A stretch of 64,000 nucleotides of DNA from Imtechella halotolerans (GTDB lineage Bacteria; Bacteroidota; Bacteroidia; Flavobacteriales; Flavobacteriaceae), in the NCBI RefSeq assembly GCF_028743515.2, contig NZ_CP117969.2, positions 2,451,501 to 2,515,500 of the forward strand, in the 5' to 3' direction. Under the pieces are notes generated by a model. That model worked only from the letters and a program-made list of their open reading frames with translations, ran no database searches and was not told where the DNA came from. This document shows positions 1-64,000 of this stretch, piece after piece. Made by a program: the position numbers and the translations under genes. Every line of letters begins with the position of its first letter. Position 1 is the stretch's first letter.

Positions 1-528
1 CAACAAAGAATCGCTCTTGCTCAAGTACTGGCACAAGAACCTAAAGTTCTCCTTTTAGACGAACCCTTTAGCCATATTGACAACTTTCAGAAAAACACCC
101 TACGTCGTGATTTATTTCATCATTTGAAATCTTCTAAAATCACCTGTTTGGTAGCCACTCATGATGCAACCGATGCGCTTTCATTTGCTGATAATGTTTT
201 GGTTCTTAAAGATGGAAAAAAAATAGCCTATAACACCCCAAAAGAACTCTATTTAAATCCAGGCAGCACCTATACAGCTTCGCTATTTGGAGATGTTAAC
301 ACCATAGATGCTCAGCTGTTTTTTCCAGATAGGAAAGGCTTTCTGTGGATATATCCACATCAATTAAAAGTAAAAGAAGACAGTAAACTTCGAGTAAAGG
401 TTCTAGATAACTACTTTTCAGGAAATGGATACTTAATAAAAGGTATTTCAAAAGGTAAAATTCTATTTTTTTTACACCATACCTCAATCCCTTCCGGCTC
501 TGAAACAGGACTCTGCTTAAATAGATAG
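1..528 (+). CDS. ABC transporter ATP-binding protein, C-terminal part (5' truncated by window edge)
   Basis: The reading frame is open from base 1 and stops at 526-528, so about 175 codons are present and the Walker A region lies outside the window. Seen: the end of the ABC signature (QQRIALAQ), Walker B with the D-loop (LLLDEPFSHID) and the H-loop (LVATHD). The roughly 75 residues after the nucleotide-binding fold are beta-rich and could be a TOBE-like regulatory domain, as in importers of the PotA/CysA/ModC type. The role is ATP hydrolysis for solute import at the inner membrane. The substrate cannot be told without the permease genes, which must lie to the left. It converges on mtgA with a 6-bp gap. 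Confidence 0.85.
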   Translation, partial: QQRIALAQVLAQEPKVLLLDEPFSHIDNFQKNTLRRDLFHHLKSSKITCLVATHDATDALSFADNVLVLKDGKKIAYNTPKELYLNPGSTYTASLFGDVNTIDAQLFFPDRKGFLWIYPHQLKVKEDSKLRVKVLDNYFSGNGYLIKGISKGKILFFLHHTSIPSGSETGLCLNR

Positions 529-534
529 TCTAAA

Positions 535-1233
535 TTATTCTTTGCTTTTATGTTGATAATTAACCTCCCCACCATGTAACACCATTTGACGTACAACCCA
601 TTGCTTTCGACCTTGTATATAGGCCGAAGGGGGATGAGCTTTATATCTCAAAGGACTTGGTAAAATAGCAGCTATAGCCGCAGATTCCAAACGACTAAGT
701 TTAGAAGCAGGTTTTTTAAACCAATACTGCGATGCTGCTTCAGCTCCATAAATACCTGGCCCCATCTCTATACTATTGAGATACACCTCCATAATACGTT
801 CTTTAGACCAAAAAACCTCAATTAATATAGTGAAATATCCTTCAAGACCTTTCCGTACCCAACTCCTATGAGGCCATAAAAAAACATTCTTAGCTGTTTG
901 TTGGGTAATAGTACTAGCTCCTCTTATTTTTTGACCTTTTCTATTATAATCCATAGCCTTCTGTATGGCCTTCATATCAAATCCAAAATGTTTGGTAAAA
1001 TTTTGGTCTTCGCTACAGATTACCGCCAGCTCTAAATGATCCGAAATCTCATCCAGAGAAACCCAATCATGTTTCCACTTTAATTCATTACCTTTTATAA
1101 ATTGCTGTCCCGTTCTAATAAACATAAGGGATGTAAATGGGATGGGAAGAAATCGAAAAACCAAGACTAAACCTAGTGATATTCCAAAAAACCACAGAAT
1201 ACATTTCCGTATCCATTTAATAATACGCCCCAT
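535..1233 (-). CDS. mtgA: Monofunctional biosynthetic peptidoglycan transglycosylase
   Basis: A 232-residue GT51 glycosyltransferase that polymerises lipid II into glycan strands at the periplasmic face of the inner membrane. One N-terminal membrane helix (about residues 11-28) is followed by the GT51 motifs: EDQNFTKHFGFD (catalytic Glu near 75) and GASTITQQTAKN (about 105-116). No transpeptidase domain follows, which separates it from class A PBPs. The frame is open further upstream, but that part overlaps the FAD oxidoreductase gene. I chose the Met at 1233 because it follows that gene's stop by 2 bp and gives the usual MtgA length. It is probably co-transcribed with the oxidoreductase. Confidence 0.93.
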   Translation of the reverse strand: MGRIIKWIRKCILWFFGISLGLVLVFRFLPIPFTSLMFIRTGQQFIKGNELKWKHDWVSLDEISDHLELAVICSEDQNFTKHFGFDMKAIQKAMDYNRKGQKIRGASTITQQTAKNVFLWPHRSWVRKGLEGYFTILIEVFWSKERIMEVYLNSIEMGPGIYGAEAASQYWFKKPASKLSRLESAAIAAILPSPLRYKAHPPSAYIQGRKQWVVRQMVLHGGEVNYQHKSKE

Positions 1234-1235
1234 CT

Positions 1236-2351
1236 CTATTTTTCTAAAGCTGCCAATTGATTTCCTATGCGAGTACCAATTGCGACTCCCATTCCACCCA
1301 ATCTTACTCCACAAAAAACATTGGTAGAAACCTTCTTCACAATAGGCCTTTTCTCATGTCCCACACCCATAATACCACTCCATCGATGCTCAATATCGAA
1401 ATGTATATTAGGCAATATTACACTCCTTAGTATCTGTTCTAGTCGATTTTGAATAAGTGCAGTTTGCGAAAAGTCTGTAGTTGTTTCCCCAGGAATATCT
1501 AAATTTCGTCCTCCCCCAAATAAAATTCTATTATCTATATTTCTAAAGTAATAAAACCCTTCTTCAATGTGAAAAGTACCTTTAACAGCCAAATTCTCTA
1601 TTGGTTTAGTTATCAATACTTGGGCCCTTGCAGGAAGAACGTCCTCAACTCCCAATTCAGCAGCAAATCCATTGGTTGCAATAAATAGTTTTTTGGAAGA
1701 GAACTCGTATACATTAGTATGAATAACAACCCTATCCCCAAGATCATCAAAAGTATCTACCCAAACACTGTTGAATATTTTAATATTAGCAGCATATGCT
1801 TGCTTTAATAAACTATCCATCATTCTACCAGTATCCAATTGACCTTCAAAGGCATTTGTAATATAATAGTCTTGAACATTATGAAATCCAAATACATTTT
1901 CCCGAACAGCATACACTTCTTCCTTGAAGTAAGGTTTAAGCACTTTATTTATACGCGGAATGTTCTCCAAACAAGCTTCATAGAAATCCGGGTTAGACTT
2001 CATAAAAATTTCATGCCCTCCATACATCTGAAAATCCAATGCATGATCGCCAACTCTAGCCCTCAATTCTTTAAGTCCCTCCCAGCGTAAGGTAGCCAAT
2101 TCTAATACTTCTTCTTCTGTATGTTGATTGAGATCTTTCAATAATTCAGATAAACTTCCAAAACATGCAAATCCAGCATTCTTTGTACTTGCCCCCTGAG
2201 GCAATATACCTTTCTCTAGAATCACAATACGAGCAGCAGGATAACGCTCCCGTAAAGACAAGGCACAATTTATACCAACAATTCCACTACCGATAATTGC
2301 AAAATCAATATCAGTAAGCCAATGTTTAAGTTCCCAATAGCTGAAATTCAT
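1236..2351 (-). CDS. FAD-dependent oxidoreductase (DAO family, glycine/D-amino-acid oxidase-like)
   Basis: A 371-residue flavoprotein. An N-terminal Rossmann dinucleotide-binding motif (IIGSGIVGINCA, GxGxxG at 21-26) is followed about 20 residues later by an acidic residue (ILEKG) that would hold the ribose. The C-terminal part has the DAO-type end (WSGIMGVGHEKRPIV, then RLGGMGVAIGTRIG). The family oxidises amino or imino groups using FAD. The substrate is not readable from the sequence, and no partner enzyme adjoins it. It reads into mtgA with a 2-bp gap. A TAnnTTTG promoter element lies about 40 bp upstream. Confidence 0.85.
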   Translation of the reverse strand: MNFSYWELKHWLTDIDFAIIGSGIVGINCALSLRERYPAARIVILEKGILPQGASTKNAGFACFGSLSELLKDLNQHTEEEVLELATLRWEGLKELRARVGDHALDFQMYGGHEIFMKSNPDFYEACLENIPRINKVLKPYFKEEVYAVRENVFGFHNVQDYYITNAFEGQLDTGRMMDSLLKQAYAANIKIFNSVWVDTFDDLGDRVVIHTNVYEFSSKKLFIATNGFAAELGVEDVLPARAQVLITKPIENLAVKGTFHIEEGFYYFRNIDNRILFGGGRNLDIPGETTTDFSQTALIQNRLEQILRSVILPNIHFDIEHRWSGIMGVGHEKRPIVKKVSTNVFCGVRLGGMGVAIGTRIGNQLAALEK

Positions 2352-2389
2352 AAATCCGAATTTGATATAGTAAGTTAAGAAAAACTCAT

Positions 2390-2397
2390 CAAAGATA
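2390..2397 (-). promoter_or_regulatory. -7 promoter element (TATCTTTG) for the FAD oxidoreductase-mtgA pair
   Basis: Exact match to the Bacteroidota -7 consensus TAnnTTTG on the minus strand, 38 bp before the start at 2351. No clear -33 TTTG at the expected distance. Confidence 0.5.
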
Positions 2398-2430
2398 CGT
2401 TTGGAAATTCTAAATTTTACATGGCATATA

Positions 2431-2462
2431 AAAAAGCCCCTAATTACTTAGGGGCTTTTTTA
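2431..2462 (-). terminator. Rho-independent terminator of the fabH-accB-accC operon
   Basis: Perfect stem AAAAAAGCCCCTAA / TTAGGGGCTTTTTT with a 4-base loop, starting 1 bp after the accC stop on the minus strand and ending in a T-run. Its symmetry would also let it work in the other direction. Confidence 0.9.
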
Positions 2463-2463
2463 T

Positions 2464-3816
2464 TTATTCTTCTGTTACAGGTTCCATTTTGAAACTCTCC
2501 ATAAACTTGGTTGTATAATTACCAGCTACATAATCTGGATTATCCATTAGTTGACGATGGAAAGGAATAGTAGTTTTAATTCCTTCAATTACGAATTCAT
2601 CTAAAGCACGCTTCATTTTGTTAATAGCCTCTTCTCTAGTTTGAGCAGTTGTTATCAATTTAGCAATCATAGAATCATAATTAGGTGGAATTACGTATCC
2701 ACTATAAACATGGGTATCTAGACGCACCCCATGACCCCCAGGAGCATGTAAGGTATTTATTCTCCCAGGTGACGGGCGAAAATCATTATAAGGATCTTCG
2801 GCATTAATACGACATTCTATGGAATGTAATTTAGGAGTATAATTCTTGCCTGAGATAGGTACTCCTGCTGCAACTAAAATTTGCTCTCTAATCAAATCAT
2901 AATCAATCACTTGCTCTGTAATAGGATGCTCAACTTGAATTCGAGTGTTCATTTCCATAAAATAGAAATTACGATGCTTGTCAACCAAAAATTCTACTGT
3001 TCCTGCACCCTCGTACTTTATAAACTCAGCAGCTTTTACTGCTGCCAACCCCATTTGATTACGGAGTTCTTCAGTCATAAAAGGTGAAGGTGTCTCTTCG
3101 GTAAGTTTCTGGTGACGTCTTTGCACTGAACAATCGCGTTCAGACAAGTGACAAGCTTTCCCGTATTGATCTCCAACAACTTGTATTTCAATATGACGAG
3201 GTTCTTCAATAAGCTTTTCCATATACATGCCGTCATTACCAAAAGCTGCTCCAGCTTCTTGTTTGGCACTTTCAAAAGCTTTTTCAATTTCTTCTTCTTT
3301 CCAAACAGCACGCATTCCCTTTCCTCCACCACCTGCCGTAGCTTTCAGCATTACAGGATAGCCCATTTCTTTTGCTAATTTTTTAGCCTGATCTAATGAT
3401 TCCAGAAGACCCTCTGACCCAGGTATAGTTGGAACTCCAGCAGCTTTCATTGTAGCCTTTGCTGTCGCCTTGTCCCCCATCTTATCGATCATTTCGGCAG
3501 AAGCACCTATGAATTTTATACCATGCTCCGCACAAATTTTGGAGAATTTAGCATTCTCAGAAAGAAAACCATACCCTGGATGAATTGCATCTGCATTCGT
3601 GATTTCTGCCGCTGCAATTATATTAGGAATTTTCAAATAAGAATCCTTACTCGCTGGTGGCCCAATACATACTGCTTCATCGGCAAAGCGAACGTGCAGA
3701 CTCTCTGCATCGGCAGTGGAATATACTGCTACCGTCTTTATTCCCATTTCTCGACACGTACGTATTACCCGTAGTGCTATCTCACCTCTGTTGGCTATTA
3801 ATATTTTTTTAAACAT
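2464..3816 (-). CDS. accC: Acetyl-CoA carboxylase, biotin carboxylase subunit
   Basis: A 450-residue cytosolic ATP-grasp enzyme that carboxylates biotin on AccB using bicarbonate and ATP, the first half-reaction of malonyl-CoA formation. Seen: N-terminal domain [15 protein letters not shown], glycine-rich ATP loop GGGGKGMRA (162-170), and the active-site segment [12 protein letters not shown] carrying metal ligands and catalytic Arg. The length matches the family. It is the last gene of fabH-accB-accC, lies 85 bp downstream of accB and is followed at once by a strong terminator. Confidence 0.98.
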
Positions 3817-3901
3817 CTTGGCTGAATTAAAAATTACACATTCCTAGCTTCCTTTGACCTAGTTGGTCATCAAGGAAGTGCTTTTCGGAATTTTTAATGG
3901 A

Positions 3902-4384
3902 TTAAGACGGATCTACCAGGAACAAAGGTTGATCGAACTCCACTGGAGAAGCATCGTCAACTAAAACTTTAACTATTTTACCAGTTACCTCAGCCTCAAT
4001 TTCATTAAATAGCTTCATAGCCTCAATAACACACAATACATCACCCTTAGAAATAGTGCTACCTACTTCAACAAATGAAGGTTTATCAGGAGATGGCTTA
4101 CGATAGAAGGTACCAATAATAGGGGATTTAATTGTTATTAATTTACTGTTTTCGTCAGCAACAGGAGCTGACTCTACAGGAGCTGCAGCTACAGGAACTG
4201 CTTGAGGAGCAGGCTGAGCCACAGGAGCTGACATAGGTACATGTTGAATATAGGTAGTTTCCGCTTTTACCTCTTCTCCTGCTGTTTTTATAGTAATTTT
4301 AAAATCGTCCATTTCAAGCTTTACTTCACTTGCGCCGGACTTGGCTACAAATTTAATCAGGTTTTGAATATCTCTTAAATCCAT
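3902..4384 (-). CDS. accB: Acetyl-CoA carboxylase, biotin carboxyl carrier protein
   Basis: A 160-residue BCCP that shuttles carboxybiotin between AccC and the carboxyltransferase. The N-terminal region (about 1-45) binds AccC. It is followed by a flexible Ala/Pro/Val-rich linker (about 50-76) and a biotinyl domain whose EAMK motif places the biotinylated lysine at K124. It lies between fabH (17 bp upstream) and accC (85 bp downstream), so carrier, carboxylase and the condensing enzyme that uses malonyl-ACP are made together. Confidence 0.98.
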   Translation of the reverse strand: MDLRDIQNLIKFVAKSGASEVKLEMDDFKITIKTAGEEVKAETTYIQHVPMSAPVAQPAPQAVPVAAAPVESAPVADENSKLITIKSPIIGTFYRKPSPDKPSFVEVGSTISKGDVLCVIEAMKLFNEIEAEVTGKIVKVLVDDASPVEFDQPLFLVDPS

Positions 4385-4401
4385 GATAAGTAATTAGTTT
4401 G

Positions 4402-5406
4402 TTAGTTTTTATTTGTATCGTAAGCCCATTTCAAATAGATAGCACCCCAAGTAAATCCGCCTCCAAAAGCTGCGAATACGAGATTATCTCCTTTTTTGAG
4501 CAAATGTTCGTAATCATTCAATAACAACGGTAATGTAGCTGAAGTCGTATTTCCATACTTCTGAATATTAATCATCACCTTCTCTTCCTCAAGCCCCATT
4601 CGGTGAGCAGTGGCATCTATAATTCGTTTATTGGCCTGATGAGGCACCAACCACTGAACCTCATCTTTTGTAAGGTGATTGCGATTCATGATTTTCTCAG
4701 CCACATCGGCCATGTTGGACACAGCAAATTTAAATACAGTCTTCCCATCTTGAAAAACAAAATGTTTCTTATTCTTAATGGTATCCTCAGAAGGGGGTAA
4801 TATAGATCCACCAGCTTCAATCTTAAGAAATTCTCGACCAATACCGTCACTGCGTAAATATTCATCCTGCAAACCCAATCCCTCATTATTAGGCTCAAAT
4901 AATACAGCACCTGCTCCATCTCCAAAAATAATACAGGTGGCCCTATCAGTATAATCTAAAATTGAAGACATTTTATCAGCACCAATCAACAAAACTTTCT
5001 TATATCTTCCAGCTTCAATATAACTGGAAGCAGTAGACATTCCATAGAGGAAACTTGAACAAGCAGCTTGCAAATCATATGCAAACGCATTTAAAGCTCC
5101 GATTTCAGATGCGACATATGCAGCTGTAGCCGCTACCGGTAGGTCAGGAGTAGCAGTTGCTACAATAACCATATCTATTTCTAGGGGATCTAGTTGACTT
5201 TTACTAATAAGATCTTGAGCTGCCTTTATAGCCATAAAAGAGGTTCCTTTACCTTCTCCCTTAAGAATTCTTCGCTCCTTAATACCTGTACGGGTTGTTA
5301 TCCATTCATCATTGGTATCCACCATCGTTTCCAAAAGCTGATTGGTCAATACAAAGTCTGGCACATAAGCGCCTACAGCAGTAATTGCAGCTGTTGTTTT
5401 GCTCAT
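4402..5406 (-). CDS. fabH: Beta-ketoacyl-ACP synthase III
   Basis: A 334-residue thiolase-fold condensing enzyme that starts fatty-acid chains by joining an acyl-CoA to malonyl-ACP. The catalytic triad is complete: Cys116 in QAACSSF, His256 in VPHQANKR (also the ACP-contact region) and Asn286 in YGNTTSA. Bacteroidota often carry several FabH paralogues; this one is in the canonical position next to rpmF and the acc genes, which favours the housekeeping enzyme. A TAnnTTTG element 45 bp upstream suggests its own promoter after the rpmF terminator. Confidence 0.96.
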   Translation of the reverse strand: MSKTTAAITAVGAYVPDFVLTNQLLETMVDTNDEWITTRTGIKERRILKGEGKGTSFMAIKAAQDLISKSQLDPLEIDMVIVATATPDLPVAATAAYVASEIGALNAFAYDLQAACSSFLYGMSTASSYIEAGRYKKVLLIGADKMSSILDYTDRATCIIFGDGAGAVLFEPNNEGLGLQDEYLRSDGIGREFLKIEAGGSILPPSEDTIKNKKHFVFQDGKTVFKFAVSNMADVAEKIMNRNHLTKDEVQWLVPHQANKRIIDATAHRMGLEEEKVMINIQKYGNTTSATLPLLLNDYEHLLKKGDNLVFAAFGGGFTWGAIYLKWAYDTNKN

Positions 5407-5450
5407 AATTTAAAAAATAAATGTTTTGCCTAAAAAGTATAAAACAGTGG

Positions 5451-5458
5451 CAAAATTA
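5451..5458 (-). promoter_or_regulatory. -7 promoter element (TAATTTTG) for fabH-accB-accC
   Basis: TAnnTTTG match on the minus strand, 45 bp before the fabH start and downstream of the rpmF terminator, so it could drive the acc operon separately from the ribosomal gene. Confidence 0.55.
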
Positions 5459-5532
5459 GATGAAAAATACTAAAATTAATCGATTTTTAACCTAAAAATG
5501 CATTTTTCGAGTGTTTTCTGTAGTATTTCAAA

Positions 5533-5560
5533 CAAAAAACTCTCACCTTCGTGAGAGTTT
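5533..5560 (-). terminator. Rho-independent terminator after rpmF
   Basis: Ten-base stem AAACTCTCAC / GTGAGAGTTT with a 4-base loop. On the minus strand the stem runs into TTTTTTG. It lies 22 bp past the rpmF stop. Confidence 0.85.
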
Positions 5561-5581
5561 AAATGTATTACTACGTATTGA

Positions 5582-5779
5582 TTATGCTACGTTCTCAGCA
5601 GTGTTATCAATTAACACTTGTCCACGGTAGTATAATTTTCCTTCATGCCAGTGAGCTCTGTGATAAAGATGCGCCTCTCCAGTTGTAGGATCAATAGCTA
5701 TTTGCGGAACAGACGCCTTATAATGCGTTCTTCTCTTATCTCTTCTCGTTTTTGACGTTTTTCTTTTAGGATGTGCCAT
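5582..5779 (-). CDS. rpmF: 50S ribosomal protein L32
   Basis: A 65-residue basic protein beginning [19 protein letters not shown], the typical L32 N-terminus, of normal length. It is a component of the large ribosomal subunit. It shows no C-x-x-C zinc pair, so it is the zinc-independent form. It lies 9 bp downstream of the DUF177 gene, a pairing conserved across most bacteria. Confidence 0.98.
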
Positions 5780-5788
5780 TGTTCAATC

Positions 5789-6328
5789 TTATTTATCCGT
5801 TAATAGTTTTCTAAGTGTATTCCAGCGAGGATCTATTTCCTCGGTTGCTTCTTTAGTATCCTTTTCTTTAGGTTGTAATTCTTCGAGTTTTTGTAATATA
5901 TCCGAGGAAAGTGTACCATCTTTTATGCCTGGATGAATCCGTTTGGCTGGAATTGACAACACAATCATCTCATAAATGTATTGTGCCACATTTACTTGAT
6001 GCTCCCCATGGGGAATTATCAACAATTCCTCATTTTCATCATTAAACTCCTCTCCAAACTTTACAACCAAATGCAATTTCCCTTTAACCCCTAGATCAAA
6101 AGGTTCATTGGTTAGATCGCAAGCTACATTTACTGTTCCTCTAGAACTAAAATCCAGTTCCAACAAAGTAGATTTTTTTTCCAGCACTAATTGAACTGAA
6201 ATATGCGCATCTTCAAATCCCTCGTATTCAAACAACTCAAAGAACTTGGCATCGATGTCAAACTGAAATGAGTGCTTCCCTTGTTTCAATCCCACAAAAG
6301 GGATATCATACTGCTTGAACTTTTTCAT
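5789..6328 (-). CDS. DUF177 (YceD-family) protein
   Basis: A 179-residue cytosolic protein. Its position directly before rpmF and its beta-rich body match DUF177/YceD, a family tied to large-subunit rRNA processing or accumulation in other bacteria and plastids. The usual core is visible: a mid-protein segment TVNVACDLTNEPFDL (normally a Cys-containing strand) and an acidic tail ending in a charged helix (about 150-179). It is probably co-transcribed with rpmF. The molecular function is not settled by sequence. Confidence 0.85.
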   Translation of the reverse strand: MKKFKQYDIPFVGLKQGKHSFQFDIDAKFFELFEYEGFEDAHISVQLVLEKKSTLLELDFSSRGTVNVACDLTNEPFDLGVKGKLHLVVKFGEEFNDENEELLIIPHGEHQVNVAQYIYEMIVLSIPAKRIHPGIKDGTLSSDILQKLEELQPKEKDTKEATEEIDPRWNTLRKLLTDK

Positions 6329-6373
6329 TTTCTATTTCAGATTTTCGAGCCTTACCATACAAAAAGGCGGGTG

Positions 6374-6381
6374 CAAAGATA
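6374..6381 (-). promoter_or_regulatory. -7 promoter element (TATCTTTG) for the DUF177-rpmF operon
   Basis: Exact TAnnTTTG followed by C on the minus strand, 46 bp upstream of the DUF177 start in a 97-bp gap. Confidence 0.6.
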
Positions 6382-6425
6382 TAAATTTTTAAATATCCAA
6401 TACTGAATTATCAACATTTTTTTGT

Positions 6426-7472
6426 TTATATCTTATGACTTAATTTCTTTAATGGCTTTTGACTCAATTGTTCGTATTCGTTTCTATTTCTGTAAATTGC
6501 TATTGCTTCATACAATGCTTTTTGGAAGGAGCTATGGTCGGCAATTCCTTTACCTGCAATATCATAAGCTGTACCATGGTCTGGAGAAGTTCTGACACGA
6601 TTTAAACCAGCTGTAAAGTTAACTCCTTGACCAAAAGACAATGTTTTAAACGGTATAAGACCTTGGTCGTGATAGGCTGCAACAACAGCATCAAACTTAG
6701 TATACGCTTCTGTTGCGAAAAAACTATCAGCACTATAGGGACCAAAAACCATTTTACCCTGAGAAAAAAGTTTTTCAATGGTAGGTTTCATTACCTTATC
6801 ATCTTCTTCCCCAATAACTCCATTATCTCCGCTATGCGGATTGATACCTAACATTGCTATCTTAGGACGCCCAATTCGGAAATCTCTAATAAGGGAATCA
6901 TGTATACTATTTACCTTTTGAGTAATCCTCTTTTCTGTAATATGTCTTGAAACATCTTTAACAGGAACATGATCAGTAAGAAGACCTATACGCAACGAAT
7001 CACTTACCATAAACATAAGACTTTCACCTTGCAACTCTTTTGCCAAATAATCAGTATGCCCCGGAAATTTAAATTCGTCTGTCTGAATATTTTGTTTATT
7101 TATAGGTGCTGTAATCAAAACATCTATCTCTTCACTCTTTAGTGCTTCAACAGCAGCTTTGAAAGACAAAAGAGCAAACTTACCTGATTCAACCGTAGGC
7201 TTCCCGAATTCAGTATTAGGAGTTTCTTTCCAACAATTCAACACATTTAATTTTCCTTCAATTGCCTGTGAAATTTTATCAATGCCATTAAATGATGTCG
7301 GACTGTTAAAATGCTTTTTCTGAAAAGAAATTGTTTTATTTGATGCAAAGACAATAGGGGTACAAAATTCTAGAACACGAGCATCTTCAAAAGTTTTAAG
7401 AATAAGCTCAATCCCTACTCCATTCATATCCCCTATAGAGATTCCTACTTTAATATGTGACGGGTGTTTCAT
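6426..7472 (-). CDS. pdxA: 4-hydroxythreonine-4-phosphate dehydrogenase
   Basis: A 348-residue cytosolic NAD-dependent enzyme that oxidises 4-phosphohydroxy-L-threonine in pyridoxal-5'-phosphate synthesis (DXP-dependent route). Seen: an N-terminal GISIGDMNGVGIEL, the metal-binding histidines in FPGHTDYLAKE and AYHDQGLIPFK, and the conserved tail TSPDHGTAYDIAGKG. Length is normal. It diverges from ribE, with a shared 115-bp promoter region between them. Confidence 0.97.
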   Translation of the reverse strand: MKHPSHIKVGISIGDMNGVGIELILKTFEDARVLEFCTPIVFASNKTISFQKKHFNSPTSFNGIDKISQAIEGKLNVLNCWKETPNTEFGKPTVESGKFALLSFKAAVEALKSEEIDVLITAPINKQNIQTDEFKFPGHTDYLAKELQGESLMFMVSDSLRIGLLTDHVPVKDVSRHITEKRITQKVNSIHDSLIRDFRIGRPKIAMLGINPHSGDNGVIGEEDDKVMKPTIEKLFSQGKMVFGPYSADSFFATEAYTKFDAVVAAYHDQGLIPFKTLSFGQGVNFTAGLNRVRTSPDHGTAYDIAGKGIADHSSFQKALYEAIAIYRNRNEYEQLSQKPLKKLSHKI

Positions 7473-7560
7473 AAGTGTTATGGTTGCCTGAAATTTGAAT
7501 AGATATAAGACCCTCTTTAATAGGGCTCAGCCCTCAGTAATATTTCGTAATTTTACCCTG

Positions 7561-7568
7561 CAAAAGTA
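7561..7568 (-). promoter_or_regulatory. -7 promoter element (TACTTTTG) for pdxA
   Basis: TAnnTTTG followed by CA on the minus strand, about 88 bp upstream of the pdxA start, in the pdxA/ribE divergent gap. Confidence 0.55.
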
Positions 7569-7587
7569 ATTAATTTAATTGACACTT

Positions 7588-8178
7588 ATGTTTACCGGAA
7601 TTATTGAGACACTGGGAACAGTTACCAAACTTGAACAAGAAGGAAGTAATCTTCATCTTACTATACAAACGCCATTGGCCTCTGAACTTAAAATCGACCA
7701 AAGTGTTGCTCATAATGGGGTCTGCCTCACTGTAATCGCTATTAATGACGATAGTTATACTGTCACCGCCATCGAAGAAACATTATTAAAGACTAATTTA
7801 GGAAATCTTGCACCTGGGGATTTAGTGAATCTGGAACGTGCAATGAAACTTGGAGATCGTTTAGATGGGCATATTGTCCAGGGACATGTAGACCAAATTG
7901 GAGAGTGTATTGCCATTAGGAAACATGAAGGAAGTTGGGGCTTTACATTTCAATATAATCCTGCTCTTGCTAATGTTACTATTGAAAAAGGTTCCATAAC
8001 TGTAAATGGTGTAAGTCTCACTGTTGTAGATTCGGAAAAGGATCGCTTTAGTGTTGCAATTATTCCTTACACCTATGAACATACAAATTTTCAGAATTTG
8101 AAAATTGGAAGTACAGTTAATTTGGAATTTGATGTAGTAGGAAAGTATATTGGAAAACTCTACGGGCTCTATGCTTAA
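7588..8178 (+). CDS. ribE: Riboflavin synthase, alpha chain
   Basis: A 196-residue enzyme that dismutates two 6,7-dimethyl-8-ribityllumazine molecules to riboflavin. It begins MFTGIIETLG, the family's fixed N-terminus. The two lumazine-binding barrels are visible as repeats with matching SVAHNGVCLTV and SITVNGVSLTV strands, about 96 residues apart. The frame extends 3 codons upstream to a TTG, but the ATG at 7588 gives the conserved N-terminus. No other rib gene adjoins it. Confidence 0.97.
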   Translation: MFTGIIETLGTVTKLEQEGSNLHLTIQTPLASELKIDQSVAHNGVCLTVIAINDDSYTVTAIEETLLKTNLGNLAPGDLVNLERAMKLGDRLDGHIVQGHVDQIGECIAIRKHEGSWGFTFQYNPALANVTIEKGSITVNGVSLTVVDSEKDRFSVAIIPYTYEHTNFQNLKIGSTVNLEFDVVGKYIGKLYGLYA

Positions 8179-8669
8179 AAAATAAGTCCCTATTTACATT
8201 ATCTACAATAAAAACCTAGCTCAATTCTAGTATCAAAAATCACGTGTAAGTAGGCAACTTTGAAAAGTTTACAACTTAATATGATGGAAATCCTTTTAAA
8301 AGTACTTATAAATCAAATACAATCAGTATCACATCGCGGACATTTTCCTTTACTACAATTTGGCTCGTGGTCTTCGTATTGACCTTAGATTGATTGGAAA
8401 GGGATTGTTAATAAAAAATTCACACCCATTTTTCATCAATTAGAGTGTTTTAAAAACAGAACAAACAATGCGCTTTTTCTTTTGGGATAAAACACTAATA
8501 GTGCTATTCTTTTTAGGAAACCACTTCCTTTTCTTATAAAAATTAATAGGTCGATAAAAAAGTCACACCATAAATCGAATTCAAAATCATGCACCGGAGA
8601 TGTGACCTTTTTAATCCAATTGGGTCTAAAAGTAAAATAAAGCTGTATTGATAATTTCTGTGTTAAAAA
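8179..8669. other. 491-bp intergenic region without a convincing gene
   Basis: No open frame here is longer than about 35 codons and none has a recognisable product. The one structure I see is an inverted repeat at 8556-8612 (AAAAAAGTCACA / TGTGACCTTTTT around a 33-base spacer). The stretch just before 8670 must hold the sigma-factor promoter, but I find no exact TAnnTTTG there. Confidence 0.5.
8556..8612. repeat. Inverted repeat, AAAAAAGTCACA / TGTGACCTTTTT
   Basis: Arms at 8556-8567 and 8601-8612 pair over 11-12 bases with one bulge, around a 33-base loop. It ends in a T-run, so it could be a poor terminator after ribE, or a regulatory structure upstream of the sigma-factor gene. The long loop argues against a simple terminator. 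Confidence 0.35.
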
Positions 8670-9227
8670 ATGAATGATTTTATTAGCGATGAAGAGTTGG
8701 TTTCACAGATAGCAAGCTCTAGTGATTCACAGTCGTTTGCCATACTTTACGATAGATACTCCAATACTGTATACAACAAATGTCTTTCATTTGTTAAATC
8801 AAAAGAAGAAGCACAAGATATCACTCATGATATTTTCATAAAACTCTATTTCAAATTGTCCTCTTTTAAAGGAAATGCTAAATTCTCTACATGGCTATAT
8901 TCATTTACCTATAATTTTTGCGTAAACCATGTTCAACGTGTGGTAAACAAAAAAAGTGAAGCAATACATCCTTTAGCAGACCAAACAACACTTGCCGATA
9001 TTGAGGAGATTGAAGATAGTACCATTTTAGAAATGAAGGCTGACATTTTAATGAAAGCACTTGACCTTATGGATGTAAATGATAAAATGATATTGCTTAT
9101 GAAATACCAAGACGAAATGTCCATCAAAGATATAATCGACACTTTGGAAATTGGTGAGAGCGCTGCAAAAATGCGCCTTAATAGAGCTAAAGCAAAACTA
9201 ACAACCATATATAAAAGCTTAAACTAA
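8670..9227 (+). CDS. ECF-type RNA polymerase sigma factor
   Basis: A 185-residue sigma-70 family protein with only regions 2 and 4. Region 2: FAILYDRYSNTVYNKCL, then EEAQDITHDIFIKLYFKL and FSTWLYSFTYNFCVNH. Region 4 helix-turn-helix: MILLMKYQDEMSIKDIIDTL with ESAAKMRLNRAKAKL. No FecR-like or zinc-binding anti-sigma gene follows. Instead a 58-codon gene overlaps its stop (TAATG), and an MscS-like channel gene comes next. The regulatory input is unknown. It differs from the FecI-type sigma at 16.2 kb. Confidence 0.92.
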   Translation: MNDFISDEELVSQIASSSDSQSFAILYDRYSNTVYNKCLSFVKSKEEAQDITHDIFIKLYFKLSSFKGNAKFSTWLYSFTYNFCVNHVQRVVNKKSEAIHPLADQTTLADIEEIEDSTILEMKADILMKALDLMDVNDKMILLMKYQDEMSIKDIIDTLEIGESAAKMRLNRAKAKLTTIYKSLN

Positions 9228-9403
9228 TGGAAAATCCTTTCAAACAAATCATCAGGGATGAGAAACTTCCAGAACTGCTAAAGCAGCGTGTGGTTGACGA
9301 TATTGCCTTGATTAAGCTTTGGCTTGAATTTGCCGACTTGTTTGCAATTCAAGTACCAGACTCCCTTAACGAAATTATTAAATCTATTCAAAAAGATAAA
9401 TAA
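9227..9403 (+). CDS. Small hypothetical protein translationally coupled to the ECF sigma factor
   Basis: A 58-codon frame whose ATG (9227-9229) shares its A with the sigma-factor stop codon TAA, the usual sign of translational coupling. The product starts MENPFKQIIRDEKLPELLK and is predicted to be all-helical with amphipathic spacing (VVDDIALIKLWLEFADLFA), with no membrane segment or cysteine. Size and placement suggest a partner or regulator of the sigma factor, but that is inference; I recognise no named family. The mechanosensitive-channel gene begins 19 bp later. Confidence 0.75.
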   Translation: MENPFKQIIRDEKLPELLKQRVVDDIALIKLWLEFADLFAIQVPDSLNEIIKSIQKDK

Positions 9404-9422
9404 CACTTAACAAAATACCTTT

Positions 9423-10259
9423 ATGTATCTTCTATCATCACATTTAACACAACACATTAATCTAGATCTATTTAACTCTTTAATGCAAAACCTATACGAG
9501 TTTCTACCTATTGCTTTAGGTATAATTGTTTACATAATGGTCGCTTGGATTACTGTTAGAATTATTGTTTTTTCTCTTAGAAAAATACTGAAGGTTACGC
9601 GACTCGAGCATTTGAGTAATAAGCTTAATGATAATGATATCCTACGAAAATCAGGAATAACATTTAACCTAACGCCTATTGTAACAACTCTTGCCAAATG
9701 GTTTTTAGTGACTTTGGCCATAGTCATAGGAGCGGACATTTTCGGCCTGTCATATGTGTCAATAAAAGCAGGAGAGGTTATTAACTATTTTCCTAAAATC
9801 GTCATAGCCATAACCATTTTGGCTTTTGGATTTCATGTCGCCAGTATTGCTAGAAAGAATATCGGAAATGTCCTAACTGCTTTCAAAATAGCAGGATCAA
9901 AAATAATAGGAGGGATTCTCTTTTATGGAATTGTATTTATAACAATTATTACCTCATTAGCGCAAGCAGGTATTGACACCTCATTACTCACTAACAATTT
10001 TATTGTATTACTTGGAGCTGTCCTTTTTACAATTTCTCTTGCGATTGGTTTTGGCGCAAAGGATATAGTTCATAAACAATTACTGGTTTTTTATACTCGT
10101 AAAAACCTTTCCATAGGCCAAATAATAACTATTGGAAATACTTCAGGAAAAATTATTGCAATAGATCATATCACACTTACCATTGAACTTGATTCAGGAG
10201 ATAAAAAGATGTTTCCAATTGAATTTATATCCGAACAAGAAGTCATCATTCATAAATAG
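9423..10259 (+). CDS. Mechanosensitive ion channel family protein (small MscS-like, TM-helix repeats)
   Basis: A 278-residue inner-membrane protein with about five hydrophobic helices (near 33-50, 90-115, 125-145, 165-185 and 195-215), then a short soluble beta domain (IGQIITIGNTSGKIIAIDH, then TIELDSGDKKMFPIEF) like the MscS beta domain. The internal helix repeat and GFHVASIARKNIGNVL fit the TM-helix (CmpX-like) subgroup rather than full MscS. Likely role: ion release under membrane tension. It is third in a probable operon with the ECF sigma factor, which suggests an envelope or osmotic-stress role (inference). Confidence 0.85.
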   Translation: MYLLSSHLTQHINLDLFNSLMQNLYEFLPIALGIIVYIMVAWITVRIIVFSLRKILKVTRLEHLSNKLNDNDILRKSGITFNLTPIVTTLAKWFLVTLAIVIGADIFGLSYVSIKAGEVINYFPKIVIAITILAFGFHVASIARKNIGNVLTAFKIAGSKIIGGILFYGIVFITIITSLAQAGIDTSLLTNNFIVLLGAVLFTISLAIGFGAKDIVHKQLLVFYTRKNLSIGQIITIGNTSGKIIAIDHITLTIELDSGDKKMFPIEFISEQEVIIHK

Positions 10260-10366
10260 ATTGCAAGGCGTCCAATGATTGGAATTTTTTAAAATAAATC
10301 TGATATTTTTTGTGACTTTTCCAAAGTTTTGGTGTCATACAATAAAAGCTCAAAAATGAAAAAGAG

Positions 10367-10540
10367 ATGGTTATTATTTTGATGTGTTTATTGCTTATCG
10401 CCTTAGTTATTATTGTTACTCTTTCTTGGATTGACTACAGACAAACAAAAAACATTTATAAAAACTTAAATGCTGATAAAGACAAAAAAAGAGTAAAAGA
10501 ACCCATAAAAGAAAATTCTAAAATTAATTATTTGGTATAA
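10367..10540 (+). CDS. Small single-pass membrane protein, hypothetical
   Basis: A 57-residue product starting at ATG 10367 after an A/G-rich AAAAAGAG. The N-terminus is one long hydrophobic helix (MVIILMCLLLIALVIIVTLS) followed by a highly charged Lys/Asp/Glu tail. A second in-frame ATG at 10382 is an alternative start. An earlier ATG at 10356 is in another frame and stops after eight codons. It lies 107 bp after the channel gene and ends just before a strong terminator, so it may be the last gene of the sigma/channel operon. Function unknown. Confidence 0.6.
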   Translation: MVIILMCLLLIALVIIVTLSWIDYRQTKNIYKNLNADKDKKRVKEPIKENSKINYLV

Positions 10541-10546
10541 AGATAT

Positions 10547-10600
10547 TTTAAAAAGATAGCGACTCCTCCAAAAGTTAAAACAGTCGCTATCTTTTTAAAT
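10547..10600. terminator. Bidirectional terminator
   Basis: Long stem AAAAAGATAGCGACT / AGTCGCTATCTTTTT with T-runs on both strands. It separates the plus-strand sigma/channel operon from the minus-strand SusD remnant and MATE gene. Confidence 0.9.
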
Positions 10601-10610
10601 TAAAATCAAT

Positions 10611-10838
10611 TTATTCTTTCAATATCCACATTGTGGCATTTATTGAATCCTCACCTAAATATTGTCTAGAAAGAGCTTCAGTTAAATTTAAAGCATTGTT
10701 AATTGATTCATCTGCCGGATACATCCATCGTTGTGGAATACGTCCGTTATTAAGAATTCCAGATCCATCATCATTAAATATGGGAAATCCTGTACGTCTG
10801 TTTTCAAAGAAAGGTTGCCATCCAGAGTTCATGAACAT
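10611..10838 (-). pseudogene. C-terminal remnant of a SusD/RagB-family lipoprotein
   Basis: Only 75 codons remain open. The product reads NSGWQPFFENRRTGFPIF, then GRIPQRWMYPADE and GEDSINATMWILKE at the stop. This is the order of conserved blocks at the extreme C-terminus of SusD-like proteins (W-x-x-F-x-x-R-R-T-G, then P-x-R-W-x-Y-P, then N-x-x-M-W). Upstream on the minus strand a stop lies four codons before the first Met. There is no signal peptide, lipobox or TPR region, and no susC gene nearby. It is best read as the stump left by deletion of a SusCD locus. An independent small gene is unlikely. Confidence 0.8.
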
Positions 10839-10892
10839 TGCTAATAGTTACCTAACTATTTAACACATTTGTATTCCTTAAAATTCCATGAA

Positions 10893-12311
10893 TTAAATCG
10901 TCACCTTTTTCCAATTACCTCTTTTATATAGGATATAACCCGCAATTGAAATGCCTGTTTCTGCAATAGGCACTGCCATAAAAACACCTGTAGGACCCCA
11001 GTTCATATAAAGAGCCAGCACATACGCCAATGGTATTTGAAACAACCAAAAACCAACAAAATTAATTTTAGTAGGCGTCCATGTATCTCCCGCACCATTA
11101 AAAACGTTTACAAGAACCATCCCGATACCATAGAACACAAAACCCAAGCTCATAATTTGTAACGCTTCTACAGCAACGGTAAGCACAATAGGGTCATTTG
11201 TGAAAAACTTAAGTATATAAGGTGCGAAAATTAAATTTACAACCATAATACATGCCATAAAAAAAACATTAAAACGGGCTGTTGTTATTACCGATTTTTC
11301 AGCGCGTTCCCATTGCTGGGCACCTAAATTTTGGCCCACCAAAGTTGCAGCTGCACTGCTTAATCCCCAAGCTGGAAGAATAAAAAACATCATTATGCGC
11401 AAGGCAGTTTGATATCCGGCAGATCCGGTATCACCACCAGTAACTGCAACTAAATTAGCCATAAATATCCAACTGCATGAAGCTATTACAAATTGCAATA
11501 CACCCGGAGCAGCTATTTTCGCTATTGATCTAATATACTCTTTGTCTGGAATAAAATAAGACAGAGTAATTTTCAAAATACCTTTACCATTAAAAAGATG
11601 GTAAAGTTGATAAACCACACCAACACTTCTTCCAATTGTAGTTGCTATGGCTGCTCCTGTAAGCCCATATGCTGGAATTGGTCCAAAACCATTGATGAGA
11701 ATCGGATCTAAAATAATATTACAACCATTGGCTAACCACAGACTCTTCATAGCAATAGAAGCATTACCTGCCCCTCTGAAAATTCCATTAATCAGAAATA
11801 AGAGCATAATTGAAATACTCCCCCCCATCATTATACGTACAAAGTTTGTACCATAGACGGCAGCTTCATTGGAAGCCCCCATCCAAATAAGTATTTGAGT
11901 AGCATACACTATCCCAAAAACACTTAATACAGTATTAATCACCATTGCGATTAAAATGGCCTGCACTCCAGCTTTTGAAGCCTGTTCTGGTTTTTTCTCT
12001 CCAATGCGCCTTGCCACTACGGCCGTTGCAGCCATACTAATACCTATAGCCAGAGAATAAATTATAGTAAGAACCGATTCTGTAAGACCAACTGTTTGTA
12101 CAGCAAAACTACTATTCTCTAAATGTCCTACAAAATACAAATCCACTAGTGCGAAAACAGACTCCATTGCCATTTCTAACACCATCGGAATAGCTAATAA
12201 AATAACCGCTTTTTGAATTGGACCTCGAGTATAGTCATAACCTTCAGTCCCGTTTAGTGCTTCTTTAATTAATTTATATATTGAAGATATTTTTGAAGAA
12301 AATAATCGCAT
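10893..12311 (-). CDS. MATE family multidrug/cation efflux transporter
   Basis: A 472-residue inner-membrane protein with about 12 hydrophobic segments and two homologous halves. Family features: ILLAIPMVLEMAMESVFALVDLYFVGHL in the first helices (given in parts: AIPMVLEMAMES, VDLYFVGHL) and GLSSAAATLVGQNLGAQQ in the second half. It would expel organic cations or drugs using a Na+ or H+ gradient; the substrate is unknown. The frame extends 15 codons upstream through a hydrophobic leader. I prefer the Met at 12311 because the usual N-terminal amphipathic stretch starts there. Confidence 0.93.
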   Translation of the reverse strand: MRLFSSKISSIYKLIKEALNGTEGYDYTRGPIQKAVILLAIPMVLEMAMESVFALVDLYFVGHLENSSFAVQTVGLTESVLTIIYSLAIGISMAATAVVARRIGEKKPEQASKAGVQAILIAMVINTVLSVFGIVYATQILIWMGASNEAAVYGTNFVRIMMGGSISIMLLFLINGIFRGAGNASIAMKSLWLANGCNIILDPILINGFGPIPAYGLTGAAIATTIGRSVGVVYQLYHLFNGKGILKITLSYFIPDKEYIRSIAKIAAPGVLQFVIASCSWIFMANLVAVTGGDTGSAGYQTALRIMMFFILPAWGLSSAAATLVGQNLGAQQWERAEKSVITTARFNVFFMACIMVVNLIFAPYILKFFTNDPIVLTVAVEALQIMSLGFVFYGIGMVLVNVFNGAGDTWTPTKINFVGFWLFQIPLAYVLALYMNWGPTGVFMAVPIAETGISIAGYILYKRGNWKKVTI

Positions 12312-12482
12312 GATTGAATTGATTGAAATAATGAAAAGTATAATAACTATAACCACCCCCCTAAAGGACTAGTATCACAATTTAATTTCGGGAAGAATCC
12401 TTTACAAAAAAGGACTAAACTATATCAATCATTAAACAAATATATTCTTTTTAAGAAAAATGCAACTATTTAAGGTAGAACT

Positions 12483-13685
12483 TTATTTGTTCGCTATTAA
12501 TTTAAAAGAAATTCGACTACTTCCAATCCAAGAAGCAATCGCTCCAAGAACCAATATTGTTATAAAAACGATTACGGTATTGGTAGGTGTAATTTCCATA
12601 GGATAAGGGAGGCTAGAGGAAATCATTAAAAAACCAAAACTTATCTGTAACTGTGTTATTAGTAAGCCTAATAGTAATCCAGCAACTGCACCAAAAAAAG
12701 AAACCAGAAGGCCTTGTAAAAAGAAAATTCGACGAATATTGCGAATTGAAGTTCCCAAACTGTATAGTGTTTTAGCATCATTCTTTTTATCAAGTATCAT
12801 CATAATAAGTGCTCCTACTAGATTGAACAAGGCCACAATAAGTACCAAGGTGAAAATTAGATATACTGCAATATTTTCAGTATTCAGCATTCGATGAAGA
12901 GCGTCATTAAGTTGAATTCTAGTTTTTATTAATACTTGTTCTCCTAAAAGGGTTTGTAATTTGAGCTGTATCTCTTTCGGATCTGTTCCTGGTTTTAATT
13001 TCAATTCAACCCCTGAGTATTCAGTTGACTTTAAATCCAGTAAATATCTTGCCATTTTAATGGTGCCAAAAACATATGTTTTATCCAACTCTTCCGTTAC
13101 TTGGTACACACCAGAAACACTTACAAAAGCATCTCTGTATGGACGTGTGGCAGATGTAATTGAACCTTTTCCCGCCTTGGGAACTATAATTTGTAGGCTT
13201 GAATTAGTATTATATAGTGTTAGTCCAAGCAAGTTTAGGATACCTGCCCCAACAACCACCTGATGCTCGTTCAAATCCCAATTCCCTACTGCTAAAATAC
13301 TGTCAACATTATTTACCATTGGGTAAGAACTATCAACACCTTTAAAATAAGCTATGTGATTTTTATCTTTATAATTAAGAAAAACCCTTTCCTCAACTAC
13401 AGCAGAATATGAAACCACCTCCGGCAAGGATTTAATTTGTTCCCATTGATTTTGAGTAAGATTAATATATTTACCCGTGGCTGGTAGAATTTTTAAATCT
13501 GGATCAACTAGTGATGCAAATGAAAGACTAAATGTTTTTAATCCTGCGAATCCCGCCAAAACAATAAAAAGTGCAGCACCTCCAATAACTACTACGGCAG
13601 CCGTAATCCGGTTGATTATATTAATTGCGTTCTGCCTACTTTTTGCAATGAGATATCGCTTGGCTATATATAACGGGAAATTCAC
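12483..13685 (-). CDS. ABC transporter permease, FtsX/LolC-LolE type
   Basis: A 400-residue inner-membrane protein with one N-terminal transmembrane helix (about 27-50), a large periplasmic domain and three C-terminal helices (about 275-300, 320-350, 370-395), the layout of MacB/LolCDE permeases. The N-terminus YIAKRYLIAKSRQNAINIIN is typical of LolC/E proteins, which extract lipoproteins from the inner membrane. No ATPase gene adjoins it, so its LolD-like partner must lie elsewhere. It starts 2 bp after the rbfA stop, so the two are probably co-transcribed. Confidence 0.9.
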   Translation of the reverse strand: MNFPLYIAKRYLIAKSRQNAINIINRITAAVVVIGGAALFIVLAGFAGLKTFSLSFASLVDPDLKILPATGKYINLTQNQWEQIKSLPEVVSYSAVVEERVFLNYKDKNHIAYFKGVDSSYPMVNNVDSILAVGNWDLNEHQVVVGAGILNLLGLTLYNTNSSLQIIVPKAGKGSITSATRPYRDAFVSVSGVYQVTEELDKTYVFGTIKMARYLLDLKSTEYSGVELKLKPGTDPKEIQLKLQTLLGEQVLIKTRIQLNDALHRMLNTENIAVYLIFTLVLIVALFNLVGALIMMILDKKNDAKTLYSLGTSIRNIRRIFFLQGLLVSFFGAVAGLLLGLLITQLQISFGFLMISSSLPYPMEITPTNTVIVFITILVLGAIASWIGSSRISFKLIANK

Positions 13686-13687
13686 GT

Positions 13688-14080
13688 TTATGACTTCTTT
13701 CTGCGAGGGAGCATATCGGGGTTATCAATAGGATTGTCGACGCGCTTCAAAGAACGTTCAATTTGATCAATGTATTCTAATGAATCATCAATAAAAAATT
13801 CAAGTGAAGGAACCCTTCGCAATTGATCCCTTGTCCGCTGCGCCAACTCATGCTTTATTAAAGGAGCATTAGAGCTGATTCCTTCCATCAATTCCAATGA
13901 CTTTTCTTTAGGAAAAATACTGAGATACACCTTTGCAATTGAAAGATCAACAGTTACTTTTACTTGAGTTACTGATATTAATAGGTTCTGCATTCCACCG
14001 CTTCTTGCCGCTCCTTGAAGAATTTCGGCAAGATCCTGTTGTAGCACACCTGCTATTTTTTTCTGTCTATTACTTTCCAT
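13688..14080 (-). CDS. rbfA: 30S ribosome-binding factor A
   Basis: A 130-residue KH-fold protein that binds the 30S subunit late in 16S rRNA maturation. Seen: MESNRQKKIAGVLQQDLAEI at the start and the KH-type core VKVTVDLSIAKVYLSIFP, then LRRVPSLEFFIDDSLEY. The frame extends nine codons upstream, but the Met at 14080 gives the conserved N-terminus. A TAnnTTTG element at 14085-14092 would put transcription start almost at this ATG. It is first in a pair with the LolE-like permease. Confidence 0.96.
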   Translation of the reverse strand: MESNRQKKIAGVLQQDLAEILQGAARSGGMQNLLISVTQVKVTVDLSIAKVYLSIFPKEKSLELMEGISSNAPLIKHELAQRTRDQLRRVPSLEFFIDDSLEYIDQIERSLKRVDNPIDNPDMLPRRKKS

Positions 14081-14084
14081 AATG

Positions 14085-14092
14085 CAAAAATA
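14085..14092 (-). promoter_or_regulatory. -7 promoter element (TATTTTTG) for rbfA
   Basis: TAnnTTTG followed by C on the minus strand, only 4 bp before the rbfA ATG. If used, the mRNA would be leaderless or nearly so. Confidence 0.4.
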
Positions 14093-14174
14093 CGTAATTC
14101 CTGCCATAGATAACAGCAGTGTTTACTCACCTATTTGTACCTTTATAGCCGTTATACAGGAAATTAACTCTATT

Positions 14175-14585
14175 ATGAGAAAAATTGAACATATAGGTAT
14201 TGCTGTACATGATATTGAATCTGCCAATACTCTTTTTAGCTCCTTACTTAATACAAACCCTTATAAAATGGAAGAAGTAGAAAGTGAAGGGGTACGTACA
14301 AGTTTTTTTATCACTGGCGAAAGCAAAATTGAATTGCTAGAAGCTACACGTCCAGATAGTCCTATTGCCCGTTTTCTTGAAAAAAAAGGAGAGGGTATTC
14401 ACCATATTGCTTTTGAGGTAGCAGATATAAAATCTGAAATACAAAGATTAAAAAATGAAGGATTTACAGTACTTAATGAGGAGCCAAAAAAAGGTGCCGA
14501 TAATAAGTTAGTTGCTTTTTTACACCCCAAGGGTACACATGGAGTGTTAGTCGAACTTTGTCAAGATGCCACACCTACACCATAA
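14175..14585 (+). CDS. mce: Methylmalonyl-CoA epimerase
   Basis: A 136-residue vicinal-oxygen-chelate protein that interconverts (R)- and (S)-methylmalonyl-CoA, linking propionyl-CoA metabolism to succinyl-CoA. Metal ligands are visible in KIEHIGIAVHDIESA (His), GEGIHHIAFEVADI (His) and HGVLVELCQD (Glu near the C-terminus). The frame is open 31 codons further upstream, across the rbfA promoter. The ATG at 14175 gives the family's N-terminus and usual length. It diverges from rbfA. Confidence 0.95.
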   Translation: MRKIEHIGIAVHDIESANTLFSSLLNTNPYKMEEVESEGVRTSFFITGESKIELLEATRPDSPIARFLEKKGEGIHHIAFEVADIKSEIQRLKNEGFTVLNEEPKKGADNKLVAFLHPKGTHGVLVELCQDATPTP

Positions 14586-14717
14586 AAACATATAAAACAA
14601 TAATGCAAATATTTACAAAATGCTTGTAGCAAATTAAAAATAGTAGTAATATTGCATCCTCTAAAAACCACCGAATGGTTTATAGAAACGTACTCAAAAC
14701 AATATTTTGTTTGTACC

Positions 14718-14791
14718 GGTCCTATAGCTCAGTTGGTTAGAGCACCTGACTCATAATCAGGTGGTCCCTGGTTCGAGCCCAGGTGGGACCA
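14718..14791 (+). tRNA. tRNA with CAU anticodon (tRNA-Met elongator or tRNA-Ile2)
   Basis: A complete 74-nt cloverleaf. The acceptor stem is GGTCCTA/TGGGACC with one G-T pair. The D-arm is GCTC/GAGC, the anticodon arm CCTGA-CTCATAA-TCAGG has CAT at 14752-14754, and the T-arm is CCTGG-TTCGAGC-CCAGG. The discriminator is A and no CCA is encoded. The anticodon alone cannot separate elongator Met from Ile2, whose C34 is changed to lysidine by TilS. The anticodon arm and overall form resemble bacterial Ile2 at least as well as Met. Confidence 0.95.
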
Positions 14792-14806
14792 CATTTAAAC
14801 TTAAAA

Positions 14807-14838
14807 AACCTTGTAAATTAATTTACAAGGTTTTTTTA
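14807..14838 (+). terminator. Terminator after the tRNA gene
   Basis: Near-perfect palindrome ACCTTGTAAATT / AATTTACAAGGT followed by a T-run, 16 bp past the tRNA end. Confidence 0.88.
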
Positions 14839-14935
14839 TTTAGAATTAAAAATAATTACATAAGGAATAAAACTCATGAACTTTACAAACGACAACTAGT
14901 GTAAAAATAAATTATTAATCATAATTTCCCTTCTT

Positions 14936-15940
14936 TTAGAGTTCAAAGCGTTTCCTCCTTAGCAAAATTTTAGCGTAATCTCGGGCTTGTTTATCTCCAT
15001 GATCTTCATAAGCACGTTGTGCCCATTCAAGAGCTAATTCTGTATTTCCAAGAACTTCGTATGCCACAGCAACATTTAAAGCTGCACGTCCGGCTGAAAC
15101 GCTATTTACATTACTGGCAATCCTAGTCCATATTTCAATTGCATCCTTCCAATTTGCTACTTCACTCCGCCTCCATCCTGTAGCAAATTCATTTTTATCT
15201 TTCCCTTTTCCCTTCTTATACAAATCTCTTTTTACACGATAATATCCCGGTAGGAATCTACTAGCATAATCATATCCAGCAGCGTAGGCTGTTTCTGGAA
15301 GTGCATTTAGAGGAGGCACTCCATTTATCAAAGAAAAATTTAATAGGTGTGTTTGCTGAAATTGGTCTATAATTGTTTTGGTATATGGATCATACAATCT
15401 CCAATAACTTCTCACATCAACCTGAGCTTGACGAGGCAATTGTGGAGATGGCTTTCCTGATTTTAAAACAGAAGACACTTGTTGAACAGCAGTTTGAATA
15501 ACGATGTTTGAATTGGAATCAAAAGTTTCAAGTACTAAAAGAGCATCAGCTTGATTATCAGCACAAATACCAGAAACTAGATCCCAAGAGAGCACATCAG
15601 GCAACTGCCTTGTACCTGTACCATAAATCCTAAGGGTATCCGGAAGAATCATTTTTATATAGTTCTGATTTTGCATTCCAGCTAGAACTCCCTTTATGGC
15701 CTCGTCAGATGCTATTTTATCAGAACCAGCCACCTCACCTGTAATTACAGATTCAAAAACTCTGTTCTGACGGTTTTCTTCTTTAATAAGAGAACGATTA
15801 ACTATAGCTATTTCATCAATCTCATGTGGTAAACTAACTTGAGGGGATTGCGGGTAATCTAGATAAACATATCCATAACTTCCACATGACACAACTATTG
15901 TGGAAGTTACAATTAGACTAATAATGTACTTTATCTTCAT
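14936..15940 (-). CDS. Lipoprotein with TPR-like C-terminus (DUF6340-like)
   Basis: A 334-residue protein with a signal peptide and lipobox (IVVSCGSYGY, Cys about 19), so it is a lipoprotein. The middle carries short conserved pieces (EIAIVNRSLIKEENR, ADALLVLETFDS) that I associate with the DUF6340 family of Bacteroidota. The C-terminus (about 255-325) has helical repeat features (NWKDAIEIWTRIASN, AALNVAVAYEVLGNTELALE) typical of tetratricopeptide repeats. Function unknown; TPRs suggest protein-protein contacts at the envelope. It diverges from the FecI-type sigma gene across a 254-bp gap. Confidence 0.75.
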   Translation of the reverse strand: MKIKYIISLIVTSTIVVSCGSYGYVYLDYPQSPQVSLPHEIDEIAIVNRSLIKEENRQNRVFESVITGEVAGSDKIASDEAIKGVLAGMQNQNYIKMILPDTLRIYGTGTRQLPDVLSWDLVSGICADNQADALLVLETFDSNSNIVIQTAVQQVSSVLKSGKPSPQLPRQAQVDVRSYWRLYDPYTKTIIDQFQQTHLLNFSLINGVPPLNALPETAYAAGYDYASRFLPGYYRVKRDLYKKGKGKDKNEFATGWRRSEVANWKDAIEIWTRIASNVNSVSAGRAALNVAVAYEVLGNTELALEWAQRAYEDHGDKQARDYAKILLRRKRFEL

Positions 15941-16163
15941 AGTTTAAAATTTGGTTTCATCGCGAAAATTTACAACAAACATGCCACATTTTTCTATCAA
16001 ACAACAAACTCATTAAAAGTCTATAACCAATTAGAACTCTAAGAACAGCTCTTTTTAAAGACGATTTTGACAATTTAACAAGAATAACCTTCGGTAAACA
16101 CTTCAAAACCACTTCAATTTTTTAAAAAGTATCACATACAATTGTTTTTGAAACAACTATCTA

Positions 16164-16171
16164 TATATTTG
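16164..16171 (+). promoter_or_regulatory. -7 promoter element (TATATTTG) for the sigma/FecR/SusCD locus
   Basis: Exact TAnnTTTG, 23 bp before the sigma-factor ATG. An ATTG at 16141-16144, 19 bp upstream, fits a degenerate -33 TTTG at the normal spacing. Confidence 0.6.
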
Positions 16172-16194
16172 ACTTTAAAATAAAGGTACCCCCC

Positions 16195-16737
16195 ATGCTT
16201 TCAAATACTACAAATCATATTAATGTTTTGTACCTCAACTATGTTGACATAATGTTCGACTATGGGATTCGTATGGGGTTTAGTGAAGATGCTGTTATGG
16301 ATGCTATTCATAATGTTTTTCAACGTTTATTGGAAAAAAAGTCACCCCTTGATATTGAAAATGAAAAATCGTATCTCATAAAAAGTGTTAGAAACGAACT
16401 TATTAATGAATCTCAAAGAGTTCAGAATCTTGATTCTACAGAAGATGGTGACTTACCATTTTCCATAACAGTGAATATAGAAGAAATGCTTATTGATGCT
16501 GATTTTGAAAATACAATTCAAAAAAAAATACAGCATGTACTTAAAACACTTACGCCACGCCAAAGAGAAATTATCTACCTAAGATATACCGGTAATTACA
16601 GCTATGCTGAAATAGCAGAAATTTTACAAATAAGCATTCCTGCTTGTCGTAATCTAATACTTAAAGCATTGAAAGAGCTAAGAAAACACGGGTCAACTTT
16701 CTTCTATTTGATGATTTATCTCAATCACAAAAACTAA
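16195..16737 (+). CDS. ECF sigma factor, FecI-like, of a cell-surface signalling locus
   Basis: A 180-residue sigma-70 family protein. Region 2 includes EDAVMDAIHNVFQRLLEK and NEKSYLIKSVRNELINE. The region 4 helix-turn-helix is PRQREIIYLRYTGNYSYAEI with SIPACRNLILKALKEL. It is followed 105 bp later by a FecR anti-sigma gene and then a SusC homologue with an STN domain. That is the trans-envelope layout in which ligand binding at the outer membrane releases the sigma factor. The likely targets are the susC operon itself and possibly its own promoter. Confidence 0.95.
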   Translation: MLSNTTNHINVLYLNYVDIMFDYGIRMGFSEDAVMDAIHNVFQRLLEKKSPLDIENEKSYLIKSVRNELINESQRVQNLDSTEDGDLPFSITVNIEEMLIDADFENTIQKKIQHVLKTLTPRQREIIYLRYTGNYSYAEIAEILQISIPACRNLILKALKELRKHGSTFFYLMIYLNHKN

Positions 16738-16842
16738 TATTAACTATTTTTTAACAAAAATAACGATGATATAATCGAGATTCTTCGGTCTTCTATAGGT
16801 CTGCGGAAATGTATCCCGCCCCAATGACTCTAAAAACAATGT

Positions 16843-17970
16843 ATGACCGCTAACGATTTCTTAAAAGACAGTTATTTCATCGTTTGGAAACTTTCCAAAG
16901 AACCCCTAGAGGATTCCTATTGGGAATCCTACTTGAAAAAACACCCTGAACACCTAAATGCATTTAATGAAGCCTGTCTAAAACTAGACTCCGTTCAATT
17001 TGAAATGACAACTTTAAAGTCATCGCAAAAGAAAGAGCTTCATTCACGAATTTTTGCAACTCAGGCTAAATATCACTCAAATTACCCCACACCTAAGGCA
17101 CCTATTTTTACCCTAAAAAGGGTATTACTGACTTCTGCCGCAAGTATTTCACTTTTAATAGGTATTAGTGTATTTTATAAAACCCAAAAAAACAATGTAA
17201 TTCACGAAGTAATTGTGGAACGCAACACCACAGATCCTTCAATTGAATTACTGACTAAAAAAGGAACCATCGTATTAGATCCAGATGCGATTTTAAAAGT
17301 TGATTCCTTAGGTCAAATCTCCTATAAAAACCAATTATTAGATGGCACTAAAACAGGTCTTAATACACTAAGAGTTCCTTATGGTAAGCGCTCACAAATT
17401 GTTTTAGAAGACGGTAGTAAATTATGGGTAAATTCAGGGAGTACAGTCCATTTTCCTGCCATATTCCCTAAGAATGAACGAAAAATAAATGTTGAAGGTG
17501 AAATCCTTATTGAAGTTGCAAAAGACATCAAAAGACAATTTACAGTAGCCACATCAAATTTTGAAGTCCAAGTTTATGGAACAATCTTCAATGTTAATGC
17601 CTATAGGGAAAATATTCGAGATGCAGTGGTTTTAGTAGAAGGAAGCGTTTCGGTATTAACACCGCAAGGGACAAAACTTCCCATGGCTCCAAAAGAAATG
17701 ATTGTTATCGATAATGGTCAACTTTCTAAAAAAGCTGTAAATACCGCTTTATATACCTCCTGGACTAAAGGTTATTTAGTTTTCGAAGACACTCCAATTT
17801 CAGAAGTTCTTTCGGCCTTAACAAAATACTATAACATCTCATTTAAAGGTGATTCAAATAAACTATCAAAGAAAACTTGTTCAGGGAAAATTTATCTCTC
17901 GGATGATGTTAATAATGTTATTGAAACACTTTCTCTTCTTACAAATACATCATTCAGTATAAACAAATAG
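16843..17970 (+). CDS. FecR-family anti-sigma factor
   Basis: A 375-residue inner-membrane regulator. A cytosolic helical segment (1-90) would bind the sigma factor. One transmembrane helix follows (about 94-113), then the periplasmic FecR domain (about 175-275; VPYGKRSQIVLEDGSKLWVN, INVEGEILIEVAK, FEVQVYGTIFNV) and a C-terminal DUF4974-type domain (about 305-375; YLVFEDTPISEVLSALTKYY). It would receive the signal from the STN domain of the adjacent SusC protein. The susC gene starts 24 bp downstream, so one transcript is likely. Confidence 0.95.
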   Translation: MTANDFLKDSYFIVWKLSKEPLEDSYWESYLKKHPEHLNAFNEACLKLDSVQFEMTTLKSSQKKELHSRIFATQAKYHSNYPTPKAPIFTLKRVLLTSAASISLLIGISVFYKTQKNNVIHEVIVERNTTDPSIELLTKKGTIVLDPDAILKVDSLGQISYKNQLLDGTKTGLNTLRVPYGKRSQIVLEDGSKLWVNSGSTVHFPAIFPKNERKINVEGEILIEVAKDIKRQFTVATSNFEVQVYGTIFNVNAYRENIRDAVVLVEGSVSVLTPQGTKLPMAPKEMIVIDNGQLSKKAVNTALYTSWTKGYLVFEDTPISEVLSALTKYYNISFKGDSNKLSKKTCSGKIYLSDDVNNVIETLSLLTNTSFSINK

Positions 17971-17994
17971 TAATAAACAAAAACGAGATTCCTA

Positions 17995-20900
17995 ATGCAA
18001 TTTATAAACCAGCCACAGAAACAGCTTAGGCAATTCATACTAAAAAGCTTTTGTGTACTAACCATTTTATTGGTCCACAATACAATGTATGCAGGTATCG
18101 AAGTAATAAAAATTTTCCCGCAAGAAAAAGGCATTACTCTTTCCCTACAAAATAAAGAAATAAAGGAGGCAATAGCTACTATTGAATCTGTTTCGGAATA
18201 TCTTTTTATTCAATCAGGTTTAGAAAAAACAGATGTCACCAAAAAAGTAAATATCCAAATTAAAGAGGGTAATATTGAACAAGTTATGGCCCTCCTTTTA
18301 AAGGATACTCCTATACGTTATCGAATTATTGAACGCCAAATTATACTATATAAGGAAAAAAGTAATTCTCAAAGCGAAGGTGTTATTAACAGTTTTATAC
18401 AAAAATTATTTTCTGTAAATGGTACGATTAAAGATATAGGTGGTATTCCTGTTGTTGGTGCTACACTTGTTCTTAAAAATAATACATCAAAATGGGCTAT
18501 AACTGATTTTGATGGAAATTTTACGCTGTCAGATGTTCCTGAAAATAGTATACTCCAAATACGGAGTATGGGTTTCATAACTAAAGAAATAACCATAAAA
18601 AATGACAGTTTCCTAAATATTCTTTTAGAAGAAGATACCCAATCTTTGGAAGAGGTAGTTGTTACCAGTAATTATGGTACTATCCAAAAAAAATCCAATT
18701 TGGTTTCCAGCGCTTTTCAAGTGACTAGTAAGGAGTTACAAAACCTCCCTCAGAAAAGAGTTGATGAACTGCTAGAAGGAATTGTTCCTGGACTTGAATT
18801 TAATCCTCAAAGTGATGATGCCTCCAGCGCGAGACCACGTTATAGTGTAACTATAAGAGGAGAAGCCTCCTTAGGTGCCTCCAATGAACCCCTTTGGATT
18901 ATTGATGGTGTACCCATGCACACAGGAGACAGAACTAATATGATAAGAGGATTACAAACAAGTATCAGTCCCCTTTCCTATATAAATCCTGATGATATTG
19001 AATCCATTACGGTTCTTAAAGATGCCTCAGCTACTTCAATATATGGAGCCGATGGTGCCAATGGTGTGATTTTAGTTACCACCAAAAAAGGAAAAGAAGG
19101 AAAGCCACAACTTAATCTCTCTTTACGAACTGGAATTTCAAAAATCAATGAAAGTACAAAGTTTAAAGTGTTAAATGGCGAACAATACATGACCTTAGCC
19201 AAGGAAGCTTATTTAAATGCAGGAAATGACATGGCTTATTTTCCATTTACGGATAATGATTTAAATAGCTACTCATCGACTAATACTGATTGGTATGATG
19301 AATTTTATGATCTAGGCTCCAATGTACAATTAAACATGTCTGCTAGTGGGGGTACCGAAAAAATGACATACTACCTTTCTGGATCATATTTTAATAACGA
19401 AGCAACTATTAAAGGTAATCAACAACAGCGATTGTCGCTAAGGTCTAATACTAAGTTTACTCTTTCGGATAAATTCTCATTAAATGTTATAATGTCTGGG
19501 ACCTATAATGAAAATGATCTTTTCACCCCAGGACATAGCTATTATAGTACTCTTCCTATTATCTCTCCATACAACAGTGATGGTAGTTTTAGACAGTTTT
19601 ACAAAATAATTGATGGTCGCAACCCAGATGGTAGCCCAAGATGGATTACAAAGAAATTTTTTAATGAACTGGCTGAACGCGAACAAAATGACAACGGTCA
19701 AAAAACATTCAACTTTCAAGGAAATATTAATGCACAATACACCCTTAACAAACATATCTATATAGCTTCTCAATTGGGCATTGACTATCAAGGGAGTAAC
19801 GAAAATATATACAGTTCCATGAAAAACTGGTCTGGATATAATATAGAAGGGAAACCGGAAGGATATGCGCGTTGGTCAAGTTCAAATTTTACCAACTGGT
19901 CATGGATAAATCGTTTAAATTTTAATAAGTCATTTGGAAAACACACACTTTCTGGTGTAATTGGGGTTGAGCTTATTTCAAGGCAAAACACCTATGTGTC
20001 GTCTTATGGAGCAGGGTTCGCTAATGATCATTTAAGAGAAGTATCTTATGCATCTTATACCACTGGATCTGGAAGTAATTCCACAACTCGTAGTGCATCC
20101 TATTTAGGACAATTATCCTATTCAATGGATGATAGATATAACCTAATTTTAAGTGCCAGAAAAGACGGAAACTCAAATTTTGGAAGTAATGTAATGTGGG
20201 CAAATTTTGCGTCTGCTGGTGCATCTTGGAATATCCACAAAGAGAATTTCTTTAAAAGCAATTTTATAAATGTTCTTAATCTAAAGGCTAGTTATGGAAC
20301 TAATGGAAATTCACGAATTGGAAGACAGGAAGCTGATGGAGTATATGTAGTTTCAGACAGCTATCAATACGGGGGGGCATTAGGAGCAGGAATGAGCAAC
20401 CCGCCAAATCCTTATCTATCTTGGGAAACTACTTATATGACCAATGTTGGTCTTAGGGTTGCAGCTTTAAACAACCGAGTTAGTTTACTTACTGAAATAT
20501 ACAGAAATAAAACCATTGATTTACTGAGTAAACTTGATGTTTCCAGAACTATTGGAGCAAGAACCATTTATCGAAATGTGGGATCAATTGAGAATAAGGG
20601 AATAGAATTAACCCTAGAGGGTACTCCAATCCGTACCAAAAATCTAGATTGGACCACTACCATTGTAGCTTCTCACAATCGAAATAAGCTTTTAGAACTA
20701 TATAATGGAATTTCTAGAAACTTTGGGGTAACTCGTTGGCAAGAAGGAGAAGGAATTGACACTTATTACCTCGTTCGGTGGGCGGGTGTTGACCCCAATG
20801 ATGGAGCGCCTCTATGGTACGATCTTAACGGAAACATCACAAGAGAATATAGTGCAATTAATAGAGTAGTTGATGGAAAAAAAGCAGCTCCTGACGTATT

Positions 20901-21372
20901 CGGAAGCATTGTAAACACTCTTAAATATAAAAATTTTAATTTAAGAGTAATGGCCAACTATACAATAGGCGGTTATGGCTTTTCCTCTTTCGGCAGAAAC
21001 GTTACCTCTGATGGCTTAAACATCATGAACGAAAACCAATCAATCAATCAATTGGATCGATGGCAAAATCCTGGAGATCTCACATTGTCTCCAAGGCCAC
21101 TTTGGGGTATTAGCTCACAGTCAGTTATGAACTCCACAAGATTCCTATATAAAAAGACGCATATTAAAGTTCGGAATATTAGTCTTGGTTACACTGTTCC
21201 ACAAGAGAAGGCTAAAGAATGGGGATTTAGTACGGTTAACTTTTACCTTATTGGGGACAACCTACTCCTATGGACTCCCTATGACAAACCTAACAGAAAT
21301 TCATATAAAAACAACATGAGTGGATACCCTATGGAAACTTCGGTATCACTTAGTATAAATGTATCATTATAA
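17995..21372 (+). CDS. SusC/RagA-family TonB-linked outer-membrane transducer with STN domain
   Basis: A 1,125-residue outer-membrane protein. In order: signal sequence (1-34); STN signalling domain (about 36-120; NKEIKEAIATIESVSEYLF, VNIQIKEGNIEQVMALLL); carboxypeptidase-like domain (about 138-215; VNGTIKDIGGIPVVGATLVL); TonB-box region (SLEEVVVTSNYG); plug (LWIIDGVPM, DASATSIYGADGANGVILVT); and a 22-strand-type barrel ending SLSINVSL. SusC proteins import large ligands with a SusD lid. The STN domain adds signalling to FecR, so ligand sensing and import are joined. SusD follows after 11 bp. A gene of this size must work with TonB/ExbBD encoded elsewhere. Confidence 0.97.
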   Translation: MQFINQPQKQLRQFILKSFCVLTILLVHNTMYAGIEVIKIFPQEKGITLSLQNKEIKEAIATIESVSEYLFIQSGLEKTDVTKKVNIQIKEGNIEQVMALLLKDTPIRYRIIERQIILYKEKSNSQSEGVINSFIQKLFSVNGTIKDIGGIPVVGATLVLKNNTSKWAITDFDGNFTLSDVPENSILQIRSMGFITKEITIKNDSFLNILLEEDTQSLEEVVVTSNYGTIQKKSNLVSSAFQVTSKELQNLPQKRVDELLEGIVPGLEFNPQSDDASSARPRYSVTIRGEASLGASNEPLWIIDGVPMHTGDRTNMIRGLQTSISPLSYINPDDIESITVLKDASATSIYGADGANGVILVTTKKGKEGKPQLNLSLRTGISKINESTKFKVLNGEQYMTLAKEAYLNAGNDMAYFPFTDNDLNSYSSTNTDWYDEFYDLGSNVQLNMSASGGTEKMTYYLSGSYFNNEATIKGNQQQRLSLRSNTKFTLSDKFSLNVIMSGTYNENDLFTPGHSYYSTLPIISPYNSDGSFRQFYKIIDGRNPDGSPRWITKKFFNELAEREQNDNGQKTFNFQGNINAQYTLNKHIYIASQLGIDYQGSNENIYSSMKNWSGYNIEGKPEGYARWSSSNFTNWSWINRLNFNKSFGKHTLSGVIGVELISRQNTYVSSYGAGFANDHLREVSYASYTTGSGSNSTTRSASYLGQLSYSMDDRYNLILSARKDGNSNFGSNVMWANFASAGASWNIHKENFFKSNFINVLNLKASYGTNGNSRIGRQEADGVYVVSDSYQYGGALGAGMSNPPNPYLSWETTYMTNVGLRVAALNNRVSLLTEIYRNKTIDLLSKLDVSRTIGARTIYRNVGSIENKGIELTLEGTPIRTKNLDWTTTIVASHNRNKLLELYNGISRNFGVTRWQEGEGIDTYYLVRWAGVDPNDGAPLWYDLNGNITREYSAINRVVDGKKAAPDVFGSIVNTLKYKNFNLRVMANYTIGGYGFSSFGRNVTSDGLNIMNENQSINQLDRWQNPGDLTLSPRPLWGISSQSVMNSTRFLYKKTHIKVRNISLGYTVPQEKAKEWGFSTVNFYLIGDNLLLWTPYDKPNRNSYKNNMSGYPMETSVSLSINVSL

Positions 21373-21383
21373 GCCTACTTCAT

Positions 21384-22802
21384 ATGAAATTAAAAAACAT
21401 ATTCGTTATAAGTATTCTTTGTCTTTCATTTACAGCTTGTCAAAGCTTTTTAGAGGTTGAGGATGAAGGACGTTCATCAATACCTGTGTTTTTCTCAGAC
21501 ATGGATGGTGTTAGAGCAGCCCTCCCGGGAGCATATAGTAGAATTTACAAATATTACGATTCAGAATTTTTACTATATCCCGATGTTGCTGGCGATATGC
21601 TTGAAATGACAATAGTTGGTGCTGACACTAAGATGGCTCCTCAATTCAACTATATCTCAAATCCCGATCAAACCATTGGTGCAGTAAGTTACATTTGGGA
21701 ATATTGTTACGACGCCCTTACCAACATCAACAACATAATCAACTACTATCCAGCCTTGTTGGAGAAGTTTCCAGGAAATAAAAATGAGCTTAATAACATC
21801 ATGGCTAATGCTTTATTTCTAAGAGCATTGGTTCACTTTGATCTAGTCAAAGTATATGCACAAAATTATAATTATACTACCGATGCTTCTCATTTAGGCA
21901 TTCCGATAGTCTTAAAAATTCCTGGACCAAATGATAATTTGAAACGTAATACAGTTGAAAATGTATATGCACAAATTTTAGGTGATTTAAAAGACGCCGA
22001 TGCTTTATTTGAAGGGGCCTCATTTAATGAAAATAAAGCTCCGTACTACGCTTCATCTTCTGCTGTTCAAGGACTACTGGCTAGAGTATCTCTTTATATG
22101 GGTAAAAATGAAGAGGCAATTATGCACGCTTCAAAAGCAATAGAAGCAAAATCTCTTTCCCAAGGACCAGATTACATTAATGTATTTACACAAAATAATT
22201 TTGTAGGGGAAACTATTTTTAAACTAAATGGATGGTTACAAAAATCAGCAACTTCATCCTTTTATAACAACGGTCCTATAGGTTTTGCATCTACTAAATT
22301 AATTACTCTTTTTCAAGATCAAGAAGATATCCGACTAGATCTGTTGCAGGTACAAAATAATGGTACACACAGCACCCTAAAACATACAAAAACAGATGTT
22401 AATCAAGGAGAAGTACAGTATGACTTAATACTTATGCGAGCCTCAGAAATGTACCTTATCCGTGCTGAAGCTAACATCAAACTAAATTCCTTAGAAGAAG
22501 CTAAAAGCGATTTAAAATCTTTAATAGCTAGGGCATTACAGAAAACTCCCATTGAGATTGAAATAACTGAAAATACTCAAGAAGAAATGATGAATTTACT
22601 AATGAATGAACGTGCTAAAGAATTGGCATTTGAAGGTCATCGTCTATTTGATTTAAGCCGTAATCACCAAAGTTTAGAAAGAGCTGAAAATACACTTTCT
22701 ACTGTTCAATTTATTGCTTACCCAAGTGATCTATTCATCCTTCCAATACCGCAAGCAGAGATTGATGCAAATACTAACATTTTACAAAATTCAGGCTACT
22801 AA
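21384..22802 (+). CDS. SusD/RagB-family substrate-binding lipoprotein
   Basis: A 472-residue lipoprotein (SFTACQSF, lipobox Cys near 19) of the outer membrane, acting as the lid of the SusC channel. The N-terminal part has SusD features (VFFSDMDGVRAALPGAYSRI). TPR helices follow (NALFLRALVHFDLVKVYAQN, AVQGLLARVSLYMGKNEEAI). The C-terminus keeps LMNERAKELAFEGHRLFDL, the block that closes RagB/SusD proteins, and ends in the usual LPIPQAEIDANTNILQN. It is intact, unlike the SusD stump at 10.6 kb. It sits between susC and a small lipoprotein gene. Confidence 0.96.
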   Translation: MKLKNIFVISILCLSFTACQSFLEVEDEGRSSIPVFFSDMDGVRAALPGAYSRIYKYYDSEFLLYPDVAGDMLEMTIVGADTKMAPQFNYISNPDQTIGAVSYIWEYCYDALTNINNIINYYPALLEKFPGNKNELNNIMANALFLRALVHFDLVKVYAQNYNYTTDASHLGIPIVLKIPGPNDNLKRNTVENVYAQILGDLKDADALFEGASFNENKAPYYASSSAVQGLLARVSLYMGKNEEAIMHASKAIEAKSLSQGPDYINVFTQNNFVGETIFKLNGWLQKSATSSFYNNGPIGFASTKLITLFQDQEDIRLDLLQVQNNGTHSTLKHTKTDVNQGEVQYDLILMRASEMYLIRAEANIKLNSLEEAKSDLKSLIARALQKTPIEIEITENTQEEMMNLLMNERAKELAFEGHRLFDLSRNHQSLERAENTLSTVQFIAYPSDLFILPIPQAEIDANTNILQNSGY

Positions 22803-22818
22803 TTCAAAAGGTTTTCTA

Positions 22819-23283
22819 ATGAAAAAACATATAAAATTACTTTTGCTAATTACACTTACCTCCTTAATTTCATGTAGTAAAGATGAGGTAACTCCTTATG
22901 ACCATCCTTTTGTCTCTATTAGTTTTAATAATGCTGATGCGATTCAAGTTAATTCAAATAGAGGAGATATTGTTTCTTATTACGTTTCATTAAGTTCAAA
23001 ACCTCTTAATAAAGATTTAGAGGTCTCCTATACCGTTAACTTAGGTGATGGGTTACAAGAAGGCATCGATTTCCAACTAATCACATCAGAAAACCCATTA
23101 ATCTTTCCAAAAGGTATATATAGACGTCCTATACAGATACGTTGGTTATCTCAGCCTGTAGACACGCAAAAGGATAATACATTGACCCTGCAACTCACTA
23201 ATAATAACCTAAATCTTACTATGGGACTTCCGGGTCCTGATGCTCGTTTAAGTGCCTTAAAAATAACAAAAGTAAATCCCTAA
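22819..23283 (+). CDS. Small lipoprotein of the SusCD locus (Calx-beta/DUF4843-like, unassigned)
   Basis: A 154-residue lipoprotein: MKKHIKLLLLITLTSLISCS with Cys at 19 (lipobox LISC). The mature part is beta-rich, with YYVSLSSKPLNKDLEVSYTV and DFQLITSENPLIFPKG, which resembles Calx-beta-like or DUF4843/DUF1735-like accessory lipoproteins of SusCD loci. The exact family is uncertain. The longer open frame starts inside susD; the ATG at 22819 is chosen because it begins a clean signal peptide 16 bp after the susD stop. Likely surface-exposed, helping ligand capture (inference). The M16 peptidase gene starts immediately after its stop. Confidence 0.8.
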   Translation: MKKHIKLLLLITLTSLISCSKDEVTPYDHPFVSISFNNADAIQVNSNRGDIVSYYVSLSSKPLNKDLEVSYTVNLGDGLQEGIDFQLITSENPLIFPKGIYRRPIQIRWLSQPVDTQKDNTLTLQLTNNNLNLTMGLPGPDARLSALKITKVNP

Positions 23284-26091
23284 ATGACTATTTCATTGCG
23301 TTACATTCTCCTTTTCCTTTTCTTGCCTTTCCTGTCATTTAACATGGTAGGACAAAGACTATTACAAGACCCCCAACTAATAAAAAAGAAGCTCTCTAAT
23401 GGGTTGACTTATTACATTTATCCCACAGACCAAGGAAAAAATCAAGCAGATGTGCGTCTTTTTGTAAAAACAGGTTCTTTGCAAGAAGCTGATAATCAAT
23501 TAGGATTAGCTCATTTCCTAGAACATATGGCGTTCAATGGTATTAAACATTTCAAGGCTAACGAATTAATCCGTTTTTTGGAATCAAAAGGTGCAAAATT
23601 TGGACATGACTTAAATGCCCATACTTCTTTCCAGGAAACTATTTACAAACTAAAAATCCCCACACGGGATATCCAGGTAGTAGATTCAACCCTTACAATT
23701 CTTTCAGACTGGGTAGATGGTATGCTCTTGGACTCATTGGAAGTAGAAAAAGAACGTGGAGTAATACTTTCAGAGTGGCTATCAAAACAATCCCCTAAAC
23801 TAAATAGTTCACAAGCATTTCTTGACCAGCTACTTAACGGTTCCCTATACTCAAATAGAAAAGTTATTGGAGATACTACTATCTTAAGAAACTTCAAGCA
23901 TTCCGAGCTTAAACAATTCTATAACCAATGGTACGACCCCTCAATAATGGCAATTGCCATTTCAGGAGATATTGATGTAAACAAGGTAGAAGAACTGATC
24001 AAGAAAAAATTTGAAAGTAAAAAAACCACTTCTCCGAATTGGAAAGAACATCCCATACCATCATACACTAAGGATAGTCTTCTAATTTATTCAGATTCTT
24101 GGGTGACCAAAACTGAATTAAATTATATTCAATTGATCCCTCCTCTAAGGGATGTAGCCTCTATCAATTTATATGAGCAATATCTTACACGAACGATAAT
24201 TAACAGTCTTTTTAAAGAACGATTTGCGAAGCTTTCCAAGGGAAAAACATTCTATACAGATGGTAGTATCTCTATAGGTAACTTTTTACCTGTTAAGGGT
24301 GCAATTATTGCCACAGTTGAATTGGATTCCAGCAACCTAAAAAAAGGAATTGAACAATTTAACACTCATTTAGGTCAATTATACACCTACGGATTTACGA
24401 ATCAAGAAATTGAAAAAACTAAAAAAAATCTTTACGGCTCTTTTAAACGTAAAGTACAGGCTGAAAAGTCTTCTTCGTCTTCTTCTTTAATGAATCAGAT
24501 GTATCAAGATTTTTTCTATGGAAACAGTATTATTGACCCTTCCTACGAATTAGAAATACTAAAAAAATCGATTCCAAAAATCGACTCAACAACCATTTTA
24601 TCCTATTTACAAAACATCAATTTAGGTCCAAAAAGGTATTTGATGACTACTAATGCATCAATGAAAACTCAACTTCCACTTAACAAAGAATTATTAGCAA
24701 TAATAAATTCTGCTCCTCATAAAATTATTCCCTATAAAGATTCACTTTTTGTTCCAGAAAAACTTCTAAATGAACATCCACTTGCAGGTAAAACAACCTC
24801 TATAAATCCGATTTCAGAAATTGACGCTACCGAATTAATTCTAAGTAACGGCGTGAAAATTATCTACAAACACTCCGATATAGAAAAAAATAAGGTTTTA
24901 CTTTCTGGGTTTCGTGCTGGAGGGTTCTATGGCATGGATTCTATTGACTATCTAACATCCATGTATGCTGAACCTATCGTTTCCCTGAGTGGTTATGGCA
25001 ATTTTTCTCGTGAAGCATTAAGTCATTTTCTTGCTGGTAATTCTGCCAAAGTTCAAATGTTAGTTGACAAAACTCGAAGTGGTTTCTTTGGAAGTTCAAA
25101 TGTACAAGACACCTCTACACTTTTCGAATTATTCTATTTAAAATGGACTCAACCACAGATTGATTCCATTCTATTTGATAAAGTTAAAGAACAATCTATT
25201 CTAAAAGCCGAACAAAGTCCAAATGACAAGCAAGTAGACTTCAGAAATGAACTTAACTTTTTAATAAAAGGAAAGGATTATACGACCATTCCTACAACTC
25301 CAGAGATGATAGAAGAAGGACTTCATGTAAGCGATATGATTCCTCTGTATAATGCTTTCTTTGGAAATGCCTTTGACTATACTGTAATTATTATCTCTGA
25401 TCAAAAACTCGATGACCTTCTTCCTTATATTGAAACCTATCTAGGGGGGCTACCTTCAGACAATTCATATAATCCTAAAACTTACTTCCCCTCTTCTGGT
25501 TTTAAAAAATCTCAATCATTTATTAGATATGCATCGCCATCGCCCAAAGCTACTGTTTCAGTTGTATTCCAACATGACAAAAAGATTAAAGATCTTCATA
25601 AAAAGGAAGTATTAAATGAATTAGTAGAAGGCATTATTAAAATTCGTCTATATGAAGAATTAAGAGAAAACGCAGGCAAAGTTTACGGTGTAAATGTTTC
25701 CCTTAATTCAACCTCAACACCTACTTCTTTAAGTAGGCATACCATCTCTTTTAACTGTGCTCCAGAAGACGCATCACAACTTATACAAGAAGTCAACAAG
25801 ATCCTTAAAGAAATTACCACAGGACAATTACCTATCAAGCAAGATCTCGACAATGTAAAAGAAAATTCAAAAAAAAATTACCATGCTAAAAGAAATACAA
25901 ATGCCTTCTGGACCAAAGCAATTAGAGACTATTATTTCAAAAAATATAGGTCCTGGGATCATGTAAATAACTATGATTTTATGTTGGACTCAATTACGGA
26001 AAAAGATATTATAAAAGTAATAAAGAAAGAGCTACTTAAAACTCCTAGAGTTAATGCCATTCTTTATCCAGAAAACTATAAAAATCAATAA
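23284..26091 (+). CDS. M16 family zinc metallopeptidase (insulinase/pitrilysin-like), two-lobed, exported
   Basis: A 935-residue protein with an N-terminal signal sequence (about 1-23) and no lipobox, so probably periplasmic. The inverted zinc motif HxxEH is HFLEH at 77-81, and the distal zinc ligand is E157 (EKERGVILSEW), 76 residues on as in the family. The second lobe (from about 515; LSNGVKIIYK) lacks HxxEH, as is normal for full-length two-lobed M16 enzymes. These clamshell enzymes degrade peptides small enough to fit the chamber. Its place directly after the SusCD genes suggests it cuts the imported ligand, which would then be a peptide. Confidence 0.95.
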   Translation: MTISLRYILLFLFLPFLSFNMVGQRLLQDPQLIKKKLSNGLTYYIYPTDQGKNQADVRLFVKTGSLQEADNQLGLAHFLEHMAFNGIKHFKANELIRFLESKGAKFGHDLNAHTSFQETIYKLKIPTRDIQVVDSTLTILSDWVDGMLLDSLEVEKERGVILSEWLSKQSPKLNSSQAFLDQLLNGSLYSNRKVIGDTTILRNFKHSELKQFYNQWYDPSIMAIAISGDIDVNKVEELIKKKFESKKTTSPNWKEHPIPSYTKDSLLIYSDSWVTKTELNYIQLIPPLRDVASINLYEQYLTRTIINSLFKERFAKLSKGKTFYTDGSISIGNFLPVKGAIIATVELDSSNLKKGIEQFNTHLGQLYTYGFTNQEIEKTKKNLYGSFKRKVQAEKSSSSSSLMNQMYQDFFYGNSIIDPSYELEILKKSIPKIDSTTILSYLQNINLGPKRYLMTTNASMKTQLPLNKELLAIINSAPHKIIPYKDSLFVPEKLLNEHPLAGKTTSINPISEIDATELILSNGVKIIYKHSDIEKNKVLLSGFRAGGFYGMDSIDYLTSMYAEPIVSLSGYGNFSREALSHFLAGNSAKVQMLVDKTRSGFFGSSNVQDTSTLFELFYLKWTQPQIDSILFDKVKEQSILKAEQSPNDKQVDFRNELNFLIKGKDYTTIPTTPEMIEEGLHVSDMIPLYNAFFGNAFDYTVIIISDQKLDDLLPYIETYLGGLPSDNSYNPKTYFPSSGFKKSQSFIRYASPSPKATVSVVFQHDKKIKDLHKKEVLNELVEGIIKIRLYEELRENAGKVYGVNVSLNSTSTPTSLSRHTISFNCAPEDASQLIQEVNKILKEITTGQLPIKQDLDNVKENSKKNYHAKRNTNAFWTKAIRDYYFKKYRSWDHVNNYDFMLDSITEKDIIKVIKKELLKTPRVNAILYPENYKNQ

Positions 26092-26108
26092 CCTTAATTT
26101 TAATTATT

Positions 26109-27572
26109 ATGACTAAAACTGTAAGAAATTTATTTTCCCTCGCAGTAGCATCCTCGCTACTTTTTTCCTGTAGCAAGGATAATGACCCTAAGGTAGAGCC
26201 CGCTGAAGTAGGAATCACTTCATTCGGATTTTACAAGGACGACAATGATGGTGTACTTTTTGAAGACTTCGTGATAGAGAATATTTCAAGTACAGAAACT
26301 GCAATTTCAATCGATCTTCCGGCTGAAACAGACCTGACAGCTTTGGTGGCACGCTTCACCACTACCGATGGTGATGCTGTTAAAGTGGGAGCCACTATTC
26401 AACAAAGTGGTACCACCTCGAATGATTTTACTGCCTCTGTAGAATACCTTGTGTCAGAAAAAGAGACCAATAAAATTTACACTATTAACATTGGAAAAAT
26501 GGCCGCAGCAGTTTGGAGCACTTTAAGCACCTATTCTGAGAATCCGGCTTCAGATATTTCATTAAGAATTAATCCTCAAACAGGAGTACCTTACATAGGT
26601 TATATTTCTTACAACTCAGATACAAGTCTTCGCAGGTTAAATCTAATAGGTTATCAGGGAAGTTGGACACGTGTTGGTGCTGCAAATTTTTCAGATACCA
26701 GAACCTATACTTTGGACCTTGTATTTAATAATACTGGAACTCCATACATAAGCTTTATTGACACCCCAGGTGGAGTTAAAGAGGCTTCAGTAATGGCCTA
26801 CCAATCTGGAAGTTGGAGTTATGTAGGTGGAGGTTCCTATTCAGGACTAAAATCTTCATTATCTGCTTTAAGTATAGATTCTAATAACAATTTATATGGA
26901 TTTTACTTAAATGATGTAACTGGCAGTGAAGATAGACGAGGTGTTTTCTTAAAAGTTAATGAGCAAGGGTCTTGGCAAGACCTACCAATTAATGGACGTT
27001 CAGGCGCTTCAAGGTTTATTGTTACAAAACAGGTAAATGACGCTATCTATTTAAGTGTATTAGATTTCGGTGACTTACAATCAGTTTCTGTATACAAATA
27101 TGAAAACAACCAATGGGAAATTTTAGCTGATAAAATGAAGGATTCTCCTGAGAATACTATTAGCTACTATAATATAGCCATGGATGTTGATAGCAAAGGG
27201 AATGTGTATATGGCGTATGCTGAAAATACTGGAGAAGGTACCGAACTCCAACTAAAAGTTAAAATGTATAACAGTGAAACTAAATCATGGACAACTTTGG
27301 GGGATATGATTCCAACTACAGAAACCAGAGATTTTGATATTGCTGTTAACAATTATGGCACTCCAATGCTACTTTATAAAAATGCAGCTGAAAATCCAAC
27401 GTTTGTTATTTTTGACGATGAAGTAAATAACTGGAGTAGTGCTATTACACTTTCTGCTGATATTGCTGATGACCTCAATATTGAAGTAGCTCCTAATGGT
27501 GTTGCTTATGCATCATACCTGGTTGGATATGATGTTTACTTATTTAAATACGATTCCCCAGATAACCAGTAA
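26109..27572 (+). CDS. Lipoprotein with Ig-like (DUF5018-like) N-terminus and propeller-like C-terminus
   Basis: A 487-residue lipoprotein (SSLLFSCSKDN, Cys near 21). Residues about 35-135 look like a DUF5018-type Ig-like domain (TDLTALVARFTTTDGDAV, then TASVEYLVSEKETNKIYTI). Residues about 140-485 carry recurring blocks with a period near 45-55, such as GSWTRVGAANFS, GSWSYVGGGSYS, GSWQDLPINGRS and KSWTTLGDMIP, each after a strand pair (TPYISFID, NLYGFYLND, NVYMAYAE). That pattern fits a beta-propeller. Probably surface-bound and involved in ligand binding. It lies in the peptidase locus, 17 bp after the M16 gene, and is followed by a hairpin. Confidence 0.8.
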   Translation: MTKTVRNLFSLAVASSLLFSCSKDNDPKVEPAEVGITSFGFYKDDNDGVLFEDFVIENISSTETAISIDLPAETDLTALVARFTTTDGDAVKVGATIQQSGTTSNDFTASVEYLVSEKETNKIYTINIGKMAAAVWSTLSTYSENPASDISLRINPQTGVPYIGYISYNSDTSLRRLNLIGYQGSWTRVGAANFSDTRTYTLDLVFNNTGTPYISFIDTPGGVKEASVMAYQSGSWSYVGGGSYSGLKSSLSALSIDSNNNLYGFYLNDVTGSEDRRGVFLKVNEQGSWQDLPINGRSGASRFIVTKQVNDAIYLSVLDFGDLQSVSVYKYENNQWEILADKMKDSPENTISYYNIAMDVDSKGNVYMAYAENTGEGTELQLKVKMYNSETKSWTTLGDMIPTTETRDFDIAVNNYGTPMLLYKNAAENPTFVIFDDEVNNWSSAITLSADIADDLNIEVAPNGVAYASYLVGYDVYLFKYDSPDNQ

Positions 27573-27591
27573 TCATATTAATTAAATTCAA

Positions 27592-27624
27592 AATAAGCAG
27601 AGAATAATCTCTGCTTATTTTTTC
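27592..27624 (+). terminator. Hairpin with T-run between the propeller lipoprotein and phosphoesterase genes
   Basis: Stem AATAAGCAGAGA / TCTCTGCTTATT with a 4-base loop, followed by TTTTC, inside the 66-bp gap. It may lower or end transcription before the phosphoesterase gene. Confidence 0.8.
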
Positions 27625-27638
27625 TAAAAATTATCACT

Positions 27639-29108
27639 ATGACCCCTTCCTATACATTTCTTCTCTGTTTTTTGACACTGTATTTCTCCCTTATGAGTTC
27701 TATCAGTTCGCAAAATTCAACACAGATTATAGAAGGAAGAGTATTACTTTCCTCCGGCAAACCTTTTAAAAAGCCTATTGCCATTTCAAATGGTGATACA
27801 TTAGTATATACTAATAACAAAGGGGGGTTTAGTATTGAAGTAGAAAAAGGATCTGCTATTTTTCCTATAATCCCTTCTGGTTATAGTGTCCAAACCAAAT
27901 CTTGGTGGCATATCGTCCAAGATTCCAGAAAAGAATATAATTTCATACTGCAAAAAGAAAAAACTTCGACTTCCTTTAAGGTATTAGCTATTGGTGATAT
28001 ACAAATAGGTTCTTCTGAAGAACTACTCTATGCTGCCAATTCTATATTAAAAGAAGTCAATAATAGAGATGATTATGATCTAACCATATACCTTGGTGAT
28101 TTAGTAAATGATACCCCAGAGTTATTCTCCTCATTAAAAACAATGATTGAAAATACAGAAAAAATGTATCGAGTTGTCTATGGTAACCACGATCGTAACT
28201 TTTCGTCCTCACAGGAATCACAAACAGACCTTTTCCGGAACTATTTTGGTCCGGAAAATTATGCTTTCTATAAAAATGGTATATTATTTATTACTTTAAA
28301 CAGTATTACCCCAAAAGGTTCATACGGCTATGATGAAACCTATCCTAACAACCAATTACGTTTTATATCCCAGCTATTGAAAAATGTACCCAAGAGTACC
28401 CCTATTGTAATAAATCAACATGTTCCATTACTTTTTATGACTAACAAGGATTCACTTATTCAGATTCTGGATTCTTTTAAAAAGACGCTGCTATTAAGCG
28501 GCCACACCCATACCGTATTTCAAAATTATATTAAAACTCCATCAGGGAATACTATTCATGAGCTTACTGCGGGTGCATCTTGTGGCAATTGGTGGAGAGG
28601 GCAAAAAGATTGGGAGGGAACGCCTACTTCACTGATGCAATGTGGAACTCCGAAAGGATACTTTGAAATTGATTTTAATGGAAATGACTATAAACTAACC
28701 TACAAAGGCGTAGGGCTTCCAAAAGAAAAACAATCCAGTTTATGGGTTGATACTTACAAAGGATCTCCTACCTCCTTTGTATCAAAAAATAGAGAAATTT
28801 ATCTAAATGTTTTTGCTGGTTCTGAAAAAACTAAAGTTGAAATTCATATGCCGGATGGGACCATTCTTCCTATGAAAAAAACACGAGAAATGGATCCCTT
28901 TGTACACTATATTCAACAAAGTCAAAAAAGTAAAAATGCTCCTGACAAGGATAGTCAAGTTGCTCCATATACAAAACGTAATTCACCCCATCTATGGAAA
29001 GTATCACTTCCTGAAACATTACAATCAGGTGGGTATTCCTTAAAATTTACAATAACTGATGAAAAATTAAACCCAATTGAAACATCGTATTGGATTTGGA
29101 TTGAATAA
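27639..29108 (+). CDS. Calcineurin-like metallophosphoesterase with N- and C-terminal accessory domains, exported
   Basis: A 489-residue protein with a signal sequence (about 1-25). Domains: an N-terminal beta domain (about 28-105; IEGRVLLSSGKPFKKP), then the two-metal phosphoesterase core with GDIQIG (D120), YLGDLVND (D154), YGNHDRN (182-188), NQHVPLL and SGHTHTVFQ, and a C-terminal beta domain (about 355-489). The first motif has Gln where many relatives have His (D-x-Q rather than D-x-H), as I recall for this three-domain group. It would hydrolyse phosphomono- or diesters in the periplasm or outside. It is last in the locus, after a hairpin. Confidence 0.92.
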   Translation: MTPSYTFLLCFLTLYFSLMSSISSQNSTQIIEGRVLLSSGKPFKKPIAISNGDTLVYTNNKGGFSIEVEKGSAIFPIIPSGYSVQTKSWWHIVQDSRKEYNFILQKEKTSTSFKVLAIGDIQIGSSEELLYAANSILKEVNNRDDYDLTIYLGDLVNDTPELFSSLKTMIENTEKMYRVVYGNHDRNFSSSQESQTDLFRNYFGPENYAFYKNGILFITLNSITPKGSYGYDETYPNNQLRFISQLLKNVPKSTPIVINQHVPLLFMTNKDSLIQILDSFKKTLLLSGHTHTVFQNYIKTPSGNTIHELTAGASCGNWWRGQKDWEGTPTSLMQCGTPKGYFEIDFNGNDYKLTYKGVGLPKEKQSSLWVDTYKGSPTSFVSKNREIYLNVFAGSEKTKVEIHMPDGTILPMKKTREMDPFVHYIQQSQKSKNAPDKDSQVAPYTKRNSPHLWKVSLPETLQSGGYSLKFTITDEKLNPIETSYWIWIE

Positions 29109-29187
29109 CTAATGTTAAGTGCCTACTTTATGTCCCACCCTTCACCAATTAATTGCAATATGGGATTAAAGTAATCCTATTATTATC

Positions 29188-29895
29188 TCATACATTTACT
29201 CCAAACCAGTACCCTACTAAAGCGGTAAGTACCATAGCTATAGAGCCCCAAAAAGTAATTCGAAACACTGCTTTAATAATGCTTGAACCTCCAGTTTTAG
29301 CAGCTAATGCCCCTAAAATCACCAAACAAATGATAGCAATGGTATATTGATAAATAACCATAGAATCCACAGGTAGGAAAATAGCAACTAATAACGGAAA
29401 CATAGCTCCAAAAGTAAAAGATGCACCCGATGCAAAAGCTGCTTGCAAGGGATGTGCTTGACTTACTTCATTAAGACCTAATTCATCTCTAACATGCGCT
29501 CCTAATGCATCATGAGCTGTTAATTGCACAGCTACTTCCATAGCTGATTCTTTAGTTAGTCCACGTTTTTCATAAATTTCTGCCATTCTCTGCAATTCCA
29601 ATTCTGGCATTTCGTTAAGTTCCATTTTCTCTCGCTCAATATCAGCCTTCTCTATATCAGTCTGAGAACTTACAGAAACATATTCTCCAGCAGCCATAGA
29701 TAGCGCTCCTGCTACTAGCCCAGCCAATGCAGCTAATACTATTGGTTCTCTGGTATCACTAGCCGCAGCAACTCCAACTGCAATACTAGCCGTTGATAAG
29801 ATTCCATCATTTGCACCGAGAACTGCTGCTCGGAGCCAATTAATTTTATGTATATAATGAGGTGCAAGATAGTCATCTGGAAGAGGTGAATTCAT
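29188..29895 (-). CDS. VIT1/CCC1-family iron/manganese transporter
   Basis: A 235-residue inner-membrane protein with about five helices in the VIT1/CCC1 layout. First helix: INWLRAAVLGANDGILSTAS (conserved N-D-G). Second: GALSMAAGEYVSVSSQTDIE (conserved M-A-x-G-E-Y). A charged cytosolic helix pair (about 80-125, rich in Glu and Met) would bind metal. Three C-terminal helices follow. It probably moves Fe2+ or Mn2+ out of the cytosol; the metal is not determinable here. It is a single gene converging on the phosphoesterase gene. Confidence 0.92.
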   Translation of the reverse strand: MNSPLPDDYLAPHYIHKINWLRAAVLGANDGILSTASIAVGVAAASDTREPIVLAALAGLVAGALSMAAGEYVSVSSQTDIEKADIEREKMELNEMPELELQRMAEIYEKRGLTKESAMEVAVQLTAHDALGAHVRDELGLNEVSQAHPLQAAFASGASFTFGAMFPLLVAIFLPVDSMVIYQYTIAIICLVILGALAAKTGGSSIIKAVFRITFWGSIAMVLTALVGYWFGVNV

Positions 29896-29930
29896 AGCGT
29901 TTTCTATTTATCATAGATACATAAAAATAC

Positions 29931-29974
29931 TAAAAAAACCCTTCTGAAGTATTTAACACAAGGGTTTTTTTTAA
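29931..29974 (-). terminator. Terminator downstream of dusB
   Basis: Stem AAAAAAACCCTT / AAGGGTTTTTTTT with a 16-base loop on the minus strand, 20 bp after the dusB stop and before the VIT gene. Confidence 0.75.
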
Positions 29975-29994
29975 GATCATAAGATATTCAAAAA

Positions 29995-30987
29995 TCACAT
30001 TACATGGTGATTTGAAAATTGATCCAAAACCTCATCAAATGTTTGAAATACATCTGTAGATGCATCAAATGTAACCATTTTCTGACGATATTCTTTAAAA
30101 TTAGGAATTCCTTTAAAATAGTTAGTATAATGACGACGAGTTTCAAAAACACCTAACTTCTCACCCTTCCATTCTATGGCCCATGTTAGGTGATTCCGAG
30201 CCGCTTCAACTCTATCATTAATAGTTGGTGTAGCAAGTTTTTCACCAGTTTTGAAAAAATGTTTAATTTCATTAAAAATCCATGGGTAGCCAATAGCAGC
30301 ACGACCAATCATGATTCCATCTACCCCGTATTTATTTCTATACTCTAAGGCCTTTTCTGGTGTATCTACATCACCATTTCCAAAAATTGGAATATGAATT
30401 CTAGGATTATTTTTAACACGTGCAATATGAGACCAATCCGCCTCTCCCTTATAAAGCTGGGCACGTGTACGGCCATGAATTGAAAGTGCTTGAACACCGA
30501 TATCCTGAAGTCGTTCTGCTACCTCATCAATATTTATAGAATTTTCATCCCAACCTAAACGAGTTTTTACAGTTACTGGTAAATGAGTACTATCTATAAC
30601 TGCCTTGGTTAGTCGTACCATTAGGTCTATATCTTTAAGTACGCCAGCTCCAGCACCTTTGCAAACAACCTTTTTTACAGGACAACCAAAATTAATATCC
30701 AAAACATCTGGTTGTACAGTTTCAACAATCTTGGCACTCATTGCCATTGCCTCCTCATCACCTCCAAAAATCTGAATACCAACAGGTCGTTCATAATCAA
30801 ATATATCAAGCTTCTGTTTACTTTTAATGGCATCACGAATTAAACCTTCAGAGGAAATAAATTCGCTATACAACATATCAGCTCCGTGCATTTTACATAA
30901 ACGACGAAACGGCGGATCACTTACATCTTCCATGGGTGCCAATAGCAGCGGAAACTCCCCTAACGAAACATTACCAATCTTTACCAC
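29995..30987 (-). CDS. dusB: tRNA-dihydrouridine synthase
   Basis: A 330-residue TIM-barrel flavoenzyme that reduces uridine to dihydrouridine in the tRNA D-loop. Seen: LLAPMEDVSDPPFRRLC at the start, the catalytic cysteine segment INFGCPVKKVVCKGAGAGVL, TVKTRLGWDE, the FMN-phosphate region SIHGRTRAQLYKGEADW, and GIMIGRAAIGYPWIF. Length and motifs fit the DusB branch. It stands alone, with its own promoter element and terminator. Confidence 0.95.
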   Translation of the reverse strand: MVKIGNVSLGEFPLLLAPMEDVSDPPFRRLCKMHGADMLYSEFISSEGLIRDAIKSKQKLDIFDYERPVGIQIFGGDEEAMAMSAKIVETVQPDVLDINFGCPVKKVVCKGAGAGVLKDIDLMVRLTKAVIDSTHLPVTVKTRLGWDENSINIDEVAERLQDIGVQALSIHGRTRAQLYKGEADWSHIARVKNNPRIHIPIFGNGDVDTPEKALEYRNKYGVDGIMIGRAAIGYPWIFNEIKHFFKTGEKLATPTINDRVEAARNHLTWAIEWKGEKLGVFETRRHYTNYFKGIPNFKEYRQKMVTFDASTDVFQTFDEVLDQFSNHHVM

Positions 30988-31007
30988 TTACTTAGGTTTT
31001 TAAAGGA

Positions 31008-31015
31008 CAAAGATA
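31008..31015 (-). promoter_or_regulatory. -7 promoter element (TATCTTTG) for dusB
   Basis: TAnnTTTG on the minus strand, 20 bp upstream of the dusB ATG. Confidence 0.55.
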
Positions 31016-31040
31016 AAGCTTTTAAAAAAATGAGGGATGA

Positions 31041-33461
31041 TTAGTCTTTAATACGGTCTCGCTCTTCAAGTTCCTGCTCTGGCGTATTGACACGTAATCG
31101 ATAATTTCCAAATTTGTACCGAAACCCTAGCATAAAAGTTCGGGTTTCATACCTTGCTTTATAATTTATTTGTTGATCCAAAAAGGCGGAGCTTGATGTG
31201 AAATTGAAACCATCAAAAATATCATCCGCTTTAAAAGTAATAGCAGCTCTTTCCTTCCATAGTGACTTATTAAAACCAATTGAAAATTTACTTCGGGCAG
31301 TTGCTACAAAATTTCCGTCATTCATAGGAAAAGTATATAGATAGCTAACCTCCATCCCTAATGATTGATCTTTCAAAAGGGTTAAGTAATTATTAGCCGA
31401 AACATACCCTGTCCATCGGTCATTAGGAACTAATTGATTACTGTTTTCTACAGCATAAAATTGTACTTGATTCTTATAATAGGTGGATTCAAGATATAAA
31501 TACCAAAATCGAGTAATTGGTTTACTTACAATAAAATCAAAGCCATACCCTGTATTATTCTTCATATTGGTAGTTACATATTTAATAATTGCATTGTCAT
31601 TTTCTAAAAAACTCAACTCCGCCATAGGATGTTCTCTGTGCCTGTAAAATACAGAAAAGGTATAGGCTCCTTTAAAAGTATAATCAAGACTTCCGTAATG
31701 CTGAATGGTTGGTTCTAGATATGGACTTCCTGAAGTATATGAATTATCTGTAAGGAAATATTTAAAAGGATTTAAATCTTGATATACCGGACGTTCAATC
31801 CTTTTTTTGTATGATAAGGTAAAATCATGGCTATCTGACGCATGATATTTAAATGACGCTGTAGGGAACAAACTAAAATACTCATTTGTGTTTAACTCAT
31901 CTGTCACCAATTGATGTCCTTCAGTTTGAGTATATTCACCGCGAACCCCTACTGCAATACCCCATTTTTCACTGTTTTTTGAGTAACTAAGATAGGCAGC
32001 AGCGTTTTTTTCATCATATAAAAATGTATTTGTATTGTTAGGATCAACGACCTGACTACCATTTATCACATAAAATTGTTGTAAATCACTATCAGTAGAA
32101 ATAACTATTCCTTTAGCTCCAGTTTCTAATACCCCCCCATTTTCTATTGGTAGTTGGTAATCTAGTTGTGCTGTATATATTTTAATTTGTTGAGTAGATT
32201 CGGAATTAAATCGATTATTTCTTATCATCATATTTTCTGGATAGTGATAATTAGTATTCACATCCTGAGTACGATTTCCATCATAATAGGTATGATGTAA
32301 CAATACAGAGAATTTCTCTCCTTTTTCTCCTTGATGATCATAACCCACACTCAAATTCGCATTTATCTTATCATCTTTGGTTAGGTTTAATGAATTAAAA
32401 AGTGAATCCAATTGATTTGCATTATCAAAAGCTTCAGTAGTTGCTTCTGTGCTACGCTTCCAATATGGAGTATAAACTACATTGCCTGATAGAGAAAGTG
32501 AACTTTTTTGACCTAGAAGTAAATCCAAATTTAACGAAGCATTATGTGCTTCACTGTTTGTAGAACGATCTATTTCAGATTCCCAATGACCAATTTGATT
32601 TCCCTGATTAAGAAATCGGATATCTTCACCATTAAAATGTATATCCTCTCTTGGGCTGTATGAATAATTAGTATAAAAATTAACTTTACTCGTTTTATAA
32701 AAATGACTACTTCCCATAAGGTACTTCGCCGCTTCTCCGTAGGTAACTTGTCCGTTAATACTGCCATTATACCCGGTTGCAAGATTTTTACTCATTACAA
32801 TATTAATGACAGCTCCTCCTTCTGCATCATACTTCGCAGGTGGATTAGTAATCACCTCCACTGACTTTATATGTGTCGCTGGTGTAGTTTCTAGAAGTTG
32901 TTGTAATTCAGTAGCTGTTAAATACACCTTTTTATCATTGATAAAAATAATAGGAGTTTCACCCTTAACAGTTAATTTATCTCCCGAAGTAAGCAACTGT
33001 GGAGTACTTTGTAAAACATTCCACATAGAGCCGTTAGCGAGAGAAGTGTTTTCTACATTAAAAACCAACCTATCCGCTAGTCGTTCCACCGTAGGTTTAT
33101 TAGCCGTTACAACAACACCCTCTATTTCATGATAATCTTCTTTTAGAATAATACGTCCTAATTGTACATTTTCCTTTACTTCTACAGGAAAAATTAATTC
33201 ATTATATCCTACAAAGCTTATTTTAATTAGGTATCCTCCTGGATATAAGGACGATATCTCAAAGTTGCCATACTCTTCTGTAAAAGTTCCTTTAATATAG
33301 GAAGAATCTACAGCCTTAAGTAGCAAAACAGTCCCAAAAGAAACTGGTTTACGTTGTTCATCAAGAACTTTACCACTTATTGTATATTCTTGACCGTAAG
33401 CAAAAAGGGCCAAGCAATACATTACTATTGCAAGAACCCTAGTTTTTATGGTGAAATTCAT
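31041..33461 (-). CDS. TonB-dependent outer-membrane receptor (carboxypeptidase-like N-domain, OMP beta-barrel)
   Basis: An 806-residue outer-membrane protein. Signal sequence 1-23. Carboxypeptidase-regulatory-like domain about 26-110 (ISGKVLDEQRKPVSFGTVLL, NFEISSLYPGGYLIKISFVG). TonB box and plug about 115-230 (IEGVVVTANKPTVERL, IKSVEVITNPPAKYDAEGGA, VINIVMSKN). The barrel runs to residue 806 with many aromatic-ended strands. The plug and barrel are those of the outer-membrane beta-barrel receptors common in Bacteroidota, not of SusC. No SusD or peptidase adjoins it and the ligand is unknown. The final residues EQELEERDRIKD extend past the last strand. Confidence 0.93.
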   Translation of the reverse strand: MNFTIKTRVLAIVMYCLALFAYGQEYTISGKVLDEQRKPVSFGTVLLLKAVDSSYIKGTFTEEYGNFEISSLYPGGYLIKISFVGYNELIFPVEVKENVQLGRIILKEDYHEIEGVVVTANKPTVERLADRLVFNVENTSLANGSMWNVLQSTPQLLTSGDKLTVKGETPIIFINDKKVYLTATELQQLLETTPATHIKSVEVITNPPAKYDAEGGAVINIVMSKNLATGYNGSINGQVTYGEAAKYLMGSSHFYKTSKVNFYTNYSYSPREDIHFNGEDIRFLNQGNQIGHWESEIDRSTNSEAHNASLNLDLLLGQKSSLSLSGNVVYTPYWKRSTEATTEAFDNANQLDSLFNSLNLTKDDKINANLSVGYDHQGEKGEKFSVLLHHTYYDGNRTQDVNTNYHYPENMMIRNNRFNSESTQQIKIYTAQLDYQLPIENGGVLETGAKGIVISTDSDLQQFYVINGSQVVDPNNTNTFLYDEKNAAAYLSYSKNSEKWGIAVGVRGEYTQTEGHQLVTDELNTNEYFSLFPTASFKYHASDSHDFTLSYKKRIERPVYQDLNPFKYFLTDNSYTSGSPYLEPTIQHYGSLDYTFKGAYTFSVFYRHREHPMAELSFLENDNAIIKYVTTNMKNNTGYGFDFIVSKPITRFWYLYLESTYYKNQVQFYAVENSNQLVPNDRWTGYVSANNYLTLLKDQSLGMEVSYLYTFPMNDGNFVATARSKFSIGFNKSLWKERAAITFKADDIFDGFNFTSSSAFLDQQINYKARYETRTFMLGFRYKFGNYRLRVNTPEQELEERDRIKD

Positions 33462-33679
33462 AAATATAAAGTGTTCTATTAAGGTGATAAAACCCTATAA
33501 AATTGATTAGATTTCGGTTAGTTAGTTGGGTAAATTTAACATAAATTTTTGATTTACCTAATTTTGAATTTCAGAAAGAAACTGAAAGTCAGTTAAGTTC
33601 ATTTCAATAAATTAGATAAAAGTCTCCCGGATTTAATTTCACTGTTTGCAAAAACGACTTCAATACTGAGGAAATACCC

Positions 33680-33687
33680 TATATTTG
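33680..33687 (+). promoter_or_regulatory. -7 promoter element (TATATTTG) for lepA
   Basis: Exact TAnnTTTG followed by CA, 21 bp before the lepA ATG. The 247-bp gap between the TonB receptor and lepA holds nothing else I can identify except a small palindrome AACTGA-AAG-TCAGTT at 33580-33594. Confidence 0.65.
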
Positions 33688-33708
33688 CAAATTCATTGAA
33701 TTGTATAT

Positions 33709-35505
33709 ATGAAACACATTCGCAATTTTTGCATTATTGCCCATATTGACCATGGTAAGAGTACCTTGGCTGACCGATTGTTGGACTTCACAGGTTCTGT
33801 TACTGAACGAGAAAAACAAGACCAACTATTGGATAGTATGGATTTGGAACGTGAGCGTGGTATCACTATAAAAAGCCATGCAATCCAAATGGAGTATACC
33901 TATAAAGGTGAGCAGTATATTCTTAACCTAATTGATACTCCTGGTCACGTTGACTTTTCCTATGAGGTTTCTCGTTCAATTGCAGCTTGCGAAGGTGCAT
34001 TACTTATTGTAGATGCCGCCCAAAGTATTCAAGCGCAGACCATATCCAATCTTTATTTGGCTCTAGAAAATGACTTAGAGATTATTCCCATTCTTAATAA
34101 AATAGATCTACCTAGTGCCAACCCTGAGGAGGTTAGTGATGATATAGTTGATCTATTGGGATGTAAACATGAAGATATCATTCCTGCAAGTGGTAAAACT
34201 GGCTTAGGAGTTGATAAAATATTAGAGGCTATTATCGAGAGAATTCCAGCTCCTAAGGGTAATCCTGATGAACCTCTACAAGCACTTATTTTTGATTCGG
34301 TTTATAACCCCTTCAGAGGTGTAGAGACCTACTTCCGAGTAATGAATGGTGAAATAAAGAAAGGACAAAAGATTAAGTTTGTAGCCACAGGTAAAACATA
34401 TTTTGCAGATGAAGTTGGAACCTTAAAACTTACTCAACATCCTAAAAATGCTGTTAAAACTGGAGATGTTGGATATCTTATTACAGGTATTAAAGATGCT
34501 AGAGAAGTAAAAGTAGGAGATACTATTACAGACGCTCTTAATCCCACTATTAATGCCATTGAAGGTTTTGAAAATGTAAAACCAATGGTTTTTGCTGGAA
34601 TTTACCCTGTTGATACCGAAGATTATGAAGAACTTAGATCTTCAATGGAAAAATTACAGCTAAACGACGCCTCTCTAGTATTTACTCCTGAGAGTTCCGC
34701 TGCTCTAGGTTTTGGTTTCCGTTGTGGTTTTCTTGGAATGCTGCATCTTGAAATCATTCAAGAACGTTTAGAACGAGAATTTGATATGACTGTAATTACT
34801 ACAGTCCCCAACGTAAGTTATCAAGCCTATACCAAAAGAAATCCAGATGAAGTAATTATTGTTAATAACCCTTCTGATTTACCAGAACCAACATTACTGG
34901 ATAGAGTTGAAGAACCCTTTATTAAAGCAACGATTATCACAAAATCAGACTTTGTTGGGAATGTAATGAGTTTATGTATAGAGAAGCGTGGTATTATAAC
35001 AAACCAAACCTATCTGACTCCTGAACGTGTAGAACTGAATTTTGACATGCCATTAGCAGAAATAGTTTTTGATTTCTATGATCGATTGAAAACCGTTTCG
35101 AAAGGCTATGCTTCATTTGATTATAGCCCTATAGGCATGCGCGAATCAAAACTTGTTCGGGTCGATGTACTTATTAATGCACATTCCGTGGATGCTCTTT
35201 CTGCATTAATTCATGCTGATAATGCCTATAATATTGGTAAAAAAATGTGCGAAAAGCTTCGAGAGCTTATTCCTAGACAACAATTTGACATTCCAATTCA
35301 AGCTGCCATTGGTGCGAAAATTATCTCACGAGAAACAATCAAAGCTCTTCGTAAAGATGTTACAGCCAAGTGTTATGGAGGCGATATATCCCGTAAGCGA
35401 AAACTTTTAGAGAAGCAGAAAAAAGGGAAAAAGCGTATGCGTCAGGTCGGCAATGTAGAAATTCCGCAACAAGCGTTTATGGCTGTGCTTAAATTAAATG
35501 ACTAA
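33709..35505 (+). CDS. lepA: Elongation factor 4 (LepA), ribosome-associated GTPase
   Basis: A 598-residue translational GTPase. The G domain shows [16 protein letters not shown] (G1), [12 protein letters not shown] (G2), [12 protein letters not shown] (G3) and [13 protein letters not shown] (G4). It is followed by EF-G-like domains II, III and V and the LepA-specific C-terminal domain ([20 protein letters not shown], then [16 protein letters not shown]). EF4 acts in ribosome function or initiation under stress. It has its own promoter and a shared terminator, and converges on the CPA2 antiporter gene. Confidence 0.98.
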
Positions 35506-35525
35506 ACTATCTTCTTTTAAATATT

Positions 35526-35561
35526 AAAAATCGCCCAATTACATTTGGGCGATTTTTTTAT
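35526..35561. terminator. Bidirectional terminator between lepA and the antiporter gene
   Basis: Stem AAAAATCGCCCAA / TTTGGGCGATTTTTTT with a short loop. T-runs on both strands serve the convergent lepA and CPA2 genes. The last bases overlap the CPA2 stop region. Confidence 0.92.
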
Positions 35562-37579
35562 GGATAAATAACAATCTTACTATGTGTAGGAAAGTATTTT
35601 TCAGATTTAGTGGGTAAATTTTCCATCACATTCAAATGTGAAATAGCTCCTTTGCGAGCCAAAATGATAATAAAGAAGTCGTCTTGTTGGAGGTTTTTAG
35701 ATAAAATGAAAAAATCTTCCCAATCTTCAAAAAGACAAAATTGATTTACAGTATTAATGCGTAATTGTTTCGTACACTTAACAATTGCTTTTTGAGTTTC
35801 TTCATTACAATGATATACTATAGGTAAACTTAATTCTTGTGAAAATCTAGATACCTTAGATACCCATAATCTAAATCCGTTTTCTAATTCAGCAAGTGGA
35901 GGAACCACTACAAAAAGCTGTTTATGATTAATTAAGGGACGTTCAAAATCACATATAAAAAGTGTCTTTTCTGTAAGTTGTAAAATACTCTCGATACGTT
36001 CACCAATCAATTTTTCTATAAACCCTTTACGCTGTGGCCACCCTAACAAAACTATATCTGCCATTAATTCTCGAGCAGTTCTTGCAATACCACTAGATGC
36101 GTTATGATCGATAGTAGCCACAACTTCAGCATTTGTCTCAGAAGCCGCTGCTGTTTTAATATAATTTTCCAGTTTAGTTTTTGCCTTAGAGATATTTTTT
36201 TCTGCAGCATCATTATTTGGCACTACTGTCAGAATAGATAGTGGATTTCGTGATTTTTTGTCCTTAATAAGTACGGCAAATTCCAACGCCTTATCCATAT
36301 TTGCAGTATTGGCTATCGGAAGAAGGATTTGCTCATCTTTTTTATTGGCTTCTTTAAAATCATCCATCCCGCTTTCAGTTTCAACGACACTTTTCTTAGC
36401 TGCCTTTTCTGTAGCAAATGATGCTACAATACAAGTTATTAGAATAAGAATAATCGTTCCATTAAGAATATTTTCATCCAAAATTTTTGCTTGATATCCT
36501 ACTAAGATTACAGCCAAGGTTGCCGCAGCATGTGAACTACTTAATCCAAAAATGATTTGTCTTTGTGTTCGTGAATATTTAAACACTTTCTGAGTAAAAT
36601 AAGCCGCAAGCCATTTACCGAACAAAGCCACAATAGATAAGGTTAGCGCAATTATAATAGCCATTGGACCACTAAGAATTACCCGAACATCTACTAGCAT
36701 ACCAACGCTTATCAAGAAAAAAGGAATAAAAAGAGAGTTCCCAATAAACTCAATACGGTTCATTAAGGCAGATGAATGAGGAATAAGCTTATTTAAGGCA
36801 AGTCCAGCCACAAATGCACCAATTATGGGTTCAACACCAGCAACTTCAGCTAAAAATGCAGCGAAGAATACAACTGCTAACACAAAAATATAGTGAGAAT
36901 GTTTTTCACTCTCAAGTTTTTCAAAAAACCACTTGGCTATTTTTGGAATTACAAAAAACATAATGGCAGAAAATATGGCAAGAGAAATTCCAAGTCGAAT
37001 CCAAAATTCCTGTGAAAGACCACCATTATGGGAACCAATTATAACAGCTAGAATAATAAGTACGGCCGTATCGGTTAGTATCGTCCCCCCTACTGTAATT
37101 GCAACTTCTTGTTTTTTTGAAATTCCAAGTTTACTAACTATCGGGTATGTTACTAAAGTGTGAGTTGCAAACATACTTGCTGTTAGAAAACTAGCATTAA
37201 AATCATACCCTAGAAGATAATAGCAGACTGGAAATCCAACCATCAATGGTATTGAAAAGGTGAACAACCCAAACAAAAGACTTTTATTACGATTAGCCTT
37301 AAACTCATTCATGTCAAGTTCAAGTCCGGCAATAAACATTATATAAAGTAACCCAATAGTAGAAAATAAATCCACTGCAGAATTTTTCTCTAAAAGATTA
37401 AATCCAAATGGCCCTATAATTACACCAGAAACAATGAGGCCAATAATACCAGGAATACTAAGTTTTCTCAAAAGTATAGGTGAAAGCAAAATAATGAGTA
37501 ATACCAATGAAAAAATAAGCACCGGGTTACTTAATGGTAGTTCAAATTCATGTAGTAGGTGTTCCAAAAATACATCCAT
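35558..37579 (-). CDS. CPA2-family cation:proton antiporter with C-terminal universal-stress-like domain
   Basis: A 673-residue inner-membrane protein. Residues about 1-390 hold 12-13 hydrophobic helices of the Na+/H+ (CPA2, KefB/NhaS3-like) exchanger type, with GLVIG-like starts (IPGIIGLIVSGVIIGPFG) and GVEPIIGAFVAGLALNKLIP. Residues about 410-673 form a soluble alpha/beta region with UspA-like strands (EQILLPIANTANMDKALEFA, ELMADIVLLGWPQRKGF). The family exchanges K+ or Na+ for H+, and the cytosolic domain is probably regulatory. No TrkA-N (KTN) domain is seen. Confidence 0.92.
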   Translation of the reverse strand: MDVFLEHLLHEFELPLSNPVLIFSLVLLIILLSPILLRKLSIPGIIGLIVSGVIIGPFGFNLLEKNSAVDLFSTIGLLYIMFIAGLELDMNEFKANRNKSLLFGLFTFSIPLMVGFPVCYYLLGYDFNASFLTASMFATHTLVTYPIVSKLGISKKQEVAITVGGTILTDTAVLIILAVIIGSHNGGLSQEFWIRLGISLAIFSAIMFFVIPKIAKWFFEKLESEKHSHYIFVLAVVFFAAFLAEVAGVEPIIGAFVAGLALNKLIPHSSALMNRIEFIGNSLFIPFFLISVGMLVDVRVILSGPMAIIIALTLSIVALFGKWLAAYFTQKVFKYSRTQRQIIFGLSSSHAAATLAVILVGYQAKILDENILNGTIILILITCIVASFATEKAAKKSVVETESGMDDFKEANKKDEQILLPIANTANMDKALEFAVLIKDKKSRNPLSILTVVPNNDAAEKNISKAKTKLENYIKTAAASETNAEVVATIDHNASSGIARTARELMADIVLLGWPQRKGFIEKLIGERIESILQLTEKTLFICDFERPLINHKQLFVVVPPLAELENGFRLWVSKVSRFSQELSLPIVYHCNEETQKAIVKCTKQLRINTVNQFCLFEDWEDFFILSKNLQQDDFFIIILARKGAISHLNVMENLPTKSEKYFPTHSKIVIYP

Positions 37580-37762
37580 AGTTAGATAATTATCCCCTTA
37601 ATAACAAGGTCAATTAGCAAATTAAATGCTAAAATTAATCGATTTTTTACAACTAAATGTTTACTCAAGAAGATCAAATGTTAAAATAAGGCCAATATCT
37701 TATCTCTATAACCTCCTAAATGCCATTCATTTCTTAATTTGCAGCACAAATCCAGTCATTTC

Positions 37763-38626
37763 ATGAAATTATATCCTATAGAGTCCGGAAATTTCAAATT
37801 GGATGGCGGTGCAATGTTCGGTGTTGTTCCCAAAACTTTATGGAATCGCACCAATCCTGCCGATGCCAATAACCTAATTGACATTGCTGCTCGCTGTTTG
37901 TTGATTGAAATAGGTAATCGTCTTATACTCATTGATACAGGCATGGGTAATAAACAAGATGATAAATTTTTTGGTCATTACGCTCTTTGGGGAAATGACT
38001 CTATAGACGGTTCATTAGCACAACATGGATTTCATAGAAATGACATTACTGATGTTTTCATGACTCACCTCCATTTTGATCATTGTGGAGGAAGTATACA
38101 ATGGAATAAGGATCGCACTTCATATGAACCCGCTTTCAAAAATGCTAGATTTTGGACAAATGAAAATCATTGGCAATGGGCTACAAATCCTAATGCAAGG
38201 GAAAAAGCATCCTTTTTAAAGGAAAATATACTTCCCATGCAAGAAAGTGGTCATTTACAATTCATAACATCACCACAAGCAGATTATTCCTATAATAATG
38301 ACTTAGGTTTTAGTATTTTGTTTGTTGATGGACACACAGAGAAACAAATGATACCACATATCCAATATAAAGGAAAAACTTTGGTTTTCATGGCCGATTT
38401 ACTTCCTACAGTTGGACACATTCCTCTTCCATATGTAATGGGATATGACACACGTCCTTTACTAACACTAGAAGAAAAAAAGAAATTCTTGGAAAAAGCA
38501 GCAGATGAAGGATATTACTTATTCCTAGAACATGACGCCCATAATCAAGTTTGTACTGTACAACATACAGAAAAAGGCGTTCGACTAAAAGAAATTTTTA
38601 CCTTTAACGAACTTTTTAATTCATAA
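37763..38626 (+). CDS. Metallo-beta-lactamase-fold hydrolase
   Basis: A 287-residue cytosolic protein with the two-zinc signature THLHFDHCGG (H102, H104, D106, H107), a following metal His in FVDGHTEKQM, MADLLPTVGHIP, and a late FLEHDAH. Similar proteins include lactonases and other MBL-fold hydrolases of about 280 residues; the substrate cannot be fixed. The frame runs 8 codons upstream, but the Met at 37763 gives a compact N-terminus (MKLYPIESGNFKLDGGAMFG) typical of the group. The S8 peptidase gene starts 2 bp after its stop, so the two are probably co-transcribed. Confidence 0.88.
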   Translation: MKLYPIESGNFKLDGGAMFGVVPKTLWNRTNPADANNLIDIAARCLLIEIGNRLILIDTGMGNKQDDKFFGHYALWGNDSIDGSLAQHGFHRNDITDVFMTHLHFDHCGGSIQWNKDRTSYEPAFKNARFWTNENHWQWATNPNAREKASFLKENILPMQESGHLQFITSPQADYSYNNDLGFSILFVDGHTEKQMIPHIQYKGKTLVFMADLLPTVGHIPLPYVMGYDTRPLLTLEEKKKFLEKAADEGYYLFLEHDAHNQVCTVQHTEKGVRLKEIFTFNELFNS

Positions 38627-38628
38627 TT

Positions 38629-40236
38629 ATGTACTTAAGAAAACCCCTCTATGCTGTAGCATCAGCATTGGCTCTTTACGGATGTGGATCAACCTCTATT
38701 GTATCCACTCCGGTAGATCGTATTGATAATGTGCCACTAAAAGTGGCTGACCTAACTGATGATCAATTAAAAAATTGGTTTCATTCAGATCTTCTTACAG
38801 ACACTATTCCTGGAATGAGTGTTGACAAGGCCTACACCCTTCTTAAAGGAAAAAAAGGTTCAAAAATTATTGTGGGTGTTATTGATTCTGGAATAGATAT
38901 CAATCATGAAGATCTTAAAAATGTTATCTGGACAAATCCAAATGAAATTCCTGGCAATGGAATAGATGATGACAAAAATGGATATGTAGATGACATTCAC
39001 GGGTGGAATTTCCTGGGTGATATCAATCATGAGACATTGGAAATGACCCGCATAGTTCGCGGTGGTGATACATCTAACCCAGATTATGCAAGTGCCAAGG
39101 CTGCTTTTGACGAAAAGTATAATGAAGCGATGAGCACCAAAACCCGTTATGAGCAACTATTGCAAATGTTACATCAATCTGATGCTGCTATTAAAAAAGA
39201 AACTGGTAAAGAAACCTATACAAAAGCTGAAGTTGAAGCTATTGAAGCTAAAGATGAGAGTATGCAGCAATTTAAAGGGTTCATTTTACAAATGTTCTCA
39301 TATGCTGATAGTATTTCAGAAATTGAAAATGACCTTAAAGATGGTATCAAACACTTTGCAGGCCAACTTAATTACAATCTAAATCTAGAATACAATGGTC
39401 GTAAGATTTTAGGAGATAATGAGAATGATCTTAGTGATGCTCCTCATGGAAACAACAATGTAATAGGCCCAGATTTGGAGCAATCTTTACACGGTACTCA
39501 CGTGGCAGGTATCATTGCAGCACAACGAAATAATGGTGTTGGTATGAATGGTGTAGCACACAATGTTGAGATTATGGCTTTAAGGGCTGTTCCTGATGGT
39601 GATGAATATGATAAAGATATTGCATTAGCTATACGCTACGCGGCTGATAATGGAGCAAAAGTTATCAATACTAGCTTTGGAAAAGACTACTCACCTCATT
39701 CTCAATGGGTACGTGATGCTATTATTTATGCCGCATCTAAAGATGTATTGATTATAAACGCCGCTGGAAATGATTCTAAGGATCTTGACAAAAACAATGT
39801 ATTTCCTAATGACCAATTAAACAACGGACCAGAAATCGCTGATAACTTTGTAACTGTTGGGGCTTTAAATGTAAAGTATGGCCCTTCAATGGTTGCTCGA
39901 TTTTCTAACTATGGAAAAATCAATGTTGACGTATTTGCTCCGGGTGTAAAAATTTGGGCTACTGCACCTAACAACGAATATCGATTCCTTCAGGGAACAT
40001 CTATGGCCTCTCCTGCAGTGGCAGGTGTAGCAGCACTTATTCGTTCATACTATCCTAAGCTTACAGCTTCTCAAGTAAAAAAAGTACTTATTCAGTCAGG
40101 GCTAACTCCTAACACTAATGTAACTGTTGGAGATCCTCAGACAACTAAGCCTTTTGCTGAAATTTCAAAATCTGGGACTATTGTAAATGCTTACAATGCC
40201 CTAATTTTAGCAGAGCGCATGGCTAAAGGAAAATAA
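38629..40236 (+). CDS. S8 (subtilisin-like) serine peptidase, lipoprotein
   Basis: A 535-residue lipoprotein (ALALYGCGS, Cys19). The catalytic triad is complete: D86 in VGVIDSGIDINHEDL, H288 in LHGTHVAGI and S458 in GTSMASPAVAG. The oxyanion Asn lies in INAAGNDS. Between Asp and His lies a mostly helical insertion (about residues 145-265, rich in Lys, Glu and Gln) that ordinary subtilisins lack. A GIDDDKNGYVDD loop at 111-122 looks like a calcium site. It is probably anchored in the envelope and degrades proteins outside the cytosol. Confidence 0.95.
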   Translation: MYLRKPLYAVASALALYGCGSTSIVSTPVDRIDNVPLKVADLTDDQLKNWFHSDLLTDTIPGMSVDKAYTLLKGKKGSKIIVGVIDSGIDINHEDLKNVIWTNPNEIPGNGIDDDKNGYVDDIHGWNFLGDINHETLEMTRIVRGGDTSNPDYASAKAAFDEKYNEAMSTKTRYEQLLQMLHQSDAAIKKETGKETYTKAEVEAIEAKDESMQQFKGFILQMFSYADSISEIENDLKDGIKHFAGQLNYNLNLEYNGRKILGDNENDLSDAPHGNNNVIGPDLEQSLHGTHVAGIIAAQRNNGVGMNGVAHNVEIMALRAVPDGDEYDKDIALAIRYAADNGAKVINTSFGKDYSPHSQWVRDAIIYAASKDVLIINAAGNDSKDLDKNNVFPNDQLNNGPEIADNFVTVGALNVKYGPSMVARFSNYGKINVDVFAPGVKIWATAPNNEYRFLQGTSMASPAVAGVAALIRSYYPKLTASQVKKVLIQSGLTPNTNVTVGDPQTTKPFAEISKSGTIVNAYNALILAERMAKGK

Positions 40237-40253
40237 AATATACATTAACCTAT

Positions 40254-40287
40254 TGCAGAAAGCCGCCTTGTGCGGTTTTCTGTTTTC
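40254..40287 (+). terminator. Terminator after the S8 peptidase gene
   Basis: Stem CAGAAAGCCGC / GCGGTTTTCTG with a 5-base loop and trailing TTTTC, in the 66-bp gap before the M1 peptidase gene. Confidence 0.8.
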
Positions 40288-40302
40288 TAACACCGCAACC
40301 AC

Positions 40303-42183
40303 ATGATAAAAAGGATCTTAACAAAGACATTATTCCTTTTAGGAGTAACCTCTTTGATTGCCCAAGGAAATCACTCCTACTGGCAGCAGCATGTAGATTA
40401 TACCATGTCTATAGATATGGATGTTACTAATTACAAATACAATGGTAAACAGGTATTGGAATATACCAATAATTCTCCTGACGTACTTCATAAGGTATTT
40501 TATCATTTACACTTTAATGCCTTTCAGCCGGACAGTGAAATGGATGCGAGATTACAAACTATTCCAGATCCTGACAGACGAATGGCCGTCAATTTAGGTA
40601 CTCGAGAAAATCCACAATATGAAAGCCGTATTTCTAAGCTTACCCCTTCAGAAATTGGATTTATTGATGTAAAATCTCTAACACAAAATGGCCATCAAGT
40701 ATCCTATCGAGTAGAGGGTACTATATTAGAAGTCACACTTGCCTCACCCATTCAACCTGGAGATAAAGCAACTTTTGATATGGTATTTGAAGGTCAAGTC
40801 CCTGTACAAATACGAAGAAGTGGTCGTGATAGTCGCGATGGTATAGCCCTTTCCATGTCACAATGGTACCCAAAAATGGCAGAATATGATTTTGAAGGAT
40901 GGCACATAGATCCTTATATCGCACGTGAGTTTCACGGTGTTTGGGGAAATTTTGATGTAAAAATAACCATTGATAAGAATTACATACTGGGAGGTACTGG
41001 ATACCTTCAAAATGGAAATGAAATCGGATATGGATATCAGGACAAAGGTGTTAAGGTCAAAAAACACAAAGGAAAAACACTCACTTGGCATTTTATTGCT
41101 CCTCAAGTTCATGATTTTACATGGGCCGCCGACCCTGATTATATTCACGACACTTTGGAAACAGAAAGTGGTGTAACCCTTCACTTTTTATATCAAAAAG
41201 ATGAAAAATACCGAGATGCCTGGACACGTGTTCAACCAAAGACAGCAGAACTTCTAGACTTTTTCAATAAAAACATTGGTCCTTATCCATGGAAACAATA
41301 CTCAGTAATACAAGGTGGAGATGGTGGAATGGAATATGCCATGTGTACGCTAATTGCAGGAGGTGAGAATTTTGACAGCCTATTTGGAACAACTAATCAC
41401 GAGTTAGCACATGCTTGGTTTCAACACCTATTGGCAACCAATGAATCTAAACATGCTTGGATGGATGAAGGTTTTACATCATTTATTTCTGATTTGGCTG
41501 AAAATATCATTTTAGAGAAAAATGAACCTAATCCTTTCAAAGGTTCATACTCCAGCTATTTACGCCTAGTAAAAAGTGGTCTAGAACAGCCAGCTACCAC
41601 CCACTCAGACCGATACAAGTACAATAGTGCTTACTCTACCATGGCCTATAGCAAAGGCTCAGTATTTCTTTCACAACTTGGCTACATTATTGGGTTAGAT
41701 AAACTAATGGAAACACTTCAAAAATACTATCAGGATTTCAAGTTTAAGCATCCTACTCCTAATGATTTTATACGTACAGCTGAAAAAGTATCAGGACTTC
41801 AACTAGGTTGGTACCTTAATGAGTTTATGCAAACCACGCATACCATTGATTATACAATTCAATCTGTAAGTGCCGAAGGTACTGGGACTAAAATAGTATT
41901 AGAGCGCAAGGGTGAAATGCCAATGCCTATTGATCTTTACATACTATATAATGATCAGACACAAGAGTCAATATACATTCCTCAGCGACTACAATTTGGT
42001 GAAAAAGAAAACCCGTATCCTCACATTCCTCGAACTGTTAAACCTAGTTGGGCATGGGCATATCCTACCTATGAAATTTATATTGAAAAACCATATTCAA
42101 GTATAAATGCCATCGCTATAGATCCTAGTGAACTCATGGCTGATGTTAACAGAGAAAATAACATATACAGTACACAAGACTAA
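40303..42183 (+). CDS. M1 family metallopeptidase (aminopeptidase-like), exported
   Basis: A 626-residue protein with a signal sequence (about 1-21, ending LIAQG). The gluzincin zinc site is HELAH at 366-370 plus E389 in HAWMDEGF, exactly 18 residues apart. GGMEYA (341-346) replaces the GAMEN exopeptidase motif. A catalytic Tyr is likely in the YSTMAYSKGSVFL segment. The N-terminal beta saddle (30-220) is that of M1 enzymes. It probably removes N-terminal residues from peptides in the periplasm. The altered GGMEY motif suits the secreted Bacteroidota branch, whose substrate range is poorly known. Confidence 0.94.
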   Translation: MIKRILTKTLFLLGVTSLIAQGNHSYWQQHVDYTMSIDMDVTNYKYNGKQVLEYTNNSPDVLHKVFYHLHFNAFQPDSEMDARLQTIPDPDRRMAVNLGTRENPQYESRISKLTPSEIGFIDVKSLTQNGHQVSYRVEGTILEVTLASPIQPGDKATFDMVFEGQVPVQIRRSGRDSRDGIALSMSQWYPKMAEYDFEGWHIDPYIAREFHGVWGNFDVKITIDKNYILGGTGYLQNGNEIGYGYQDKGVKVKKHKGKTLTWHFIAPQVHDFTWAADPDYIHDTLETESGVTLHFLYQKDEKYRDAWTRVQPKTAELLDFFNKNIGPYPWKQYSVIQGGDGGMEYAMCTLIAGGENFDSLFGTTNHELAHAWFQHLLATNESKHAWMDEGFTSFISDLAENIILEKNEPNPFKGSYSSYLRLVKSGLEQPATTHSDRYKYNSAYSTMAYSKGSVFLSQLGYIIGLDKLMETLQKYYQDFKFKHPTPNDFIRTAEKVSGLQLGWYLNEFMQTTHTIDYTIQSVSAEGTGTKIVLERKGEMPMPIDLYILYNDQTQESIYIPQRLQFGEKENPYPHIPRTVKPSWAWAYPTYEIYIEKPYSSINAIAIDPSELMADVNRENNIYSTQD

Positions 42184-42202
42184 CAGACTCGAAAGATGCC
42201 TT

Positions 42203-42245
42203 AAAAACCGCCCGATGATGAATACTATTATCGGGCGGTTTTTGT
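42203..42245 (+). terminator. Terminator after the M1 peptidase gene
   Basis: Stem AAAAACCGCCCGAT / ATCGGGCGGTTTTT closing a loop of about 14 bases, followed by G; 20 bp past the stop and 26 bp before rnpA. Confidence 0.9.
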
Positions 42246-42271
42246 TACTTTTACATCCATAATAAAACCAA

Positions 42272-42646
42272 ATGAATTATAGATTCCCCAAGAAGGAAAG
42301 GCTTTGTAGTCAAAAAAATATTGAGCAACTTTTTGCTGAAGGGAAATCAGTTTCAAAATATCCACTTAAGCTTATTTATCTAGCTTCATCGTTGCCTGAA
42401 AATGTTCCCATTCAAGTAGGAGTTACAGTTCCAAAACGTACATTTAAAAAGGCCGTCATCCGCAATCGAATAAAAAGACTTTTAAGAGAGAGCTATCGAT
42501 TACATAAACCCTTGTATTTTAACACCCTCGAAACTCCATATGCTTTTATGATTTTGTATCTTGGTAAAGAAATTCCTTCTTTTGATGAAATTCATTCCAG
42601 AATGGCTCAACTTTTGGAGGCTTTTAAGAATAAGGAAGGATTATAA
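42272..42646 (+). CDS. rnpA: Ribonuclease P protein component
   Basis: A 124-residue basic protein that helps the RNase P RNA bind and cut pre-tRNAs. It starts MNYRFPKKERLCSQKNIEQL and contains the conserved RNR motif segment KKAVIRNRIKRLLRESYR. It lacks the rpmH-rnpA-yidC context seen in many phyla. Here a DUF4349 lipoprotein gene follows after 10 bp, and an S41 peptidase gene after that. Confidence 0.96.
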   Translation: MNYRFPKKERLCSQKNIEQLFAEGKSVSKYPLKLIYLASSLPENVPIQVGVTVPKRTFKKAVIRNRIKRLLRESYRLHKPLYFNTLETPYAFMILYLGKEIPSFDEIHSRMAQLLEAFKNKEGL

Positions 42647-42656
42647 ATCACAACAT

Positions 42657-43478
42657 ATGAAATTTATTATGTATACCTGGCTTGCTATATTACCACTGGC
42701 TTGTGGAGGAAATAGCGATGATACCGTGCAAAATGCCATAACGTATGATGAATCTATAATCGAGCAAAAAAATATAGCACCTCCTGCACTTGAGAATAAT
42801 CTGGGTAATCACTCGGTTACAGAACAAAAAATCATTCGTGATGCTTATTTGCGTTTTGAAACCCGTGATTTAAACAAGACATATCAAGAAACATTGGATT
42901 TAGTAAAAAAATACAATGGATATTTACAAAGTGACGAATCAGGAAAAGGATATCAAGAAATAAATAGAAGTCTGGTTATAAAAATCCCTAACACTCATTT
43001 TCAATCTATGATAGATGCTTTAAGCGGATCAGTTTCATATTTTGATACCAAGCGAATTTCTGCTAAAGATGTAACAGAAGAATTTGTCGATATCGAAGCT
43101 AGATTACTTGCGAAACGAACCCTTGAAGCGCGTTACATGGAATTACTTTCAAAAGCTCAGAATGTAAAAGATATTCTAGAAATTGAGCGTGAATTAGCCA
43201 ATATACGTGAAGAAATTGAAGCACGTCAAGGTCGTCTTAATTATTTACAGTCCCAAGTGGCTTATAGTACAATTCGAATGGAATTTTACAAACGTGATGC
43301 CGAAACAGGTATTACTCAATCCTATGGTAATAAGATGTGGAATGCAATCAAAAGTGGTTTTAATGGAATATCATTATTCTTCTTAGGTATATTACACATT
43401 TGGCCATTTGTACTCTTTTTAGCTATTTTAGTTTGGTTTATCAGAAGAGCCTATTTAAAAAATAAAAAAGCTTCCTAA
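42657..43478 (+). CDS. DUF4349 lipoprotein
   Basis: A 273-residue protein with a lipobox near residue 16 (LPLACGGNS). A central beta region (IIRDAYLRFETRDLNKTYQE, YFDTKRISAKDVTEEFVDIE) is followed by a coiled coil (about 165-205; AKRTLEARYMELLSKAQNVK, LEIERELANIREEIEARQGR) and one C-terminal transmembrane helix (about 245-262). This is the DUF4349 layout, of unknown function at the envelope. The open frame begins within rnpA; the ATG at 42657 starts a clean signal peptide 10 bp after the rnpA stop. The S41 gene follows with no gap. Confidence 0.88.
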   Translation: MKFIMYTWLAILPLACGGNSDDTVQNAITYDESIIEQKNIAPPALENNLGNHSVTEQKIIRDAYLRFETRDLNKTYQETLDLVKKYNGYLQSDESGKGYQEINRSLVIKIPNTHFQSMIDALSGSVSYFDTKRISAKDVTEEFVDIEARLLAKRTLEARYMELLSKAQNVKDILEIERELANIREEIEARQGRLNYLQSQVAYSTIRMEFYKRDAETGITQSYGNKMWNAIKSGFNGISLFFLGILHIWPFVLFLAILVWFIRRAYLKNKKAS

Positions 43479-45095
43479 ATGAAAAAAAAATTGATCATTG
43501 GTTTTACAGCTATAACCTTACTGTTAACTACGGTAGCCTACCGGTCGGATTTTTTTGAGATTGCTAAGCAGATAGAAATTTTCACTACATTATTCAAAGA
43601 ATTGAACATGAATTATGTAGACGAAACCAATCCAGCTGCTTTAATGGACTCAGCAATTAAAAGCATGCTAAATGATCTCGACCCTTATACTGTGTACTTG
43701 AATGAGCAAGATGTTGAAGCCTATAAAATAAATCAGCGTGGAGAATATTCCGGTATTGGCGCTCTAGTTCGCAGTTATCCAGACAAAATTTTGATTGTAG
43801 AACCCTACAAAGGGTATCCAGCGGATAAAGCAGGTTTAAAAGCAGGAGATCAAATTATTAAAATTGGAGATATTACAATCGCCGATGTAAAAGAAGATGC
43901 AGATGAACTCTTAAAGGGAGCTTCAAATACAACTATTGAAATTGTTTATTTACGACAAAAAAAGCAGTACACTACCATTATTACACGTAGTGAAGTAGAA
44001 GTAGATGCTGTCCCATTCTATGGAAAAATAGATGATAAAACAGGATATATAGTTCTTACACGCTTTAATAATAAAGCATATAAACAAACTAAAGCTGCCT
44101 TAGAAGACCTAAAAAGTCAAGGAATTAGCCGTCTTATTCTCGACCTTAGAAACAATCCCGGAGGACTTTTAAATGAGGCCATAGATATAACAAATTTATT
44201 TATACCTAAAGGAGAGGTTATTGTCACAACCAAATCAAAAGTAAAAAAATTCAATCAAGTTTATAAAACACGAAATAATCCTGTTGATACTCAAATACCT
44301 CTTGCCGTATTGGTGAATGGTAGAAGTGCCTCTGCTAGTGAGATTGTATCTGGAGCTCTACAAGATTTGGATAGAGCGATAATTGTAGGCGCACGTAGTT
44401 TTGGAAAAGGATTGGTTCAAAGACCTTTAAAACTAACTTATGGAACTCAATTAAAGGTGACTATTTCTAGATATTATACACCTAGTGGTCGTTGTATTCA
44501 AGCCTTAGATTATCGCAACAGAGACGAACAAGGTAAAGCAATTCAGACTACAAATATTCATCAATTTAAAACGAAAAATGGTCGTGCAGTTTATGATGGA
44601 GGCGGTGTATTTCCTGATTTAGAAGTAGCTAATTCAAAAAGCAGTAGTTTCACAAATGCATTAAATAGCAGTCAGGTTATTTTTGATTTTGCAACGGATT
44701 ACTATTATCGAAATTCAATTTCGTCAATTGATCAGTATAAATTAAGTGAATCTGATTTTAACGATTTTAAATCCTTTGTTAGCAATAGTACATTTTCCTA
44801 TGAAACTCCAGCTGAGAAACTACTAAAACAGGCTAAATCAACTGAGGAGGCAAGTCAGTGGAGTGAGTCAATTCAAAATGATTATAAGGAACTATTAGAA
44901 CACCTTCAAACTGATAAATTAACCGCTCTTGATACTTATAAGAGTGAATTAGTTGCTGATTTAAATGAAGAAATTCTTAAGCGTTATTTTTATCAAGAAG
45001 GATTGTTTACGTATAATCTTACTCATGATGAAACAGTAAAGGCAGCAGCAGCAATTTTAAATAATGATGCCCAATATAGAAACATGCTTCATTAA
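43479..45095 (+). CDS. S41 family C-terminal-processing peptidase (CtpA-like)
   Basis: A 538-residue exported peptidase. Signal or anchor helix at 1-20. PDZ domain about 90-165 (GEYSGIGALVRSYPDKILI, GYPADKAGLKAGDQIIKIG). S41 core about 180-365: LILDLRNNPGGLL, the catalytic Ser in GRSASASE (S285) and Lys310 in ARSFGKG, the Ser-Lys dyad at normal spacing. A C-terminal helical part of about 150 residues follows. It trims proteins at their C-termini in the periplasm, guided by the PDZ domain. It is last in rnpA-DUF4349-S41. Its stop overlaps the stop of the convergent GNAT gene by 4 bp. Confidence 0.95.
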   Translation: MKKKLIIGFTAITLLLTTVAYRSDFFEIAKQIEIFTTLFKELNMNYVDETNPAALMDSAIKSMLNDLDPYTVYLNEQDVEAYKINQRGEYSGIGALVRSYPDKILIVEPYKGYPADKAGLKAGDQIIKIGDITIADVKEDADELLKGASNTTIEIVYLRQKKQYTTIITRSEVEVDAVPFYGKIDDKTGYIVLTRFNNKAYKQTKAALEDLKSQGISRLILDLRNNPGGLLNEAIDITNLFIPKGEVIVTTKSKVKKFNQVYKTRNNPVDTQIPLAVLVNGRSASASEIVSGALQDLDRAIIVGARSFGKGLVQRPLKLTYGTQLKVTISRYYTPSGRCIQALDYRNRDEQGKAIQTTNIHQFKTKNGRAVYDGGGVFPDLEVANSKSSSFTNALNSSQVIFDFATDYYYRNSISSIDQYKLSESDFNDFKSFVSNSTFSYETPAEKLLKQAKSTEEASQWSESIQNDYKELLEHLQTDKLTALDTYKSELVADLNEEILKRYFYQEGLFTYNLTHDETVKAAAAILNNDAQYRNMLH

Positions 45096-45547
45096 ATCCC
45101 TTCATTTGTAAGTAGCATAGCTATGTGTGGAATTCCATCTTCTAAATAATCTGGTCCAAAAGCTTTGAAACCATGCGATTCATAAAAAGATTGGAGGTAC
45201 TTCTGAGCGGAAATCTCAATATTGGATATTCCAAAATTATTATAAATTGCATTTATAGATTCTTTAATAATTTGATGGCCATACCCAAAACTTCTATGAA
45301 TTTGTTTTACAGCCACCCTACCAATACTAGCATTATCAAAATAATCACCAGCCTTAAAAAGACGGGTATATGCTACAATTTCTCCTTCTTTTTCACCAAA
45401 TAAGTGAAGTGCTTTATAATCCTTTCCATCAATATCTTGATAAATGCATGTCTGCTCAACTACAAAGACTTCGCTTCGTAATTGTAGTATTTCGTATAAC
45501 TCCTGGTTAGATAATTCATTAAATTTTTTCAGGTAAAAAGTCATCAT
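45092..45547 (-). CDS. GNAT N-acetyltransferase, ElaA-like
   Basis: A 151-residue cytosolic acetyltransferase. Seen: QLRSEVFVVEQTCIYQDIDG near the N-terminus, a block shared with ElaA-type proteins, then LFGEKEGEIVAYTRLF and the acetyl-CoA loop GRVAVKQIHRSFGYGHQIIK (motif A). The C-terminus has ISAQKYLQSFYESHGFKAFG. Substrate unknown. Two Met codons open the frame; either could be the start. It converges on the S41 peptidase gene. Confidence 0.92.
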   Translation of the reverse strand: MMTFYLKKFNELSNQELYEILQLRSEVFVVEQTCIYQDIDGKDYKALHLFGEKEGEIVAYTRLFKAGDYFDNASIGRVAVKQIHRSFGYGHQIIKESINAIYNNFGISNIEISAQKYLQSFYESHGFKAFGPDYLEDGIPHIAMLLTNEGI

Positions 45548-45608
45548 AGTTTATTAAATAATAGCCCGGTTTAAATAATAATCGGCCGAAGGCCGTCGCG
45601 CAAAAATT

Positions 45609-46532
45609 TTAATCCTGAACTATAAAATCTTTGGAATCCTCCTCCTTTTTATACTCCGGTTGAATATTTACATGATTGATATCAAATTTATCATGTAATA
45701 CTTTTTCAATTTTAGCTAGTAATTCATTAAACTGTGATAGCGTAATATCTTTTTCACAGTCAAGATGGGCTTCTAAATGTAATTCATCATCATTTAAACA
45801 CCATACATGAATATGGTGAAGTTTTTTCACCATTGGTATCTTGTGTACTTCTCTTACGATCTTCTTTATATCTAGATGATCTGGAGTAAAAAGCATCAAC
45901 ATCCTAGTAGATTTCCTCAATAAATCATATCCCACAAAAAGCAGATAAATAGATATCACAAAAGTTAGTACACTATCAATCCAATAAATTTTATACCACA
46001 ACATTAGTAATCCACCCACTAGAACCGCCACACTAGCCAACATATCTGTTAATAAATGAATATACGCTGATTTCATATTAATACTTTTATCAGCGTCATT
46101 TTTGAGAATCCAAACACTTAATCCATTAAAGGTAATTCCTAATACTGATAGCCATATTACCAAAGATGATTCAATTTCTTGAGGTTCAAAAAAACGTTTT
46201 ACGGCTTCAATCATTAACAAAATGGCAATTACAATAAGAGTAGAAGCATTCACAAATGCAGCAATAATTTCTGCTCTCTTATATCCAAAAGTTTTAAGAG
46301 TTGATGCTTTTTTTCGAGATAGTAAATGGGCAATATAACTTATTACCAATGAAATAACATCGGTAAAATTATGTAATGCATCTGAAAGCAAGGCTAAGCT
46401 TCCAGAGACTATACCACCTACTGCTTGAGCTATTGTAATCCCTAAATTTAAAATAATAGAGATAAGTAAGTTCTTAGCTTGCGGAGTTCTATGATTATGT
46501 GAATGGCTATGTGAAGGATGCTTTTGCATCAT
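45609..46532 (-). CDS. Cation diffusion facilitator family transporter (CzcD-like)
   Basis: A 307-residue inner-membrane protein with six hydrophobic helices and a cytosolic C-terminal domain (about 210-300). The N-terminus is His-rich (HPSHSHSHNHRTP), as in CzcD/ZitB-type Zn2+ exporters. The transport-site acidic and His residues are seen in SLALLSDALHNFTDVIS and AYIHLLTDMLASVAVLV (H-x-x-x-D pattern). The C-terminal domain has KKLHHIHVWCLNDDELHLEA. It would export Zn2+ or a similar cation against H+. Its ATG touches the rpiB stop, so it is the second gene of an rpiB operon. Confidence 0.93.
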   Translation of the reverse strand: MMQKHPSHSHSHNHRTPQAKNLLISIILNLGITIAQAVGGIVSGSLALLSDALHNFTDVISLVISYIAHLLSRKKASTLKTFGYKRAEIIAAFVNASTLIVIAILLMIEAVKRFFEPQEIESSLVIWLSVLGITFNGLSVWILKNDADKSINMKSAYIHLLTDMLASVAVLVGGLLMLWYKIYWIDSVLTFVISIYLLFVGYDLLRKSTRMLMLFTPDHLDIKKIVREVHKIPMVKKLHHIHVWCLNDDELHLEAHLDCEKDITLSQFNELLAKIEKVLHDKFDINHVNIQPEYKKEEDSKDFIVQD

Positions 46533-46967
46533 TTAACATTTGATAGGTATCTTATTAACACGATTTTCATGACGTCCGCCTTCAAAAGGTGTAGAAATAA
46601 AAATTCGTACCATTTCAATAGCCTGAGGAATTGAAGTATATCGAGCAGGTATACTTATTACATTAGCATTATTATGTTGGCGAGCCAATTCTGCAATTTC
46701 CTTTATCCAACATAGTGCAGCACGGACTTTTTGATGTTTATTAGCAGTTATTGCTACACCATTTCCACTTCCACAAATGATAATTCCTAAATCTACGTTT
46801 CCATTTTCTACATCAGTTGCTACTGGATGAACAAAATCAGGATAATCGACACTATCTAAGGTATCAGTTCCATAATTAACTATAGTGTGACCTTGTTCCT
46901 GTAAGAAATTAACAATGGCAAATTTATAATCAGTTCCTGCGTGGTCATTTCCGATGGCAATTTTCAT
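46533..46967 (-). CDS. rpiB: Ribose-5-phosphate isomerase B
   Basis: A 144-residue enzyme of the pentose phosphate pathway (RpiB/LacA/LacB family) that interconverts ribose-5-P and ribulose-5-P. It begins MKIAIGNDHAGTDYK, and the phosphate/active-site loop IICGSGNGVAITANKHQKVR follows at about 68-87. Length is normal. A TAnnTTTG element 47 bp upstream would start the rpiB-CDF operon, reading away from the AT-rich gap on its right. Confidence 0.97.
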   Translation of the reverse strand: MKIAIGNDHAGTDYKFAIVNFLQEQGHTIVNYGTDTLDSVDYPDFVHPVATDVENGNVDLGIIICGSGNGVAITANKHQKVRAALCWIKEIAELARQHNNANVISIPARYTSIPQAIEMVRIFISTPFEGGRHENRVNKIPIKC

Positions 46968-46979
46968 GAGTTATAATGT

Positions 46980-47589
46980 ATAAGAGTTGATATTATGACT
47001 ATTATAGTCACTACAAAAGTACAAAATCACACTTATGAACAACAAAAAATACGGTTGTTAATTCTGTTTTATAACTAATTAATTTTCAGTTAATTATATA
47101 TTAACAATTAATGTTAATACAAATTCAGAAATTAATTAGCTATACTATTTTATAATTGAAAAAAAATTACAATACAGAATATAATTAATACTAGTCAAGT
47201 AGAAGTTATTGATAGTTATTAGCATTTTATTTTTCAGTTATCAACAGATATTAACGTTGTAATTTATTAAAATTTACAGCTACTATCTAGATATTGACAA
47301 CTGTTAATAACCTTCTAAAATTTCTTCATTTATAGTAATTTAAAGATTAAAAGGATTGTTAATTAATCAATATAAGTTTGTATAAATTGATGGTAAAAAC
47401 AGTTATAACATTTTTTATTGCCACTATTAACAAGCTATAATAACAATCAAAATATTTTTAAAAAATTTAATTTTCTTTTTAATTATACTATTAGTGGTTG
47501 ATAACTATCAAAAAAATAAAATTGTTTGAGGTATTTATCTAAGTAAGATGAGATGTGATAAAGAACTATAGAATATGAAATTTTATAGT
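46980..47589. other. AT-rich intergenic region, candidate chromosomal replication origin (oriC)
   Basis: About 610 bp with very little G+C and no gene, between the outward-reading rpiB (left) and rnr (right) genes. It contains 9-mers near the DnaA box TTATCCACA: TTATCAACA at 47238-47246, TTATTAACA on the minus strand at 47302-47310, and TTATCAACC on the minus strand at 47496-47504. Weaker ones (CTATTAACA at 47424, GTATTAACA minus strand at 47112) and many GTTAAT/ATTAAC words also occur. Base composition of plus-strand genes changes from C-rich on the left to G-rich on the right in sampled lines. Known origins show all three traits; the assignment is inference. Confidence 0.5.
47014..47021 (-). 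promoter_or_regulatory. -7 promoter element (TACTTTTG) for the rpiB-CDF operon
   Basis: TAnnTTTG on the minus strand, 47 bp before the rpiB start. A TTTG on the same strand at 47043-47046, 21 bp upstream, fits the -33 element. Confidence 0.6.
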
Positions 47590-47745
47590 TTAATAAGCTT
47601 GAGTGAATGCTGTAGAACTTTTAGGAACTATTGTCTTTACTGCTTCTTTTTCATCCAATGATTTTTGAATACTTTTTGCAAAAAAGAAGATTCCCATCAC
47701 AAAGATGATAATGAATAACGTTATGATTTTGTATATACGTTTCAT
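47590..47745 (-). CDS. Small single-pass membrane protein, hypothetical
   Basis: A 51-codon frame on the minus strand inside the AT-rich gap. The product starts MKRIYKIITLFIIIFVMGIF, a positively charged end and one transmembrane helix, then FFAKSIQKSLDEKEAVKTIV and a short Ser/Thr/Ala tail. Normal start, charged tail and positive-inside layout support a real gene, but it is short and lies in AT-rich DNA where chance frames occur. Function unknown. Confidence 0.5.
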   Translation of the reverse strand: MKRIYKIITLFIIIFVMGIFFFAKSIQKSLDEKEAVKTIVPKSSTAFTQAY

Positions 47746-47864
47746 ACTTCTATAGACGGCGATTGTTTAGAAATGTTACATTAATTTTAATAAAATTTTA
47801 ACTTTTAACAGAGTACTGTATCTTATAATTATTATCATTACTTTTAAGCATTAAGAATGATTAT

Positions 47865-50075
47865 ATGACTAGAAAGAAAAAAAGCGCTGATAAGCAGCGT
47901 AAAAACGAACTTACCAAAGGAATTTTTTCAGTACTTGAGGCTCAACCTAATGCTACTTTTAACTATAAACAAATAGCTGCTAAACTTAATATTATTGATG
48001 CCAAAAGTCGTAATGAACTTATAAAAAGGTTAGTACAGTTAAAAGAAAAGAAGCGAATACTTGAGACTGAAAGAGGAAAATATCAATCCATTCCACTTAA
48101 AAATTATTTTACTGGTATTGTAGAAATTACAAGTAATGGTAATGCCTATGTACTATGTGAAGATCTTGATGAAGATGTTTTTGTTACTTCCAATTTATTA
48201 AACAAGGCATTGCATGGAGATGAAGTGGAAGTTTATGTTTTTCCACGTAGACGTTCTGGAAAAAAAGTAGAAGGTCATATAACTAAAGTTATTCAACGGA
48301 AGAAAACTAGTTTTGTTGGAATTGTACAAATGCATCCAAATTTTGCTTTTGTTTTACCTTCTGATCATCGTATGTACACTGATATATTTGTTCCAAAGGA
48401 TAGATTGGATGGTGCAAGTGATGGTGATAAGGTGATTGTTTCTATTAATGATTGGCCTGAAAAGGCTGATTCTCCTTATGGTACAATTACTCAAGTATTG
48501 GGTAAACCAGGTGATCACGATACCGAAATTCATGCTATTTTAGCTGAGTATGGATTACCATATAGTTTTCCATTAGAAGTTGAACATTATGCGAATCAAT
48601 TAGATACATCTATTACCAAAGATGAGATTAGTAGGAGAAGAGATATGCGTGATGTGTTAACTTTTACTATTGATCCCCGTGATGCTAAGGATTTTGATGA
48701 TGCTCTATCATTTCGCAGGTTAGAGAATGGTAATTTTGAAATTGGAATTCATATTGCCGATGTTTCGCATTATGTTACTCCTGGCACTTTACTTGACGAT
48801 GAAGCCTATAATAGAGCTACATCCGTTTATTTAGTTGATCGAGTAGTACCTATGTTACCAGAAATACTTTCTAATAATGCTTGCTCCTTGAGACCAAATG
48901 AAGAAAAGTATACATTTTCAGCAGTTTTTGAGTTAAATGGTAGTGCTGAACTAGTTAATAAATGGTTTGGAAAAACTGTTACTTATTCAGATCAGCGATT
49001 TGCTTATGAAGAAGCCCAAGCCATAATTGAACATTATACACTAAACAAACAAAGTGACTATAGTTCTTTTTTAATGCCTGAGAATATTGCTATTACAGAT
49101 ACTTCTTATACGGTTTCTAAAGAAATTGTGGAGGCTGTTATGACTATGGATGTTTTAGCTAAAAAATTGCGTTCTAAACGCATGCAATCAGGTGCTATTT
49201 CTTTTGATAAGGTAGAAGTTAAATTTCGTTTAGATGAAAACAGTAACCCTATAGGTGTATATTTTAAGGAAGCTAAGGACGCCAATAAGCTTATAGAGGA
49301 ATTCATGTTATTGGCTAACCGAAAAGTTGCAGAATTTATAGCTAAACAAGAAAAGACTTTTGTTTATAGAGTACACGATGAGCCAGATGAAGAAAAATTA
49401 ATGCAATTACAGGGAATAATTGGCCGTTTTGGTTATTCTTTAAATATGCGATCAAAGCAAACTATTACAAGTTCTCTTAATAGTCTATTAACTGAAGTTC
49501 AAGGTAAAAAGGAACAGAATTTAGTGGATACTCTAGCTATTCGCAGTATGAGTAAAGCTATTTATAGTACTGATAATATTGGTCATTATGGATTAGCATT
49601 TGATTATTATACTCATTTTACATCTCCTATACGTCGTTATCCAGATGTTATGGTTCACCGCTTACTTCAACAGTATTTAGACGGTGGTGCATCTGCTAAA
49701 GTAGAAGAATATGAGCAAAAATGTCGTCATTCTTCTGATATGGAAAATTTAGCAGCTAATGCAGAACGAGATTCTATAAAGTATATGCAGATTAAATTTA
49801 TGGAAGATCATAAAGATCAAATTTTTATTGGTGTAATTTCAGGTGTTACAGAGTGGGGAATTTATGTAGAAATTATAGAAAATAAATGTGAAGGTATGGT
49901 ACGTGTTAGAGATATTCAAGATGATTATTATGTTTTTGACGAAAAACAATATGCTATTGTAGGGGAAGTTACAAAAAATATGTACCAACTTGGAGACGAG
50001 GTTTTGGTGAAGGTTAAAAATACAGATCTTATTAAAAGACATTTAGATTTTCATTTACTAGGAAGACGTCAATAG
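47865..50075 (+). CDS. rnr: Ribonuclease R
   Basis: A 736-residue RNase II-family 3'-5' exoribonuclease that degrades structured RNA. Domains: N-terminal winged-helix (about 8-75; NATFNYKQIAAKLNIIDAKS), two cold-shock OB folds (about 80-240), the RNB catalytic domain (about 255-590) with the metal-binding cluster TIDPRDAKDFDDALSF and HFTSPIRRYPDVMVHRLLQQ, and a C-terminal S1 domain (about 645-730; GVISGVTEWGIYVEIIENKC). The codon third positions are T- and G-rich, unlike plus-strand genes to the left of 47 kb. Confidence 0.97.
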   Translation: MTRKKKSADKQRKNELTKGIFSVLEAQPNATFNYKQIAAKLNIIDAKSRNELIKRLVQLKEKKRILETERGKYQSIPLKNYFTGIVEITSNGNAYVLCEDLDEDVFVTSNLLNKALHGDEVEVYVFPRRRSGKKVEGHITKVIQRKKTSFVGIVQMHPNFAFVLPSDHRMYTDIFVPKDRLDGASDGDKVIVSINDWPEKADSPYGTITQVLGKPGDHDTEIHAILAEYGLPYSFPLEVEHYANQLDTSITKDEISRRRDMRDVLTFTIDPRDAKDFDDALSFRRLENGNFEIGIHIADVSHYVTPGTLLDDEAYNRATSVYLVDRVVPMLPEILSNNACSLRPNEEKYTFSAVFELNGSAELVNKWFGKTVTYSDQRFAYEEAQAIIEHYTLNKQSDYSSFLMPENIAITDTSYTVSKEIVEAVMTMDVLAKKLRSKRMQSGAISFDKVEVKFRLDENSNPIGVYFKEAKDANKLIEEFMLLANRKVAEFIAKQEKTFVYRVHDEPDEEKLMQLQGIIGRFGYSLNMRSKQTITSSLNSLLTEVQGKKEQNLVDTLAIRSMSKAIYSTDNIGHYGLAFDYYTHFTSPIRRYPDVMVHRLLQQYLDGGASAKVEEYEQKCRHSSDMENLAANAERDSIKYMQIKFMEDHKDQIFIGVISGVTEWGIYVEIIENKCEGMVRVRDIQDDYYVFDEKQYAIVGEVTKNMYQLGDEVLVKVKNTDLIKRHLDFHLLGRRQ

Positions 50076-50151
50076 GTTTTAGATTGTTTATGGAATAATT
50101 TTTGAATAGAAAACGTTATTATAACAAGAAACACATTCAAAAAAAATTAAA

Positions 50152-50820
50152 ATGCATCATTTGATATTATTTGCAGCTATGTTTTTTTCAGCTGCTTCGT
50201 TTGCGCAACTTACTAAGGAAGTTGGTTCTTTCAATGAATTAAAGGTTTATGATGGACTTTCAGTAACACTTATTTCCTCGACGGAAAATAAGGTTGAAAT
50301 ATCAGGTGAATCTACTGATGAAGTGGTAGTAGTAAATACTAATGGTATTTTGAAAATTCGGATGAAGATTAATAAAATTTTCAATGGTCATACCACATTC
50401 GTTAAGGTCTACTTCAATAATTCTATAGATTTATTGGATGCTAATGAGCAATCGCTTATTACCTCTAAAGAGACATTTTCTCAGGTAAGTTTAGATTTAA
50501 GAGTGCAGGAGGGAGGAGAGATAAACATTAAAACTAATGTTCAGAAACTTATGAGTAAAGCAGTTTCTGGAGGAAGAATTGAAGTGAGTGGAATTGCTAA
50601 AAATCAAGATGTTCAAGTGAATACTGGAGGATTTTTCGAAGGCGATTTATTAAAAACCGAACAGACAACTGTTCAAGTAAGTGCTGGCGGGAATGCGTAT
50701 ATTAATGCATCTGAGTATGTAAATGCCAAGGTGAGAGCTGGTGGTACCATACGAATATATGGTAAGCCAAAAGCTATAGATCAACAAACAGTTTTAGGAG
50801 GTACAATTGTAGAACAATAA
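50152..50820 (+). CDS. Secreted GIN-domain protein (DUF2807, adhesin-head-like)
   Basis: A 222-residue protein with a signal peptide cleaved near residue 19 (MFFSAASFAQ, then LTKEVGSFNEL). The rest matches the GIN/DUF2807 pattern: a first half starting FNELKVYDGLSVTLISSTEN and a second half of short repeated strands (VSGGRIEVSG, VNTGGFFEGDLL, VSAGGNAYINASEY, VRAGGTIRIYG) that should form a right-handed beta helix. Function is not known; family names refer to autotransporter adhesin heads, but no autotransporter barrel is present. Monocistronic, between rnr and a strong hairpin. Confidence 0.9.
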   Translation: MHHLILFAAMFFSAASFAQLTKEVGSFNELKVYDGLSVTLISSTENKVEISGESTDEVVVVNTNGILKIRMKINKIFNGHTTFVKVYFNNSIDLLDANEQSLITSKETFSQVSLDLRVQEGGEINIKTNVQKLMSKAVSGGRIEVSGIAKNQDVQVNTGGFFEGDLLKTEQTTVQVSAGGNAYINASEYVNAKVRAGGTIRIYGKPKAIDQQTVLGGTIVEQ

Positions 50821-50838
50821 ATTTTTGAATTTTTAAAA

Positions 50839-50883
50839 AATAATAAAGCACCTTATTCTTTCTATAAAGGTGCTTTATTATTG
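50839..50883 (+). terminator. Terminator after the GIN-domain gene
   Basis: Sixteen-base perfect stem AATAATAAAGCACCTT / AAGGTGCTTTATTATT with a 12-base loop; symmetric, so possibly bidirectional. Confidence 0.85.
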
Positions 50884-50892
50884 CCTTTTTCC

Positions 50893-50900
50893 TACTTTTG
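50893..50900 (+). promoter_or_regulatory. -7 promoter element (TACTTTTG) for the LysE-family gene
   Basis: TAnnTTTG just after the GIN-gene terminator and 18 bp before the ATG at 50919. Confidence 0.6.
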
Positions 50901-50918
50901 AATTGCTAAGCTTTTATT

Positions 50919-51620
50919 ATGATTCAAGATATACTTGCAGCAATTCCATGGGGAATTTTACTTGCCTTTACCATTGGTCCTGTTTTTTTTGTATTATTAG
51001 AGACTGGTGCTCTTAAAGGCTTTAGGGCTGCATTTGTTTTTGATTTAGGTGTAATAGTAGGAGATGTCTTTTTTATTCTAGTTGCTTATTTTAGTACTAA
51101 TCAAATATTAGAAAAGCTAAAAGATGATCCTGGACTATTCATTTTCGGTGGTGCTATTTTGTTAAGTTATGGTGTTATTTCTTATGTTAAACAGCGAAGA
51201 GATTACCTTAAAAAGAAAAAGGAGGATGCTGATACTTTTGAACCTCTTAAAAAGAATTATTTAAGTCTATTTTTTAAAGGATTTCTCTTAAATTTTATAA
51301 ATATTGGTGTTTTAGGATTTTGGTTGGGAATTATTATAGTATTCGGTCCACAACTAGATATGGAACCAAAACGAATCATTACTTTTTTCAGTACTATTAT
51401 TGTTTCTTACCTTTTAGTGGACTGTTTAAAGATACTTTTAGCAAAGCAACTTAGGAACAAGCTCACAACATTGCGTATTTACCGTATTAAAAGCGTTATA
51501 AGCGTGATTCTTGTGGTTTTTGGTATAGGACTAGTACTGCAGGGTTTTTTCCCCGCAGAGAAAGAAAAATTAAAGAATACACTAGAAAATATTCGAGTAA
51601 AAGAAAAAAGCACCTATTAA
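50919..51620 (+). CDS. LysE/RhtB-family amino-acid exporter
   Basis: A 233-residue inner-membrane protein with about six helices. The N-terminus WGILLAFTIGPVFFVLLETG carries the LysE motif G-P-x-x-F. A charged cytosolic loop (about 85-108, rich in Lys and Glu) separates the halves, and the C-terminal part has FLLNFINIGVLGFWLG. The family exports amino acids or related metabolites; the substrate is unknown. A hairpin overlaps its stop codon, and tRNA-Cys faces it on the other strand. Confidence 0.88.
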   Translation: MIQDILAAIPWGILLAFTIGPVFFVLLETGALKGFRAAFVFDLGVIVGDVFFILVAYFSTNQILEKLKDDPGLFIFGGAILLSYGVISYVKQRRDYLKKKKEDADTFEPLKKNYLSLFFKGFLLNFINIGVLGFWLGIIIVFGPQLDMEPKRIITFFSTIIVSYLLVDCLKILLAKQLRNKLTTLRIYRIKSVISVILVVFGIGLVLQGFFPAEKEKLKNTLENIRVKEKSTY

Positions 51621-51632
51621 AGGTGCTTTTTT
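51605..51632 (+). terminator. Terminator overlapping the end of the LysE-family gene
   Basis: AAAAAGCACCT / AGGTGCTTTTTT around a 5-base loop; the stem includes the last codons and stop of the exporter gene. It also faces the 3' end of tRNA-Cys. Confidence 0.85.
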
Positions 51633-51636
51633 GTTG

Positions 51637-51707
51637 AGGCATCGAGCGGATTCGAACCGCTGTACAAGGTTTTGCAGACCTCTGCCTAGCCACTCGGCCA
51701 CGATGCC
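51637..51707 (-). tRNA. tRNA-Cys (GCA anticodon)
   Basis: A 71-nt cloverleaf on the minus strand: acceptor GGCATCG / CGATGCC, D-arm GCCG...GGCA, anticodon arm AGGTC-TGCAAAA-CCT region with GCA, and T-arm AGCGG-TTCGAAT-CCGCT. The discriminator is U, as expected for tRNA-Cys. No CCA is encoded. Confidence 0.96.
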
Positions 51708-51775
51708 ATCGTTTTGGACGGCAAATCTACTAATTAATTTTATAAATCCAATTAAAAATTGCGTGCTTTCCTACC

Positions 51776-52132
51776 TTAACGTAACAAGGTCATTTCAATG
51801 GTTACACTTTCAACGTCTCCACCTATAGGAGGATTTAATTTGGAAACAGCTACAGTTGCTTGAGCAGCAATAGGTATTTCTTTGAAAATGCGATCAATAA
51901 TTCTTTTTGCAACGTGTTCTAATAATTTAGAACGAATACCCATTTCTTCTTTGACAATTCTATTCACGTGCACGTAATCGATTGTGTCAGCTAAGTGGTC
52001 ACTATAGGCTGATGGTTGTAAATTGGCTTTTACCATAACATCAACCCTATAATCACTCCCAATTTTTCCTTCTTCATCAAGGCAACCATGATAGGCATAA
52101 ACCTTAATGTTGGTAACTTTTATTATTCCCAC
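51776..52132 (-). CDS. folB: Dihydroneopterin aldolase
   Basis: A 118-residue enzyme of folate synthesis that cleaves dihydroneopterin to 6-hydroxymethyl-dihydropterin and glycolaldehyde. Seen: VTNIKVYAYHGCLDEEGKIG, DTIDYVHVNRIVKEEM (with the conserved substrate-binding block), KLLEHVAKRIIDRIF and the C-terminal KLNPPIGGDVESVTIEM with K-x-x-P-P-I. Length is typical. No other folate gene is near. tRNA-Cys lies downstream on the same strand. Confidence 0.95.
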   Translation of the reverse strand: MGIIKVTNIKVYAYHGCLDEEGKIGSDYRVDVMVKANLQPSAYSDHLADTIDYVHVNRIVKEEMGIRSKLLEHVAKRIIDRIFKEIPIAAQATVAVSKLNPPIGGDVESVTIEMTLLR

Positions 52133-52151
52133 TATTCAAGTATTTAAAATA

Positions 52152-52159
52152 CAAATGTA
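52152..52159 (-). promoter_or_regulatory. -7 promoter element (TACATTTG) for folB
   Basis: TAnnTTTG on the minus strand, 20 bp upstream of the folB ATG, in the 41-bp gap after the PorP/SprF-like gene. Confidence 0.5.
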
Positions 52160-52173
52160 CAAAGCTTAGTCAT

Positions 52174-53145
52174 CTATCTCATCATACAAGGACAATTACT
52201 AATACCTTGGAATAAATCAAGACCAATGGTTACCATATGTGTCCCAGAATTGTACATGCTTAATTCATTCAAAGTAATTTGATATGAGTAACCAAAATAT
52301 AAATTGGATTTCTTTAGACCAAACATAGGCCCTACAGTAAGGGGTCTTGCAATTTGATCATTTAGAAACCGATAGGTAATGCCAGCCCAATAGTAGTCTT
52401 CGAAATCAAGCAATCTTGCTTTAATATTGATATCTGTACTTGAACGTCCATCGCTTTCATATAATTGATAGAATACAGATGGTTCGAATTCAAATTTACC
52501 ATTGTTGTATCTTTTATAACGATAACCCGTATAAATAGAATAATTTCTTAGTTTATTAGGTTCATTAATGGCAAATATATCCATATCCTTATTAAGGATA
52601 TTTCCTACTGTTAGATTAGCAAAGAAACCACCACTTCGATACAAAACACCTACATCAAAGTTATGGTTAGTGAGTGACCTATCATCAGTAACTCCGGGAT
52701 CAGGTGTTGGGTTATTAGTATTACTTCCAGGATTAAAGTTCTCAGTAGCTATTCTAAACTGGTTTAGATTATAGGATAGACCGAAAGACAAAAATTGTTT
52801 TTCGGCCTTATCCAATGTAAGATGGTGAGCAAAACTAGCTTTTAAACCAGATTGTTGAGTATTTCCGTTTCTATCTCTATATAATAATAGGCCTACACCA
52901 GATCGCATTCCTAAACGCATATCTCCAACAAAGGTTTGATTGTCTGGTGCATCTTTTATGCCAATCCATTGTGCAAAACCGTTTAGGCGAATTTTCACAT
53001 AATCACCAATTCCAGCATAGGTTGGAGCTATAACAAATTCATTATCCGCCAGGTACTGTGTTGCAGTTGGAATCATTACTTCTTGTGCAAAACTTATTTT
53101 CGTAAAGCCCAAAAGTATAAATATACTAAGAATCAATTTTTTCAT
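52174..53145 (-). CDS. PorP/SprF-family type IX secretion outer-membrane protein
   Basis: A 323-residue outer-membrane beta-barrel with a signal peptide ending near residue 20 (FTKISFAQEV). It shows PorP/SprF features: TATQYLADNEFVIAPTYAGI after the signal, the strand pattern GVGLLLYRDRNGNTQQSGLK, FLSFGLSYNLNQFRIA, and a C-terminal strand ending DLFQGISNCPCMMR. In Flavobacteriaceae, SprF proteins are encoded next to, and needed for, secretion of SprB-like adhesins with type B sorting domains. The 17-bp gap after the giant adhesin gene fits that pairing. Confidence 0.93.
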   Translation of the reverse strand: MKKLILSIFILLGFTKISFAQEVMIPTATQYLADNEFVIAPTYAGIGDYVKIRLNGFAQWIGIKDAPDNQTFVGDMRLGMRSGVGLLLYRDRNGNTQQSGLKASFAHHLTLDKAEKQFLSFGLSYNLNQFRIATENFNPGSNTNNPTPDPGVTDDRSLTNHNFDVGVLYRSGGFFANLTVGNILNKDMDIFAINEPNKLRNYSIYTGYRYKRYNNGKFEFEPSVFYQLYESDGRSSTDINIKARLLDFEDYYWAGITYRFLNDQIARPLTVGPMFGLKKSNLYFGYSYQITLNELSMYNSGTHMVTIGLDLFQGISNCPCMMR

Positions 53146-53162
53146 AGTGCCCTTTTTGTGTC

Positions 53163-53423
53163 TTATCTATATAATGTAAAGTGTCCAACAAATTCACGAG
53201 GATCATTTTCTCCTTTCAATTTAATAACATACCAATAATCTCCTGTTGGAAGTTCTTGTCCGTTATAGGTACCATCCCAACTATCACCAACTCTAAGTAA
53301 AGCTACTTGACGTCCATAGCGATCATAAATCTTAGTATAGATATTAGGGAATCCTTCTGTATTACATGGACTCCAGCTATCGTTATTTCCGTCCTGATTT
53401 GGTGTAAAATGGTCTGGTATACA
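53163..53423 (-). other. Type B T9SS C-terminal sorting domain (CHU_C) of the giant adhesin
   Basis: The last 86 residues, beginning CIPDHFTPNQDGNNDSW and continuing TKIYDRYGRQVA, DSWDGTYNGQELPTGDYWY and FVGHFTLYR. These are the blocks of the gliding-motility-associated C-terminal (type B) signal. Type B signals are longer than type A ones and usually need a cognate SprF/PorP-like protein, which is present next door. Confidence 0.93.
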
Positions 53424-56400
53424 TATGTCTATGAATTCCATATATATCTGAGCATAGGCTTCACATCCATTAGCGTCTACAACTTTTACATCATACCACC
53501 CAGATTGGTTAATGTAGTAAGTGTTTTTAGTACCATATGGGCGATCATTAAAGTAATATTGATATCCACCTGCACCACCTGAAGCAATAGCAGTAATTTG
53601 ATTAATGTTATTTTGTACTGCTTGCAATGTCAATGGTTGAATATCATTAATACTAAATGTTACTACATCATAACACCCATTTGGATGAAGAATTTCAATT
53701 ATTTGCGGACCTGGAGGAACGTTATAGAATATGTTTTCATATTGATCAACTCCATTTAATGTAAATACTACATCACCAATTACAGTAGGGTCAATATTTA
53801 CAATAACTGTATTACTCGGCATATTATTTTCGCAACCATAAGTAACTTGAACGTTTGCAGTAAGATTAGCTCCGTAATCTATTGTTACTGGTAAGGTTAT
53901 TTCGCAATTATTGGCATCTCTAATAAAGACCGTATAATTTCCACCAGCCAAATTATTAAAGGTGAATTGGCCTTGTACAAAATTTGATTGTGTGTTTAAT
54001 CTTGTACTGTATGGAGCAGTTCCACCACTAACTGTTATTTGTGCACTTCCGTCTCTGTCACCAGCACATATTTCTGGTTGAATGCTGACAATCGATGAGT
54101 TCAATGAAGTAGGTTGATTAATTGTAAAATTATAAGTTTGAGTACAGTTTATTTCGTCTCGTACGTTTACTGTATAATTTCCAGCTGTTAATCCGTTGAA
54201 TATTCCAGAAGTTACCCATACACCAGGATTGGAACTTAATTCGTATTCTATCGTTCCATTTCCACCACTCATAACTAGAGTTATACTTCCGTCATTGCCT
54301 CCATTACATAAAACATTAGTGAAGTCAGAAGAAACAAGTAGAAGTGGTTGTTTTGCTTCTATTATTACTTCTAGTGGCACTGAACATCCGTTTATATGGT
54401 TAATAGTTACTGTATGTGAACCTGCAGCAACATCAGTAAAGATATTACTTTGTTGTGGTGTACCACCATTGAGGCTGAATGTAACATCTCCAACTACAGA
54501 GGTATTTACATTGATAGTCAGTATGTTACCTGGTACATTAGACATACAATTGTAATCAACTGTATATGCGTCAACTGATGGAAGAATGTCTACTCCTTCA
54601 GTAATAATTACTTGTACTGAAGTTTCACAATTGTTAGCATCACGAACATATATTGTATGAGGTCCTACAGTTAATCCAGTAAAATCGAATTGGCCAGTAA
54701 CGTAGTTTGTGTTGCTGTTTAAGCTCGTTTGGTATGGAGCAGTACCGCCAGTAACATTAATAGTTGCCGTTCCATTAGCATCACCTAGACAAATTTCATT
54801 TGTGCTTGCTGTAATGGATGCTGTTAGTTCTAAAGGTTCATTAATGGTGAAATTGAATTCTAATTCACAGTTAATTTCATCTCTTACACGTATAGTATAA
54901 TTCCCAGCAATTAGGTTTGTAAAGGTACCAGAAGTTACCCATACACCAAGATTAGAACTTAATTCGTATTCAATTAAACCATTACCTCCAGACATTACCA
55001 ATTGAATGCTTCCATCATTCCCACCAAAACAGGATACATCTTCTGAATTTCTACTATCCATTAGTAAAGGGAATTTTTCTTCAATTATAATAGGTAAGTC
55101 TTCCCTACAACCGTTACTATGACTTACTGTAATGATATGATTACCATGAGGAACATCAGTAAAGATGTTACTTTGTTGTGGTGTGCCCCCATTAAGACTA
55201 TAGGTTACATCTGCAACTACGTTAGGATTTACACTGATGGTAAGTACATTTCCAGGAACATTGGCAGTACAATTATAATCAACTTCATAGGTAGGTGTTA
55301 GTTCTACCCCTGGAAGTATTTCATCAAGTATTAAATAGTGTTCACAGTCATTCGCATCTTTATAAAAGATAAAATGTACCCCTGGTATTAAACCGGTAAA
55401 AGTATAGGTATCTCCTACGATTTCAATAAAATCACTAGGATCAGATGAATTTAAACTTACATAATATGGTGCGGTACCACCTGTAAGGGTAATAGTAGCT
55501 GTTCCGTCCATAGCATTAAAACAAATTTCGTCTGTTACACTATGAGAAACTACTTCTAATAGATCAGGTTGAGTAATTGTAAAATCAAATACTTCATAAC
55601 AACCGTTTGCATCTTGTGCTACAACTGTGTAATTGCCTGGAGCCAGATCTGTAAAGTGGTTAATAGTATCAAATTTGTCTAGGCTAGGCGAAATAGCATA
55701 TTTAATTATCCCAGTGCCTCCTGACATTTCTACAGTAATGGTTCCATCATTGTCTCCAAAACAGGTCACATTTGTGAATGTATTGGTAACAGTTTCCAAT
55801 GGATCCGGATCTGTAATGACAACTGGAGAAGACACTTCGGCACAATCTTCACTGGTAACTTGTATGTAATAAGTTCCTGCTGGCAATCCTGTAAATAGTC
55901 CAGTTGGTTGAGGTCCAGCTATTGGTATCATTGCGGATGGATCATCTAGTAATTCATATTGATAATTACCTAATCCTCCTGTCGCTGTAGCATAAATATC
56001 TGCACTGAATTGACCTGTACAATTAATTATTGCAGCTGTAAGGTCTAAATGAATTTCTAGTGGAGTAACTGGGTCGACCACCAATTGATTTGATACTTGG
56101 CCAACACACCCAAAACTATCACGGATATAATATTGATACGTTCCAGGTGTTACATTAGTAAATGTGTGAGAAGTTCCACTAGCGAAAGGGATAAATGGAC
56201 CATTTTGAGAAGAACTAAACTCATACGGGCCAGTACCTCCAGTGGCAGATAAAATTAATCTTGCGTCGGTTGTACAAGTTACCTGAGCATCCAGCACAAG
56301 GCTTGCCTGTACCTCTGTTGGTTCCGCAATAGTTAACTCAATAGTTTGAACTTCACAAGACCAGGTATCTGAAACAATTACGCTATAGGTCCCAGCACCT

Positions 56401-59400
56401 AAATTATTGAATATAGGGCTTAATTGTATCGGGGATGTTTGTAATACACTGTTACTATCATAGTATTGCAATTTATATTCATAAATACCACTTCCACCAG
56501 ATGCTGTAACTGAAATTGATGCATTGGTGTCGCCAAAACAATCAAGAGTTGTATGTGAAGCTGCAATAGTTGCAGTAATTGGAATAGGAATTTCTAATTC
56601 CACAGTATCAGTTTCTTCACAACCATTAGCATCGCGAACAGTTACTTCATAGGTTCCTGCATCAAGTCCTGTAAGATAATTATTTGCATTAAAATCTTGT
56701 AGGAGTACGGGAGTTCCTGATGTTATATTTGTAAATCTAAACGTATAAGATCCCCATCCTCCAGTGGCGATTGCTTGAATTTCACCCTGATCATTTGAAC
56801 AAGTTACATCTGCTGTTTTTAGTAGGGTAACTGCTAAAGGTGTACTTGGAGTTCTAATCGTAAATGTATTTGTAATGGCATCACAATAAGGAGCATCAGT
56901 GGCGGTAACTAAAATAGTATAAATACCTCCATTTAATCCTGTAATTACTATTGGATTGGTTGCTGTATTTTCTGTACCTGTGGCTACAGAATTATTACTT
57001 GAATCAAGTAAATTATAGTTATAGTTTCCGGTATAACCACTAACATTTAGTGATACACTACCATTATTATCTCCAAAGCAGGTGACATCACTTGCAGTTG
57101 TAGCAGTTGCAGCAATGGTATCATAGGGATTAATAATATATGGTTGAGTAATAAAATAGCATAGCGTTCCTAAATCAGTAACTTGGAATGTATAGCTGCC
57201 CGCACTATTTATTGTAAAGGTTGCGGTGTTACCATTAATAATTTGAGTAGGGCCATTTGGAAGTAATGTAACTTCAAAATTACCTGAACCACCTGTGATG
57301 GTAACTGTAACTTCTTCATCATTTATACAGGTAATTGCCGTATTCTGACTTACAAGAACAGCTGTTATTTCTGGAAGAGGATTTATGATTACTGTATCAT
57401 TAGCAACACAACCATTGGCATCCCTAACATATATAGTTGGAGTTTGAACACTTCCATTATCTACTATTTGGAAAATATTAGAGGTACCAAAATTAACATT
57501 GTCAATACTGTATAAATAAGGGGCAGTACCTCCACTAGCAGTTACTGTAATTTCAGAAGTTAATACTGTATTATCAGGATCACAGGCAAAATCAGTTGCA
57601 ATTGCGGTGGCTGTAAGATTGGTTGGTTGATTAATGCTAACTGTTTTAGAATCCGAACAGTTTTTTCCTGATGTCACTGTCACGGTATAGGTACCCGCCG
57701 AAAGTCCTGTGAATACAGGATTGGTTTGGGTAATGGTGCTAGTGCCATCGTTTACTGAGTAGGTGTATGGTGTATCCGTATTACTTGGATCTAATTCAAT
57801 AGTAATAGTACCATCGCTTCCTCCAAAACAATTAACATCCGTTGGAATTGCGTTGAATATAACCGGAATGGGCTCTTCTAATGTAGCGTTTAAGGTTATA
57901 GGACAAGCAGTAGAAGTATCTGTAATTGTGATTTCATATTGGCCTGCACTTAAACCAGTAAACAGACCATTAGGTTGAGGTCCATAACTAACAGAAGTTG
58001 TGATATTAAATGCAATATATTCAAAATTTCCAGATCCACCGGAGGCGTTTACTTGTAGTTCTCCATCATTATTTAAACAAGAAGGTTGGTTTGTAACTAC
58101 CGCATATGCTCCTAATGGTTTTAATACTGTTAATGTTTCTGTTTCATCACATCCATTACTATCACGAACGACTACTGTAAGTAATCCCGATGATAAACCA
58201 GTAATAGTATATGGCATAGTAATTTGCTGGAAAACACCACCATTTATACTTATAGAATAAGGAGCAACTCCAATGTCTGTGGCATTTGCAAAATGTACTA
58301 AAACCTCAAAATTACCCTCAACAACACAATCATCAACTATTGAAAGCGAAATATCTATTGTTGGGTCGGCTTCAACTACAACTGGATCATTAACAATACA
58401 ACCATAGGCATCCATGGCATATACGATGTAATTGCCAGCCTCTACATTAAATAAATTAACGCTAGACCATGCAGCATTTGTTTCATCTGGAGCAGTTGCT
58501 GTATCTGATAAGATAATATACTGATAGGGTCCTGTTCCGTGTTGAGCTATGGCATGAACCTTTCCAGCATTTAGATGACAGTTATCATTATCGATGGCAT
58601 TTGCCTCTACTTCAAGTGGTATTGTAGATTCTAGTATACTAAATTGCTGAGATGCGTTTTTGCAACCATCATTTGGACCTCCTATTTCTTGTACTACAAT
58701 GTAATAACTACCTTGATCTAGTGGACCAATATTGTTCAGGGTAGTTGATGTACCTGTAGGTGTTATAGTACCATATATACCAGTAGATAATATACTAGAT
58801 GAATAGAAAATTTCATAATGGATACCTGTTGCTCCTACATCATAGCCTGAAACTGTAAAATCTATACTACCATCATTAGCACCAGTACAACTTATGTTGT
58901 GGTGTGTTAGTGCGGAAACTTCAATGCTTGGTGCGGCTAAAGGAGGTATATTGGCAGATTCTAAAAAGTAACAATTCGTGTCTTTGTCATATACGACAAA
59001 AGTATATTCAACTCCTGGAATTAGGCCTGTAAAGGTATGGGAATCCACTGAGGGTGCGGTAGGTGGTAAATAATTACTAGGGTTGGCATAAGGACTAGTT
59101 GGAAATTCTAAAATTGCAAATTCATAATTGTTACTACCAATAGATGAAATAACGGTTACAGTGGCAGTGGCTCCAGTAATACAATTTGCGGCAGTTGTAG
59201 AAATATTTATTTCAAGGCCATTAGGAGGAGAAGCCATCGTTAATGATTTTATAGTGCTACATCCATTGGCATCGACTATTTCAACCTCATAAAAACCATA
59301 ATCAATAACAGTAAATGTATGATTTTCTGCCGAGAGGGCTGGATAGAAATCAGAACTTCCAAAATTATTTCTCCAATAATAGGTATAAGGCGCTGTACCT

Positions 59401-62400
59401 CCAATTACATTCTCTATAATAATTTCGCCTAGGCTTGTTCCACCTGGAATACAAGTTATATATGATTGATTAAGATCAAATGTAATTGGATCTGGTTCAC
59501 TTATTGTAATAGAATGAACTGCTTGACATCCCTTGGCATCTTGTAGAATAATATCATAAGTATCAGCTGGTAAACCTGAAAAGATAATTTCGTAGTCAAA
59601 ACTATCAGTTATAGTTTCGGTGTGACCAGTTGTTTGTCCTGTAATTGTGATATCAAAAGGTAATAATCCTGTGGTTCTGTCGATTTCTATTTCAATGGCT
59701 CCTGATGCATCACCATGACATAAAATAGGTTGTATTTGCGTTACTGCAGTAATTGAAGGAGATACTTTAGGAGTTACTGTTATGATATTTGATTCAGTTT
59801 CACAGCCTTTCTCATCTACTATTTTGAATTGATAAGTTCCTGGATTTACTACTGGGTAATTAAAGGTAGTTGCACCAGCAGTAATAGGTGTACCGTTGTA
59901 ACCTCCACCATTATAGTTTACTTCATAAGTATAGGGTTGGTATCCTCCATTGATAGTTACCTCAATATTGCCATCAGGCGATGGAGAACAATCTAAATCT
60001 TTTGTAAGGCTTGCAATTGCAATTAGTTTATCTTGAAAGGCTGGGACTTCTATTTCTACCCAACAACCATATGCGTCAATTACTTTTACCGGGCCGGATG
60101 ATATTGATGGGAGATTAGTAAATGTATTATTAGCTGATGGAGTACTTCCTGAAAAACTATATAAATATGGAGGCTGCCCACCAGCTGCAGTAACAGTAAA
60201 GCTTGCTCCGTTAGCATCTACACACCAATCTGTAACCAAAAGACTGGCTGTAATAGGTACTGGTGTTTCCAATGTTATCTGAGAAGTCTCTATACAACCA
60301 TTTATATCAGTGACTGTAACAATATATTGCCCTTCTTGTGTGAGGTTATTAAAGATACCATTGTTTTGAGGTCCTATTACAGAACCGTCTGGTAATTGTA
60401 AGCTGTATTCAAATCCGCCCCATCCTCCAGTTGCTGAGGCTTGAATGCTTGCATCTGATATACAGGTAATAGGTGTATTTGATACTGTTAAGCTTAAGGC
60501 GGTAGTAGGTGTTTCAATTTCAATAGTAGCCTGATCTGTGCAACCTGTAAGTTCGTCTGTTACAGTTATTGTATAGGTACCAGCCAGCAACCCAGTTAAA
60601 GAAATGTTACTACTTGTTTGGCCTGTAATTGGAGGATTACTATTCAATATATAGGAATAGGTAGTTGAAAATCCACTTACTGTGAACAATGCTTCTCCAC
60701 TGGCTGTTCCAAAACAATCTATATTTTTGGTTGTTTGACCTATGATATCTATAGGTACAACTCTGTCAATTGTGTAGTTTTCTTCATAATAGCATCCATT
60801 AGAATCTGTTACTCTAAAGGTGTATGTTCCTGCTGTAAGTCCTGGGAATAAAGGATTACTACCGTTATTAATTGCTTCACTAGTAGGCGCAATGATTTCA
60901 AAAATATAAGGCGCTGTTCCTCCAATTACAGTTAGATTCACATCACTTGAAAGGGCCGGACAAGTGGGTGTTGTTGCTGTAATGGTAAGATCGGTAGGAG
61001 GATTCAGCGCCTGTATTGTTTCAGTGTCTGTTATTATACACCCATTAGCATCTCTTATGGTTAGGGTATAAGTTCCGGCGGATAAATTGTTAAATACACC
61101 AGTTGTATTTGAAAAGTCTATACCATTAATACTGTATTGATATGGAGCTGTTCCTCCAGACACATTTATGGCAGTTAGTGTTGCACCAACTATGGCATTA
61201 GTTGGATCACATTTTAGTGTAGTAGTAATTTCAGCTTGTCCTGTAAGTGGACTATCTGGTTGATTTATAGTGATGTCATGTCTAAATATACAAGCTCCAT
61301 CAGCGTCAAAACTTCCATGAAATTGATATACTATAAGTTCGTATTGACCAGCTGCTAGATTGCCATAAGTTCCTGAATTGGTTGTTAATATGGTACCATC
61401 TGGAGCTACTAATTCATATTTAATTTTATAACCACCTTGACCAGCGCTTATAATATTGATACCTATACTTCCGGTACTTTCACCATAACATTTAATATCT
61501 TCAGGTTTTACAGTATATTCTATTGGTGGAATAAGTTCAATATCTTCTAAATTTGATAATGCAAAACATCCATTTCTGTCAACAACTATAAACTGGTAGG
61601 TACCTTGTGCTCCAATTGGAATATCAAATATCTGACTACTTTGCCATGCACTGTTTGGTATAGATGCATAATCTGCATAACTAATAGCAGGTTTTAATGC
61701 TCCGTTTTCTGGGGTATAGTTCCAGATTGCGTAAAGGTGTGGTGTTAGTCCTCCTGTTGACTGCATTTGGATATTTCCTTCCTTACAAGTAATATGCTGG
61801 GAAGTACGGGCTATAAGAGCTAAATTGTTTAAGTTGTTAATAGTAACTGTACCATCAAACTCACATCCATTATCTGTATAAAGTCGTACCCTGTAATCGC
61901 CTGGATTTAATCCTGTGAAGGTATAATCATTATCGTCACTTGGTCCATGAGAAGCGATAAGTGTATTGCTATTAGTATATAGTTCATAATAATATTGGGG
62001 TAATGCATTGTTTGCTTGTAAACGAATGCTTCCCAAATTTGTACAGTCAACGTCTTGTTTGATAACGTTTACATTGAAATCTCGTTCTAGGATTCCAATA
62101 TCTCGTACATAGAAGGTACATCCATTTGTCACTAGTGTTTGACGAATTTCAACGGTATAAGCACCTGGCGTTGATACATTGAAAGTAGGATTGGTTTGCC
62201 ATGTTTGTACCACAGCATTAGTTGCTTGATTAATCAACTGAAATTCATAATCACTGCTAGGAACATTTATTACAGTTATCTCTCCATCATTTCCACATAA
62301 TATATCTTGTTTACGAACATCTGGATTAAGTGGATTGGTGTATACTTTAAAGTAATAGTAAGCAGGACACCCATTTTGGTAAATTATTTCAATACGATAT

Positions 62401-64000
62401 TCACCCTCGGTTGATACGTTATAACTACTACCAGTTGCTATGGTGTTCCATGAACAATTTTCATTAGTATTAGGACAGTTATCCAAAGTGTTTAAAGTAC
62501 AACTACCTTCTACCAGTTGTTGCCAATTAACTACACTGGCATCGGTTAAATTAAGATTTAAAAATCGTTCATCGTTAAGACCACATAAATAAATTTTAGG
62601 TAGTTGAGAACCGTCGTTTACGCAGGTTACTACTTCATCAGCAAAAGGAATTATTGGATTAGTAGTATTGGGTCCATAAAAGATAACATCGATTGTTTCG
62701 TCAAAGCTAACACAAGGAGCCGGAGCAGTTTTTGTTACAATATAGGTGCCTGGAGTGTTAACAGTGATACTTTGGGTATTTCCTATTACAGTACCTGCAC
62801 CATTGCGCCATTGATAGCTCGTAAATCCATTTCCAGCGGTCAAGGTGATGTTGGATCCACATAGAACTTCTGTTCTTCTAAAATCACAATCATCTATATC
62901 AACTAAAAAGTTGGCTGGAGCAGGTGTTCCAAATCCACAAGCATCCCATTGCGCAAAACTTGGATCATCAGAAATTTGATTGTCATTTAATTCCCCTCGG
63001 TAAGTACCATAAGCCTGATTCTGTATAATATTTGCACATGCGTCTTGTAACTCGTTGCAATTTTCTACTACTTGGACTCTTATACGTATAGTATATGCCG
63101 GATCTCCCTTTTCGACCAGATTATCTGGAATTTGGAATAGTAATTGACGTGTTGAAGGGTCATGTGTAAAGGTGGTTCCAGGGGCATTAGTGAAATCCGC
63201 AGAAATAAAATTGGTATTAATGGGAAGAATATCACGAATGCTATAATTTATAGCATCATCATTTCCATTGTTTTGAAAAGTAAGTACATATTCCAAAATT
63301 TGCCCCAAAGTAACGTCAGCACCTCCTATATCATTTCCTCCAATATCTTCTACAGTTTTAAGAAGGACAATGTCCGGTTCAATGATTTCTACATCTATAG
63401 AGCTAAAAAAGATATCATATTTATCTCCAGTAGAACTGGCTCGAAGTATAGCACCAGTTTCATTGTTTGGAATTACATTCTGCGATGGGTTGACAATTGA
63501 AAATAAATCTACGTCCCATCCTAATGTATTTAAGCTGTTAGGATTCCTTGCGTTTTGAACTGCGCCATCTATGGTAATATTACTATTAAAGAAATTATCG
63601 TTTGGATTTCCACTATTTCCGAGTGTTGTAAAACTTGAATTGCTATTGGCTTTAATAGATAATTGGTCACCTGTAATACGATTGTCTCCTTCCAATGCTG
63701 CTACTGCTAATTTGGCATTTACAGGATAGGGTGGAGGAAGGGTAATAAAACCGTTATAAGGAATATCAACACTTTGCCCAGATTTAATACCTGCATATCC
63801 ATCATAAGTGGTAATGTATTTTCCAGGGTAGGTCGGATTTTCATAAACAATAACCAAGGTCCAACCCCCAGATACACCTCCTGTTATATCATCTCCCGTA
63901 CTAGCCCTTACATTTGCTACAAAATATTCTCCATTAGGATCTGGCAATGAGGTTAGTAAGGTTGTCACATCTTTATAAGCTGCATAGGGACTGTAATCAC
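53163..64000 (-). CDS. Giant SprB-like repeat adhesin with type B T9SS sorting domain (start outside the window)
   Basis: Over 3,610 codons are visible. The frame stays open to the window edge (upstream residues DYSPYAAYKD), so the true start is beyond base 64000. From the GTG at 63968: residues 1-195 include WDVDLFSI and YDIFFSSIDVE, seen in repeat-adhesin N-terminal regions. A DUF11-like domain is at about 197-305, an Ig/PKD-like domain at about 365-415, then about 34 SprB-type repeats of 75-95 residues from about 700 to 3510. Their signature ends GxYxVxVxDxNGC. The last 86 residues are a gliding-motility-associated (CHU_C, type B) sorting domain. Likely a surface adhesin exported by the T9SS, moved in gliding or used for attachment; PorP/SprF follows 17 bp downstream. 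Confidence 0.92.
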   Translation of the reverse strand, partial: DYSPYAAYKDVTTLLTSLPDPNGEYFVANVRASTGDDITGGVSGGWTLVIVYENPTYPGKYITTYDGYAGIKSGQSVDIPYNGFITLPPPYPVNAKLAVAALEGDNRITGDQLSIKANSNSSFTTLGNSGNPNDNFFNSNITIDGAVQNARNPNSLNTLGWDVDLFSIVNPSQNVIPNNETGAILRASSTGDKYDIFFSSIDVEIIEPDIVLLKTVEDIGGNDIGGADVTLGQILEYVLTFQNNGNDDAINYSIRDILPINTNFISADFTNAPGTTFTHDPSTRQLLFQIPDNLVEKGDPAYTIRIRVQVVENCNELQDACANIIQNQAYGTYRGELNDNQISDDPSFAQWDACGFGTPAPANFLVDIDDCDFRRTEVLCGSNITLTAGNGFTSYQWRNGAGTVIGNTQSITVNTPGTYIVTKTAPAPCVSFDETIDVIFYGPNTTNPIIPFADEVVTCVNDGSQLPKIYLCGLNDERFLNLNLTDASVVNWQQLVEGSCTLNTLDNCPNTNENCSWNTIATGSSYNVSTEGEYRIEIIYQNGCPAYYYFKVYTNPLNPDVRKQDILCGNDGEITVINVPSSDYEFQLINQATNAVVQTWQTNPTFNVSTPGAYTVEIRQTLVTNGCTFYVRDIGILERDFNVNVIKQDVDCTNLGSIRLQANNALPQYYYELYTNSNTLIASHGPSDDNDYTFTGLNPGDYRVRLYTDNGCEFDGTVTINNLNNLALIARTSQHITCKEGNIQMQSTGGLTPHLYAIWNYTPENGALKPAISYADYASIPNSAWQSSQIFDIPIGAQGTYQFIVVDRNGCFALSNLEDIELIPPIEYTVKPEDIKCYGESTGSIGINIISAGQGGYKIKYELVAPDGTILTTNSGTYGNLAAGQYELIVYQFHGSFDADGACIFRHDITINQPDSPLTGQAEITTTLKCDPTNAIVGATLTAINVSGGTAPYQYSINGIDFSNTTGVFNNLSAGTYTLTIRDANGCIITDTETIQALNPPTDLTITATTPTCPALSSDVNLTVIGGTAPYIFEIIAPTSEAINNGSNPLFPGLTAGTYTFRVTDSNGCYYEENYTIDRVVPIDIIGQTTKNIDCFGTASGEALFTVSGFSTTYSYILNSNPPITGQTSSNISLTGLLAGTYTITVTDELTGCTDQATIEIETPTTALSLTVSNTPITCISDASIQASATGGWGGFEYSLQLPDGSVIGPQNNGIFNNLTQEGQYIVTVTDINGCIETSQITLETPVPITASLLVTDWCVDANGASFTVTAAGGQPPYLYSFSGSTPSANNTFTNLPSISSGPVKVIDAYGCWVEIEVPAFQDKLIAIASLTKDLDCSPSPDGNIEVTINGGYQPYTYEVNYNGGGYNGTPITAGATTFNYPVVNPGTYQFKIVDEKGCETESNIITVTPKVSPSITAVTQIQPILCHGDASGAIEIEIDRTTGLLPFDITITGQTTGHTETITDSFDYEIIFSGLPADTYDIILQDAKGCQAVHSITISEPDPITFDLNQSYITCIPGGTSLGEIIIENVIGGTAPYTYYWRNNFGSSDFYPALSAENHTFTVIDYGFYEVEIVDANGCSTIKSLTMASPPNGLEINISTTAANCITGATATVTVISSIGSNNYEFAILEFPTSPYANPSNYLPPTAPSVDSHTFTGLIPGVEYTFVVYDKDTNCYFLESANIPPLAAPSIEVSALTHHNISCTGANDGSIDFTVSGYDVGATGIHYEIFYSSSILSTGIYGTITPTGTSTTLNNIGPLDQGSYYIVVQEIGGPNDGCKNASQQFSILESTIPLEVEANAIDNDNCHLNAGKVHAIAQHGTGPYQYIILSDTATAPDETNAAWSSVNLFNVEAGNYIVYAMDAYGCIVNDPVVVEADPTIDISLSIVDDCVVEGNFEVLVHFANATDIGVAPYSISINGGVFQQITMPYTITGLSSGLLTVVVRDSNGCDETETLTVLKPLGAYAVVTNQPSCLNNDGELQVNASGGSGNFEYIAFNITTSVSYGPQPNGLFTGLSAGQYEITITDTSTACPITLNATLEEPIPVIFNAIPTDVNCFGGSDGTITIELDPSNTDTPYTYSVNDGTSTITQTNPVFTGLSAGTYTVTVTSGKNCSDSKTVSINQPTNLTATAIATDFACDPDNTVLTSEITVTASGGTAPYLYSIDNVNFGTSNIFQIVDNGSVQTPTIYVRDANGCVANDTVIINPLPEITAVLVSQNTAITCINDEEVTVTITGGSGNFEVTLLPNGPTQIINGNTATFTINSAGSYTFQVTDLGTLCYFITQPYIINPYDTIAATATTASDVTCFGDNNGSVSLNVSGYTGNYNYNLLDSSNNSVATGTENTATNPIVITGLNGGIYTILVTATDAPYCDAITNTFTIRTPSTPLAVTLLKTADVTCSNDQGEIQAIATGGWGSYTFRFTNITSGTPVLLQDFNANNYLTGLDAGTYEVTVRDANGCEETDTVELEIPIPITATIAASHTTLDCFGDTNASISVTASGGSGIYEYKLQYYDSNSVLQTSPIQLSPIFNNLGAGTYSVIVSDTWSCEVQTIELTIAEPTEVQASLVLDAQVTCTTDARLILSATGGTGPYEFSSSQNGPFIPFASGTSHTFTNVTPGTYQYYIRDSFGCVGQVSNQLVVDPVTPLEIHLDLTAAIINCTGQFSADIYATATGGLGNYQYELLDDPSAMIPIAGPQPTGLFTGLPAGTYYIQVTSEDCAEVSSPVVITDPDPLETVTNTFTNVTCFGDNDGTITVEMSGGTGIIKYAISPSLDKFDTINHFTDLAPGNYTVVAQDANGCYEVFDFTITQPDLLEVVSHSVTDEICFNAMDGTATITLTGGTAPYYVSLNSSDPSDFIEIVGDTYTFTGLIPGVHFIFYKDANDCEHYLILDEILPGVELTPTYEVDYNCTANVPGNVLTISVNPNVVADVTYSLNGGTPQQSNIFTDVPHGNHIITVSHSNGCREDLPIIIEEKFPLLMDSRNSEDVSCFGGNDGSIQLVMSGGNGLIEYELSSNLGVWVTSGTFTNLIAGNYTIRVRDEINCELEFNFTINEPLELTASITASTNEICLGDANGTATINVTGGTAPYQTSLNSNTNYVTGQFDFTGLTVGPHTIYVRDANNCETSVQVIITEGVDILPSVDAYTVDYNCMSNVPGNILTINVNTSVVGDVTFSLNGGTPQQSNIFTDVAAGSHTVTINHINGCSVPLEVIIEAKQPLLLVSSDFTNVLCNGGNDGSITLVMSGGNGTIEYELSSNPGVWVTSGIFNGLTAGNYTVNVRDEINCTQTYNFTINQPTSLNSSIVSIQPEICAGDRDGSAQITVSGGTAPYSTRLNTQSNFVQGQFTFNNLAGGNYTVFIRDANNCEITLPVTIDYGANLTANVQVTYGCENNMPSNTVIVNIDPTVIGDVVFTLNGVDQYENIFYNVPPGPQIIEILHPNGCYDVVTFSINDIQPLTLQAVQNNINQITAIASGGAGGYQYYFNDRPYGTKNTYYINQSGWYDVKVVDANGCEAYAQIYMEFIDICIPDHFTPNQDGNNDSWSPCNTEGFPNIYTKIYDRYGRQVALLRVGDSWDGTYNGQELPTGDYWYVIKLKGENDPREFVGHFTLYR
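53645..55775 (-). repeat. Three-copy higher-order repeat (three modules per copy) in the giant adhesin
   Basis: The last nine SprB-type modules occur as A-B-C three times. A has CFGGNDGSI and MSGGNG, B has EICLGDANGTA and GGTAPY, and C has VDYNC and NGGTPQQSNIF. Copy spacing measured from matching DNA words: GTTACCCATA at 54211 and 54934 (723 bp), TGTTGTG at 54451 and 55174 (723 bp), and the C-module word ACATCACC/ACATCTCC at 53770 and 54484 (714 bp). All spacings are multiples of 3, so the frame is kept. Confidence 0.85.

Follow-up and report, generated by a model that had tools for sequence, protein, structure and literature searches.

The question raised by this locus is whether the AT-rich gap between rpiB and rnr is the place at which chromosome replication starts. 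The window (the whole stretch of DNA that was analysed, 64 000 nucleotides) corresponds to positions 2451501-2515500 of a one-contig Flavobacteriaceae chromosome of 3,113,111 bp. The rpiB-rnr gap very probably serves this flavobacterium as oriC, its chromosomal replication origin, and is a candidate defined by sequence; at that level the reading is based on a skew switch and on a conserved core in which two inward-facing box-like words, at a constant distance from each other, flank highly unstable DNA. An origin had been proposed here in an initial annotation, and that interpretation is well supported, though the reasons given for it were partly insufficient.

The description of about 610 bp of very AT-rich DNA with genes pointing away on both sides was confirmed: positions 46980-47589 contain 80.7% A+T by base count, rpiB lies on the minus strand and rnr on the plus strand. 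The features of the neighbourhood are as follows.

46968-47864, no strand: rpiB-rnr gap, proposed oriC region (AT 0.79 for the whole gap; skew change point; divergent gap in relatives)
46533-46967, minus strand: rpiB, left neighbour (PF02502, E 7.7e-56)
47865-50075, plus strand: rnr, right neighbour (PF00773, E 2.2e-114)
42272-42646, plus strand: rnpA (PF00825, E 3e-20), 4.3 kb left of the gap
47596-47745, minus strand: 49-aa ORF, between the AT-rich part and rnr

An ORF similar to the 49-aa ORF was found in L064 and L101; the match to DUF4492 is weak (20.5 bits, below the cut-off of 27). A search of the rpiB-rnr gap for RNA genes gave zero Rfam matches at gathering score, and two tRNAs are the only RNA matches in the window. 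Further to the right, a giant open frame (~11.3 kb, minus strand) runs from 53163 to beyond 64000, past the right end of the window. The order rpiB (-), gap, rnr (+) was found in 48 of the 80 rnr relatives that were fetched, among which Neptunitalea chrysea is the closest named one (RNase R 79% identical). Five others (L118, L119, L129, L136 and L138; Soonwooa, Kaistella, Chryseobacterium) carry rpiB (+) 5′ of rnr (+), and rpiB was not found within the retrieved locus DNA of the remaining 27.

Neither dnaA nor the rpmH-rnpA-yidC set had been seen beside the gap. This stands for dnaA and was corrected for the set, rnpA being only 4.3 kb away; rnpA also lies left of rnr in 23 of the 80 relatives. 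The sole dnaA match of the genome was located at 571732, 1.19 Mb from the gap. A dnaA gene beside oriC is common and not obligatory, so this distance does not exclude an origin. The same separation was found throughout the one-contig genomes (28 of 28, own genome included; some lengths rounded), with dnaA at 0.20-0.48 of the genome from the core described below and adjacent to it in none.

GC skew was sampled in 54 stretches of 20 kb across the chromosome. All stretches from 1.02 to 2.44 Mb were negative, and those from 2.52 Mb through base 1 to 0.98 Mb were without exception positive; the turn from minus to plus occurs only inside this window, and the reverse turn lies near 0.98 Mb, almost opposite. 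A skew change in the direction expected of an origin had been deduced from G and C counts of single sequence lines, four of which were quoted (41701, 44221, 51001 and 48421). These counts were exact on recount, and the deduction agrees with the sole minus-to-plus turn in the window, with the break at rpiB or the gap. A skew minimum far from this place had been named as one observation that would speak against an origin; the sampled skew turns inside the window, and the change point falls at rpiB or the gap.

For a strand-corrected change point, third codon positions were analysed continuously from 2.38 to 2.60 Mb (training ORFs: 359 leading, 306 lagging). The best break was obtained between cdf and rpiB, and the rpiB-rnr gap scored 6.5 log units behind it because rpiB alone looks lagging. 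A break placed at 40.3 kb or further left, or beyond 50.8 kb on the right, cost at least 16.9 log units; scores inside 45.1-47.9 kb differ by at most ~11 log units. An origin on the far side of rpiB, as the best break would have it, was set aside: rpiB is on the leading side, yet its third-position skew is lagging-like, and since the same is seen in 16 of 24 relatives the cdf/rpiB break was read as a gene effect; moreover, cdf and rpiB abut in the window. The terminus break was placed at ~981 kb and is poorly resolved (973-1010 kb). Arithmetic from the gap and the terminus break gives arms of ~1.60 and ~1.52 Mb.

Skew was also sampled in the 12 best-scoring one-contig relatives, with three stretches on each side of rnr; G033 was dropped from this sample because its gap lies too near a contig end. 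Mean skew was higher right of rnr than left of it in 12 of 12 relatives, and the raw sign was as expected in 34 of 36 right stretches and 23 of 36 left stretches. With strand-matched third positions, a step at rnr was found in 12 of 12 relatives for plus genes and in 11 of 12 for minus genes (exception G062). In the local 10-kb flanks of the named relatives, the median sign was as expected in three of four gene classes, and the expected sign was not seen for right-side minus genes near the gap; these flanks were judged too weak as a skew test, and the wider sampling was used instead.

DnaA-box-like words had been reported at 47238 and, on the complement, at 47302 and 47496. All three positions are correct (TTATCAACA, plus strand; TTATTAACA and TTATCAACC, minus strand), and a further box, CTATTAACA at 47424, was absent from that list. 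The accompanying argument from the density of such 9-mers failed. With TTATCMACA/TTATTAACA the gap reaches only 2 per 600 bp, which is equalled at other places; TTATNNACA gave 19 matches in the 64 kb window against 24.3 expected; and TTATNAACA occurs 171+156 times genome-wide against 167+170 for the reversed control, that is, without enrichment. Since the narrow words are not rarer elsewhere, the density argument is weak and gives way to the one from the conserved core and the constant distance between its boxes. When a wider word set was used, one picked after seeing the gap, 47001-47600 ranked first with five words among 12,243 sampled 600-bp windows, which overlapped at a step of 100; the runner-up elsewhere had four. 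Box density was thus rejected as proof of an origin, the narrow words reaching 2 per 600 bp here and elsewhere and the wider set being post hoc. The second-best cluster (4 per 600 bp; L026 18400-19000, ~1458401-1459000 of the own genome) precedes an HU-like gene (named by eye) and reaches its start.

Across species the result was clear. In an unbiased k-mer count over 49 gaps, including that of the window (last 1500 bp; 20 dinucleotide shuffles), TTATCAACA was held by 25 of 49 gaps (1.6 expected), TTATTAACA by 34 (4.7 expected) and CTATTAACA by 27 (1.2 expected). The convincing excess of box words is therefore the one across species; within the own genome, a cluster above background was found only with the generous post hoc set and was not found with the narrow words.

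The conserved part of the gap reads, in the window, TTATTGCCA, CTATTAACA, two bases, CTATAATAACAATCAA, A/T tracts and the reverse complement of TTATCAACC. Its elements and the outer words are as follows.

47415-47504, plus strand: conserved core of the proposed origin, ~90 bp (alignment A1 of 30 sequences; profile R1)
47415-47423, plus strand: degenerate box TTATTGCCA, abutting the left box and called a box only tentatively (TTAT invariant or nearly so in A1)
47424-47432, plus strand: left inner DnaA-box-like word CTATTAACA (A1; excess across gaps as given above)
47433-47495, no strand: proposed unwinding element between the inner boxes (47435-47494 easiest melting)
47435-47450, plus strand: conserved element CTATAATAACAATCAA, adenine every third base (triplet conservation, 49 loci)
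47496-47504, minus strand: right inner DnaA-box-like word TTATCAACC, start 72 bp from the start of the left inner box here
47033-47041, plus strand: candidate outer box-like word TTATGAACA (word match in the window)
47238-47246, plus strand: outer box TTATCAACA, paired with the outer box at 47302
47302-47310, minus strand: outer box TTATTAACA, paired with the outer box at 47238

From start to start, the inner boxes are separated by 71-72 bp in 40 of 49 loci, and in 48 of 49 the figure is 69-73 bp. When a wider search range was used, the 71-72 bp spacing was found in 39 of 49 loci; when the DNA 3′ of the left element was shuffled 200 times, no pair of neighbouring spacings accounted for more than 9 of 49. 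Among loci outside model training, the inner spacing was 69-73 bp in 18 of 19. Both inner boxes turn their ACA end toward the unstable DNA. No 60-bp stretch of the window melts more easily than 47435-47494, which falls in the easiest 0.006% among the positions sampled; for lengths of 100 and 300 bp, too, the least stable stretch of the window is inside the rpiB-rnr gap. In the CTATAATAACAATCAA region, the middle base is A at a frequency of 0.89-0.95 in five successive triplets (49 loci), with a run of at least 5 in 42 of 49. The own genome contains one exact match to TATTAACANNCTATAATAAC, at this place, none with one or two mismatches and 12 with three. The boxes at 47238 (+) and 47302-47310 (-), which form the outer pair, are likewise 71-72 bp apart, measured between their 5′ ends, in L103, L113, L097, L101 and G114. 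A palindromic core was considered and is mostly unsupported: beyond the opposing box, p <= 0.05 was reached in only 6 of 49 loci (window, p 0.134).

The spread of the core was surveyed with R1, a sequence-only profile trained on rpiB-rnr gaps including this one, in 149 family genomes (at least 95% completeness, one per genus). As R1 was trained on this gap, the survey demonstrates conservation of the site, and the functional claim rests on skew and anatomy. Matches were obtained in 140 of 149 genomes, with a single match in 119 of the 140; the own genome has one, at the rpiB-rnr gap. The best match is on the strand of rnr and no more than 10 kb 5′ of it in 133 of 140 genomes (no more than 1 kb in 111). 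Against the 80 named loci, R1 matched 48 (29 training and 19 non-training sequences). Conservation of the rpiB-rnr spacing and boxes in relatives had been suggested as a check, and the outcome was strongly positive. No R1 match was found in nine of the 149 genomes (G017, G035, G051, G061, G072, G098, G103, G140 and G144); in G017, rpiB and rnr are 37 kb apart.

Several genomes depart from the common arrangement, among them the seven of the 140 whose best match is not at that distance from rnr (G012, G014, G019, G048, G086, G092 and G105). The one-contig genome G019 (length rounded) has rnr at base 555 and the core at about 3.53 Mb; its numbering seems to begin inside the rpiB-rnr gap, hence the apparent distance. 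The second R1 match of G048 adjoins rnr, and the contig with the core is not the one with rnr in G012 and G014. The core match of G105 (C1:588456-588555) is ~0.9 Mb from rnr and on a contig other than that of rpiB, mnmG being ~15 kb from rnr; this displaced core may be a moved origin, a second copy or a draft artefact. Several kilobases separate core and rnr in L082, G097, G112, G116, G046 and G036; in G097, G116 and G036 the core is still ~0.4 kb from rpiB despite the distant rnr.

Two other readings of the locus were weighed. According to the first, replication starts nearby but elsewhere, for example beside mnmG, which in the own genome is located at 2530683 (79.2 kb in window coordinates), 32 kb right of the gap. 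The oriC of Mariniflexile and Algorimicrobium is labelled "mnmG" through Ori-Finder-based calls in PMC11278836 and PMC12843772, the former also placing dnaA in disagreement with the skew plot. The gene keeps close company with the core: of the 28 one-contig genomes, 27 have it 7-57 kb away, 26 of them on the side of rnr, and one is without an mnmG match. It is also near rpiB in eight of nine non-family genomes, which were partly chosen for core matches. Against this, a break at 70.3-73.8 kb, still short of mnmG, is already at least 46 log units worse, the best 25 breaks listed all lie to the left, and the core and the unstable DNA sit in the gap. By the own-genome change point mnmG is near the start and is not the start, and an origin elsewhere in the neighbourhood is accordingly most improbable.

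The second reading makes the gap a site of DnaA titration or of regulation by bound DnaA, or a promoter pair, with the origin close by; it is equally hard to sustain and very unlikely. Box words do also precede genes, such as the HU-like gene at ~1458500, and the change point separates positions in 45.1-47.9 kb by at most the ~11 log units given above. However, the single R1 match of the own genome and the window's least stable stretches of 60, 100 and 300 bp coincide in this gap, and a titration site has no need of an unwinding element. In addition, the core stays by rpiB, on the opposite strand, in genomes with rnr elsewhere (G086 and G092, ~0.4 kb from rpiB). The rpiB-rnr gap is retained as the very probable oriC.

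Beyond the family, in a draw of 246 class genomes, 14 genomes matched R1 at E <= 0.001, nine from the family and five from others; 212 genomes were without a match. In G357 (L229) and G379 (L226), from other Bacteroidia families, the match has the placement seen in the window, ~0.4 kb 5′ of rpiB and on the other strand; in G176 (L225) it lies 5′ of a nadA-like gene (named by eye) in divergent orientation, and the context of the other two was uninformative. In L237 and L239, an AT-rich gap containing box words separates rpiB from a divergent nadA-like gene (by eye). Of 25 genomes chosen from the class and the order, 24 had their rpiB loci inspected, and weaker core-like matches were found just downstream of rpiB in G150 and G166. 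In the nine non-family genomes, mnmG is within ~10 kb of rpiB in seven (G150, G166, G167, G309, G357, G379 and G381), 37 kb from it in G320 and on another contig in G176. These observations suggest an old neighbourhood of rpiB, mnmG and origin, which is taken as a lead only, because the non-family matches are weak.

Compared with DnaA-dependent oriC regions in general, the gap is alike in its skew switch, its box cluster in an AT-rich intergenic gap, the unstable DNA beside the boxes and the opposite terminus. It is unlike them in lying far from dnaA, in having TTATNAACA and CTATTAACA instead of the common box form TTATCCACA, and in its pair of inner boxes, which point at one another from the two sides of a single unwinding stretch and keep a fixed distance. 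The oriC of E. coli is of the gidA/mnmG-mioC type, away from dnaA, and its R1 box turns the ACA end toward the unwinding DNA. The position away from dnaA, the nearby mnmG and the box orientation are shared by the present locus, whereas here mnmG is 7-57 kb off, the neighbours are rpiB and rnr, and a box stands on both sides of the unwinding stretch. Both gidA and mioC are mentioned for E. coli oriC in PMC10225481.

A basal unwinding system (BUS) consists of a DnaA-box plus DnaA-trios, with the published reading 5′-CTA-3′ (PMC8287927, PMC6669920 and PMC8235120). Tandem box-like words beside period-3 sequence and AT-rich DNA are likewise present here, but when the left-box strand is read, the best conserved triplets are NAN, where the published rule gives NTN. 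Runs of at least 3 NAN triplets on that strand were found in 49 of 49 loci, with a mean run of 5.57 against 3.66 in shuffles. Trios of published polarity (at least 3 within 16 bp of the box) were found in 24 of 49 loci on the left and 36 of 49 on the right, much of which composition explains; the mean runs were 3.59 against 2.78 (left) and 4.55 against 3.56 (right) in single-base shuffles. As the NAN strand is opposite to the published rule, the core was not filed under BUS. Canonical DnaA-trios were not established.

The Ori-Finder calls for Mariniflexile and Algorimicrobium resemble the present result in being skew-based and in pointing to the same chromosomal neighbourhood; they differ in that the label is mnmG instead of the rpiB-rnr gap or the core. 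Neither the gap as an origin nor the core is named in the open-licence PMC matches listed; the DoriC tables may list the gap. A replication origin is an element of known kind, and the family-wide core, the fixed box spacing and the link to rpiB were not found in print in the literature searched.

In the proposed mechanism, DnaA would be supplied in trans from the dnaA gene 1.19 Mb away and would bind the box words, the outer ones serving to gather or regulate it. DnaA would melt the 62-63 bp between the two inner boxes, the replicative helicase would be loaded at the melted stretch, and two forks would leave, one through rnr and one through rpiB. A more far-reaching model is possible and is put forward tentatively: the Flavobacteriaceae core would be two-sided, a 62-63 bp unwinding stretch with inward DnaA boxes at the fixed 71-72 bp spacing at both ends, opened by DnaA from both ends with one helicase for each strand. 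The core would be tied to rpiB and mnmG in a neighbourhood that is ancestral to much of the Bacteroidia and has outlived the separation from dnaA and the changes at rnr.

Base 1 lies within ~130 bp of dnaA in 10 of the 28 one-contig family genomes; in these ten the likely origin is 0.20-0.48 of the chromosome away from base 1, and the published labels say mnmG. The core profile could be used for finding origins in drafts, for correcting coordinates, for estimating growth rate from coverage and for building replicating vectors. The paired, strictly spaced inward boxes would make the loading of the second helicase testable on a short DNA fragment.
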